A stretch of 64,000 nucleotides of DNA from Rhizophagus irregularis (Eukaryota > Glomeromycota > Glomeromycetes > Glomerales > Glomeraceae): NCBI RefSeq assembly GCF_026210795.1, contig NC_089459.1:2604001-2668000 (forward strand), in the 5' to 3' direction. Shown in pieces: positions 1-64,000 of the stretch. A model generated the notes under the pieces. It was not told the origin of the DNA and made no database searches. It saw nothing but the letters and a program-made list of their open reading frames with translations. The translations under genes and the position numbers were made by a program. Positions within the stretch are counted from its first letter, which is position 1. Each line of letters opens with the position of its first letter.

Positions 1-165
1 TCTGGTACGTTTATTAGTAGAGGTGGTCAAAGGTGGAGTGTTCGAAGGGCCAGACATAGAGGAACCTTGACCAGAAACGTTGCCAGTTGGAGAACTAGAG
101 GCAGGACGTTTAGATGTAGTATCTTTGTTAGACTGGTTATTTTTCTTTTTGTTATCTTTACCCAT
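1..165 (-). CDS. N-terminal fragment of an unrecognised Lys/Ser/Thr-rich protein (runs off the left edge)
   Basis: The reverse strand has an ATG at 163-165 followed by 55 open codons to the window edge. The product begins MGKDNKKKNNQ and continues as a low-complexity Lys/Asn then Ser/Thr/Pro/Gly segment ending in TNKRTR at the edge. It is less A+T-rich than the flanking DNA, which favours real coding sequence. No domain is visible, because this is a disordered N-terminus. It adjoins a repeat-rich region, so a transposon ORF or a member of a repeated gene family is possible; that is inference. Nothing supports a function. Confidence 0.5.
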   Translation of the reverse strand, partial: MGKDNKKKNNQSNKDTTSKRPASSSPTGNVSGQGSSMSGPSNTPPLTTSTNKRTR

Positions 166-411
166 TTGTAAAGTGTTGTAGTAGTTATCTAAAATAAAGA
201 AATTATAAAGAAAAAGTAATAAAAAACTCCGAAAAAATTTTTTATTTTTTCGTAAATATTGTCAAGTGAGCAGAACGGGAGAGAGTTCAGTTTTATCCTT
301 TTCCGATCACTGACCGACGAGTTATTCAACAAAATGTTAAACATCGGCATTATAATATTTTTTGATTTACGTTTACTGCGCCATTTAACATTTTGCTAGA
401 TTTCTCGGTAC
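166..411. other. Upstream region of the left-edge CDS
   Basis: A+T-rich sequence with a poly-T/poly-A stretch at about 225-250. No coding or RNA feature is visible. It would include the promoter of the reverse-strand CDS at the left edge. Confidence 0.4.
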
Positions 412-850
412 CTAGTGATTGTAAAAAGACGATTTATAGCTCGTTGGAATCGCCTCATCGAGACGAATCGAATGGTGGTAAGCTCATCTCTTTGTGATCA
501 ATATTGACGGAGTTATTACTTAAAAACCATTTAATATTTTTTAATTTCGGAAATTGATCTAGTGATTGGATTTCGATGTATCTTATACCATTAGATTCGT
601 CTCATCAAGACGAATCGAATGGTAGTAAGATCGTCTTTCTAGGATCAATATTGGCAGAGTTATTACACAAAACCATTAATATTTTTTTAATTTCGGAAAT
701 TAATCTAGTGATTGGATTTCGACGTATTTTATACCATTAGAACCGTCTCATCAAGACGAATCGAATGGCGGTAAGATCATCTCTCTACGATTAATATTGG
801 CGAAGTTACGATACAATAAAGTTTTAAGTATAATTCTGGCTAAAATTATG
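412..850 (+). repeat. Three tandem copies of a ~146 bp repeat
   Basis: Near-identical units start with CTAGTGATTG at 412, 559 and 704, giving periods of 147 and 145 bp. Each unit contains the small palindrome-like core TCTCATCAAGACGAATCGAA or close variants, then a stretch of type GATCAATATTGGCAGAGTTA, then an A/T-rich tail. The third unit diverges after about 820. The core recurs, in inverted orientation as well, in the fold-back element at 2327-2776, so the array appears to be made of the same dispersed repeat family. No coding potential was seen. Confidence 0.85.
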
Positions 851-896
851 TTAATTTTTAGCCGGAATTATGATATACAAATATAAGAAATTTTTA

Positions 897-971
897 TATA
901 GTCACATCTCTTTATAATCACCAAATATGGACTGTCCCAAATGTGTGACTATAAAGAGAGTTGACTGTATA
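897..971. mobile_element. Very short MITE-like inverted repeat
   Basis: A ~25 bp imperfect terminal inverted repeat brackets a ~25 bp spacer. The left arm reads TATAGTCACATCTCTTTATA and the right arm, reverse-complemented, ATACAGTCAACTCTCTTTAT. The CAGT-like ends, the CTCTTTATA core and the flanking TA are reminiscent of the better-defined MITE at 9520-9720. It could be a minimal pogo/Tc1-type derivative or a simple hairpin. Confidence 0.5.
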
Positions 972-1894
972 TAGATAAGTAAGTTAAAACAAATTTATAT
1001 TTTTTTGTATAGATGCTATTGATTGCTACTAAAATAATTATTATATATAATTTATTTAGCATAATAAACTTATAATAGATAATAATGTATTTTTCTGAAA
1101 AAAAAAATCTGAATTTTTTAAAATTCTACATTTCTGAAATAAAAAATTTACTACTATTGAGAATTACCTTTTTAGGTTGATCTGTGACTTGTGTTTAAAC
1201 TATAATTATGTATTTTTTCAAAAGAATATTCTGAATTTTACATTTCAAAAATTTACACCTGAGATTATTTTTTTTTTTTCTGCAGCGCATTTGCAGTTTT
1301 ATTAAAGTAAAAAATAAAGAAAATATATAAAAATTTGAGTGTAACAAATTAAGATCTACAAAGTAAAATTCCCTAATAACTACTCTAATATAATTAAACT
1401 ACAAACCACTCGTCATATCGGTAGTATCTTTAGTAACAGGTCATCTTAGCCATAAAGGTCCTATCTTCAATGTCTGGTGATCACAGGACCCAAGTGATTA
1501 TCTTTTTAACTATAACGTGTTAGATAATAAATCAACTATAAATTTTTATCAAATATTTCATAAAAAAATACTGTATATTATATAATAACAAGAAAAATGT
1601 CAGTTATTTTATAAGAATCTGATATTATATATAATAACTAATAAGAGAATGATTAAAAAATAATTAATATTTTTTCAATTAAATTTTTTTTGTAAAACTA
1701 TTATTAATGCAAGTAATTTGATAATTTAATCGTTCAAAAAATAGATCGTAAGAAAAGATAATAATATTTGGAGAAATATAACAAAATGAAATAACAAATT
1801 AACTTTTTTAATATTTTAAAGCATATTAAAATAACAAATTTAACAATTTTATCCATTGTTTATAAATCAAATAATACTTAAATAAATTAAATAA
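972..1894. other. A+T-rich spacer without recognisable gene
   Basis: Only homopolymer runs and short A/T repeats are visible. A slightly less A+T-rich patch at about 1395-1500 shows no open frame worth calling. Confidence 0.4.
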
Positions 1895-3120
1895 ACAATA
1901 AGAACATGAGTTTTTACAAGCAAAGAATCAAAGAATTAAAATAATTTTAGATTATAGAAAAACCCTTGATGTTCCAAGTCAAAATAGAATAGCTTGAGAA
2001 ATAAGGGATATTTCACTTGATGATATTGGTTTTAATCAATCAATGGTATTTTATATGTACAATAGTATTGATATACCTAAATGTGATAAAACATTAACAG
2101 CAATTAAAAATTGGATTAATAAAGAATTGAAAAGAAAGAAAAAACATGAAAATTTAAACTATGTATCAGGTTGGTAAATTGTATATTTTGATAATATTAA
2201 TATAAAATAAACATTTTATTTTCAACTACATAAAATATTAAATTGTTCATATTTTTATATAATAAATGATATTTTTCAAAAAAAATTGCATTTATTACAT
2301 ACAAATTAAAAATCTGTGAATAATTACACAGGTCGAAAAGTGAAAAATCAGTCACCAATCAGTCACCAATCAGGTAGCTGATTGATGACTGATTGGCATT
2401 TTCGCCAAATACCGTTACCAATCAGGCAGTTTGCTAACTTTTGATCCAGTGATCAGAAAAAGATGAAATATAGCTCATTGGAATCATCTCAACAAGACGA
2501 ATCTAATGGTAGTAAAATTGCATTTCTAGGATTAATACTTGATGAGAAATTAAGTAAAATATAAAAATAAAAATGTATCAATTATATTTTATTTAATTTT
2601 TTATTAACTATTAATCCTAGAGATGCGATTTTACTACCATTAGATTCGTCTTGTTGAGACGATTCCAATGAGCTATATTTCATCTTTTTCTGATCACTCT
2701 GATTACTGGATCAAAAGTTAGCAAACTGCCTGATTGGTGACTGATTGATGCCTGATTTTTTACTTTTCGACCTGTGAATCTTCTATTATACTTGTAACTA
2801 TTTATCTATACATAATCCAAATGGTGTAGTTATGTAGATGCATTTATTATTAAGATATATAGCACTTTTGTCCACACATCTTATTTCTTTAGGTAAAAGT
2901 TATAATTTGGTTAAATTTAATTAGAATAACTATTATAAAGGAGAATTAATAGAATCATTAACTATACATTCATATAATGCAGACTTATGGAAGAGATATG
3001 GCTGAAAATTTGATTAGACAAAACTTGTTGATTTACTAGAATTATCATTAAAAAATATCAATAATTATGTTGAAGCAATTTAATCTTTTATTGAGTATAT
3101 AATTATGTAACTTATTTATA
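1895..3120 (+). pseudogene. Decayed coding sequence of unknown identity, split by a fold-back element
   Basis: Two stretches read like old protein-coding sequence. From about 1905 to 2176 one frame gives peptide segments such as IILDYRKTLDVPSQNRIA and DDIGFNQSMVFYMYNSIDIP, with an in-frame stop between them. From about 2890 to 3110 there are segments such as ESLTIHSYNADLWKRYG and DLLELSLKNINNYVEAI, again with stops. They lie either side of the fold-back element at 2327-2776 and may be halves of one gene, but that link is not proven. No domain was recognised. Composition and repeat-rich surroundings suggest a dead transposon or repeated-family gene. Confidence 0.35.
2327..2776. mobile_element. 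450 bp fold-back (long terminal inverted repeat) element
   Basis: The sequence from CACAGGTCGAAAAGTGAAAA at 2327 is matched in reverse complement by the sequence ending TTTTCGACCTGTG at about 2776. The arms are roughly 150-220 bp and pair over most of their length, including the blocks GATCAGAAAAAGATGAAATA and GACGAATCTAATGGTAGTAA. The left arm has extra direct repeats of CAGTCACCAAT near 2349-2375. The ~60 bp centre is A/T-rich. No ORF is present, so it is a non-autonomous fold-back or MITE-like element. A target duplication could not be fixed with confidence. Confidence 0.85.
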
Positions 3121-3479
3121 ATTATAAATTACTTACAATAATTTTTTTTTTTAAAGACTACCCAAAATAAAATCCTATTTAAAACAGTATATCATTTCTA
3201 TTCCTGCAGATTTTCCTATTGTTAGCATTTTAAAATCTGATAATAATGCATCAATATCAAATAATATTGCACATCTAATTCCCATTCTATATATATATAT
3301 ATATATATATATTTGGTCTATTACATGTTTTGCTTAACAGTTGTGAATCAGTCTTTCTTGTTTTTGGTTATTTTTTAATCAGCTTTGTTTAACAATTTTT
3401 GATGCTAAAAAAAACTTGCGGCTAAGCCAAAACCTTGGAGAATTAATTTATTAATGTATCTAGCAAGTTCCGGATGGAA

Positions 3480-4515
3480 ACTTATAAAGAATATTATAGT
3501 AGAAAGGTTTGGCAATACAAAAATTATTTGGATATATAATGTTTTTTGATTTACTTGATAATCTTATTCCAGCAATCCTGAATATCTATACGGTTCTTTT
3601 TCGAAATAATAAATTTGATGAATATGTTGATACAATATTTCATCTATGGTGTATGATGAGAAGGTTCCAAAGACATAATTATGATAAAATTCTTCTTGCC
3701 TTTTTGTTTGATGTGTATTATTGGCAATCAATTAACCATCCTATCATCAAAACCTTAAAAAATAATTTGATAAGTATGTTATTGAAAATTTTAACAGTCT
3801 TTTATGAAGACATACCACAGCAAAAGTTTCTTCAAGTAAATCCTTTAGACGTGATGCTCTATTTATTGATAATTTTCAAAATGAAAATTTATTTGCTACA
3901 TCATTCGTACCCAAAAAGAGACTACCCATATAAAAAAAAAAGATTTAAATGAAATGATTAAAAGAACTGCTCTTTTTTTATTGGACTTTTTTGATGAGAT
4001 CTGGAAAAATAATGGAAAAGTAGAAAAAAAATGGAGAGAAAAAGAAACAAAAAACCTCATTATTATTTTACATCCATTCCTATAAGTTTTCCTTTGGGTG
4101 CTTTACCTCTTGGATACCATTTTCCTGTACCTCCAAATATGAAAAAGTTTTGTGATAAAAACTTTTGCAGAAATTCAACAAATAAAGAGGTGAAGTTTTG
4201 ATATGTGGACATGCATATCATGAAGAATGTTTAGGTTTAAAGTGTGAACATTGCTATAAATACTTAGATAAATTTATTGATAAATTAACAAAACCATATA
4301 ATCAGAGATTGCACTTAGAAGAAACTCAAATAGAATCGGATATTAATGAAGAAATGAATGAAGATAGTTGTGAACTTGAAGTTATAAATCAAAAAAAGTT
4401 GAGACCGATTTTAAAAAAAGAATCTTGGATAATGTTTAAAAACATTAAAAGTATTGTATTAAATTTTTTACTAATAATAATATTTTTAGTTTACAAATCA
4501 AATTCTCTTCACTAA
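3480..4515 (+). pseudogene. Frameshifted gene ending in a RING-like Cys/His motif
   Basis: Coding-like sequence runs through at least three frames. 3509-3952 is open for 147 codons, with FDLLDNLIPAILNIYTVLF near its start. Another frame carries on from about 3940 (KDLNEMIKRTALFLLDFFDE) to a stop near 4083, a third covers about 4088-4200 (GALPLGYHFPVPP), and 4201-4515 reads ICGHAYHEECLGLKCEHCYK near its start. The pattern C-x-H-x2-H-x2-C-x5-C-x2-C resembles the second half of a RING/RING-H2 zinc finger; that is all that can be recognised. The last ~30 codons turn hydrophobic and A/T-rich and may not be coding. The several frameshifts make this a pseudogene, probably of a multicopy family. Confidence 0.55.
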
Positions 4516-4740
4516 TTTTCTGAACGTATTGTAATAAAAAAAAATTTTTAGTTGAAATTTTATTGGCCAGTGAATGTTGATCATCACGTGAAAATAAACC
4601 AATAAGTGGATTTTGCACGCAAGTTTTGCATATGGGCCGATTTGACGCATCATACCAAATAGTAACCAAGTGACATTTAAGTGTCACCTGATCACGTGCA
4701 GTCACGAGTTCAAAAACATTAAGTATCTGAGGGACTTAGT

Positions 4741-4787
4741 TTTTTTTGTGTCAAAAATTTATTTGTTACCCCCAGTGACACAAAAAA
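4741..4787. repeat. Hairpin with ~12 bp arms
   Basis: TTTTTTTGTGTCA at 4741-4753 pairs with TGACACAAAAAA at 4776-4787 across a 22 nt loop. It lies just outside the large inverted repeat. It could be a remnant of a small inverted-repeat element; nothing more can be said. Confidence 0.5.
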
Positions 4788-4889
4788 CCGCGCGGGATGC
4801 GTGGATTTTATCAAATGACATCAAATGATATTAAATGATATGAAAAAGTGACCAAGATTTCTCATTTATTAAACTCTTTACTTTCCAAG

Positions 4890-6562
4890 ATTTCTCGTTT
4901 ATTTAACTCCTTACTTTCCTTATTGAAAGAACTGACAGAATATTTTATATTTTTTTCTTTATCGATTCTCAGGAAAAAAAGTGAGTAGCATGTGACGACA
5001 TGGCGTTTACCAACCGCTAATCTGATTTTGCACCAATAATAGTTTTTCTGCTTGGTTCCCAAAAGATGAATGAAACAAGATTTTCTCAATCCTATTTTCC
5101 GCAGCACTTTACCAATCGAAGTGAAGAAAGTAAATGGCAAAAAAGTAAAGAAAATGATATATATGAGCTCGGACGCGCTTTATTTCCTATGGAACTTCTA
5201 TGTCAAACTTCTCATCAAGAAAGTAACTCTCGAGAGACAAAGGGAATATCTCTTACGAAACCTGGTAGTTCTGAAGAGACAGTTCATGAAGATAGAACTA
5301 AGAAAAGCATTCCATCCATTTATGATAAACCTTACATACAACAAAATAAAGAGATTCAGGCCCAGAGCTTCAGTTTGCCTATCACTAGCGAAACTGCCAG
5401 AAATAACGAGATTAAATGTAAAAGAAATAAAAGCGGAGATAGCAAAGATGAGGTCGGAGAATATGATGATATTTCAAGGGGTAAATCGTGCCCTAATAGA
5501 GCAAGAATTGAGTCTATGCAAGCATCTATGGGGAAATTATGCAGGATCGGTGTCGTGGGAAGCGATGAAGGGACAAAATGGACATCATGCCGATTTGTAC
5601 AGCCATGCTATAGAATTGGAAGAGATTGTACTGAAATACCTTTACATAATGTGTCAGAGAGTCATGAATGTTGCAACAATTCATCCATGATAATCGAGAT
5701 TATTGCGAGTGAATCCAACCGTCACCAACTTGCAAAATCTGTTCATCAAGGGCCCTGTGAAGTATCAAATCTTACTGAATGTATGAAGGTAAAAGCGGGT
5801 TATGGAGAAGATCTTTACGATGTTCGAAATTTTGGTTTTAACCATATCATACTTGTTGGGAAGCGAGAATATGGAATAACGTTTTTAGATTGCTATGGTC
5901 GAGTTTTTGAGTTAGACAGGATGTCTGATGCACTGTGGCCACTTGGGAATTCTTTGGAAGAGGTGGCAACAAAACCCTGGACTGGCGAGGTGGCATGGGA
6001 TGTTGATGAAGATGGGGTTGTTTTTGAATGGGAGTATTGTATGTGTACAAATCTTATTTTTTTAACATAATTTTGTATTAACTTTTCTTCTCTCTTCCAG
6101 ATACTGAAGCTGAACGTACTACACATGATTTTAAACGTGCGGATGATAAGAAACCCTGGAAACTTGAGGGAGTCTATAAAGAAATCCCGGACAAGAACAA
6201 AAGTAAAAAAAAGAAAAGCAAGAAAAGCAAGAAAAGCAAGAAAAACAGCACGATTTTTTAATTTTTAAACTTCTATAATCACAATTTTACATATTTTTTC
6301 TCTATTATTGGCTCTTACGATTATTATGTAAAATACATCTTTTTCACTTTACCTTTAACCACGCAATATCACTTTTAGTATTTGCTTTACATTGTTACCG
6401 ATACCCGGAACACCACCGGCAGCACTTTAATTTATAATTTGCAGATCTCTAGTTTATGCTAAATTTTTCACTATCTTTGCGCATGCCTATAATGTTTCTA
6501 TAATTTTATATCAATTTCTGTATCTAAAATTTGATTACCTCCAAAAAAAAAGATTCGATATA
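4890..6562 (+). repeat. Left arm of a ~1.67 kb long inverted repeat
   Basis: This arm is matched in reverse complement by about 11695-13365. Anchors include the AGCAGAAAAACTA-type block near 5040 versus 13205, the coding sequence in between, the splice junctions, the Lys-rich tail, and GATTACCTCC near 6535 versus 11710. Arm midpoints imply a centre at about 9128 and a ~5.1 kb loop. Divergence is substantial (by eye perhaps 15%, with indels), so the arms are old or have not been converted. The arms may be the long terminal inverted repeats of a MULE or an inverted segmental duplication. Confidence 0.85.
5070..6261 (+). pseudogene. Left-arm copy of a gene with a deaminase-like segment (motif lost) and a conserved C-terminal module
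   Basis: Module 1 (5070-5690, 206 codons from ATG) corresponds to the deaminase-like frame of the right-arm copy. The equivalents of its C-A-E and C-x2-C motifs read Y-A-G and Y-I-M-C here, so a zinc-dependent active site would be lost. It also lacks about 20 residues present in the right copy before the SADxLxxLW segment. Module 2 is in another frame and stays open from 5066 to 6038. Its likely real part is from about 5780, with GFNHIILVGKREYGITFLD and TKPWTGEVAWDVDEDG. An intron at 6039-6100 (GTATGT...CCAG) joins it in frame to 6101-6261, which encodes a Lys/Ser-rich basic tail ending in STIF. Module 1 and module 2 are offset by a frame, so either an undetected intron or a frameshift separates them. 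Module 2 alone could still be expressed. Confidence 0.55.
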
Positions 6563-6851
6563 ATACAATAAAGCAGTTTACTGTTGTCTTAGGTAAAAAT
6601 CTCTGTTATTTATTTGATTGTTATAAAATATAATTTTTTCTTAAAATCTTTTTTATTTACAAGTTGCCATCAATTTGTATATTAAAAGAAAAGCAAATGC
6701 TGTGTGGTGAAAAGGTATATAGAAGTCTACTAATAAAAAACCAGTAAAAATGGCATATATATATATAAATGTAATAAATATTAATCTAAATAAATTTATT
6801 TAATATACTATATTTTTATGTTATTTATTATTTATTATTTTATTATTCAAA

Positions 6852-6967
6852 TCACCGGGGGTGATCATCACCGTTGGCCAGAATTATCAATTTTTACCGG
6901 CACTATATTTTTTTAATGCTGGTCGATCATCATAATTTCAGTCACTGGTGATCATCACCTCCGGTGA
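6852..6967. mobile_element. 116 bp element with 21 bp terminal inverted repeats
   Basis: TCACCGGGGGTGATCATCAC at 6852 is matched by the reverse complement of the segment ending at 6967 (19 of 21 positions by eye). The inside has further partial copies of the GATCATCA motif. No ORF is present. It is probably a tiny MITE-like element in the loop between the inverted-repeat arms. Confidence 0.6.
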
Positions 6968-7149
6968 TAGTTGGAAAAATTCTTTATTAAATGTCTTTTT
7001 TTTCTTTAGTCCTTTGCACGGCACGCACTCAAGGTACGTTTTCCTTCTTGCATTTTGTTTACTACTAACTTTATTTCGTTTTTTTAGGTCCTTTAGTTCT
7101 TTCGGTTTTGCAATTAAGGTATATATGTCCAGCACTACTATATAGCCGT

Positions 7150-7600
7150 TTCTTATTTTTTATTTCATTCTTATATTTCGTTTCTTACATTTTGGATTTC
7201 ACTCTTTTAGATCTTTCAGTTCTTCTCTGCAACTACTAAGGTATGTTTTTTATTTTTTTTTGTTTTCGTTTATTTATTACATGTAATTTCCGTTTCCTAC
7301 TAACTTTATTTCTTCTTTTATTTATGGGTTTGTGGTCCTCTGTTTACCTTCTCCATTTTTTGTTCTTTTTTCGTCTCTTCATTTTTTCATTTTTTTGCTT
7401 TTTTTATTCTTTCCTTCCTTCGTTTTTTCCGTTGTTCTTTATTTTCTCTTCGTTCCTTTCATTTTTTTTTGTTCCCACTTCGTCTCTTTTGTTCCTTTAC
7501 ACTTCTCTTCATTCCTTTCATTTTATTTCCCACTTCATCTTTTTTATTCCTTTACACTACTTTTATTCTTTTTATTCCCCTTTGCTCCATTTCGTAAATG
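7150..7600 (+). repeat. Long pyrimidine-rich tract
   Basis: About 450 bp is almost entirely T and C on the + strand, in imperfect repeats such as TTCCTTTCATTTT. Open frames through it translate to Phe/Leu/Ser-only peptides and are not credible genes. It lies downstream of the MULE gene's 3' end. Confidence 0.7.
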
Positions 7601-7700
7601 TAAAGGAAGTATTAAGACAAAAATTAATTAGTAAAATTATCAAAATAAGATTGTGTATTTGAGAAATACACTGAAGAATCTATATTTGTATTATAACTTA

Positions 7701-7799
7701 AAGGCGGGTATGTTGAAGGCGGGTATGTTGAAGGCGAGCGTATTGAAGGGTATGTTAAGGACGCGTGTGTTGAAGGGTGTGTTGAAGGCAGGTGTGAAG
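7701..7799 (+). repeat. 15 bp minisatellite
   Basis: AAGGCGGGTATGTTG at 7701-7715 is repeated exactly at 7716-7730, then in degenerate form to about 7799. The unit is markedly G-rich for this region. It sits about 100 bp beyond the MULE stop codon. Confidence 0.75.
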
Positions 7800-7900
7800 G
7801 AAAATATGTATTTGAATTATATATTGAAAGGAAATGTGTGGTAGAATGAGGTAGATGTGTAATCATTGAAGGATGCATTGAAGGTAGTAAAGTAGTTGAA

Positions 7901-10900
7901 TTATAATGTACCACGTTTTACTTTGTGAATTTGATCAGTTTTTCGTTTTGCAATAGACGGTGTGTTCAGTACTGTATTATTTTCTCGAAGTATTCTACTT
8001 GGTTTGCGGCGGTTTGCAGCAGGTTTTGGAGGAGCTCCTGTTAAAGGGTTCAAATTTCTTTGACTCAACTCATTTGGACGGAAAGGATCAATCTCAACTT
8101 TACAATCTTGATCAATTGTGGTAAAAAAAATCATATTTCCTTGATAAAAAAGAATATATTAATTAGATGATAATTTAAATTTTAAATTATTAAATATTTA
8201 ATTACCTTTTTCATTATATTCTTTGACAATTTCTTGAAAAGCTACCTCAATATCTCCTTGATAAATATTATAATTCTTGAGCTCTGGTGGTAAAACTCTT
8301 TGCTTATTTTTGAAATAAGCTACTAATTTTTCTTTTGTATCTTTTATTACATTATCATGGTTTTGAAGTGATGTTATAAAAATTCTTGCGGCATGGCAAT
8401 GCTTGCATACATTACGAAATGATCCATTCCAAATAAAGTCAAAACAATTAAAACATTCACAAGTTAAAATATTTGCTATATAATAATCGTGACGTTCTTG
8501 AATGTTATAATTCTTATTTAATTGTTTAAATAACGGGCCCAACTTTTCTATAACACTTTCAGAATTCAGTGGCTGATGATCGTATGGTGATATCACATCA
8601 CAGTTATGACTTTTCTTTACATAATAAAAATCAGAATTATCTGATTTTTCCACCATGCCCAATAAAAAATACAATCTACCACAATTTAACCTTCTGAGCA
8701 TATCTTGTGTTATTTTTGGAAATAAATCTTGCTATGAATTTTAATAAAAATAAATAAAATTAAATTGTTATATAAGTAAAAAAAAGAGAGAGAATACTTA
8801 AATATAAAACCAACCTGTTCTACTGATTGCATATTAAAAGCTGTAACTAATCCTGCTTCATAAATTAATATACCTGTATTTTCTTCTGTGATATTCTCAT
8901 GTATCAACTTCACTCCATATAAACGTTCAACAAATGTTAAGACAGTTTGTTTACCAGAATATGTAGCTTCAATAGTTCTATTGATTCTTTCAGTGTAATT
9001 GTTAGTTGTCCACAGTGGTTCATCATTAATTGGTAATCTACCAGCATCAATAAATTGGATACACCACTCTTCACATATGCAATTTTTCACATCATCATTT
9101 TTAATTTTTTCTTTTTTTACATTATCCATGTTTAAATTATCAATAAATGCATTAAATAAAGTTGTCATAAATAATGCATCATCTTTTGAACGACATCTAC
9201 CTATTAATTTAAATCCAAGAGCAATTGGATAACTATAAATAAAATCAATAAATTTATCATTAAAGTTATTAAAGTTATTAATCAATTATTAAGCAAATTA
9301 ATAACATACCGTAAAGATTGATTAATATTCCAATTTTTAAGATTTTCACCAAAAGTTTGCATGATATGAAACCAGCAAAGAATAGTACCGGATAATAAAC
9401 CATCTACACCTAATTTAGTTGGTCTATGTTTATCGATCATAGCAACAGGATTCCATGGATTTATATTTGAACAAGGTGTAATTCTTCGGAAACCAGTATT
9501 ATTTGGCAAATTTTCATAATACAGTGACACCTCTATAAGTGCACCCTCTATAAGTGCACGCACTATATAAATTCTCTTTAAGTGCACGGTGGGCCTGGTC
9601 CCAACTTATAAGAGCTCTTAATATTTTACTCTCTATAAATGCACACCCTCTCTAAGTGCACATTCTACTATTTTTTTACTATGGTCCCAAGGAGGGTGCA
9701 CTTAGAGAGGTGTCACTGTACCATGTATGATCACAATCAACTCGGTTACATGGTTATTCTTTATTGATGAAATTGCCAATCTAATTGTATGATTATTTTC
9801 TTTATTACTCATGCCTAAATTAAATAAAATAAAAATATTTTGAATTTTAAATTAAATATACAGATTAATAGATGTATTATATTATTACATACCAAATGCA
9901 ATTGGAGTAGCAAAACCAGCATTATTCTTTGCTATAATAGATAAAATTGGTGCATGGTCAAGATTTAAATCATACTTGCCATCAATCCCTATGCAAACTT
10001 ATCCATAGTCTCGTGCATTCTTTAAAAAATTCATCTGATAATGTTAATTGATAGAATCTTTGAGGAGAATCTTCTGAAAAAGATAGGTTTGGTTGTTAAT
10101 AATGTAAAATATACCCTTTTATTTTAGTATTTCAGTTATAAGAATGTAGAATGGTCCAAAGACCAGCATTGTCTTTAAATCTTTTATCATCATGGGCAAT
10201 TAATTGTTTCAATTTATCATTTGTACAAATAACTTTTTGACTATTTAATGCATTAAAAAGAGTATTTTCATCAGCACCATTGATTGATACTAAAAGTTTA
10301 GCTTTTATTTCTTTTGTACTCATATAGTCAGCTCTTCTACTGATAAGAATTTTATTTCTAACATTTCGCAGAAAATTAAATCTTTGAACTTTTGGTGTAG
10401 AATTAAGCAACATACTTTGTGGTACATGATTTCCTTGAATGGTTATTTTTAAAGGATGCGATTTAGTAAGAGAAGTAATACGAACTTCACTTTTAACTCG
10501 TACATTGCACAAATGCATATCATTGTAATTTTTAAGTCCATTAGAAATTGAGAATTTATACAGCCTTTCTTGCAATTTCCGATCCCTCCACAAGCTCTTT
10601 GACAGGTATTGCCATTACCAGCACAATACATAATCCATGACCAACATAATTTATCCTTTTTTTTTAGATTTATTTGTTTTAGAAGTTCATTCCCTTTTGA
10701 TGTTAATGTTAATACATCATCTATTCTGTTTGTAGATTTCGTTTCATTAGTTCTAGTTGTCCATTCAGCAAAATCTACAGCTCCTTTAACCCTTTGAACA
10801 TTAATAATTCCTTCTTTTACAAGGCCTGAAGTATATAATCTACTTAAGCATTTTAAACGTCTATCCTTCAATAAAGGGTGGTTTGCCAAGTACCATTCTG

Positions 10901-10976
10901 AAATTCGTCCAAATGGTACATTTACTGAGTTTTCTGCATCATTATTATATTGTATGTTTGATAAATAGTCTTGCAT
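7901..10976 (-). pseudogene. Mutator-like (MULE) transposase gene with C-terminal SWIM-like zinc motif, broken
   Basis: The reading starts at 10976 and ends at a TAA at 7901. Recognisable parts in order are: an N-terminal region with a Cys cluster (CxxxxxxC...CQRAC, about 10600-10670); GIDGKYDLNLDHAPIL near 9960, the start of the MULE catalytic domain; GTILCWFHIMQTFGENL near 9350-9400, the C/W-x-F/W-H block; TNNYTERINRTIEATYSGKQ near 8960-9010; and a SWIM-like C-x-C...C-x2-C-H near 8380-8470. The tail is basic and Pro-rich. Plausible introns include 9819-9893 (donor GTATGTAA) and one following LR at about 9305. Lesions: a 1 nt frameshift near 10590, a stop and frameshift near 9995-10020, and a MITE at 9520-9720. 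MULE transposases cut and paste DNA; this copy should be inactive. It lies in the loop of the long inverted repeat. Confidence 0.8.
9520..9720. mobile_element. 197 bp MITE with CAGTG termini and TA target duplication
   Basis: The element begins CAGTGACACCTCTATAAGTG at 9522 and ends with CACTG at 9718. The terminal inverted repeats are about 27 bp and a TA flanks each side (9520-9521 and 9719-9720). The CAGTG ends plus TA duplication are typical of pogo/Tigger-type Tc1-mariner MITEs. Internal copies of TAAGTGCAC occur. Removing the element and one TA restores an uninterrupted frame (HTWYYENLPNNTGF) in the MULE gene, which proves the insertion site. Confidence 0.93.
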
Positions 10977-11235
10977 TTTTAGTGTAAAAATTGTAAAAAC
11001 TGCGTAAAAAACATGGAAATATGGGAAATTTACACAGTTAATCGGTCACGTGATTTCAGAAGTTACGAAGAAAATCACGTAAAAAAAATATAAGAAAAAA
11101 TAGGTTTGAAAGATATTAATTTTAAAAGGTTGTGTATAAAAGATATAGAAAAAGATTATTTCAAGAAACAAAATAGAATATTTTGTAAAAAACAAAAAAA
11201 AAAATAAAGAGTATAAGTTCGAGAAAAAAATTTAA

Positions 11236-11393
11236 TCTATCAAGAAATGTACCAAATTTTGTGTTACGCTTTTAATCTATCAAGAAAATTGCATATTTAA
11301 GTTTCACAACGAAATCTATCAAGAAAATTGCATAATTAGGTTTCACAACGAAATATATCAAGAAGTATACCGCAGACCTATCAAGATTGACGG
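11236..11393 (+). repeat. ~39-40 bp tandem repeat
   Basis: Units begin TCTATCAAGAAA at 11236, 11276 and 11315, and a degenerate TATATCAAGAAG at 11354. The middle two share GTTTCACAACGAAA. The array lies in the loop of the long inverted repeat, upstream of the MULE start. Confidence 0.8.
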
Positions 11394-11694
11394 GATGATG
11401 ATTCCGGGGTCACGATCTCTTGATATTTATGTAAAACGTTTGAGTATAAAAATCAATTTTTACATTATAAAAAAAAAAATACCCGAACAGTAAAAACATT
11501 TTTCTGTGCAAAAAACAACGAAATAACGTAATACTTGAAATGATTGAGAAAATCCGTTATTATAGTTCTTGTTCATGGTTCTTTTACTACGAGTTCAGCC
11601 GTGATCAATGACCTGAAAAATTGATAAAGTTGCAGTGTACCAAAAAAATAAATTATTGTTTATGTGCCAATTTTGTAAATGTGTTCATTATATC

Positions 11695-13365
11695 GAATCT
11701 TTTTTTTGGAGGTAATCAAATTTTAGATACAGAAATTGATTTAAATAGAAACATTATTCGCATGCGCAAAGATAGTGAAAAATTTAGCATAAGCTAGAGA
11801 TCTGCAAATTGTAACTTATTTGTAAAGTAGATACTAAAAGTGATATTGCGTGGGAAGTGAAAAGATGTATTTTACATAAAATCGTGAAAGCCAATGATAG
11901 AGAAAAAAAATATGTAAAATTGGGATCATAGAAGTTTATGAAATTAAAAAATCGTGCTGTTTTTCTTGCTTTTCTTGCTTTTCCTCAAGTTTCCGGGATT
12001 TCGGGATAATCCTGACGTATAAAATCACGTTCAGCTTCAGTATCTGAAAGAGAGAAGATTAGTTATACAAAATTATGTTAAAAAAATAAACAAGATTTGT
12101 ACACATACAATACTCGAATTCAAAAATAACTCCATCGTCATCAATATCCCATGCCACCTCGCCAGTCCAGGGTTTTGTTGTCACCTCTTCCAAATAGTTC
12201 CCAAGTGGCCCATCAGACATCTTGTCTAATTCAAAAACTCGACCATAAAAATCTAAAAAAATTATTACAAACTCTCGCTTCCCAACAAGTATGATATAGT
12301 TAAAGCCAAGATTTTTTGTATTCATAAGACTTGATACTTCACAGGGCCCTTGATTAACAGAAACTGCAAGTTGGTGACAGTTGGATTCACTCGTAATAAT
12401 CTCGATTACCATGGATGAATTGTTGCAACACCCTTGAGACTCAATGAGTGTGCTACCCTCTGACACATTATGCAAAGATCTCTGGATTTCATTTTTTCTA
12501 ATTCTATAGCATGGCTGTACAAATCGACATGATGTCCATTTTGTCCCTTCATCGCTTCCCACGGCACCGATTCCGCACAATTTCCCCACGGGTGCTTGCA
12601 TTGATCCTGTTCTTGCGCTGTTAGGGAACTGATTACCCCGCTGATATCATGATTCTCTGACCTCATATCTGCTACCTTCGCTTTTATTTCTTTTACATTT
12701 AATCTCGTTATATTTGGTGGTTTCGAGGGTGATAACGCGACGGAAGCTCCGGCCATGAAACTTTTTATTTCGTTGTTTTTGATCGTGTGGGTTAGGTTTA
12801 ACATACATGGACGGAATTCCTTTCTTCTTTCTAGCTTCTTGAATTGTTTCTGCAAGACTTTCAGTTTCCGAATTAAGTATTCCCTTTGTTTCACGACAGT
12901 TGCTTTTCTGATTGGAAGCTTGGTATAAAAACTCCACAAAAGACAAAGCACGTCTGCGCTTGTATAAACATATACTGGCGGATAAGGGCCGCAATGCACA
13001 AGCTTTCCCTCGGTAATAATTTCTATTACTTTCTCGCCATTTGCTTCCGTTACTTTTGTCGGTACAGTGCTGCGGAAAATAGGATTGTTAAAAAAAACGA
13101 ATTCCTTTTCTCTCTATAAAATTATATCTAGATATCTACCTCAGGGGTTTCAAAAAGTCTTTTACGATTTTTTTTATCCATTTTTTAGGTGGGTGGTCCA
13201 ACCAAGCAGAAAAACTATTGTTGGTGCAAAAATCAGGCAATCAGTTGGTGAATGTCACGTCATCACGTGTTACTTACCTTTTTTTCCTGGGAATCATAAA
13301 AATGTAGATTAAGGAAAAAGATAAAATAATCCGTTAGTTTTTTCAATAAGAAAAATAAATGCGAA
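11695..13365 (-). repeat. Right arm of the ~1.67 kb long inverted repeat
   Basis: Reverse-complement partner of about 4890-6562. The homology includes non-coding flanks on both sides of the gene, the intron and its splice sites, so it is a DNA-level repeat and not just two related genes. The outer boundary lies next to the AATCAGTAAAA minisatellite at 13411-13562. Confidence 0.85.
11985..13090 (-). pseudogene. Right-arm gene copy, with deaminase-like C-A-E / C-x2-C motifs
   Basis: Module 1 is open from at least 12999 to 12406, and upstream codons to about 13080 are also open. It reads VYTSADVLCLLWSFY near the start, a basic helical region, NITRLNVKEIKAKVADMRSE, then WGNCAESVPWEAM and, 31 residues after the C-A-E, CIMC. 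A [H/C]-A-E followed by C-x2-C is the zinc and catalytic signature of the cytidine-deaminase-like superfamily; assignment from this alone is inference. Module 2 is in another frame (12109-12601), with GFNYIILVGKREF and TKPWTGEVAWDIDDDG. Donor GTATGT follows 12109 and the acceptor precedes 12043; exon 2 then stops early at 11985, losing most of the Lys-rich tail kept in the left arm. No in-frame ATG was found at the expected start of module 1, so this copy is also probably defective or incompletely modelled. Confidence 0.55.
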
Positions 13366-13410
13366 ATCGTAGAGTTAAATATCTTTTTATAGAAAGAAAT
13401 TTATAATTAA

Positions 13411-13562
13411 TGAATCAGTAAAAAAAAATGTATTTAGTCAGTAAAGAAAAAATGTAATGATCAGTAAAAAAAATTGAATCAGTAAAAAAAAAAATGTAAT
13501 GAGTCAGTATAAAAAGAAATGTAATGAATCAGTAAAAAAAAATGAAATGAATCAGTAAAAAT
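13411..13562 (+). repeat. Degenerate AATCAGTAAAA minisatellite
   Basis: About seven units of the type TGAATCAGTAAAAAAAAATG with variable poly-A length. The array starts just outside the right arm of the long inverted repeat. Confidence 0.8.
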
Positions 13563-16500
13563 TTGATGCCTAAATCGGCTCTTTTAAGTTTCCTAGCAGT
13601 AACAAAGATAGATCATGTGAGATTGCTCCCGCACAGTACGAGTTAAACTAACTAATTTCTTTATTTAAAAAATTTAATTCCATTAATATTTACCATTTTA
13701 CTGTGCTTCAAGTTATGACTTTCAACCTAATATCGCTGACTACTGCGCCGAGATTATGTTGCAATAAATTTTTTGTATGCACGCAAAATATCTGACTCTC
13801 GTAATCCTATTGGCTAATCGGAACTAAAATTTTTTGTACAATATAAACTTTTGTAATACATACTTAACGCAAAGGAGTAAAATTTATATGTTTAGAAAGC
13901 TACGAACTTGGGACATATGAAATTGCGAATAGGTTTTTTTTTTTGCAAATGGGCAAATAGAAATTTTATTGATTACTGGCGTCAACTTAATAAAAGAACT
14001 TGGTAACGTTTATAATAGTCTTATAATATATAATACTGTTTACTATATATAGACATTTTTTTTAGAAGTTTTTATTGTAAAGCTTTAGTTCATTTAGAAA
14101 TACTTTTGTAAACCATTTCTTTATAGTTATACTATATTTAAAAATACTAAAGAACTATTTAATTATATGTTAATTATTACTTTTTACGCGTCTAATGTAC
14201 TGTATAATTTCTATCAAATCAAACATTAATGGCAAAAAAAAAAATATATTTACTTTATAAATTTTAATTCTTAAATATTAATAGTTACTTTATAAACTTA
14301 AATATGGTTAAAATTAAAATGTATAATTATTTATTATTTAATACTTTAAAAATCTGAGCAAGACCCATTCTGATTTCTTTATATATCATGTATTTTTTGA
14401 TTAGTATATTATTTGACTAATTAATTATTTGACTATATGAAATACTTATAAAATTGATGTACTTATACCTGGAAAGTTGGGTTATATTTAATATACAGTA
14501 TATCTTTCCAAAACATTATAATTGAAGAATTAGATAAATTGTTAATAAAATTAGAATCATAACAAATTGTTATAAAATTTGCATAAAATTATTATTTTGA
14601 GCACGTGATGAAATATTTGATTCCGGCCCGACTTATGAAGATGATCATATTTATATTTAGTATAATTATTAAGTTATATGTTTATTTCAAAATCAAAAAT
14701 TAAAAAATATATATATATGATATATAATTTTTTTGACGATCCTTATTCCTTAATATAATATTTAGGACGTGATATGTTGTTGGTTTTTTTTTTTTAAAGA
14801 TGAAAATTACGGTAAATTGCGGTATTTCAATTTTATGTAATTTCTTTTATATAAATATCAAAAAAAAAAAAAAGATTATGTAAACATAAAAAATTTATAA
14901 AAAATATGTGAATAATAACATTAGGGAAATAAGAGAAAGAACAATGTTAATGCAATATGTTGTGCATTTACTATCATTCGTTGATAATCGTAGTACAATT
15001 ATGTATATATAACAATCAAACGCGGGTACCATAATAATTTAAATAATTTATTACTTTCAAACTTTTTTTTTTTTTTAGGAAAACAGATTTAAATAAGGAC
15101 AATGGTTAATTCGTGAAATTATTTCTTAATATTGTTTTACTTAATTAAAATTCGGGTGAGAAAGTGGAACAGAATTAAGAACAAATCACAGAGAACCAAA
15201 GAGATTAGAGATTAGATCAAGTGCAGGGAGAACAAAAATTATCTAACCGGATTAATGAAAAGGACACAGTTTAAAATATTGAACTATGATTCTTAAAAAT
15301 ATTCACAAATTACCAAAATAGTAAATTTAAATATAAACGAATCATAATCCTTTTAAAATAGAATGAAATGAAGTATTCAATTGTTCATGTAATAGATACT
15401 AGTATGTATATATTTGAATAAAAATTTTTACTTGTTTATTTATTTATTTATTTCTTTTTTCATGTAAATAAATTACTTTTATTTTTATTAATTATTTAAA
15501 TTAACAACATTTTATTATTTTTTTTTGTTATTTTTTTTTTTTTTTTGCTTCATGGTAATCATGAATATTCTTAATTGTTGTTTTTTTTATCTCATAAACA
15601 AACCTGTTGTAAAAAATTAACAATTTAAAAGATTCTTCCTATTTTTCTGTCGTGCTTTATTGAAATTAAAAGGTTTCAATGTGATAAAAAGAAAAAGTGA
15701 TGGTTTAAAATTATGAAATTTTATTAATATTAATTGTTAAGTTTTAAATAAATAAATTAGAATAATTAGGGGATATGATCTCAAAATGCGGGGTAAAACG
15801 GAAAGCGGGGTAAAATCATCACCGAAATCTAAAGATTGCAATCTAAAGATCTACGCCTAACAAATAGGACCTGTTACATTAAAAAGGTATATTTTTTTCT
15901 CAAATAGGTTTTATTCGTTCAATAATTTTTTAACAATAATAAGTAGTAACCTAAAAAAAAAAAATTGTTTAAAAATTATTTGCTATTTATATTTAGTAAA
16001 ACCAAAATGTACGTTTTAAATCTTATTTCCCCTAAACAAAAAACCTTTTTTAAGATATTATTGAATGCAAAAAAAAAAAGGGTCAATCGGAGAAAATATA
16101 TTATATAATTTATCATAAAAATAAAATTGTTTTATTTATTAAGGTTTTTTTTTTTTTGAAGTCCCACTTTTTTTTTACCTTTATTTGGGAGATGAGAATC
16201 GGGTACACACATTCATTGCCCCACACAATATTAACAAATTTCTTCGATAATAATTATTATCATTGATGTGGGGTATTGATGTGGGGAAATGACAAGAATA
16301 TAAAAAAAAGGGGGTAAAAAGAATATAAAGTAAAGATGATCCGGGCTATTTCGCATGCGCATACATTAAATTACATACGTGATATAGACCATTTATTGTA
16401 TTAAATGGTAAATATAATATTTACAAGTATGGAACTGTATGGTCATTGGTGAAGGAATTGTTGGCCAAAGCGCAATCGTACCGGAATTTCTTCGTTTGAA

Positions 16501-16594
16501 AAAAAAATAAAGATTTACATGTAGGCGTACACACGTGTGTCAAATATTTGAGTTGCACGGACCAAGAATGAATAGAAGTTGATATTATTATTAA

Positions 16595-16623
16595 ATGACG
16601 TTAATGACGTTAATGACGTTAAT
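16595..16623 (+). repeat. 9 bp tandem repeat ATGACGTTA x3
   Basis: ATGACGTTA is repeated three times head to tail. The unit contains TGACGT, a half-site of CRE/ATF-type bZIP elements; any regulatory meaning is speculative, as no gene is nearby. Confidence 0.7.
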
Positions 16624-17465
16624 TAAAGAAACAAATTCTCAAATTAGGATATCGTATCCTGAGTAAAATAAGCTATTACCAATTCGAGTAAATTTTTTAA
16701 AAAGTTAGTGGCTGATTGCATATTACGTAGAAGTGATATTTATTAAAAGAATGAATGGATGTTTATAAAAAGCATAAACATTGTCTTCTGATAAATTTTA
16801 ACTTAAAAAATCCATTATATGTCGATAGTTATTTAATACATATATTAAATATATGTACAAAATATTAAAGCAAACAAGAATACCATAAAAAGAAATAAAC
16901 TAAAAAACATTGGCTAATTTTTTTGATTATAAAAGGAAATTAATATGAATTCTTGTTTTTGATTGTTTTTTTGTGAGATACGATTGTTGTTAAAATGAAA
17001 ATACTTTTTAAATTTATTATTGTTTTTTTTTTTATTAATCATTTATGGAAATTTATATTTGTGAATATATTAAGAATTATAAAAATTTTTACCAAAGATT
17101 TCAAAGATTTGATGATTAATTAATTACTAGTATCAAATTTATTACAATGTTTTAAAAAAAATCGATTATAATCATTGCAAACAAAGTACAGTATAATATG
17201 TTTTATCTTACAATATCGGTTAATAAGCGGTGATATATTTATTTTTTTTTTTTAGCGTGGCAAAATTAATTTTCCTTTTGTTTAGGCAGATTGCTTTTTC
17301 AGTGTACAAACAAAAAGTATCCGAAATGTTACATGGCTTGCACCTGCTTTTTTTTAATATGACGAAAAACCAAATATATTAAAGGATAAATAAATAATAC
17401 ATCATAAACAGAATAAATCAATTGTTTGATATTTTTTCATTGTTCTTTTATGATATGTCATACAA

Positions 17466-17660
17466 CACTACCAATACCAATATTTGGTATATTAGTATAT
17501 TGGTATATTGATATATTGGTATATATGATTTATTGGTATATTTGATATATTGATATATTGGTATATTAGTTAGTATATTGGTATATACCAATATATCAAA
17601 TACTAATATACCAATATACGGCTAATATACCAATTACCATATACCAAAATATTACTTCCC
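17466..17660. repeat. TTGGTATA / TATACCAA palindromic cluster
   Basis: Many copies of TTGGTATAT on one side (to about 17585) and of ATATACCAA on the other form a large imperfect A/T palindrome of about 190 bp. It is followed by an (ATT)n stretch. It could extrude as a cruciform. Confidence 0.75.
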
Positions 17661-17987
17661 CCAATATTACCAAATACCAATATTATTAATATTATTAATA
17701 TTATTATTGTTGATAGTGTTGATAGGGTAATATCGCACAACGTAAAATGTTTTTTTTAAAAAAAACGGAGAAATTAATTGTATTTTGCCTCGGATAAACA
17801 ACACATCATTTGTATAAATATAGTATAATAACTGATTATTACAATAAAATAAATTGTTTTCCGTTATCAAATATAATCTTGATTGAGGCTTATATTGGGT
17901 CTTATCTAGCAATATCTATTTTCCAAATTTTATATTATGAATTTTTTTTCTGTTAAGGAAAAAAAAGTTACTGTGATTTTTTTTTTA

Positions 17988-18190
17988 TCGAATAAAATAT
18001 CGAATAAAATATCGAATAAAATATTGAATAAAATATTGAATAAAATATTGAGAATGAGATATTGAATAAAATATCGAATAAAATATTGAGAATGAAATAT
18101 CGAATAAGATATCGAATAAAATATTGAATAAAATATCGAATAAAATATCGAATAAATATCGAATAAATATAATAAATATCGAATAAGTAA
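17988..18190 (+). repeat. 12 bp ATCGAATAAAAT minisatellite
   Basis: About fifteen degenerate copies of ATCGAATAAAAT or ATTGAATAAAAT in tandem. The reverse strand is open across it but yields only an Ile/Phe/Asp repeat peptide. Confidence 0.85.
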
Positions 18191-20756
18191 AATATAATAA
18201 ATATAATATAATCATTTAGTCATTCTCTTGATTATAGAGAAATTTGAGGTTAGATTAAGCAATTGTACATGCTTATATTGTACATATATGAAACCCTACA
18301 AACCACAGTAACACTACGGAAACATAGTTACATAATGTTCTATAAAGACATTTTCATCAGTTTATATAATTTTGCATATTTTTCTTATTGACAATTTTTT
18401 TAAAACACCATTTTAATATTTTTTTCCTTTTATTCCCAAACATTTTTACATATTCTCAGGGTAAAAGAAATCCTTTTTTTTTTTCTCCTAATTTTTTTAT
18501 TTATTTGTTTGATGTGTGGGATTTCTCAAAATAGTATGGGCGTATTAGCAGTAGATCATGTGCTCAAACACGAAACAAAAAATTTTCTTTTAATTGATAA
18601 TTGAATATTTAATTACTATTATTATTTATGCAAGACATTACAGACAAATTAATACAATTAATCCGTTAATTTTAAAACATTTTCTTTGTTATGTATCGCG
18701 TGGATGATGATCAGTTTCCTGTCGGTTAAACCTAAACTATACGGAATAATTTTGGTGACGTAATATAAATTGCATTAATTTTCTGATATAAATTAGGGAT
18801 TTAAAGTATGATTCACATTACAATGATTATTTTTTTTAAAAAGTTTTAAAAACATAATACACGAAACTAGAAGAAAGAAAGAAAACTTTGTTATTTGAAA
18901 TTTATTTGAAATTTTTCGGATATTTGAAAATATTTTGTATCATAAACAAAAGAACAAATTAATTAATTACAATGCGTCAGCTAAAAAGAAAGTTTTAAAA
19001 CTTATTATTATTATTGTTGTTTAATTATTATTTATAAAAACATTTATTAAATTTTTATTTTATCCAATCAAAAGAAGAGATTTTATAAGAATAAAGAAAT
19101 GTCCTTGTCAAAGTTTCCTTGTCAAAAAAGCTTTGACTTTTTATAATTTGTAATTAGTATTACCTTAACATACATGCTAAGTGGCACACACCATTTTTTT
19201 ATGCGTTTCAGTTGTGTGGGATTGACACTCTTATTTGATAAATAGTGTGACGATACATACGATACATCAGATGATAATAAAAAATTCCTTTTTATTTGAC
19301 ACGTTATGTGAGAGGGTATATAAGTTACACAATTGTTTTTCTGATTTTTTAAGGTAAGATTAAAGTGTTTCATACAAGAAAGTTTTTGGCTTCGTAATGT
19401 AACTAATGTATTAAATTTTTTTTTTTTTTTTTTATAGAAAAAAAGAGAGCATTTATCATATTGTTTGTTTTAAAAATGTTAACAATCGAGAAAGCATTTA
19501 ATGAAGATAAAAAATTTCTTCTTCGTTTTCTTCTATGGAATACAAGATTTAAAGATAGAACAATATACGGATGATTTTTATAATTCCCCACAAAAAAAAA
19601 AAAAAAAAAAAAAATATAAGCGAAAAAATCATTTCATTATCTATTGAGTGAGTGGGGCATATTATATATGTCAAGTAAATTAGTACCGAAAAAAATTTTT
19701 TTTTGTATTGTAATGAAATCACCTGTATTCCTAATAAAGAATGGGTGGGTGTAACCTAATAAAATTTTATTTTTTATTATTGTAATATAAAGTTTTTTAA
19801 TATAACTCAGATTAGATAAATCCGCCACACAAACAATAAATAAAAACTTGTCAACGGTAACAAAATAAACAAGGTATTTTAAAAAAAAAAGGTACTCTTT
19901 AAATATATATATATATATATATAAAAAAAAAAAATTTTTTAAATATACAAAGGTTGACTGTAATAACTATTTTAGTTATTTTTAATTGTTTAAAATTTTC
20001 GAACAAAGCAAATGTTAGTTGAATTAAATGTATTAATGTAATGCTTTATGTAGTGTTAGTCGTACTTATTTTGGCATTTTTTTTTTTTTTTTTATATACA
20101 GTAATGCATTTTTATTTTTATGTTAAACTTTAAAAATACCGAAATTTTTTTTTTTTTTATATAGTTGAATGAAATTTATTATATATTTGAAGGTCCTTTG
20201 TTATCGTTATTTAAAAAAAAAAAAAGTTATATAAACTCTAAAATTTTCAACGTTTTCTTTTCAAAAAAAGAATTCTCAATAGAAAAAAAACTATAAAAAA
20301 TATTTAAAGTTTTTTTTTTAAATAACTTTTTTTTTTTTTTTTTTGAGATTTCTTTATTTTTATTTTCCAATATTTTTTTTAGTTTAAAAAAACTTTAGTG
20401 AAAATCTTTCATAATTATTAAAAAAAACCTTAAATTTTTTGTTCGTTGAAATAGCAAAAAAAAAAATTTTTTCTTCTTTTTTTTTTTGCACGAACATTTT
20501 TTTTATCTTTTTCTTTTTTTTTAATTGAATTCTTTCAAATATTTGAAAGAATTTAAAAACGAAAGACCAAAACAAAAGTTTTAACATTCTTGAAAAAAAA
20601 AACCTTTTTTTTCAAACAAAACGAACAAAAAAAAAAATTAATTTTTTGTTCAAACTCGAAATTCAACGCTTTCTCGGAAAAACAAATTCGGAAAATCAAA
20701 TAAATTAAATCAAATTTATTTTTTAAAGCTTTTCAATTTTCTCCGACTTTATAAAA

Positions 20757-21071
20757 ATGCCTTCAGCTAGTAACAACAACATCCCTACCAGTTTACCAAA
20801 GACAATGAGAGAATACGAAGTTCTCGTTATTCCTTCATCTCCAACCAGTCCAACTGGACAATATCATCAACCTCAACCTCAACAACCCATGCTTAGAACT
20901 AAAAGGATCAATTGTAACCAGACTAATGGTACCATCTTTTGGATTCCTGATGGATACAGACCTGTATTAGTACGTACCTCTGATTTACCTTTACTTGTAG
21001 GTGCTGAGTATAATTTACCATCACCAAGTAATTCTACTGGTTATACGAGTTCGGATGATTCCAATTATTAA
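20757..21071 (+). CDS. Small orphan protein, 104 aa, Pro/Ser-rich ends around a GxxxWxxxGY core
   Basis: Single-exon ORF from ATG at 20757 to TAA at 21071. Its base composition is clearly less A+T-rich than the surrounding desert and codon use is ordinary, so it is very likely a real gene. The N-terminal third holds MREYEVLVIPSSPTSPTG, then a Gln/Pro run, then a compact core TNGTIFWIPDGYRPVLVR at about residues 60-77, then a Ser-rich tail. The core resembles DKGQFLWATEGYQQ in the N-terminal part of the HMG-box protein at 40475. Both genes sit alone in the same desert in the same orientation. It could be a diverged paralogue of that N-terminal region without the HMG box, or the likeness could be chance. 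No signal peptide or membrane segment is visible. Function unknown. Confidence 0.75.
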   Translation: MPSASNNNIPTSLPKTMREYEVLVIPSSPTSPTGQYHQPQPQQPMLRTKRINCNQTNGTIFWIPDGYRPVLVRTSDLPLLVGAEYNLPSPSNSTGYTSSDDSNY

Positions 21072-22684
21072 AAAAAAAATCATATTCTCAGAAAAAAAAA
21101 ATTTATTTCAAAATTTTGTTTAAAAAAAGTATTTACAATTTTTTTTTTTGAGATTTCTTTGATAGATATTTAAAAAAAAAAACCTTTCTTTTATAAAAAC
21201 CTTCATAACAAACATTAATTCCGTATATTTAGTATATAATTGTTTTTTTTTTCTCAAATCAAAAGACGTTGCTTTCAATATTACAATATTCCTTGATTAT
21301 ATATCAAATATCAAAGAATCACAGTTATATCTAAACATAAATATATATATATATCTTTTTTATCAATTCTTTCCGTTTCAATTTATAGAATTTGTAGATA
21401 TTGTTTATTTTTATTCCCCCCTTTTTTCTTTTTTAAAAAAACACAAAAATTTCTTTATATTGTAAATCTTTTTTTTTTAAAGAAAAAAATTCTAAAATAA
21501 CAAAAAAAAAAAAAAAACAAAAAAAAATATAGGTCCAGGTCTTTTGAACATCCTTTGAACCCAACATTTCAACATCAACTTTTCTCGCTTTATTTTTCAT
21601 ATTTTTTTTCCCTTTTATCCGTCTTCGTGCAGGCCGCAATTCAAAGGATACGTTCAAAATTACATTGGATCTCAATTCCCTTTATATATATTACCTCTTT
21701 GTAAAATTATTTCCCTTCTTTTAAATATATATATTCTTTCTTATTTAAAAAAAAAAACAAAAAAAAACAAAAAAAAAATTTCTTTAGATTTTAAAGTAGA
21801 ATTTCTTTTTTTTTTCTTCAAAACTATATAAATTCCATAAATTTTTTTTTAACGTTCTTTTATTCTTTATTTAACCAAACCTTATTATCCCTCAACCAAT
21901 CATCCAATTAACCACAACATTATTTATAAGCTTTATATAATTATTGTTTCTTTATAAATATTTATTTTTATTTTTATTTTTTTTTCTTTATTATTCTTTA
22001 AACAAAGAAATGGCTTCTTTTCTCTTATCCTTGCAAAAAAAACTAATTTTAGTAACTCGATTCCATAATTTTATTGGGCGAAAAAAATAGAAATTTGGGC
22101 AAAGTACGAGAAAAGGGTTAATTCTTTTTTTTTTCTCTTGTCAATATTATTTTTTTTTTCTGTATAAATATCTTTTTTCTTTTAAGCTTCTCCCGACATC
22201 AAAAAAAAAAAAGAAAGTAATATAACTTTTTTTCTTTAGTTAAGTAGTTAATAAGTTCAAATACCATAATTATCTTTGAACGCAAAAAAACTCCTTTCTA
22301 AGCAAATTTATATTACTAAAGACCTTCAAATTCCTTTTTTACTTTGTTATATAGTGTATATATATATATATACATAAATTTTTTTTTATGGAGGGTAGAA
22401 ATATGTTTATCAAATACGCGCAAATGTCGCGACAATTATATATATTATTATTTAACGAAAAAAAAAAACGGTTTTTTTGGTGATTGGTTAAATTTCAATT
22501 AAGGTTTTTTGGTTCTTTATTTTTATTTTTTTATTTAGTGTTCATAAAAATCTTTTGAATTATTATATTTTGTTTTTAAAATTTTTTTTTCTTTTAAACG
22601 AAAAAAAAAAATAAAAGATTTATGGAATAAAATTTCAAATATAGAAAAAAAATTCCTATATTTTTATAAATATATATACAATAC

Positions 22685-22931
22685 TACAAGTGGTTTATTA
22701 TTTACATATTTACAATATTTACGAGCGGTTTTATTATTTACAAGTGGTTTATTATTTACGAGCGGTTTTATTATTTACAAATGGTTTATTATTTACAAGT
22801 GTTTATATACATCATATACATCATATACATCATATACACATATACATCATATACATCATATACATCATATACATCATATACATAATACATAATATACATC
22901 ATATACATCATATACATCTCATATACATCAT
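22685..22931 (+). repeat. Two adjacent minisatellites
   Basis: 22685-22800 is built from copies of GTGGTTTATTATTTACAA or variants. 22805-22931 consists of about a dozen copies of ATACATCAT. The His/Ile/Tyr-rich open frame through it is a by-product of the repeat. Confidence 0.8.
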
Positions 22932-25900
22932 TGTTATCATTGTTAAGTTTCTCGAGTTTCTCGTGTAAAAAAAAAAAATTATGACGCGACGCGAATCTCT
23001 TGAAAAATCATTTATTTATTTCTTAGGCGCATTTTATCACATTTTATTTATTTGATCGTCGAGCACAAGTTACCAAGTTACAGGAGTTACAGGTTTGGTT
23101 TATTCAGGCTGGCTGACAGAAACACAGCCCTCTTTGTCGTACCAAAATCATAGGGGTTTCAGCTGGATTTTATCGGTAAATCCGCAGTCAAACGCAATCC
23201 TTTTAAAAATTCTCATTTTTTTTTCTCTCACCCCCCTATTTTTTTTTATTTTAAAATCTTTCGGTAAAAAGGTTTCTTTCTTGAATTCCTACTTTGTCAT
23301 TCATTATTATTTCATTCTTTAAATAAAAAAAGATCTACTATTACTACCTATAAGTTCTAATCCTAACATTTTTAACGCCTACTTTTTAGATAACAGGATA
23401 TAATTTCCTAATTAAACACAATGTATGATATTAAAAGGAAATTTGGCTTTAAATAAATAAAATTTGATTGGATTAATGATTCTTTTAATTTGATTATTTA
23501 CTTGTTTACTAACACTTTACTAGAAATTCCGAAAACTTTCTTTGTCATTGTTCTTGAGATGAAGTTATGATGTACAAAGGATAGAAAGGGAAATATCTTA
23601 ATGTCAAAGCCACATTTTTTTATAATGAAAACGCGTGGAACTCATAAGTAAAGTACAGTATGTCAATATCATGCGTGGTATATATGTATATACATAAAAT
23701 GTAAGGAAAAAAAGAACTTTTTTAGATAAATTAAAAGATAACAAAGAAATTTAAACTTTGATTTTCCCGCGCCAATAAAAAATAATAATAATAATAATAA
23801 TAATAAAATATAATAAAAAATATATATAATTGATGATAATGATAATAATGTGTTACATAACAAAAATAACAAAAAGAAGGAAAAAAGACATATCAAAAAG
23901 TAATTAAAATAAATGATAATTAAAACATGAAATTAATTTTGGTTAAAATAAAAAAAAATTTATATTTATTTATTGTACATGTAACAAATATTATTTTTTT
24001 GTGTTCTATTATGATGATATATTATGTTTAAATGTTATGTGTACTGTGTAATTAATTATTGTACAAAAAAAAAATAAAGGATGTTAATGAATGTATTTCA
24101 AAATGTATGGTGTAATAAATAATACGGAAAAGATCAAAAACCTGATTTTATGATAAAAAGTTTAATGATATTTTTGAATATATCAAGTATTTAAATTTTT
24201 TTAAAAAATATTAATAATATCGTAAACATTATAAACGTAAACCTTTTTTTTTTAAAGTTATGATATAACCCGCATTTGTTTTATTTAATTATTTGTTGTT
24301 ATTAATCATTTAAAGATATGAATCTAAAGTTATTTCGATCGTAAAAAAACTGCGGTAAAACTAAAATTTTTTTTTTTTTTTTTAAGGTTCGATGGCGCAG
24401 CAAAATAATTTATAATTTTATTTTGATTAACTTGTCAAACTTTTTGACCCCTCTTATCGGATGATAATTTCGCTATATTCCGAGTAATATTTTTTTTTTA
24501 AAGTTTTTATTTATATATTATTTCCATTTTTATTCCTTTCAAGAAATTTTTTTTTTTAAAAAAAAATTATTTTAAAATCATTTAAAGTAAAGAAATGAGG
24601 ATTATATAGGAAAAGATGCACAATCTCGTGTTAAAACATGCTAATTTACATGATTTTAATAATTCAGTTGGGCGTTAATATGCTTTGCTTTGCTTTGCTT
24701 GTTGTTGTTGTTGTAATGTTGTAATACATTTTCACTTTTTTCTTTTTGTAAGTTCGGGATAAATATATGTATGGTTGATTATTCATATTCATTATTTGTT
24801 ATTAAATATTGAATAGTGATGGATGGATGAATGTAGTTTTGGAAGTGTTATTAACTAATATGTATGTATGTAGTGTACGGGTACATGGTTCATATTTTTA
24901 AAGTTATTTGGTCATAAAAAAAAAAAAAAAAAAAATTTTTGAAAATAATAAAACTTATTGTTCTTTCTTTTTAATTTAGGAAGACAACTTGGCGAAATGG
25001 ACTCGCATGGACCAATTTCAGTTCGTACCCCCACAAATTTGGTTTAGTCTTTTGATATATTTTTATTATTAAAATGGATTAAGAAGAAAAATTTTTTTTT
25101 CTTAAAACAAATATTAATATATCCATAAATGTTTATTCCATTTACCAATTTCCTATCCGGTCTTTCCCATTGTTCTTGTAATATCCTCGTGGAGAAGAAA
25201 AGATTATGATTTGTTTAAAAAAAAAAAAATTTTTTTTTTATTCTAAAAAAACTTGAAAAAATTCCTGATAAAGAACAAGTAGATTATAATTTTCTCGGCA
25301 TATATTTTTAAGCGAAATGTATAAATGAAAATGTATGAAATGTAATGATAAGCTATTTAAACTTGTTTAACATTGAAATTTTTAACCTAATCCAAAAATA
25401 AAATTATTATTTCCTTTCCCCCAAGATTTAAAATACCCATTTATATATAATTTTGATAGGTTTCTTATCAATGCATATAATGTTTATTTATTTATTTTTT
25501 TTTTTTTCCTCTTTTAAAAAAAAAAAAAAAAATTTTTTTTTCTTCTTCTTCTTGATAATAATATGTAACATTGTTTAGAAAATTGAGAAATAACTTTATT
25601 TAACTACTACATTGAGAAAACAGGATTTTTTTGAAAGTTTTGAACGAAAATATATATATATATAGTATAGTATAGTATATATTATACCCAATTTCTCGGG
25701 AATTATTATAGAAAGTGGCGGTGTGGCACGTGGCGTAAAATTTGTCATATTTTGTCATACCATCATGATACCATCGATATACATGTTTCAAGTCCCTTAT
25801 ACAAAAACCAATAAGGATTTAATTAAAGATCTGATTGAGCACAAACCAAGTTGATTAAGCACAAGCCAACAGGTAACAGGTTAACAGGTTAACAGGTTAC

Positions 25901-27661
25901 AAGTTCAAGTTTTTTTTTACGATTCGCAATCAAGCCACAGTCAGTCTAAATATGGAAGTTAACCGGTTCATATAAAAATGAACCTTAAAATGTAAAAGTA
26001 CCAGGTAAATAGTTTCAAAAATACAAGAAAATTGTTAAAGTTTATGTAATTATCAAACTTTTTTCGTAAAAACTTATTTATCATTTCCTAAAGTACAAGT
26101 TTATTGTGGTGATACAACTGATACAACCCAAAAATTTTGACTTGATGCATAAAATGACAACTTCATGTTTCATTACTATTGTCTTTACCCGCATAAAAAA
26201 CACCATAAACAGCATATAAACTAAACTATTAATCTCTTTATTTCATAAAAAAATGTCCCGCCAAATACTTTAAATTACAAGTTCATTTAAACATATATTA
26301 ATAAAGTTGTTGTTAAAATTTGATATAAAGTTGATAAACTTCCTCTTTATTGTCATTATTGTCATCTTATCACGAAACCATACACGCGTCGGTCACGAAT
26401 ATTTTTTTTTCAATAAAGAAAAAAAAATAATAAATGAATAAACAAAAAATAATTATCAAGTTTTTCCGCAGTCAAGCATGTGATAAATTGTAAAATTGCA
26501 AATTAAATGATTATAAATATATATATATTGTTTCCTTTAGTCGTTTTATTAAAAATCATGCAAGCTAAAGCATGCAAGTTATGTAAGTGAGACTTGCATG
26601 GATTATCTATTTCATAAGTCATAAGTTCAAAATACCTTGCTTCTCCTTTCCCTTTTACAAAAATTATATTGTTTTATTACCGTCCAGTAAAACCATATTA
26701 TCATATTATTTTGATATCGTAATCCCAATTATTCGGTTACAACTTTTAATTACATAATTCCTTTAAAAATGCACGGGACCTGGAATAATTAAGAGATTAA
26801 TGAGATAAATGAGATTAAATGAGATAAATGCAATTAACCAATAACTCGGATCATTATTTATTATATTGTTCTTTTTTTTAAAAAAAATTTTAATTTTTTT
26901 TTATTTTTTTAAATAAAAAAAAAAATTATTATTAATAATTTCCAATGATCCGGTTTTGGAATTTTTTGGAAATTTTTATTCTATTTTATTTTTACAATTT
27001 TTTCTCTTTTAATAATTTTTTAATATAACGCGTAACCAAAAAGTTTTTTAAATCTCGTGGTTAAATATATAAATAATATTTATTTTAAAATAAATTCAAA
27101 AGAAAGGATATTGAATTGTATCGAAAAAGGTAATGATTGGACATCAAAATGTAACAGACAGAGACACGACCTCATTTTTTCAAAAAATACTTTTTAAGAC
27201 TAAAAAGAGTAAAAAAAAGGTATTTGAATACATAATTCCATTGTTATTATGTAATAAAAAGAAATTATTTAGGACATTTATTACATTTATTAAAAATTTT
27301 CGTATTGTTCAAATTACCGCAAAAAATCGCAAAAAAGGAAAAAAAAAATCGCGTTGTTTTATTGATATAGATTATCAATAAATTATTATGTATACTTTTG
27401 AAGTAATGATACCATTGTATAAATTATTTAGATTGATGAAAACTGGAAAGTTGATTCATGTTTTTTCCCTTTTCTAGGATATGTACTGTAATGTATCTTT
27501 TGAGATTCGTTGGATTCGTTCTTTTTTTATTTATCAATAATGATATTTAATATATATATTTAAAATATATAAACTGACATTTAATATATTTAAACTGATA
27601 TTATATGTATATTTTTAATATATTTAATATATTTAATATATTGTAATAATATTTCTTTGTT

Positions 27662-27900
27662 ATACTCATTAACTCATTAACTCATTAACTCATTAATCTT
27701 ATTAATCTCATTAATTTAACCGTATCAAAATATATCAAACATATATCAAACATATATCAAACCATATCAAACATATCTACCAAACATATTCAACCCATAT
27801 CAAACCATATCAAACCATATCAAACATATCAAAATGTATCAAAATGTATCAAAATGTATCAAAATGTATCAAATATCAAATATATCAAATATATCAAAAT
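27662..27900 (+). repeat. CTCATTAA and ATATCAAAC minisatellites
   Basis: ACTCATTA repeats at about 27664-27712 are followed by ATATCAAAC / ATGTATCAAA units to about 27900. Units vary by 1-2 bases. Confidence 0.8.
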
Positions 27901-30324
27901 ATTCCACGGGATTTCCGCTATTTGAACGAAAACGTATAAAGTTTAATCAAATAATAATGTATATTTTATTATTATTATAATTATTTTCAATTATTAATAA
28001 TTTTCCGATTATTCTTTAACATAATATAAAAATCAATTTTGATTCTTAAATCTCAATTGTTCGATTAGAAAGTTTTTTTTTTCAAGAAAAACTAAAAGTA
28101 AAGAAAAATTTTTTTATATTTTCTAAATCTTTTTTTCCGATAAAACAAAATATTTTTCAAAGTCGCATTGTTCTCATTAAAAAAAAAAAATAAAAAAATA
28201 AATAAATAAATAAATAAATAAATATTTTTTTTTTCGAAAAAAAAATTTTATTTTTCGCACGCCCCATTAAAAGAAAGAATTTTTATATCTTTTTAATAAA
28301 GAATATTGTTTTTTTCTTAATCATTTTTGACTTTTCAATTAACCCGACATTAAACACATACTGAATGAATAAATAAATGGTATAATATATAATAAATAAT
28401 AATATGTATTTTTTTTATGTTGTTAAACCCTTGTTATTGAAATATATTGAAATATATTGAAATATATGTTTTAGATATAAATATTTTTAGTCATCTTTTG
28501 ACTCAGTGCCTACTCAGTATAAATGTAACTAAACCATACAAGTTAGTGGTAATATTAACTCTGGAATTCATATGATTGATGTAAAAAAGATTATTTTTAT
28601 ATTTTTGGAATTTCTTAAACTGGAATATATATGAAATATAATGATTGTTTGATATATATAATTTACGCTGTGTGAGAATATATGTAAGTGTGGCTTTAAA
28701 CATGTTTAATCGACCATGTTACGATTATATTGCTGGGACGAAATAAAATGGTAAAGATTTTCGTGCGATGAATAACAATAAGAAAAATTATTCATATTTC
28801 ACATGAGGTAACTGTAGCTGTACATGCTTAGATAGATTAGACAAGAATGCCGTAAATTAAACATCATTTTTTTTTTTTAAAAAAAAAAATCAAAACGGTT
28901 TTATTGTTCAAAAAAAAAACCTCTATGGTTATATAATAATAATATTATTAATTGTTATTTAGCTTGCTCCAGGTTTTTTATTTTCCCCACATTTTTTTTT
29001 TTCAATGAATGTCCGTCAAAAGAAAGGATTGTTAATTGTAGATCTAGATTACATTTTACCTGTCACCTATTCAAATTTTATTTTATTTTTTTTTTAAAAA
29101 AAAAAAAAATTTTATTGGGATTTACAAAATCAGGTGACATCAATTAAACTCCGAGAATTTCCGTTAATCTTTTTAAAAAATCGGATGAATTAAAAACTTA
29201 ATATCAGTAGTATTCAGTACATTAGGAAAATTTATTAAGCGTTATTAAAAATTAAGCTTAACTTTTTGTGAGAATTTTTTTTTTAATGATATCATTTAAT
29301 AATAAACATTTCATTACATATTCGGATTTCATCGGTCGATGAGTTTTCAAAACTTTTTTAATTAAATTTTATTTATTCCATTTATTCCTTCTCTAAATAA
29401 TAACAAATTCTAGAATATTACATTATTTGATTTTTGATTGAATGATATTTTTGATATCTCAGAATTTTGATATTTTGAATTTTTTTTGATATTTTGAATT
29501 TTTTTGACATTTTGAAATTTTTTTAATGAGAAACCTTAATCCTTTTTTAATATCATAAGAGCACAGACCAAAACATTACAACATATTTTACAACATCTTT
29601 TTTTAACAAAAAAATTGTTTAGATATATTGTTATAAAAATATTTTTTTTTTCTCTTCCAAAAATGAATATTATGTATAACGAGACGTTTACGTTATTATC
29701 CTATGTGATAAATCTCGTCTCTTGAAAAAAAAAAGGAAAAGAAAAGAAAAAAAAAAAATATTTTTATTATTTGATAAGCACATTCGAATAATATGTAAGA
29801 AGTACTCATATTTTTCTTTTAGAAAGAAGTCATTTTTTAAATCGTTTTTTGAAACAATTAAGGGAGAAAATGATTTTTTTGATACGCACGTCAGTGTACG
29901 TCAGTGTGATAAAAGGGTGTGTTACCATGTATGTAGGTGAAAAATAAGTTTATATAAGATAATATTTATTTGTTATCTTATTGTTTTTTTTTAAAAAAAA
30001 GCATATTGTTATATTGTTTGAATTAATTTAGAGGGTATTCTTATTAAGTTATTTGTACTAAATTAGTGTTTTTTTTTTTCTTTGGTTTTTTTGGAAAAAA
30101 AGTTAACGAGAAAATTCTTAATAATGAAATCAAAGACAATGCTTTTTTTTTAAAAAAAAAATCGAATCATTCCAAAACCATATTAGAAAAACAATAATAA
30201 AAAATTAAAATATTATATTATTTCATATCATATTTAGTCTCTTTTCTTTTCTTTTTTTTTGCATGGATATTATTAAAGAAGGAATCAAGAAAACCAAATA
30301 AAAAAAACAACTATAATAATAGAA

Positions 30325-30455
30325 TTTATACTATAGAAACTATACCCATAGAAATACCATAGAAAACTATATTATAAGAACTGTGCCATAAATGCTATAC
30401 CATAGATGCTATACCCATATACCCATATACCCATATACCCGTATACCCGTAGAAC
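30325..30455 (+). repeat. CCATAGA... and ATATACCC tandem repeats
   Basis: Short direct repeats of the type CTATACCCATAGAAA pass into five or six copies of CATATACCCATATACCC or CCGTATAC. No coding potential. Confidence 0.7.
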
Positions 30456-32578
30456 GCAAAACTTGGTTATATTGATTGTCATCACATCACCATATTCATT
30501 TTTCAATATTACCTTTATCTGCTATATTATAACTTACCGGTATATTAAATTCCAATTTTCTATTTTCTAATCGAAACGAAAAATTTGAAATTTAAACAAT
30601 TTAAACGAAAAAACCCATTAAAAAAAAGAGACTTAAACCACTTAACCACTTCAGCCTCAACCTCTCTCGCGAGAAAAAAAAACAAACAATATTATAATAG
30701 ATTGTTCATTTGGCGTGTATTTTATTTTATTTAAACCGAAAAAATTGTTACCAAACTCGTGTAACATAACGCCACAACAATTGTTCTCCCGGAATAATAT
30801 AATATTGTTTGCTTGTAAAATTATCATTATAATTTAAGGTTGTCAGCCAAGCGCCTTTTTTTTAAAAAAACCTGTTTACTTTAAAAATAAAATTCGTCAT
30901 ATAAACTCATTCCTGTCAAAAAATAATCTTTGTACTTTTTATTAATTCCCGATTGGATAAATTAAATTATTTAAATTAACGATTCAATATAAATTGTTTA
31001 CATATTGTTCTTTGAGGTTAAATGATTTTTTTTAGGTAATCCATATGTATATATTTGATTTTCCCATTATACTGTTATCAAAAAAAAATTTTACGTTTAT
31101 CCCACGTACGACAAAATGTAAATATTGCCCTTGCATAATCAACAATAATAATATTAATGGTCGATCTTTAAAAATTTCTATTGTTTTATTGTTTTTATTC
31201 TCATAAATAGTTTTGTCATTTAGAAAGCCTCAACTTACCGCCTCAACCTGCTTCACTTGTTAACCTAGTAATAATAATAATAATAATACGGAAATCACCG
31301 GATATAATATTGTTCTTTAAAAGATATTACGAAGATAACAATTATTCTTCTTTCCAAATAATTTTTCCTCTTGGATAATAAAATGTTGTTGTATTACTTT
31401 AACTCAGTTATTTGCTACCACAATACACGAGTTATTCCCATATAATACCATTGTATGATTGATGTTTTTCATCATTGTTTTTTTAGGGGGATTTGTGTCG
31501 TGTAAGAGATGGTATCGGGATATCTTCGGGATGTCCTTTAGACAAAGTTGTCAAGTTGTCGCTTTATTGGTACTACCTTTTAAGTTTTAGGGCATAAGGA
31601 GAATTAACATTTGAGTTATATCCAGGTATCAGTAATGTTAGGTGATGAATACCGTATACTATACGATGGATGAAAATTTGTTACAATGATACTGAACCAA
31701 TGAAAAAGAATGAAAGAATAAACGTTGGGCACCATATCCAAGGGCGTGGCCAGTCCACAGTAAATCAACATTATCTTAAGGCTTTATGGCATCAGGGAAT
31801 TGGATGGCAGACGACGGCAATTATACAGTTTGCGGCAACTGCGGCCAAAAAGAAAAAGGCAGATTTCAAGCGACAATAAATTAGTATTTAGTACCATATT
31901 AAACGTTGGGATACCCAGGTATTTGTGAAAAAAAATATATGAAAACTTGGAAAAATTATATTGAAAATAATTACAAAATTAAGTTCATAAATTTATGTCC
32001 ATAGATTTCATATATAAATTACGTTCATAAACATAAATCCTATATAATTTTCCTCACAGTTGGAATTTTGATCACGTTATCATATAAATTTTTGTATAAT
32101 ATCCAAATATTTGTTTAAAACATAATACATTCAAACAATTTATAAAATGCTACGTTCATAAATTACGTTATTAAATTACGTTCACAAATTATTAGGGGTA
32201 GGGATAAGTCGTTGACATGATTCGTAACTTCATACTTCATAGTTCATATATTTACTAGATCAAAAATATCACTTTGAACAAAAATTTCATAAAGTAAAAC
32301 ATATTAAGCATATATTAAATTATATTTATATAAAGCTTAAAATTCATGACAATTTTCTTCTTTGTTGCTTTAAAATTTACTCTTCTAATATTTAATTAAA
32401 TTAATAGGATCATAGTCCATATTATTATTATCCTCTTTATTATCTTTATTTTAACTCCACACATAATCCATTTAATCCATTTTCTCCATCCTGAAAGATT
32501 GATTTTGTAAATCTATATAATCTTCTAAAATCAAAGTAGTTTGTGCTTTGTAATGTCCCATGTCCCGCATTTGATTTA

Positions 32579-32665
32579 ACATAGGCGGGATAATTCATCA
32601 CAGTACATAGGCAGGATAATTCATCCCAGTACATAGGCGGGATAATTCATCATAGTACATAAGCG
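32579..32665 (+). repeat. 26 bp tandem repeat x3
   Basis: Three copies of ACATAGGCGGGATAATTCAT plus CACAGT, each with one or two substitutions, then a partial fourth. On the reverse strand the array lies at the start of a 62-codon open frame. Confidence 0.85.
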
Positions 32666-32942
32666 ATACTTCATCAAAAGACTTTCCACTTTTTCTGGTT
32701 CTTTTTCGTGATGGAGCAAGGTTTGTATTAGTTTCTAATGGAGTTTAAATTGTTTGAAAGTGTATTTGATATTTCATGTCAAAAGTTTATTTCAGGTCTA
32801 AAAGTCCAAAATATTTCGCGTAAAAAGTATAAAACCAAGTTTAAAAGCTGTATAAAACTGTAAACTGTAGTACTGCCAAAATCATTTACGAAGTGACGTG
32901 CCGTTACGTTTAAAAAAAATGCCGTAACTATAAGAAATTCAA

Positions 32943-33255
32943 ATGTCTGCATTATGTCTGTAAATTACGTTCATAAATTACGACCATAAGTTACGTTCAT
33001 AAATTATTTTCATAGATTACGTTCATAAATTATTTTCATAAATTACGTTCTTAAATTAAGTTCAAAAATTACGTTCTTAAATTATGTTCAAATTATGTTC
33101 ATAAGTTACGTTCTTAAATTATGTTCATAAATTATTTTCGTTCTTAAATTATTTTCATAAATTACGTTTTTAAATTATGTTCTTAAATTACATTCTTTAA
33201 ATTACGTTCTTAAAGTACAGTACGTTCTTAATAAATCACGTTCTTAAATTTATTA
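32943..33255 (+). repeat. Degenerate ATTACGTTCATAA / TTCTTAAATT minisatellite
   Basis: About twenty imperfect 14-16 bp units of the type AATTACGTTCATAA, with CATAA replaced by TTAA in the second half. A few isolated copies lie upstream at about 31980-32190. Confidence 0.8.
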
Positions 33256-34154
33256 TAAATTTGGTAAACCGCATAAATTTATTATAATGCAAACCCGTTA
33301 AATGCCGGATGAGTTATTCGTTCCAAGATGGGTGTGCTCGAACAAGATGGGTGCTCGTACTCGCAATTCAATTCCCTATAAAAAAAATTTCTGGAAAAAA
33401 CTCCGATAAATGATCATTTTTCTAGTTTTTATTCCGAAGAAACTCAGACACGGGATCATTTTTCTGAAAAATTTTCTATAGAGATCATGCATTCATTTAG
33501 AAACTCAACCGTCTTAACTTTAACATTATCTACAATCATATAAATTCCATGGCAAAACTTTATAACACTTTTAAGAAAAAAAAAGACCGGATGTCCGGAT
33601 CTACTGCGCCTATACCTAGTTCTAAATGTGTTATACCTATCCTTCAGTTTACGAATATTACATCCATATTCAATTATATCACCCATAAATTCACACTTTT
33701 ACATCTTTGACTCAGTAGATATTAATAATATGCAAAATAATTCAGTACAGACAGATTAAACTATTTTTGGGATTCAATTTCGCTCACGTCCGGGTCTAAT
33801 GTATATGATCACAATTGGATATATATAGTTATCTATGATAATGTTGGCAATAAATTTAATAATAAATTTTATAATTAAACATTTCTTATAAAATAAAAAA
33901 TAAAAAATGGATAAACTCCGATAAAGGAGAAACTCCGATAAATGATCATTTTTTAGACATGTGGTTGCATCCATGAACCGAGGACAATGGGACAAAATCA
34001 TTGTCCCTGCATGTCAAACTATCAAACGATTAAACGATTTTAGCTAAACTCGCTTGTCAGGACTCAGGACAAAAAACAACAGCCGAACAACCAAGAACAA
34101 ATACTTTATTACGTAAATTATTGATTTGTTAACCCGTGACGCAATCTATCCTAA

Positions 34155-34262
34155 TGACTGCGGACAACTCTGCGGACAACTCTGCGGACAACTCTGCGGA
34201 CAACTCTGCGGGCAACTCTGTGGGCAACTTTACGGACAACTTTACGGACAACTCTGCGGACC
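34155..34262 (+). repeat. 12 bp GACAACTCTGCG minisatellite
   Basis: About nine head-to-tail units of GACAACTCTGCG, diverging to GGCAACTCTGTG and GACAACTTTACG. It is a G+C-rich array in an otherwise extremely A+T-rich area. The unit length is a multiple of three, so the reverse strand reads as a Glu-Leu-Ser-Ala repeat. Confidence 0.9.
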
Positions 34263-34265
34263 TAA

Positions 34266-37200
34266 AAAAAAAATGTGACATGTAGAAAGATCTCCCGGGA
34301 AGAGCATCAACCAAGGGAATAATTATGTTGATAATATAAATAAGAAAAAATTTTAGAAAACATTCGAACAAAATATATAATATTTATGCCGAATTAAATT
34401 TTAAATAAGGATAAAGTCACATGACAATGTCAAAACGTATAATAAACTCACGTGCTCATTTCAATGTAAAAAAAAAGTACTTTATATCAAATAAATAATT
34501 TTTAAAATGACACGATTCTTAACCGCTAAAATAAAAGGAAAAAAATAAACGTTAATTAATTACGTACTCCGAGAATCATCCTTATTTTTTTTGCCTAGAT
34601 GTATAATCGGTATCGGGCCGTTCGTAGAATACATATCGCGTCCTAAGAGTCCTAAGAGCATAACAGTATTTAAGTTGTTCACAAATAAACAAAAACGTGG
34701 CAATTATCCTTAGGACATAGAAATCGATGGAATTGGAAACGAAAATTGATGATCGTAAAGAATTTGTGAATTTGTACTACCGTTTAGTCAATATAAAAAG
34801 ATCCTTGTTTTGTTCTTGTAATAGAATTTTCGTCCAACTACTTTATTGAAAAATATAGTATTACAATAAGACAGGGATAAACAAGTTTAATAAATTAAAA
34901 TAAGAAAAAAAGAAATCCATCTCCGATTAACCTAAGGTAAACATTAATCTTAAATAGGGGGGAATTAATATAAGCATTAATTTTCATTACTTTAATTGTC
35001 TTGTTTTTAATTAAAAAGACCATTTATAAACAGGTTTAAAAACTTGCTTACCCATTATTGCCATTATTGTCATTATTGAAAATCAGGTTGAAAGGAATTA
35101 TTGAAAATCAAGTTGAAAAAGGGAAAAAGGGGAGAAATTGCGAATCTTGGATCTTTGACCAACTGTTATTATAATAATATTTATATCATAAATCAAATTC
35201 AATTGGGTTAATATAATTTTGTAATTTTATACTAATAAAATATTTATATAATTTTAAACACATTACCTTGAATGAATGAATACAAGACTAATAATAATAA
35301 AATATTTGTATTTACTTTAGATTACACATTAATGAATACAGAATTAACGGTCAGTTAAGGGGTAAATTGTGTTAAGGAATTAAGTTTTAATGATTTAGTT
35401 AATTCAATTTCGGGAATACTCCAAGAGATTCAGAAATAATATTCGATTGAATCAAAAATATTATGCAATGGTGCATACACACATACACACATACACACAT
35501 ATATATCATATATAATAAGATTTCATAGTCCAATAATGAATAATCCAATGCCATATCATAATCCATGCCATATCACGAATTTTTAAGGTAACTGTAAAAC
35601 TATTTACAATATTTATAAGCAATAATAAAATTTAATCAAATTACTTTTTAATCAAAATTTGGAAATATTAAATTTAAAATTTGAACACATGTAAACATTA
35701 CCAGCAAACGACAAATTATTATTATATTTTTTTTTGAAGAGTTTTAAACTTAAAAAGTTACTGCGCGATACCAAAAAATACCACGCGTTACCGTACGAGT
35801 AGTAAAGTTTTTTTTAAAAAACAGTAAGTTTTTAAAAAAATATGCGCGTTATATATATGTGCGATATATATTTATTATATATATACACATCTATAATATA
35901 CTGTATATAAGACTAATTATGGTTAATTATAAAAAATTTCATTTAGAAAATCCGAATACTAATTTTAGACAAAACAATCTTGATACAAGCGCATGTAGTG
36001 TATTTTTTTTTTTCAAAAAACCCCTCAAAATGTAACAAGATTAATATTCTTGGAACAGTTTTTACACAAATAATTTATTAAATTTTATATGTGCTTTTTA
36101 TAGAAAAAAAAAAAAATTTTTTTTCTTTCTTTTCCATTTAATTTTTAATAGAGGATCTTTAATTTATTATTTATTTATTTATTTATTTTTTTGAAAAAAA
36201 AAAAAGAAACTAATATATATATACAGTGTTTTTTTCAGGTATTACAAGAGATTCTAAAAAAATTTTTTTTTTTACTTAATTTTTCATTGTTTCAAATAAA
36301 AAAAAAATTTAAGCTTAATTTAAAGCGTACAACATTTTTTTTTCCTCCCAAAAAAAAAAAAAAAATTTTTTTTTCAAAAAAAAAAAGGGACTTTTTAAGG
36401 CTAAAAAAAATCAAAATTTATTTTTTATTTAGGCATCAAATAATTGTAATGCAGAAATTAGAATAATCCAGTTTAAATACGTATTTTTATTGCCTTAATA
36501 AGAAATTTATGTAAAATGAAGTATAACAATGACGGACACATGCAGATAAGAAAGATTTTAATCATCACAATTACAGGTTTATTGCCAACAAGTCAAGTAA
36601 GAGAATACAGTTACGTTCAATCAAGTTAAAACAAAAATCGCACTAATTTATTTTTTTTTATTTTTAAGAAATCAAAAAAAAGTGGAAAGAAATATTATCA
36701 TTGGTTAGTTTACTCAATTCGGATAGTTAAGTTCGGGTAGTCAAATTTGAAATTTCTTTCACCCCCCCTTTTTTTTTTTACAAATCTTGGCGCTTCTTTG
36801 CATTTCTTTGCGCTCCTTGAGAATTATTAATTTGACCATATTTTTTATATTTTTTTTTTAAAAAAAAAACCAGAATTTTTTTAATATTACGCGTTTTATA
36901 GCTCCGATTTAGATGATCTTTTTCATTCATGCAATTCATGCAAATGTGAGTTTGTGACTTAAAATAACTTGAATTAATTTATTAATTGATTAATTGATTA
37001 ATTGATCAGGTCAGGGTTGGTCTAGGTTTATGTAATTGTAATAATAACACAAAATTCACAAATTAGTAATTGGAAATATTAATTGTTTATCGATTAACTT
37101 ATCATTATATTTTTAGTTTAGAATGATATAATTGGTTAAATTAAGGTAATCATGTTTTTTTTTGTTTGTTTTTATTTATTTTATGAAAAAAAAGAAAAAT

Positions 37201-38175
37201 TTTTTTGTTTACCTTACAATACAAAGGTTAACCGCATTATTTATTTGCCATACGTTTTACCTTAAATTACCTTAAATCTAAAAAAGAAAATTATCGGGTT
37301 GATTCTTATGGAGAATTCCTCTTTTATTTTCGCGAAAAAACCAGAATGATATGATAAATTAATTGAGGTAAAATATTTTAATAAAGCACAACATGTAAAC
37401 AATGAGATAAGATATTGTCTGGGTTCGTCAAATTTGTTCAATCTTTATTCGGGTTCTTTATTCCGGTTATTTAAGATGATTGATAGTGATTATATTGTGT
37501 ACATCCTTTTTTTTAAGTGAATCTTTATAAAAGAGAATTCATCCTTTTTAATTGGTCTCCTTTTTTATCAGTTGATATAGAAAAATGACAATGTGTGATT
37601 ATTAATTGGATCGTCTTTTGATTCATTTTTACGGTATTATTAAAAAATATATATACCTTATGTATATAATATATACATATATATTTGTATATATATACTG
37701 ATATACAATTATATAATTTTTAATTTAAATCGATTTAATAATGAGGAAAATAAATAAAAATGTATGATAATTAAATGCGTGGCATTTACTTTTTAATCTA
37801 TTTAAATAATGGGGGGGAAAAGATTTAATTAATTCAAAAAAAAAAAAATGCAATTTTTTTTTTATACGTAAATATAACGTAATTATAATTAATATACGCA
37901 AGTACAATATACAATCGCAAGTACAATATACAATTATACGATATATAATACATTGGTGATAAATTAAAATAACATGCGTGTATTTAATTAAAACTTTCAC
38001 GGAATTTTTATTGATCCGTGAAACTCCGTTTGAACGAATTATCTATAAACTCTATCAATATTCATTGATCCGTTCGGAAAGTTCAATTACATGTACAGCG
38101 ACATGAAGGAAAAAAATTTTTTTTTAATTTATTTTATACATTTATTTAGTTTTATTTAATTTTTTATATTATATA

Positions 38176-38206
<31 letters not shown>

Positions 38207-40474
38207 TTATTATATAGTATATAGTATATAGTATAGTATTTTTTTTTATTTTTTTATTTTATTTTATTTTATTTTATTTATTTTTGGTTTTATTAAACAT
38301 CAAAAGTACTTAATTTGGAGATGAAAGAAGATCGGATAAAAAAAACTTTGAAAATCATCACACGTTAGAGAATACAGGTGTGTAACGTACATATGTCTTG
38401 ATACATGGATATTTATTTTTAGTATTTAAAAAAACTAGATTAGGTAAACATACAAACAATTTAAACAATTTAATCGATAAACATGGGTTAATTGTACAGG
38501 GGCAATTAATCTCAATCCCAAATTAAGTAATACATTCAGGCGGTCATTTTTTTCCGAAACATTTTTAACGGGCCTTATTATTTACATTTAGGAAAAAGTT
38601 TTTCTATACGACTTTTTATGATTCTTTTCTTATCTTCTAATGATAGATATATTAAAAAAAGTTTTTATTTGTAATGTAATAAACCTTCTTTTTTTTTTTA
38701 TGATTTATTTTTTTTTATTTTTACATTTTTTTTACATTTTTTTTTTTCTCCTCTTTCGAATTTCCGAATAAAGTTAAAGAGAAAATTTCCATTGTTAACT
38801 TAGAAATTTCATTTAAATATTAGTAGACTAATTAGAAAAACAAAATAACCATAAAGGTTCTTATTTATTTAATTATTTTTTTTTTTTATATATTTCGGTT
38901 ATTTACGGTTACTCTGCCACAAAAAAAATTATATTAGATAAACGCCTTGTCGTATAACCGATTGATTTCCCTTTCGAAAATTAATGAAGCGAATGAATCA
39001 ATTTTGATTTATTATTGCGAAATATGGACATTTAATAAATATAAAAAAAAAATTTTTTTTTTTTTTTTCTCTTCATATATTAAAAAAGAGCTATTCAATG
39101 GGTTCATACGTTGTATAAAAAAAGCGAAGTAAATTGGTTTAAAAACAAAAAAAAAAAAAAGTGAGCAAGTAAAGTTTTAAGGGGTGAAATTTTTTTTTTT
39201 TAAAAAGAAATGTAAGAGAAATGTCGAGAATCTAACTAAATTTGGGCAGATTGGATAATTTATTTTTTTTCAGGGTATTAAAAAAGTTTTTTTTTTAGGG
39301 AGGGAGGGTGTGATCTTTAAGAAGGTTGTTAAAAAAACGATTTACTATTTTTTTTTTTTGATCGACAATTTCGACAATCATAGCCCCCCCCCCGGCTTAC
39401 ATCATTTGCATTATTACATTATTTACATTATTTTACCAAAATAATTTTTTTTTTTTATATGTACATATGTACATAAAATTGGATAAAAAGTTGAATATCA
39501 CAAAATAAATTCTTTGATAACTATATAAAGTAAATTATGTGATAAAACTGAAAAGTATTTTAATTTTTAAAATAAAAAAAATATATATATTATTATTATT
39601 GTTTGTGTTCCGTTTCTCACCTGTTCTTTGAGCAAGCAGCTTTGTTTATTACCTGCCAATCAAAATTCTCAAATAATTAAAATAGGACCAAAATAAAAAT
39701 CACTGTAAAAAAGCTATAACATTTTAGTAATGAGGTTTAACATAAATAAATTTGATTTTGTATACAAGTTTTTAATATAAATAATCGGATAATACTTTGA
39801 CGTTAGGAACTTTAAAGAATCGAAAAAAAAAAACAAATTTAAATAAAAATATTTTTTTTTTTTTCGGTTTAAAAAAATTTTTTATTTATAAAGATAAGGT
39901 AGCTTTCATTTTCTCTCTCTTTCTCTTTTTTTTTTTCTTCTTTTAAAAAAAAAATTATCATACATTTTTTTTTTTACAAGTCTTTTCTCCTCCAAAAACA
40001 CCTTTCCTCAAAAAACCTTTTTTTTTTTTTCAAAAAAAAAAAAACGAAAGTAAAGAAGAAAACAAAAAATTTTTGTTGAAGAAAAAAAAATTGTAAAGAT
40101 TTCACGTCATTAAATCCAAAGATTGGATTATTTACGATCATTTTTCAGTATTTATTCTCGTACGTTCGTCTCTATTATATTTATTATATTTGGAAATAAA
40201 TATTTTATTTATTTATTTATTTTTCTTCTTTTTTTTAAAAAAAAAAATTCTTTTTTTTTTTGTTGTGTTATCATTATTTTTCTTTCAACAATTTAGTATA
40301 CGGAGAAAAGCTTTTCTTTTTAATAATTTATTTTTTTTCCCGCCTGTTCCTTTATCTCACTCGGTGATATTCACAAATTTACCATATATATCATTTTATA
40401 TAATACATATATATTATATATATATATATTATTTTTGTAGTTTTGTCACCTATTAAAAAAAAAAATATTTCAAA
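34266..40474. other. A+T-rich gene desert and upstream region of the HMG-box gene
   Basis: No credible gene was seen. It contains a (CACACATA)n stretch near 35475, long (TTTTATT)n near 38150-38285, and poly-A/poly-T runs throughout. The last ~500 bp is rich in alternating poly-pyrimidine and poly-purine blocks, similar to the upstream region of the gene at 20757, and probably holds the promoter and 5' UTR of the HMG gene. Confidence 0.5.
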
Positions 40475-42215
40475 ATGGATTCCAAAATAAATAATGATAT
40501 TGATTCATCTTCCTCCGACTCCACATCAAAACCTTCCACGACCTCGATAAGAACCAATAATAAACAAAAGGTTCCATTCACATTAAAATATCAATTAAAT
40601 ATTCGTAAGAATTCAAATGATTCATCCTCTACCGTTAATTCCCCTCTTCCAATTGGCGCACAAAGTGGACTGCTTGCAGACCTAACTTTTGATCAGGATA
40701 AAGGACAGTTTTTGTGGGCAACCGAAGGCTACCAACAGGTAAATATATATATACGTATATATATATATTTTAAAAACTTGAATAATAAATTTATTTTCTT
40801 TATAGAATTTAAAGAAAAGACGTGTGACAAATAATTCAAACACCGGTGGTAATTCATCACCAAAACCTTATGATATGTGTAAAGTTCCAAGACCACCTAA
40901 CGCGTTCATTATATATCACAGAAATAAATCTAAGGAGTTGGCAAAATTTAAGTCTAATGGAAAAAGTGAATCCAATGAACGTCATCCATCAAAAACAGTT
41001 GCAGAAATGTGGAAAGAAGAGCCCGCTGAGATTAAATTACAATATCAAAGAGAAGCAGATTTGGCCCTTGTAGAACATAAAAAGAAATATCCTTTTTATA
41101 AATATAAACCTAAAAAGAAGGATGGTAAAAATAAATCAAAATCCCAACAAGTTAATAATAAAACTTCAAAAAATAAAAAATCATCATCAATAAAATCTTC
41201 AAATGACAATAAAGATAATAAGAAAGAAATAAGTAATGAAGATGATGATTCTCAAGTTCCTATAGAACATAGAAAGCAAGCGGCCATGGAATCTGCTTTT
41301 ACCGTATTTGATTTAGATACTCCAAAGGAAAATAGTAATAATAATAATAATAATAATTCTCCACATAGTCCAACGAACAATATTACCATGTCAAATCCAC
41401 AAGTTATGACCCCAATTTGGACTGATTATGATAAACAATTTTTTGATAGTCCAATTAACGAACGATTAAATTACTCTCCTTTACAATTACCTTCACCACA
41501 ACCACAATCACAATCACAACAACAACAACCACCACCACCATCATGTCAATGTACAACCCATTGTGTAAATAACAACAACAATAATAATAATGGTGTTGCA
41601 AGTATTGCATCCGTTACAACAGCTTTAGAAACATTATCTTCAGAGCAATGGAACGCGGTATCTGAAATATTTAGTAATGTACTGGAATGTATGGGGGTAA
41701 TGCCTCACTGTAATAATCCGACAACCCCAATAGAAGCAACACCAACTTCAATAGCGCCTATATCAGGTATGTCAGGAATTGCACCCTCAGGAATGTCCCA
41801 AAACTCAATAGCCGGAATTGATATTACAACACCAACAACAACATTGGATAATATGATGATGACAACTTTTAATACTACAGATTATTTTCAAATTACTGCG
41901 CATGACTGGAATGATATGGATATTGATGATATGGGTGACATAGCAACAAACTACGTTGTACCCTCACAATCAGCTTCGGAATCTGTTCCCCCGCCAACGC
42001 CAACCAGTCCAACTGATTATTTGTCTTGGGCTACATCTACACATCAATCAATAGATTCTCAATTTGCTGTTGCTGATCCAATAACCAATGTTACTGAACA
42101 ATTTTCACAAATAAATCAAGCAACCAATAGTGATTTATTTACTTCAGCAGATAGCGATAATATTTGTACTTTATTTAATTCAGATTTTGATAGCGATTTT
42201 AATTTTACATTATAA
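40475..42215 (+). CDS. MATA_HMG-type HMG-box transcription factor, 557 aa
   Basis: Two exons, 40475-40738 and 40806-42215, joined in frame across a 67 nt intron (GTAAAT...TATAG). The product is 557 aa. Residues 1-80 are Ser/Thr/Asn-rich and include DKGQFLWATEGYQQ. The HMG box spans about residues 115-193: it opens VPRPPNAFIIYHRNK, has HPSKTVAEMWKEEP in the middle and ends YPFYKYKPKKK, the arrangement of fungal mating-type-like (MATA) HMG boxes that bind the minor groove. A basic Lys-rich stretch follows, likely nuclear localisation. The remaining ~350 residues are low-complexity (poly-Asn, Gln/Pro, Thr/Pro) and end in an acidic Asp/Phe tail that could activate transcription. AMF genomes carry many MATA_HMG genes, and the mating role of any one is unproven. 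The gene stands alone in the desert. Confidence 0.95.
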
Positions 42216-43604
42216 TAGTAATAATTATAATAAATTAATATATACCTAAAAATAAAAAAAAAAATAAAAATTTAAATAACAACACAAATATACAAATATA
42301 ATTTTTTTTCTTATTCTCTTTCTATATTTTCTTTCTTTTCTTTTTTTTTAATTAAATTATATATACATAATATTTCTCTTTTTTTTTTTAATTTCATTCT
42401 ATTTATTTTATTTATTCATTTTTTTTGTACATTTTCTTTTTTTTTTTTTTGTACATTTTTATTTAGAAACCTAATTATATATATGTAAAAAAAAAAGAAA
42501 AGAAAAAGAAAAAAAAGAAAAGAGAAAAGAAGAAAAATGATTGTTTATAGATTATTTTTTTTTTAATAAATACATAAGCATATGGCATATGGTTTGATTT
42601 TTAATGTAATACTTTCAATAAATGATAAATTCTTTTTTTTTTTCTTTCTTTTTTTTTTTTGAAAAAAAAAATTAAAAACATTTTTTTTGAATTTTGAATT
42701 AACCTTTTTTTTTTTTTTGAAATGATATTTTATTACTGAAACCTTTAAAATTGTCATTTATCGAAAGAAATATTTGTCGTCTATCATTTGAAATTAATTG
42801 TCAATTGAAATTTGTCATGTCATTGAAATTTTGTCATTGAAATTTTGTCACATTGAGATTGTCATTCATTAAAATTGTGAAATTGTCATTGAAGTTGTCG
42901 TTCGATGCCTTATCGGATGAAATTTATCGGAAGAGATTTTTTGTCGGTTATAGGGTAAATTTGTTTGTTGAACGGAATTTCCTATACGTTTTATTATTTG
43001 TCCCTGTAATTTTTTAATGTTTATCGGATAAATTTCCTTTACTTATTTGTTTGTTCGAGATTTTCTATACTTTTTTTTTTTTAAAAAAAAAATTCCATGC
43101 TTTGTTTTACTTGAACGAAAATAGAATGAATAGAATTTTTTTTATTTCTTAGAATAAAAAACTTAATAACTAAAGTAATAAAATAAATAAATAAATAAAT
43201 AATTATTTTTTTTTGTTTTAAAAAGAAAGGATAAACGAAATGAATAAATAATATTGACGATACTATTTGTTTTACAGATTACGAATATCATTTTAGTAAT
43301 AATAAAAATATATATATATTATAATGAAAACTTATTTAAATTAATTTATATTTGAACTTATATTACGCTTATACAATTTTGTTTAAAATGATAAATTAAA
43401 AATTTTTAGTAATAATGAAAATAATCTTTTTAGTAATAATAGATAATGAAATAATGTAATTAAATAAAAACAAAAAGTTTATGGAATGATATTAATTTCT
43501 AAAAATAAAGATTAGTATTGTAATAGAAAATGCATTTTTTCTCAAAATAGTAAATTTTCGTAAAGAAATGATATCAAAAAAATGCCGAATGTTTCAATTT
43601 TTTT

Positions 43605-44390
43605 CAACGTTTCAACTTTTCAATGTCTCAAAATGGCTCAAATGTTTCAAATGTTTCAAAGTCTCAAATATATTAAAAATTTTTTAACATTTTTTTACTA
43701 AAACAAAGAGATTATTTTTTCGTAAAGAACAAAGTATCTTGATGATATCAATGTCATAATGTCACAATGTAATGTCACAATGTTTCAATATCTCATGTTT
43801 CAAAGTAATAAAGTTTATAAAGTTTGAACTTTAATATTTAATTAATTTTACTACTATGAACTTTATAGTATGAACTTTATTAATTTTAATTAGTATGAGC
43901 CTTATTAATTTTGTTAGTACGAGCTTATTAATTTTATTAGTACGAGATTTATTAATTTTATTAGTACGAGCTTTATTAATTTTATTTAAATTTCTTAATC
44001 ATATTAATTCGTTAAATCATTAAATCGTATATATTCGTTAAATCATTAAATCGTGTATATTCGTTAAATCGTATATATTCGTTAAATCATTAAATTGTAT
44101 ATATTCATTAAATCGTTAAATTGTATATATTCGTTAAATCGTTAAATTGTATATATTAGTTAAATCGTATATATTCGTCAAATTACTTTATCATAATATA
44201 TTCGTTAACATGTTAATTTTATTAAATTTCTTAATTATATTAATTCGATATATTCGTTAGTCAATTTATAATTCGTTGTATTTGTTGTCTATTGTGTCTA
44301 TTGTGTATTTGTCGTCTATTACTTAATCATATATATCCGTTCTTATATATCCATTATCATATATATATACTTCGTCAATTCAACTCGTTG
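43605..44390 (+). repeat. Series of short tandem-repeat families
   Basis: Consecutive degenerate arrays: (ATGTTTCAA)n near 43605-43675 and 43760-43805; TAGTACGAGCTTTATTAATT near 43860-43990; and CGTTAAATCATTAAATCGTA near 44010-44190. Boundaries are soft. Confidence 0.75.
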
Positions 44391-46029
44391 TAATACAAAA
44401 TTTCCTTATCATGTCAATTCAATTTGTCAGCTCGTTAAATTTCCTTATTTTATCAATTCTTTTAAAACTTTTGACATACAGATTAAACAACATTTTTAGG
44501 CAATCAAATCAATAAAATTGACGCGTTCAAATAAGTCATTGATTTTAACCTTAAATTAATAAACCTGTTTAAAAAATTATTAAAAATTATAATAAAAATC
44601 AAGAAGATCTCCTTGGAAAAGGGTTCAAAAAGGGTTCATAAATATTAAATGATCATAAGATTTCTAAATAAACGTTAATCGTTCTTCATTTTATTAATTC
44701 ATTTTAAGGGTATCACTAAATATAAATACAATTAAAAAAAAAAAAATTTATAATAAATAATTTATATCTGTTGTTAAACTAATTAAATAGTATGTATAAA
44801 AAAGGGTTCATTCGAAAAAAAAAATTTAAGGTTTCAAATATTTTGAATTTCAAATAAAGAAAAAACCAATTATCAAACAATTATTAACCAATTATTACCA
44901 TTTTTTTAATTTGTTTATGTTTTAATAACAAAAAGAAATCGTAAATCTTTAACAAAAAAAATAAAGAAATTATTAGTTTCTTTTCTTTCATCAAAATTAT
45001 CGATTGATAAATATTTTGTTGATCGAAAAAAAGTGACTAGGTGATTCTTCGTAGGGGGAGAAAGGGGAGTAGCAATTACAACATTAAAACATTACAACAT
45101 TAAAACATTAAAACATTACAACAACGTTAATAACATTAATAACATTACACCTTTTTTTCCATTGTCATTTTTTCGGTCGATGAAAAATTTTGCTTAACTA
45201 ATAAATTAAAATTCTCCTAATTAGGTAATTAATGCTGCGTCTTTTCGTCTTTTTGACATATACAAGGGTGATATTGTTCATCGTGACAAGGGTTAAAAAA
45301 TAAACAATGATGATACAAGTCTATTGTTAATAAAGAAAACCTGTTATATATATTTATATATAATAATATATATATGATATATATGATATATAAATAAATT
45401 TCCAAATATAAATTTATTAACTTCTAAATAATCACAATACGTAAATCAAGAAGCAAGTGGTAAATCATCAAATATTTTTTACATGTGTACGATAAGTATT
45501 AATGTGCATAAACAAGTTTATTTTATAATGAAGAAAATAATAAAAACATTTTAAATTAAGTTTCTTTCCATGAGAAAAAAAATAAAAACACATGAAAAAT
45601 TCTTGCACTGCTCACATTGTACATATTATACATACACATACATATTTAAACACGCATATAACTATCTAAAGTAAAAACAATTTCAATTTTTCCATATTTA
45701 ATTAATTGATCGGTAAAGAAGCTTATTAATAACATAATAATAGTTGAAACAATCATTTTCATTACGTAACCTTCTCAAAATCAGAAAAGAGTTATTTGAT
45801 CACACAAAATCACACCTTTTTTTTTTTTTGAACAATTTGAAAACAATTTAAATTTTTTTTAATATAGGAAGGTAACATAAAAGCTTGAATGTTTATATTT
45901 TTGTTTATATAAAAAAAAAATCTGTGTTTCGGTGGTTCGGTGTTTCGGTGTTTCGGTGTAAAAAATATTAAATCCCAAAAAATTCACAAGTTGACCAACG
46001 AGAATATAGGGATTCACATATTAGTATAT

Positions 46030-46500
46030 TTATTATTAGCATATTAGTATATATATTTATTATATAGCACATAACTTCGTATTAGCACATACTCACATTG
46101 CTATATTACTCACATATTGACATTGCTTATACACATTGCTCATTTTGCTCACATTTACTCACATTACTCGCATATTCTTATATTCAAATATTCTCATTTA
46201 CTCATTTATCTCATTCATTCTCTTTTTTTTTTAATAATAATAATACATGATTGTTATCAGTTATAGTAGTGCGTATGCATTCTCTTTTTTTCAAATGTCT
46301 TGCATACAATATAAAATTATTCTTAAATATTGTTATTGTTATTTTTGTACATTTCGACACATTTAAAACAATTTTAAACATTTCACAAATTTCACACAAA
46401 TTTCACACATTTTAAACATTAAAAATATTTCACACATTTCAAAACATTTCACACATTTTAAACATTAAAATATTTCACACATTTCACACATTTCCACATA
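46030..46500 (+). repeat. CTCACATT and CATTTCACA minisatellites
   Basis: Units such as TTGCTCACATT and TATTAGCACATA at about 46030-46210, then many copies of ACATTTCACAC / ACATTTTAAAC at about 46360-46500. Confidence 0.75.
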
Positions 46501-49500
46501 CAATTTTTCATTAAAGACTATCTTCGATTTGTTCTTTAAAATAAACCTTAAAAATAAAATATTCTTTTGAACTAAACCATTAATATAAAATTAATTGGTA
46601 AATTTGTGTAATTACGTATTAATCACATAAAAAATTATCAATGAGAAAATAATGCATTTTTTTTTTATTTTTGTTGTAGATCCAATGTGATGATTAAGCG
46701 TCATAATACGATAAAATTCATAATTTCCAATAATTCATTTTAGCGGGTAAATTGGGTAAATTCAAATATCACATTACCGTTATATTTTTTTTTTTTTGTT
46801 TTTTTTTTAAACAAATTTTTTCAAATTAATAATTACAAATAAGCAGGGTATAAATATTTAAAGATAATGTAAAGCATCACCCTAACTTTAAAAAAAAAAA
46901 ATTTATTTATTATTTAGATTTGTTTCACTCATGCCCTTTAAAAAATTCGTATAAAGTTAAAGATCATCTATTTATTAGTATGACAATATTTTGTATATAT
47001 AATCGTATAGGTGGGTTTCAGTTGTTACAATTTGTTAACAACATGAAAAATTTATTTATGAAAATCCCGTTTTTTATCGTAAACAGACGAACAATTAAAA
47101 TTATTTTAAAAGAAACCAAGGCAGTTAAAAATTTGTAAATAAATAAAAACTTTAAAAAATTTTTTATTTTCGCCTAAAATACCTATTATGGGATCTATCA
47201 CGTACTATGTAGAGACGTTAAATATTATTTATCATATAAACAAATTATTTCAATATGGAAATTATTTGTTTGCGTAAAAGAAAGTAAAGAAAAAAGGTTT
47301 TCATTTGTTTTACTAAGAAAAGATTAAATGATAAGATTTTAATATGTTTTTAATATGTTTAATATGTTTTTATTCCTAATTTATAATTACAATAAAAAAT
47401 TAATATGTGATTGATTCAAAAATTTTTGTCTCATGAATCCTGTTTTGTGTTTGTTACCTATAATAAATACTAATAAATAACCTTATTTATCTTTTTCCTT
47501 CTCTTCCCCGTCCTTTCCTTTATCTCTCTTCTATTATGTAATCATGATATATATCAATTTATTATTCGTTCGCATAACTTTATTACATTGTTTGTAAGAA
47601 AATCACAAATATATTAAACTCTTTGTTAAAAATTATCAAGGCATTCTAAAAGAATTTTTATTCATTCCCGTAAATTTTATAAAGAATTTTTAATTTCCGG
47701 AATATGTTGATGCATTCAGCATTCATCATTATTTTATTACTTTACTACACACATGAAAAATTTTAAAAAAAACAAACAAGCGATAAAAGTATCACTGTTT
47801 AATTAACTTTTTTCCTATGCATATCATATGATCAATTTTAAAAAAGGAAACTTTCTTTTTCTTTTCTTTAAAAAGGAACATTTAGTAAATAAATAAATAG
47901 AAATCCCTCTATTATTTTTTCTTTTAGATTATGTTATACTTATATTATTGTAGCTTTATTTAAGTAATTGAAATACCGATTATTTATGGTTTCTCCACAT
48001 GTTTATTTTTTTACACCGTTTCTCTCGCGCAAATCCGAAATTTATATATCACATATGAAATCATATCATGTTATGTTTAAAATGTTTAAAATATCTAAAA
48101 TATCTCAACCCCCCATTCCACATTATTCGAGGGGTTCAAATTTGAGGTCTTTTTTTTTTCCAAAAAATATTTATTGATTGTACTTTTTAACTTGTAATTC
48201 TCTGTATTACCTTAAATTAAAGTTCTGGTCATCTTACTAAAATTCTTTTATTATTATTTTTTTTTCAGATTTATGATAAACAATTCGCGTTATTAAAATT
48301 TATATTTTAATTATATCGAATTCTTTAAAAATTTTCCGTTAGTTTATTTTCAATAAGGATCCAATTATAAAATATTTCATTTAACTATGATATATAAAGT
48401 TACTATTGCTTCTTTTATTATACATGATCATCATAATCCCGTATCATCCGATCAATTTTTTAAGGAAAATAACAAAAGTTAAAAAAAAAATAAAAAAAAA
48501 AATATTAATGTAACATGGTTCATATAAGTTTAACATGGTACAAAATTTTTAATTTATTTTAATTATTGGTTCTAATAATAATTGGTTCCTTTTTTTTTTT
48601 TTTTGCTTTAAAGTACAAATATATATATATTTTTCAATATTCTATCGGAAAATCATCTTTCTAGTAATGTAGTATTACTATTACTTAATTACTACGTGTA
48701 AAAAAATGAGAGTGTAGGTTGATCATAAAAAAGTTGTTTTTATATATCGGCAATTATTGTCCCGATGTATTGTACCTCTCAACCCCTTTCCCGCGAAATT
48801 TTTTTTACGTCATTTTATGATTGAGAATCTAACTTTATAAGAAAATGATGTTATCTGTTAATCCAACGTAATCTACCAGTTTCATTAGCTATAATTTATA
48901 CTGCATATTTGACTAATGAAAATCGTAATAATGTTTTTATGCGCATTGTTGCAGTTTATTTCCATTACCCTGCCAACCAACTTTTTTGCGTCGGAGCATA
49001 TATTTAATTATTCCTTTTTTTGGTTCATTCATTTTGACATATGCGTCATTTTTTTCGTTTCACTACTTAAGACCCACGCATTCCGTTCCGTTAACCGAAA
49101 AAATTAAAATATTAATCTATGCATGTTTATACTTTTGCCAAATTAAAAAATTGGATTACTAATAATTACTCATTCGTCGTTAAACATTATGTATTACACA
49201 AGTATACCCAATATTTGAGTAATTCAAACACTTAAATATTTAAACATTTAAACATTTTTTTTTTATGTCCCAATCATGAATCCAAATATATATTTTTTTT
49301 TTCATTGAAATTTTCGTCTTTTTTTTTATGTCACTGGTCACTGGTGTTACTTTTAAATAATTCGGGGAAATAAATATGATGAATTTCTAATAAAAATAAT
49401 TTTTTTTTTTTCGCGCAGTGCATAAATGATATGTTACATTTATGTTCCTTTCATGTTTTTCTATTTTAATTTTTTTTCTTGGTATAAAATGATTCGTTAA

Positions 49501-50596
49501 AAAAAAAATTTTAATCATTATTGGTATTCACAAATGTATATTCGGGTATTACGTTTGATGTGAGGTAATCCTTATATAAATACATATTATGCATATATAG
49601 TTTTATTTTATTTTATTTTATTTTATAATATTTATATTAATATTTTTTTATTTTTATTTTTTTTTATTTTTATTAATTATTATTATTATTATTAATTATT
49701 ATTATTGATTTTTTTTATTTTTATTTTTATATTTTTTATATTTTTATATTTTTATATTTTTATATTTTTGTATTTTTGTATTTTTGTATTTTTGTAATTT
49801 ATTTTATTCTTCTTTTTTCTTTAATTTTCTTTCTTTTTCCTTTTCTTTTTCTGTTTCTTTGTTATTTTTTGTTATTTTTTTTGTTATTTTTTTTTTTAGC
49901 GCGACAAAAACAAATAATTAACAAGCATGATTATTTAGAATATCGTGGAATATCATGTATGAGATTTCGTGATTTGTTGATATTTGTTGATGTTCTTCTT
50001 TTATTTTATTTTATTTTTTTTTTTGTTACCTTACTACCCAAAAAAACGATTCTTTTAATTAAAAAACTTTATTTTCATTTGATATTTGATATTATTATGC
50101 GTATTTTTTTTTTAGTCTAAAATAAATAAATAATTAAAAAAAAAAAATAAAGGGATCAAAAACGGAAAGATGAAAAGATTATCTCTTTTTTTTTTTTGTA
50201 ATCATTAATTATTAAAATTATTAATAATTTGTCTCTCTCCCCTTAAAAAAAAATTTTTTTTTTTTTTAAATTATCATATTTAGAATGTACCGTACTGTAA
50301 CTGCTGTACATACGTATAGGATATTACAGTATTTATTGGATCGATCTTTTAAATCAACACATAACATATCAATATTGCTATAAAGAAAATCTATAACATA
50401 TTTGGTTTTAAGAAAGAATCATGCTTTATATTTAAAATTATATTTAAAATTGATTATTTATATATAATAGATTATCAAACGTTGGTTTGAAACTTAAAAA
50501 AAGAATTTGTTCGTTTGATAATTTTATTATAATTAATAAATCGGAATTATCAATTTTATTAATATAAAAAAAGAATGATTAATAATGCACTGAGTA

Positions 50597-50669
50597 GCTC
50601 TAGTGGTGTAGTGGTTATCACGCGTGCTTCACACGCACGAGGCCCTCGGTTCGATCCCGAGCTGGAGCA
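50597..50669 (+). tRNA. tRNA-Val (anticodon CAC)
   Basis: A 73 nt cloverleaf. The acceptor stem GCTCTAG (50597-50603) pairs with CTGGAGC (50662-50668) with one G-U, and the discriminator is A. The anticodon stem is CGTGC/GCACG around the loop TTCACAC, with anticodon CAC at 50630-50632, which reads valine codon GUG. The T arm is CTCGG-TTCGATC-CCGAG and includes a good B box. There is no intron and no encoded CCA. A short T run downstream could serve as Pol III terminator. Despite its A+T-rich surroundings it is fully intact. Confidence 0.97.
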
Positions 50670-51573
50670 AAATCACTTTAAATTTTAAAAAATTTAGTTT
50701 ACATTATATGTATTACACACAAAATTTTCACATAACTTTTTTTTTTGTCATGTGATTTTTCATCAACTTTAAAATTTTTTTTTTATATCTGATAGTTGGA
50801 TCATATCATTCACATAAAATAAAAATAGTTGGATCATATCATTCATATCAAATAATTCTAATCTTAAGATTAATTATCTTTTTCATCTTGGTAAGGAATT
50901 TTTCTTTTTGGGATGGTCTTTGTTGGTTTTTGGTTTTTGTTGAATTATTAATTAATTTATTTATTTTTTTTTTAAAAAAAAAATTGATTATTTTCACATC
51001 GTATTATTTATAACTGCCCATCAAACCCAAATCACCTTTTATTAATTTTTCATCATTCTTTTTTTTTTCAAGTTAATCAATGATTGCCATGATCTAATTT
51101 CTAATTCTCAAACAAGTAATACAAGATCAATCGTAAAAAAAAAAATTTTACAAATTATAAAATTTACAAGTGTCCAATTCCTCCAAAAAAAAAAAAAAAA
51201 AATAAAAGAGAAAAATAGAAAAAAAGATGAAGAAAGAAAGGAAAAAAACCAATGTCCGTCTATTATTGTACTTTTTATATTTGAATATACAAAGAATTTT
51301 TTTTTTCTTTTGTGCCTAACAAAATAAGCTTTTTACTATTGAGAAGGAATACTATTGTCTAAGTAAACTGTAAATTATATATATTTTTACAAGGTTCTAT
51401 TGGTTAAACTGAATGTTGGTATCCATTCAACTTTTTTTGTGATGATATATAATATTATGTCTATCTATGTTTGTATCTGTTTAGTATTTTAAGTTCTATA
51501 TTATCTTCTGACATCTTTAACGATATAACGATACCATTTGATAAATGTTTATTATTATTTTTCTATTAATAAT
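50670..51573. other. Spacer between tRNA-Val and the E2F 3' end
   Basis: A+T-rich, with one ~18 bp direct repeat (AGTTGGATCATATCATTCA at about 50792 and 50827). The right part is the 3' UTR region of the reverse-strand E2F gene. No gene seen. Confidence 0.5.
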
Positions 51574-53269
51574 TTAAGGTCTATGACCACCTTCTCTATT
51601 TCTCTGATTTGGATCTCGTCCAAAAATGTCAGCAAATCCTTCACGTCCATCATGTCTCATCACTCCGAATATATAATCTCTTGCGTTAACAGATGTGTCA
51701 AGTGGTTCAAAATCTTCGTTCATATCATCATTATTCCCAATATCATTATGACGATTATTTCGAATATCATCTTGAAGATACATTTGTCGACGATGATTTT
51801 GAAATTGTGGATGATGTTGAAAATGTAAATGATGATGAGGATGAAAATCGGTATCATCAATATTACTATCAAGCATTTCATAATCCTCTTCAGGAGGAGT
51901 TGGCGTTGATGAAGGATGTGGAAACGGCGGGGGAAGAGCTATAAAACGTAAAGGACTTCCATCATGAACATTCAAAGGTGGACTTGGTTGTGGAAATGCA
52001 CGTGGAGGAATATTTCCTATCTGAAAATGATTATCTGACATTGGAAATAGAGAGTTATCAGTTTCTAATCTGATAATGTGAACGGGTTGATTAATTGGAT
52101 GTTGGATATGCACTTGATAATGAGGTTGATTTGGTTGTCCGCACTATTAACCCAAAGAAATTTGAGTCTGTAAATTATTAAGTACAAAAAAAGAAATTGA
52201 AAAACAAAATTTTTGATTAGTAAAAGAGAAATAAACAATTATTTCTACCTCGATAGGTTCCAAAATGTGTGGTGTTGTCCCTGGTACGGGTTTTAAAGCA
52301 ATTAGAATACGACCTCTAAATGAATTAGCGGTTTCGATTTCTGATTGATAAACAAACGCCAATCTATTACAATATTAGAACAGGGGCTGAAATTGTTATT
52401 ATGTTTTGATAATTAAAGGAATGTACATTAAAAAAAAAAATTATTAATATTAACTAACCTTGAACTTTCTTCAGAATCATATATACTTTTAATACTAATG
52501 TCAACCTCTTGATCAGCTCTCTCTAATTCTTGTCGTTCAGATTCCAAATTTGCATTGGCGGTCTTAAGTTCTTCAATCCTTCGTTTATAATCTTGCCGTA
52601 TAGCTGGTTGTTGCTGTTGTGTACCCCTGTAAGAATTATCATTGGTGATGATTGTGAAAATTATTTACGCGATTATATCACCATTGGGCAAGGAGAATGC
52701 GTATTTCTGTTGTACAAAGCAAAACCATAAAATTACAAGAGCTTTGCTCAACTAAAAACAAGCATAAACCGTATACTTACTTCCAACGAACATGATTCTT
52801 TGAATTTTTTTCAATTAAACCAATTCCTTCTAATACGTTTGTAATGTCATAAATTCTTCGCTTTTGAACCTTTAAAGCTACTGCTGCTGTATTTAGGTCC
52901 AAGTCTCCATCTTTTGCTTCCGTAAGAAGACTCACAAATTTTTTTGTAAGTAACCCGAGAGAACTATCATAACGGCATGCACCAGTGATAATGCTGGGAA
53001 GGTCTTGATAAAAAAAAATAAAGTTGATAAACTTTAGAGAAGGCGTGTTGTTCCAACATCTGACATATTCAAGTGTTAAAAGTTTGACGAGTTTTGTAAA
53101 GAGCTCCGGTTGAATGGTTACCGTTCGTCTCCTTTTTAGTAATATTTTTCCTTCGTCGAGGTTGTGTAAATGGGTTCGACCTTGTTGAAGATGAGGGAGG
53201 GTTAAGTATTTCTCTTCTTTGTGAAGTTATGCTTCGACGAGAGTTGGCGGAAGTCGAATTCAACGACAT
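51574..53269 (-). CDS. E2F-family transcription factor, 407 aa
   Basis: Five exons on the reverse strand: 53122-53269, 52781-53003, 52459-52626, 52249-52363 and 51574-52143. All junctions are GT-AG and in frame; the first donor (GTAACC) is the weakest. Residues 1-49 are basic and disordered. About 61-124 is the winged-helix DNA-binding domain, with [14 protein letters not shown] and the hallmark [18 protein letters not shown]. About 125-179 is a coiled-coil (dimerisation) segment, and 180-230 a marked-box-like beta region. The rest is Pro/His-rich with acidic patches and ends in a motif at 374-393 (DYIFG...EGFADIF) like the pocket-protein (Rb) binding peptide of animal E2F1. E2F drives G1/S genes. 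Early-diverging fungi retain E2F/Rb, whereas Dikarya largely use SBF/MBF. Without a DP partner domain in the same protein, heterodimerisation is expected. Confidence 0.95.
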
Positions 53270-54160
53270 CTTTTTAGAGTGTTCCGTTTCTGAAGGTTGC
53301 CCGAATAAAAAAAACTATTTAATCTAATGATATGCAGTGCAATAGGATATTAATGAGACGTCACTGAAATTTGAATGAAAGAACCCTAAAAAAGTTCGTT
53401 ATGCGATTATCAACCAATAATATATTATTTAAATAATATGCATTGGATAATTTTAGTCTATCCGCGTCAATGGGGCGTGCGGGGAATGGTTCTAACTCGT
53501 GTGAAACCATTATAGGTTCTTCTAAAAGAAGCATTAATTGTCGTAAATTTTGCCTAAAGAGTGAAGAATGACTAAAGAATGTTTATACTAATTAATATAA
53601 CAAGAAAAAAAAATTCATGTTTTGTTAATTAATTAATTAATATTAATATTATAATTGTTATTTTTTTTTTCATCATTTGTCTTGGAAAAAAACGCGCAAA
53701 GACCGTACCTCCATCATTGTGGCATTGTTTTCTGAATGACAACTTATACAACCTAATGTCGTACCATTGTCTTGAATATGTCGTACAAAATTCTGAATAA
53801 CAATGAATACAATGAACGGTCATATTTAATTATAAAAAAAAAAAATTTTTGTTTCACAGAATGCATTTTCGGCAACTCCCGATAGTAATACTAGATAAGA
53901 AAGGTGTTATCGATTTCCTAATTATTTTTTTATCGCATAATTCGGCGTTTATTCTCGCAAGATCGAATAAAGACCCTGCATTTAAATTGTTTTGAACTAT
54001 AAAATAGCTAAAGTCAAAATTACAAGAAATTCTAAAGTAAAATAAATCATATGAAAGTTTTAAATTAATTTGTTAAATGAAATTTTAAAACTTAAGTAGT
54101 TTTTCACATGAATTATCAGTAAACATTTGCTATTTAGCTTATCATAACTTGTTCTCATCT
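53270..54160. other. Spacer: E2F promoter side and DHODH 3' side
   Basis: 890 bp between two reverse-strand genes. An ACGTCA element lies about 90 bp upstream of the E2F start and a GGGGCGTGCGGGG patch at about 53470. A patch at 53690-53825 is less A+T-rich but shows no convincing gene. Confidence 0.4.
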
Positions 54161-55899
54161 CTATTGTTCACCGATAATATCAGACCATTTCTTGTCTTTT
54201 AGTTCCCTAAGAATGTCATCCTTAAGCTCTCTTGGCTTACCAACACCATCATATCCAAAACTAGTATATAATTGCACTAAAGTAGCACCAGCTTTTGCAT
54301 ATTCAATTGCATCTTTAGCGTTTGAAATTCCTCCACATCCAACCAATAAGAGTTTTCCATTTGTATGTTGATATATTTTACGTAATGCTTTTAATGCTAA
54401 CGGTTTAACCGGCGGTCCTGATAAGCCTCCTGTTTCAGATATTAAAGAGGCAACTAAAAAAAGGGGGGGAGTAAGTCAATTGAAATAACTTAGATTAGGT
54501 GCTTTACAAAAAGGAATTATTGCATCCTTCAACAAACCGCTTTGTAATGTATCTGGTCTTGATATAGTAGTATTAGACACAATAATTCCATCCACGCCAC
54601 TGTTCAAAGCTGTATCTGCAATATCTTCCAATTCATTATCGGAAAGATCAGGTGCAATTTTAACCAACAAAGCTGGACGTGGTTCATGTAATGAATTACG
54701 TGCCTTTGTAACCTAAAATGTCATTAAAAGAAAATTTTTCAGCAAAAAAAATCAAAATAACAATTTATTGTATCTTATACATGCCTCTTTTAACAATTTC
54801 TCAAAAATTTCTTTTCTTTGTAATCCTCTTAATCCAGGAGTATTAGGGCTACTGATGTTCACCACTAACACATCAGCATAACCTCCAAAAGTTTTTATTC
54901 CTTTAACAAAATCTTGGACGTCTTCAGCGCTACGCCATTTATTTTTTCCTAAATTAATTCCCAATAATTTATCTTCTCTTAAACTTCTATTTATTCCTAA
55001 TGCATCAGACAATGACACCTCATCTGGTGATGAGGCAAGTAATGCTGCTGTTATATTAGGATGGAGTTTTGCTGAATGAAAAAGATATCTTCTTACACGA
55101 TCACGTAATCGTAATTCTACTTGCTTGTGACCATCAGAATTGAAACCGTAACGATTTATTACAGCCTTATCTTTAGGGAGACGGAACATTCGTGGTTTTG
55201 AATTTCCAGGCTTTTTTTTTTTACATTACAAAAAATTAAAAATATCCATTCATATATATATGAGTAAAGGAAATATTTATTAAAATTAAAATTACCTGAG
55301 GTTCAGGAGTTATACTTCCTACTTCAACATATCCAAACCCTACATCAAATAAGCCATCAATGGCTTCCCCATGTTTATCAAATCCTGCTGCTAGACATAT
55401 CGGATTAGATACTTTTTTACCCCATACCTATTCAACAAATTTAATTTCATCAAATTAAAAGATTTTAAATATTAACCAAAATATTAAGTAAAGTGTGAAT
55501 TCCGCTTACCTCAACAGAAAGTTGTTCATCATCAGGCAATCTATCTTTAGCATTTAATCCCCATTTAAAAACCCATATAGCAAATTTATGACTTGACTCA
55601 GGAGTGGTTATATTTCTCAACAACGGCATAAAAAGATATTTATGAATTGCTGCCCTAGAATCAAAATAATATTCTATAAAGAAAATTGCACTAATTATAC
55701 TAGCTGTCCCAACAATGAAATTTCTGAATTTATAAATAGGAGCTTTATTTGTCGTTGTCGTTGACGTTGAGTTTGTTGCATGTCGCTGAAAAATGAAAGG
55801 TATTTTACGGACATTATGTGAAGAATATGCGATTGAGTGAGATATTTGTGGTAACGATAATCTCCTAAATATATGAGGCGGTATCAGAGAGAAACTCAT
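54161..55899 (-). CDS. Dihydroorotate dehydrogenase (quinone), mitochondrial class 2, ~481 aa
   Basis: Class 2 DHODH oxidises dihydroorotate to orotate with quinone as acceptor at the inner mitochondrial membrane (de novo pyrimidine synthesis). Exons on the reverse strand: 55510-55899, 55296-55427, 54785-55210, 54508-54712 and 54161-54453. The N-terminus is basic and Ser/Arg-rich (targeting), followed by a membrane anchor at about residues 61-79. Core motifs: AAGFDKHG (143-150), [28 protein letters not shown] with the class 2 catalytic Ser at 285, LVKIAP with the FMN Lys at 334, and C-terminal GGLSGPP and LVGCGGI. The intron after 54785 begins GC, and only a GC-AG intron keeps the frame. The exon 4 end is ambiguous: donor GTAAAG after 54508 or GTTTGT upstream both keep frame, the latter giving a shorter loop like the human enzyme's. 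Confidence 0.97.
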
Positions 55900-56398
55900 T
55901 ACAATGCATTGACAAAAAATTTGTTTAAAACACCACTTCTAATATTTTTTTTTCTTCCACGTGACTTCAATAAAGATCATCTCATGAATCAGAGATTTAT
56001 TGATTTTGTCTTGTAATGCTAACCTTTGACCAGCATTATAGGCGTTTGGTAGTGATAATAGTGATAAATAAGTGTGACAACATGAGAGTAGAAAATTTGA
56101 TTTGTTTTTATTGTTTAGTCTGGTATATCGACATTAAAAAAAGATCCGCAAACTTATTTAACTGTCAAGCTATTTAGCTATTCAACTAACCTTTTGGGAA
56201 ATACGTGTAATTATGTGTTTAAATACGTGACACAAACGATCTTTGTTCAACGGGTTCAACGATAGATATTATTGGAGGAAACTCAAATAATTTGCACGTG
56301 AGATTTTCAAATATAGTCTCATGCCTTATATTCGTTCGCGTTTCTTCTTTTATCTATAACGGCCAGAAAGATTCACATCAAATAATTATTATAATAAA
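55900..56398. promoter_or_regulatory. Shared divergent promoter region of DHODH and ASF1
   Basis: 499 bp separate the two start codons, so both promoters must lie here. Two CACGTG E-boxes are present, at 55958-55963 and 56295-56300, roughly 60 and 100 bp from the DHODH and ASF1 ATGs. CACGTG is the core site of fungal bHLH factors. No clear TATA assignment is possible in such A+T-rich DNA. Confidence 0.6.
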
Positions 56399-57528
56399 AT
56401 GAGTGTTGTCAACATTACAAATATTAAAGTTCTCAATAACCCTACTTTATTCACAGCGGACTACCAGTTTGAAATTACTTTTGAATGTATTTCTGAGCTT
56501 AATGACGGTATGTCAGGTTTTCGATTTTCATAAAGTAACGTAAATGTAAAATTTTGAGTAGCTAGTTATTTCAAGTCATATATAACATACATTTTCGGTT
56601 TGAGAACATGCTTAGCTTATGTTCACGTAGTGATCTTAAATTCTACGCGTAAGAAAAATTGTATATTTTTTATTAAATTAGAGGGTTCCAAAGAATTATT
56701 CATTGAAGAATTCAATTAATTATAAATAGAAAACTACAAGAGAAATAAATGGACTCTTATTTGAGTGCGATTTTTACCAACGTGTAGTAATATAGTGATA
56801 TTATACTTCATCCTTTCTAATTTTAGATTTGGAATGGAAAATTATTTACGTGGGATCTTCGGAAAGTAAAGAATATGATCAGGTTCTCGATAGCATTATG
56901 GTTGGACCCGTACCTCCTGGTGTGAATCAATTTATATTTCAGGTACCATACACATAGATTTTTTTTCTCAATCAAAAGAATTGCGAAACTTAACAATGAA
57001 CTTTTTTTAAGGCACCAGCACCTAACCCTGATCGCATACCTCCCAGTGACCTTTTAGATGTTACTGTGATCATTATTACATGCTCTTACAGAGATCAGGA
57101 ATTTGTTCGTGTGGGATATTATGTTAATAATGAGTACATTGAAGAAGAGCTGAGAGAGAATCCACCAGATAAAGTTATATTTGATAAACTGTATCGAAAC
57201 ATTTTAGCGGATAAGCCTAGAGTGACTAGAATGCCCATTAAATGGTATGTTAATTAAGTATTTTTAAGGTTGTTATAATATTATATATGAATCTTTTTGC
57301 TCTATTTAAAGGGATTCGGAGGATGAAACTGTTAAACTTAATCAAGAATCGGATGATGTAATGGGAGGGATACAAGAACAACATTTTTCAAATCGGTCAC
57401 ATCCCGGTGATAGTCAAGGGCAGATTGAGCAAATTGGATTCATGCCACCCCTTCAAAATCCTGGACAACCATCATCAGCAAATTATGATCCAATGTCTTC
57501 CGTTAAAATTGAATCAATGTCTTCTTAA
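56399..57528 (+). CDS. ASF1: Histone chaperone ASF1, 224 aa
   Basis: ASF1 binds the H3-H4 dimer and hands it to CAF-1 or HIRA for nucleosome assembly. Four exons, 56399-56507, 56827-56942, 57012-57244 and 57312-57528, all with GT-AG introns and correct phase. The conserved immunoglobulin-like core covers about residues 1-154: [15 protein letters not shown] at the start, [10 protein letters not shown], a [13 protein letters not shown] loop, [20 protein letters not shown] (H3-binding surface) and a final stretch [16 protein letters not shown]. The 70-residue tail is only mildly acidic and is Gln/Ser/Pro-rich, unlike the strongly acidic tail of budding yeast. The first intron is 319 nt, long for this window. 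Divergent partner of DHODH. Confidence 0.97.
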
Positions 57529-57882
57529 GAAAAAGTGCTGGAATCAAAGTAATAATCAAAGATTGATTCATTATTTTTGCAATTATGATGTATGATACTT
57601 CTTTGCTTTCAATTGTTTATTATAATTATTTTTTATAATTATGTTCACAGTTATTGAAATTGAATTTTTTTATAAACTTTATTATTGATCATTATGCATA
57701 ATATTCAAAAATAATATTTGAGTATGCGATTTATATAGACTATATTACACACATTTATAGTTTTTTTTGTATTTGTTCATTCCATACATTGGAGTTAGTG
57801 TAGTATTATCAAAACTTTAAATATTTTTAAAATAAAGGATTGAAAAATTTTTGAAACTTTAAAAGACTATATTATGATATAA

Positions 57883-58504
57883 TTAATATGTATCATTTTC
57901 TTCGGTGCTGGTAGTAGCTTTTTTAAATTTCTGGGAATTAACAACTCCTAATAAAGAAGTGCAAACCTTATATTTTGATCTAATCTTATCTAATAATTCT
58001 ACAAATTCAATATTTTGTTGATTTTCCCTTGGAAATAATGAAATCATTTCTCTTAATGATATGAATTGTTTTACTATCCTGCATACAAATAAATTACAAA
58101 GAGAAATGAATCGAAAAAAGAAGTTTTTTTTAAGGTATGATTATAGAATTACCTGATTACCTTTCATTTATTGATTTTTTAGGTGTATTCCATCCTTTGT
58201 CAACAATAATTTTTAACCACATCTCTGCTACACCATTATAAAATCCAATTTCTTGTGATATTTCATAACCTTTTTCACATCCTAATATGAAACCTTCTAA
58301 TTTTCCTGACTTTACCCCATCTTTTACTCCATCTTCTTTACCAATCTCTATAAACCTGTAAACAATATTAAGGATATTAAAAGAACTAAAAATTATAAAT
58401 ATCAGCAAAATATAAACTAACATTGATTCAAGATTTACTAAATCATCAAGATCTAATTCTGTTTTAAGTTGTTGCTCCATGGTTTTAAAAAAGCGAGTTA
58501 ACAT
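57883..58504 (-). CDS. LTO1: LTO1/ORAOV1 homologue (Yae1-LTO1 deca-GX3 family), 157 aa
   Basis: Three exons on the reverse strand, 58422-58504, 58161-58355 and 57883-58078, all joining in frame. The signature deca-GX3 repeat is clear: G-x3-G spacing through KEDGVKDGVKSGKLEGFILG and on to CEKG. The C-terminal exon has FPRENQQNIEFVELLDKIRS followed by KYKVCTSLLG, as in the family. With Yae1, Lto1 is an adaptor that recruits the cytosolic Fe-S targeting complex to the ABC protein Rli1/ABCE1, which is needed for ribosome function. The start may be the ATG at 58502-58504 or an in-frame ATG eight codons later. It is convergent with ASF1 (354 bp) and divergent from MED8. Confidence 0.88.
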
Positions 58505-58672
58505 CTATAAAATGGCCATTTATCATGTAAACCTTGTGAAATATGACGATCATTAATGGTCGCACGAGATCACATGACACGAAAATATTTATATATGGGA
58601 ACGACCGACGGGAACGTGCATGAAGTATATATAGAACCTTTTTTTTTTTACAACACCTTTTATGACAAAAAA
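58505..58672. promoter_or_regulatory. 168 bp divergent promoter between LTO1 and MED8
   Basis: The two ATGs are only 168 bp apart. The stretch includes ATCACATGAC at about 58565, a CACGTG-like variant, and TATATATAG-type sequence at about 58626. Transcription in both directions must start here. Confidence 0.55.
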
Positions 58673-59463
58673 ATGTCTCAACAAAGAATGAATTATCCTA
58701 GTGGTGGGACCTCACAAAATGTGATAAACATTGATAATATTGAAGTTGTTAGATCAAGAATGATACAAGTTAATGATGCTCAATCAGAATTTTTAGCGAA
58801 TTTATCTGCTTCGGATGATCCTACTTCACTTAATTGGTAAGTAAAATATTGGCTATGAAATTTGAAGCTTCAAATCTTAATGGAAATAATGTTTGTCTTC
58901 AAATTTTACTTATCATTTTTTTTTTCTTAAGGATTACCTTTTTGAACAAAATTAATACGTTTTTATCAAAACACACCGGTTTATCGAATACTTTTATTGA
59001 ATCAACATTACGTAAAATAATGTTATATCCAAAGGAAGCTCCTCCTGTTGAATTAGAACAAATATTTAATACTTTATTGCGTACAAAACAAATTCCTGAA
59101 ATTGAAAATTTAGAACAAGAAATTAAACAGGAAATTTCTATACAAGAAAATTTATTAAATTTGGAATTAGAACTTAAAAAAAATTTAAATGATATTGACG
59201 ATGATAATAAGTGGGATAAATTGTTCGATGAGTGGGATAAAAGATATAAAGAACATGATTATATTGCTTCTCAATCTTCTATAATTTGTGAAAATATATT
59301 GGGTGATAATAATAATCTTAAAAGAAGATTAGAGGATACTATTGATCTAGATAAAGAGTCACGTGATGATGTGGAAAATGTTGAGGATTTAACTATAGAA
59401 AAAGTTTTAGCTTTCATGTCAAGTGGAATTCAAGAAGGAAAAGGTCCAATTCCATTTAAATAA
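58673..59463 (+). CDS. MED8: Probable Mediator subunit 8, 231 aa
   Basis: Two exons, 58673-58836 and 58932-59463, in frame across a 95 nt intron (GTAAGT...TTAAG). The ATG chosen gives MSQQRMNYPSGGTSQ; an upstream in-frame ATG near 58556 lies in the divergent promoter and is less likely. The family call rests on layout remembered from fungal Med8: an N-terminal helix with LNWITFLNKINTFLSKH; a middle block IMLYPKEAPP followed by a helix ending LLRTKQIPEIE; a Glu/Lys/Asp-rich coiled-coil region; and a C-terminal LTIEKVLAFMSSG. Med8 belongs to the Mediator head module and links Med17/Med18-20 to the RNA polymerase II machinery. Its convergent neighbour looks like MED14, which fits. Sequence identity is low, so a profile search is needed to settle it. 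Confidence 0.72.
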
Positions 59464-59861
59464 ATCAACATTTTTTATTTTATACTCAAATAACTTTGTA
59501 ATAGCAAATAATAAGGAATTGATTAGAAATAACTGCAAATTATTAATCTAGCATTTTTTTTCATTTATTATTTTAATTAATAATTATTATTATTATCACT
59601 ATTATAATATAAATTATTATTAATATTTACATGTAGGGAAGTCTAGCACAAATATATACAAAAATTTAATGTAATTAACATTTATTCCTCTAACATAATC
59701 AGTATGCCATGCCTGATACGGATTCATTCTCGAAGCACGAGAATCCATGTACATCAAATAATTAAATGACTGTTTAAGAATATTGAAAATTTCCTGTATC
59801 TTTTTTTCAGGAACGTCTGAAATTAATTCCGACTAGTCTAGGTATATTATTAGTCAAGTCT
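59464..59861. other. Convergent 3' spacer between MED8 and MED14
   Basis: 398 bp between the two stop codons, A+T-rich with (ATTATT)n at about 59575-59620. It must hold both polyadenylation regions. A short less A+T-rich patch at 59700-59860 shows nothing recognisable. Confidence 0.5.
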
Positions 59862-62800
59862 CTAAGAGCGTACTCCATTGGCTCGTTTCCGAACATATTC
59901 GTCAATCCACTCCATTATTTTTTCAAAGTTGACGCGGGGGCTTGTAAAACCCGACGCAAACATTTGTACCTTGTTGAGCGCTATTTCCTTCTTATTTACG
60001 AGCTCTTGCTCAAATGCTTGCCAGATAGGCATTTTCTCGGGTTGTTTAAGATCTCGGTATTCTAAGTTCGCGAGATCGGACGCGAAGAAATAGGTCTCAT
60101 CTTCAGTTTTTACGAAACTGATATCCGTTCCGCACCAAGTTTTTTGTCCTTTTTGTCCGGCTGGTGGGATGCTGTAATAAATAAAATACACAGTTAGCAA
60201 TAAATTTTGTACGAAGGAAAAAAATTGATCTAATACCTGTAGCTCCAGATAAGGTGAAACTTAGTCGCGCCTTTGGGAATTACTTGTAGTTCACAAGCAT
60301 GATCATCCTTCATTGAAAGACTAACGAGGAAACGAATTACGGTAGGAATAATTCTCAAACTCTAAAAAAATTGGAATTAATTATTACACGCTATATTATG
60401 TTTATAATAATTGCAATAAATTTACTTACTTCGATAAATCTATCGAAGTTATATATATATGCAGAATTTAATTCTTCTTTTAAGAATGCATGTAACTTGT
60501 CCTTGTGTGGGTTAGAAAAGTCTTCTTTCGTATGAAGTTCGGTACCAAGTCCATACATATATAAAGTCAGAGCGTATTCGTCATTACACCAACTTATATC
60601 GACGCCATACTATAAATTAATATCAAAAAGAATCATGAATATACAAATCATAAGAAATATTAACGAAAAAAAATATATATATAATTTACCGGGTCATACT
60701 GTAATTTAAGTGTGTCAAAATCAAAATTAATTATATTAATATCATCTTTTTTCTTGTCACACAATATACGTTTACACTCGGAGGCTGCTTGTGTCATCAT
60801 AACGATCTCTTCAAAATCCTCAAGGAATGTTGTCACGAAATTTTTTTTGTTTTTGTATTTGTATCTAAAAGTTAAGATGCCTGATGATTGATCGTATGTA
60901 ATATTGGCTAAAAGCAATAAGGGAAAATATAAAATCACATTATTTCTTAGTAAATGCGGTATTTGTTATAAACAAAGGTCATATAATTTATATATTTTTT
61001 ATAACATAATAACAAAATAAATTAATAAAGACTAACTGTGTAAAAAGTTTTCAACCATCTTTGGTATATATCTGGATTGTAGGCAAGTAGTTAAAATTAC
61101 CTAGAGGAAGAGTAAAGATTATCAATTTTCTAGTAAGTTGTTAAATAGTAAAAAACCGTAAACTTACTTCCGGATTCGTCATTTTCGTTAATCGTGTGCC
61201 AGCAAGACGTACAAAAACGTCGCTAAATATGTTCAAACACAAATCATTTGCTCTAGGAAATCTTGCCAGCAACGACTTTATGCTAATTTTGAAAGTAGGT
61301 ATTATCGTGGATAACGATAAAGGAGTATTTGCATCAAGAAAATCTAATGACTTGTCGAGTGATTTATCAAAATCCACTTCAGGTGACATACACTTAGCAG
61401 TTTCTATTTGACGTAGTATATCACTGGGTCTGACAGGCTCTAACTTCACTTCTTTTTCGCTAAAATAAGACACTATTTTCTCATAATCTATGCGAGAACT
61501 TAAAACATTGAAAGAATATTTTGTAAATATAATATTTAAAGCTCTATAAATGTACTCAATGGTAGTAAATATGTTACATACCGAGCTATTGACACAATTC
61601 TTGAAAGCAATAGCTCATCGATCATAAACCTAAATTTTATTAGATAGTTAGTTTCAATTGCTTATATTAATAAAAATGTAAATGTAAAAAACTTATTTAT
61701 AAAACGTACGAGTTAAAATCTGTTTCTGAAGTGTCAAGCGTTCGTTTGGCTGGTCTCGATAATGTTGAACCTATTTCATCCTCATTCATCTTATCAAAAT
61801 TCCGCTTACGATGATTATATTCATTTAGATATCTATACTTCATAGGATCACTTAGAAATTGTCGGGGTAGCTTACTATCCGCTCTTAATTTTTCAAAATC
61901 AAATACTGTATTCCCTAAACGAATAGACCGAACCGAAGTGATTTTGTGAGAAGGTTCTTTAACAAGATCGCTGAGAAGGAACTTTCCGCTTGATGTCATA
62001 CGACTTAAATTATTTTGATAATGTTTCCGTAAGTAATACTTTACATTGAAGTATAAACAAAAAAATATTTAAATGTCTATTTAGATACCTTAATTCGGCC
62101 AGACTAAAAACTATACCATTTTCTACCAATCCAGCAATAAGATAATTTAACTTATCATGAATACCTTCGTGAGGTAGCATAAGCATCTTCTTAACATCTT
62201 TGACGTCATTAAATTCCAGGATTATCTTTTGGTTTGTACGAAGCTTCATGTTATCTTCTGGACGTAACTGAATTTCCCGTGGAACATCAAGAAAAAGTTT
62301 TCTGGCCATCGATTCAAGTCGAGATATCATCACCACAGATCTAAGCACTACAAGTACTTCAACAAGTTTATTATGGTCATAGCTAAGTTTATCCTCACAT
62401 GCCTTGATTTTATCTTAATTACATATAAGAATATAAATATAGTTTCGTGTAATTTTAATACAATATGCTAATAAGTTACATACCGCTATCTATCTCTTGT
62501 TTCTCATCTTCAATGAAAATTCTCCCGCTATGAATATCAATTCCAATATTTATATAACAATCTTTGAAATCGCCACACAATAGTACACGCAACTTTTGTA
62601 CATGTAGGTATTTTCTTGCCACTTCGTCTGATAAGGGCGACTCTGATGATTCTAAATCATGTACAAGTTCTGTAAATAAAGAACAAATTTAATAATAATC
62701 TATATATTAATGTCATGAAATCAAAAGCTCACCATTATTTCCACCAACAATTTCAAAGTCATCTTCAGTGTAAACACCTTTTTCATCATTTTTCAAAATG

Positions 62801-63908
62801 TCAACAAATTTATTAATAACTGCCTGGGCATGTCGTTGTGTAATGGACAGCATCAAGTGCTCAATATTTAGATTTGTTGGATCCTATGAAATATAAAAAA
62901 TACTCATTAACTTTTGAACTTTTCAAATAACTTCAATATAATATAGAAAACATACAAATTCCCAATCGATAACTGTCCATTCACTAGCTTCCGAACCTTT
63001 TAATCCAGTCCACCGTACGCGTAAAAATTTATGTGGATAATTAATTCCGCGAATATCGTTTAATGCTCCGAGTTTTACATACTTAGTATCAGTATACCAA
63101 TGTGATCTTTTAAGGGCCTTATTAGACGAATAGAGTAAATGACGATCAGACTCTTCAGTTATCACAGAAATTTCAATAATATCGTGATTAACCTCCGTTT
63201 CCGAAGGTCGTATGGCTTAGTTTACGAATGATTCGAAAATGTTAATATTTGGTTTATTATAAGTTTAATTGATCATATAGCGAAGTTAATAAGTTATGAA
63301 CCTGCCAGTGCTTGCTTAATATAACTTTAAGAAAAGGAAGCAAAAGTACCAAAGAATTAATATAACTTGAAAATAGGATTAATAAACACAGTAAAAAAGT
63401 ATTTGAAGAAAAAAAAGATGGATAAATTACTTCCAATAATAAATCTTTAAAACACTGTCTTCATCATTAATAATCATTTCAAAATTATTAGCCCATCTTG
63501 TTTGTCTCATATAATATGCCTATCAAATTAATAGAAATTAGGACAAGATTGAGATGGAAAAAAAGAAAAAAAATAATCATAAAATGTAATTACTTGTTGA
63601 GCCAATATATTAAGTTGCAAATCTAAGCAATAATTATCTGTTGCAAGAATGGTTAAGGTAGTTAATTGTATAAGTTCATAAAATCTGTCGTTACAATTAT
63701 AAAAGGATACGTAAATATTCGTATAAATTTACTAATGGACAGAATTTAGCTGTGTGAGGTAAAGAAGTCGGTTCTAACGTCTCGCCTATCCGTTTCATAC
63801 TACTTGAAATCCTTTCAGAGATAGGCTTTAGTGGTGGTGACAAATACTGTTTTTGAATTGTGTCAATTAATCTCGATATTTGTTCATCATGAAGTGAGAG
63901 CTTCACGT
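59862..63908 (-). CDS. MED14: Probable Mediator subunit 14, C-terminal ~950 residues (5' end outside the window)
   Basis: About 16 exons were rebuilt. Reverse-strand order: 63711-63908, 63594-63637, 63431-63519, a possible 23 nt exon 63302-63324, 62956-63215, 62733-62883, 62484-62669, 62089-62413, 61710-62003, 61582-61629, 61168-61498, 61037-61100, 60690-60907, 60430-60609, 60237-60361, 59862-60171. All keep frame with GT-AG; the 63302-63324 exon is the least certain. Family evidence is positional likeness to metazoan/fungal MED14: an LYEYLHNYCLDLQLNILAQQ block followed by TRWANN and YYW, then NIEHLMLSITQRHAQ, then CGDFKDCYINIGIDIHSGRI. MED14 is the scaffold joining Mediator head, middle and tail. 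The first exon begins inside a codon, so the N-terminal domain lies beyond 64000. Confidence 0.75.
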
Positions 63909-64000
63909 CTATTGAGTTATAGAAAACAATAATTTGATTATAAACTTAAAAAGTATCTTTGATATTATAGGACAACTAAAGAAAAAAATTTCTTAATACC

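Follow-up and report, generated by a model that had tools for sequence, protein, structure and literature searches.

Bacterial polymorphic toxin systems, the wtf meiotic drivers of fission yeast and the human APOBEC3A gene are the closest described systems to the gene family considered here. The deaminase families YwqJ, XOO2897 and BURPS668_1122 are listed among the toxins paired with SUKH immunity proteins in the table of PMC3482391. In the account of wtf genes in PMC10721834, a gene of a multicopy fungal family makes two products that differ only in their N-terminal tails, via alternative transcription start. APOBEC3A is a single human deaminase gene with a second protein, A3Alt, in a shifted frame, and PMC8424220 presents A3Alt proteins as mitochondrial and proapoptotic, unlike an immunity-like partner. 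Among the top-ranked open-licence PMC literature matches there was no prior report of a dual-frame deaminase/SUKH gene. The gene that we describe lies in two inverted copies (arms A and B) in a window of 64,000 nt of Rhizophagus irregularis (contig NC_089459.1, positions 2,604,001 to 2,668,000), which is the whole stretch of DNA analysed. As in the bacterial systems, a deaminase-like and a SUKH-like protein would be encoded together, but here the overlapping frames belong to a single gene with introns, a member of a large family, and the domain matches are weak. As with wtf, a multicopy fungal gene would give two products, here proposed to harm and to protect, although these would have DNA but no amino acids in common.

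The first-pass annotation described the locus as a palindrome of about 8.5 kb with a MULE gene in its loop, unusual at this size. The inverted arms are real: approximately 4890-6564 matches 11687-13365 in inverted orientation (best pieces 78% at E 2.7e-99 and 88% at E 9.8e-94), and block comparison bears out that the arms are alike over 5' flank, exons with their coding parts, small intron and 3' flank. Identity per block is 73–95% with numerous indels, and the "palindrome" is therefore old. Positions 4890 and 13365 do not hold as element ends. Arm A (4885..6573, forward strand), similar to arm B, is 92.7% identical over 4885-6573 to a copy on C4, and this match extends to 3346-4612, across a RING-like gene whose Pfam matches are weak and below cut-off. 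A 186-nt insertion without counterpart in the C4 copy (4615..4800) carries the 9-nt duplication GTGGATTTT on both sides (4606-4614 and 4801-4809). Arm B with its 3' flank (11485..13365, reverse strand) matches its closest relative, at C31:2499164-2505829, inward as far as 11485. No word of 7 bases or more is common to 4861-4895 and 13356-13400, and hence the target duplication looked for outside the two borders (9-10 bp in the annotation, 8-11 nt for MULEs) is missing there. A genome search for other copies with the same ends had also been suggested; the copies of the arm gene have different ends from this structure.

The spacer contains a decayed transposon (7596..11390, reverse strand) with transposase-like gene pieces at approximately 7901-11045, an intact end at 11390 and the other end lost. 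Its terminal repeat (11231..11390, forward strand) consists of 39-nt tandem units carrying CTATCAAGA; a 97% copy on C14 stops at 11390. On C19 the repeat lies 3' of a related transposase in inverted orientation, as it does, judged from a 25-nt match only, on C29. A short inverted-repeat element within the transposase gene (9520..9720) has four further copies in the genome at 98-100% identity, and a dispersed C/T-rich repeat (6994..7595, forward strand) ends abruptly at 7595 against the transposon. A search with the whole spacer (40 of 838 first-look candidates scored) gave at least 68 matches, most of them in this C/T-rich repeat. The transposon would have inserted between arms A and B and lost one end, with more repeats also entering. 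A transposase-like gene is indeed present in the loop, as annotated, but its identity as a MULE was not confirmed: the name goes back to sequence motifs, and the Pfam profile PF10551 gave no support, with no match in the transposase pieces scanned (the gene is interrupted and was scanned piecewise) and the window not among the 150 stretches returned by a genome search (150 of 407 candidates scored). The transposon in the spacer resembles Mutator-like elements in having a transposase-like gene and a terminal repeat, and differs in that the scanned pieces match no MULE profile, one end is gone and the arms are not its ends.

Two origins had been proposed for the whole. If the arms were terminal inverted repeats, each of 1.67 kb, of a MULE that carries a gene, this would account for a transposase-like gene enclosed by inverted arms, but the proposal is hardly credible, given that the transposon has its own terminal repeat inside the loop, that arm copies elsewhere occur without the transposon and have no ends in common with this structure, and that a target duplication was not found at the borders; this claim we regard as refuted. 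With the arms placed beyond the transposon end at 11390, the arm gene is not enclosed by terminal inverted repeats. The arm-gene family is dispersed, with 57 matched stretches genome-wide, and the transposase-like gene has 34, the window's own included; of these 34, none but the one in the window comes within 20 kb of an arm-gene match. Nothing among the other copies compared suggests that the 8.5 kb is mobile as one unit. The second proposal, one inverted segmental duplication at the locus with a transposon invading later, comes closer to the data, since flanks as well as exons are common to both arms and C31 holds several family members; its single duplication is not borne out, and we consider it improbable as a whole. 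The closest copy to arm A is on C4 (93%; 92-100% per block) and includes the gene upstream of arm A, which is absent from arm B, while the closest copy to arm B is about 110 kb distant. A and B are not mutual nearest relatives, and hence a single inverted duplication of the locus is not indicated. In no block is A-B identity more than 3 points above C4-B identity, which indicates neither sister duplication nor conversion between the arms, and conversion was rejected on this ground; per block, 0-7 sites are common to A and B against C4, compared with 2-39 common to A and C4 against B. The arms appear instead to be two old family paralogues that came to lie tail to tail. Rather than being unusual at its size, the structure consists of two ageing copies of a scattered gene family around a dead transposon. 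The palindrome is ordinary; the unusual part is the arm gene, DNA that is readable as two proteins in many copies.

Exon 2 of the arm gene, approximately 650 nt, has two open frames in at least 10 diverged members. In arm B (reverse strand), frame 1 comprises predicted exon 0 (13278..13297; ATG, then a GTAAGT donor), predicted exon 1 (13140..13214; AWLDHPPKKWIKKIVKDFLKPL; the frame 2 ATG at 13181) and exon 2 (12406..13069; GNCAE...LCIMC, stop after HPW), giving a predicted deaminase-like protein of about 250 residues with a conserved end point. Splice-like sites are the basis for predicting exons 0 and 1; the pattern of exon 1 is present in 7 of 10 members examined (absent from C16, C18 and C21b). 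In arm A, frame 1 (5070..5687, forward strand) is open for 206 codons. The zinc site of deaminases combines the motifs [HC]xE and PCxxC, separated by a strand. The corresponding GNC[AS]E...PCxxC is complete in 8 of 11 rows, cut in C21b, changed to LC in B and lost in A, which has GNYAG for GNCAE and LYIMC for PCxxC. Frame 2 is one base back from frame 1, and its predicted start ATG arises from a conserved exon 1 TGG codon together with the A before it. It runs through exon 2 into a conserved C-terminal domain. In arm A (forward strand) it is open from the ATG at 5066 to a predicted intron at 6039-6100 (5066..6038, within the ORF 5021-6070) and includes this domain, and the last predicted exon (6101..6261) encodes a lysine-rich tail with its stop at 6259-6261; in arm B it is broken by a TGA (12647..12649, reverse strand). 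The arms thus appear to have decayed on opposite sides, A keeping frame 2 and B keeping frame 1.

Frame 1 is under purifying selection, with a ratio of 0.40-0.67 and an interval below 1 in all 15 pairs. The C-terminal domain of frame 2 is likewise under purifying selection (ratio 0.44-0.99, the interval staying under 1 for 8 of 12 pairs); within the overlap, only 3 of 15 pairs show purifying selection on frame 2 and its amino acids are little constrained. Of the changes between A and C4, 13 of 34 are silent in frame 2 (expected 22.7%, p 0.04) and 7 of 34 in frame 1 (expected 23.3%, p 0.84), numbers too small to carry weight.

Both frames remain open across diverged members. Frame 1 is stop-free for at least 180 codons in 15 places, and 11 of these also have a stop-free frame 2 of at least 320 codons (two of the 11 are nearly identical to each other). 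With synonymous codons shuffled over the whole frame 1 ORF, which preserves the frame 1 protein and its codon use, 93.1 frame 2 stops are expected in 10 members and 10 are seen. Nine of these are confined to the first 60 nt, close to or at the point where the exon is predicted to begin, and the tenth is the TGA of arm B. The third frame, used as a control, has 236 stops against 214.1 expected, and ten further ORFs of the window, each 150 codons or longer, have 296 against 295.9 together; one of the three reverse-strand frames has 86 against 117.1, a far weaker deficit than 10 against 93. The 10 members shuffled were those retrieved whose frame 1 ORF reaches 150 codons, with C4b, nearly identical to C29, set aside; left out as shorter were C17 (102 codons), C4 (134), C30a (127), C22 (115), C16 (90), C18 (72) and C9 (no such ORF). 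The members are paralogues and non-independent, and the fetched set was partly chosen for open frames. An earlier shuffle was limited to the stretch open in both frames, so its zero stops arose by construction, and the argument from stop deficit rests on the shuffle of the whole frame 1 ORF.

Profile searches suggest names for both proteins at low scores. For frame 1 the deaminase name is weak: TIGR01354 (cytidine deaminase) matches 1 of 11 members over the motif (E 0.0028; 17.9 bits versus a cut-off of 113.65), and no Pfam deaminase matched any of the 11 at E up to 1. YwqJ or XOO_2897 deaminases were rejected as candidates after genome searches with each gave no match, although the controls of XOO_2897 were silent too, which leaves that answer empty; OTT_1508 gave 35 genome matches, none at the listed family loci. 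Searches of the PDB yielded nothing useful. The name SUKH-3 for the C-terminal domain of frame 2 is weak as well, with PF14433 matching 1 of 12 members (C21; E 4.6e-4; 20.8 bits versus a cut-off of 23; positions 84-141 of 146); the sole match of a whole-genome SUKH-3 search is this same C21 locus, in frame 2. The only Pfam match above cut-off in frame 2 is zf-like PF04071 (29.0 bits versus 27, E 1e-6), which lies at C15 residues 105-155, inside the overlap, and is a different domain from SUKH-3.

The reading that we favour, with somewhat better than even confidence, combines two old paralogues and an invading transposon with a gene whose overlapping frames give an effector and its inhibitor from one transcript. 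Frame 2 would start at the exon 1 ATG and continue open through exon 2 into the conserved C-terminal domain; the one transcript would yield both proteins if the first start codon were sometimes skipped (leaky scanning), and the frame 1 and frame 2 proteins may be an effector and its inhibitor, by comparison with bacterial deaminase toxins and SUKH immunity proteins. Frame 2 as the sole coding frame was rejected, given the splice-consistent exons upstream in frame 1, its conserved motif and the selection acting on it. A fusion protein, with a frameshift or an unusual splice close to the stop of frame 1 linking this frame to the C-terminal domain of frame 2, fits the conserved place of that stop (A.I.PW), the adjoining frame 2 Met found in most members and the start of the C-terminal domain immediately after it; it also fits the low amino-acid constraint on upstream frame 2, because that part would go unused. 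We hold it to be unlikely: it leaves some 200 upstream frame 2 codons that are nearly stop-free (10 seen, 93 expected) unexplained, and among the 10 members with a known frame 1 end, a GT right after the Met ATG occurs in five (B, C21, C17b, C17 and C29c) and is absent in five (A, C29, C30b, C22b and C15), on which ground an intron at the frame 1 stop was rejected. Alternatively, the genuine coding sequences might be limited to frame 1 and an independent ORF downstream whose start is the Met at the end of frame 1, with the upstream openness a side effect of codon or motif constraint, in line with frame 2 residues that evolve almost freely within the overlap. Shuffles with frame 1 protein and codon use fixed nevertheless still expect 93 stops, the ten other window ORFs have no such deficit, and C22b and C15 lack that ATG, all of which makes this quite unlikely.

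Within the favoured reading of two proteins from one transcript, a more specific version is tentative and on balance doubtful: a nuclear multigene family with a deaminase effector and its immunity protein overprinted in two frames of one transcript, a eukaryotic killer and protector made from bacterial toxin-immunity parts. If true, overprinting would make it difficult to lose or copy the effector or the protector alone, and decay, as in arms A and B, would leave members that are protector-only or effector-only. In the nuclear genomes of eukaryotes, genes seldom overlap over long stretches of one strand, and at least 10 diverged copies with approximately 650 nt open in two frames provide natural replicates for studying how an overlap persists. 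Gene-finding programs usually favour the longer of two frames, and hence annotations may lack the deaminase-like one. If both the deaminase and the SUKH assignments are right, an effector and its protector would be linked in one fungal gene, which would be relevant to allorecognition and to selfish genes.

The inverted arms of the first-pass annotation, an 8.5 kb palindrome at 4890..13365 around a MULE transposase gene, are recovered by our searches. The window, which is AT-rich, spans C31:2604001-2668000; in it, the top piece pairs 12320–12922 with 5780–5204 at 78% (E 2.7e-99), a second strong inverted piece pairs 12027–12314 with 6117–5827 at 88% identity, and in gapped alignment the similarity runs, with many indels, from about 4920/13370 to 6564/11687. 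The arms, A (4885..6573, plus strand) and B (11485..13365, minus strand, with its 3' flank), carry members of a gene family for which a protein search of the genome (146.7 Mb in 32 contigs) gives 57 matching stretches. Arm A matches a copy on contig C4 (C4:5230528-5232187) at 93%, and this match extends outward over a RING-like gene (3346–4612) that is absent from arm B. The closest copy of B lies ~110 kb off on the same contig (C31:2499164-2505829) and shares its 3' flank inward to 11485; that copy has two insertions relative to B, of about 1.7 kb and 3.4 kb. More distant copies are found on C17, C18, C21, C16 and many further contigs. Because A and C4 are 92–100% identical per block while A and B (73–95%) differ from C4 and B by no more than 3 points, the arms appear to be separate paralogues, and the block-by-block identities of A, B and C4 give no sign of sisterhood or homogenisation. 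As one of two alternatives, the arms were proposed to be the ends of one mobile unit. They are not: their matches to the C4 and C31 copies run beyond them, and the outer borders at 4890 and 13365 have no target duplication, sharing no word of at least 7. We judge the palindrome, which had been called unusual, to be ordinary.

The spacer between the arms holds, from the left, an unassigned stretch of about 420 nt, a dispersed C/T-rich repeat (6994–7595) that accounts for most of the 68 hits listed by a search with the entire spacer and is truncated against the next element, a decayed transposon (7596–11390) with one end kept and the other gone, and about 95 nt up to the flank of B. The transposon end (11231–11390) is built from 39-nt units carrying CTATCAAGA, and a copy on C14 (97%) breaks off precisely at 11390. 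On C19 the repeat is found in inverted orientation 3' of a related transposase gene; on C29 it has the same placement, judged by a 25-nt match only. A short inverted-repeat element inside the transposase gene (9520–9720), with TA at either end (TACAGTGACACC...GGTGTCACTGTA), was probably recently mobile, given that four other copies, one each on C2 and C20 and two on C4, are 98–100% identical to it. The loop contains a transposase-like gene, within the decayed transposon; no scanned piece matched the Pfam MULE profile. Relatives of its protein form 34 matched stretches in the genome; apart from the one in the window itself, none comes within 20 kb of an arm-gene match.

Elsewhere in the window, a 186-nt insertion at 4615–4800 (within 4606–4809) with a 9-nt duplication, GTGGATTTT, is absent from the C4 copy. 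There is also a self-inverted repeat of ~330 nt at 2414–2741 (87% to its own reverse complement), a weaker one at 17463–17721, and tandem or low-complexity arrays at 17986–18216, 32951–33261, 38116–38296, 43855–44259 and 49572–49898.

The arm gene is open in two frames. In arm A, 5070–5690 (frame 1, deaminase-like) and 5021–6070 (frame 2, one base back and continuing into a conserved C-terminal domain) are open together, and B and diverged paralogues, at 24–53% protein identity to the first row of the alignment, have the same pair with the same shift. When synonymous codons of frame 1 were permuted across the full ORF of 10 members, 93.1 stops were expected in frame 2 and 10 were seen. Nine of these fall in the opening 60 nt, on or close to the predicted start of the exon, and the tenth is the TGA of B. 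The third frame had 236 stops (214.1 expected) and the reverse-strand frames 120 (120, fixed by the test), 58 (57.2) and 86 (117.1); in the same relative frame, ten further ORFs of the window, each 150 codons or longer, had 296 (295.9). In genome-wide match lists, independent of the choice of members above, 11 of 15 places with frame 1 stop-free for at least 180 codons also have frame 2 stop-free for at least 320. Of the remaining four, B carries two stops and C29:1058377 one, C2:5946 is listed as two stop-free pieces, and C3:348277 has no entry among the frame 2 matches listed.

This openness is maintained with little constraint on the frame 2 residues of the overlap, which are nearly free, as the ratio there (changes altering frame 1) is 0.57–1.27 with an interval below 1 in only 3 of 15 pairs. 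Frame 1 (0.40–0.67, 15 of 15; changes altering frame 2) and the frame 2 C-terminal domain past the overlap (0.44–0.99, 8 of 12) are under purifying selection, the pairs not being independent of one another.

Upstream, frame 1 of B has a consistent predicted structure: an ATG at 13297 followed by a GTAAGT donor, exon 1 at 13214–13140, a second intron and exon 2 from 13069, with the stop ending at 12406 and a product of 252 residues. The exon 1 pattern W..(K/R)...(D/E)F..P occurs in frame 1 of 7 of 10 members with flank (B, C31:2.50 Mb, C21, C29, C4b, C30b and C30a; not C18, C16 or C21b), and in all seven the base preceding the TGG codon is A, which creates an ATG for frame 2. Around this ATG, 6 of the 7 rows shown have an A at −3 and all 7 have a G at +4.

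The motif GNC[AS]E...PCxxC is complete in frame 1 of 8 of 11 rows, and exactly over this part C30b matches cytidine deaminase TIGR01354 (E 0.0028); Pfam found no deaminase in frame 1. The OTT_1508 deaminase profile has 35 genome matches (26 above cut-off, several in ORFs >400 aa), and none of them falls on a locus listed for the family. The frame 2 terminal domain has the consensus FGFNHIIxIGE...FLDCYGRVF...VLWPLGDS; C21 matches SUKH-3 under the cut-off, and this locus is the only return from a whole-genome SUKH-3 search. PMC3482391 names deaminases among the toxins with which bacterial SUKH proteins are paired. Both names serve as leads and do not establish membership. In C15 (L067:188-1300, residues 105–155), frame 2 matches the zf-like PF04071 inside the overlap (29.0 bits vs a cut-off of 27, E 1e-6), in 1 of 12 members; the match may reflect a genuine small domain or may be due to chance.

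We propose that a single spliced transcript would carry frame 1 from the exon 0 ATG, that the frame 2 product would arise by leaky scanning, with translation starting at the ATG in exon 1, and that the two may be a deaminase-like effector and its inhibitor, respectively. A fusion, with frame 1 joined to the frame 2 C-terminal domain by a frameshift or unusual splice near the frame 1 stop, would make one protein and seems unlikely. Arm A keeps frame 2 intact with exon 1 largely deleted and frame 1 altered (GNCAE to GNYAG, PCxxC to LYIMC), and its C4 relative likewise has an intact frame 2 and a TAA in frame 1. In arm B, frame 1 runs uninterrupted from exon 0 as far as its stop, the P of PCxxC being replaced by L, and frame 2 has a TGA (12649–12647). 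Since the frames decay separately, A keeping frame 2 and B frame 1, these two loci, few as they are, fit two separate products. Among the literature matches listed, none reports such a dual-frame gene family. The gene inside the arms is not an ordinary one: it belongs to a dispersed fungal family in which about 200 codons are kept open in two frames.
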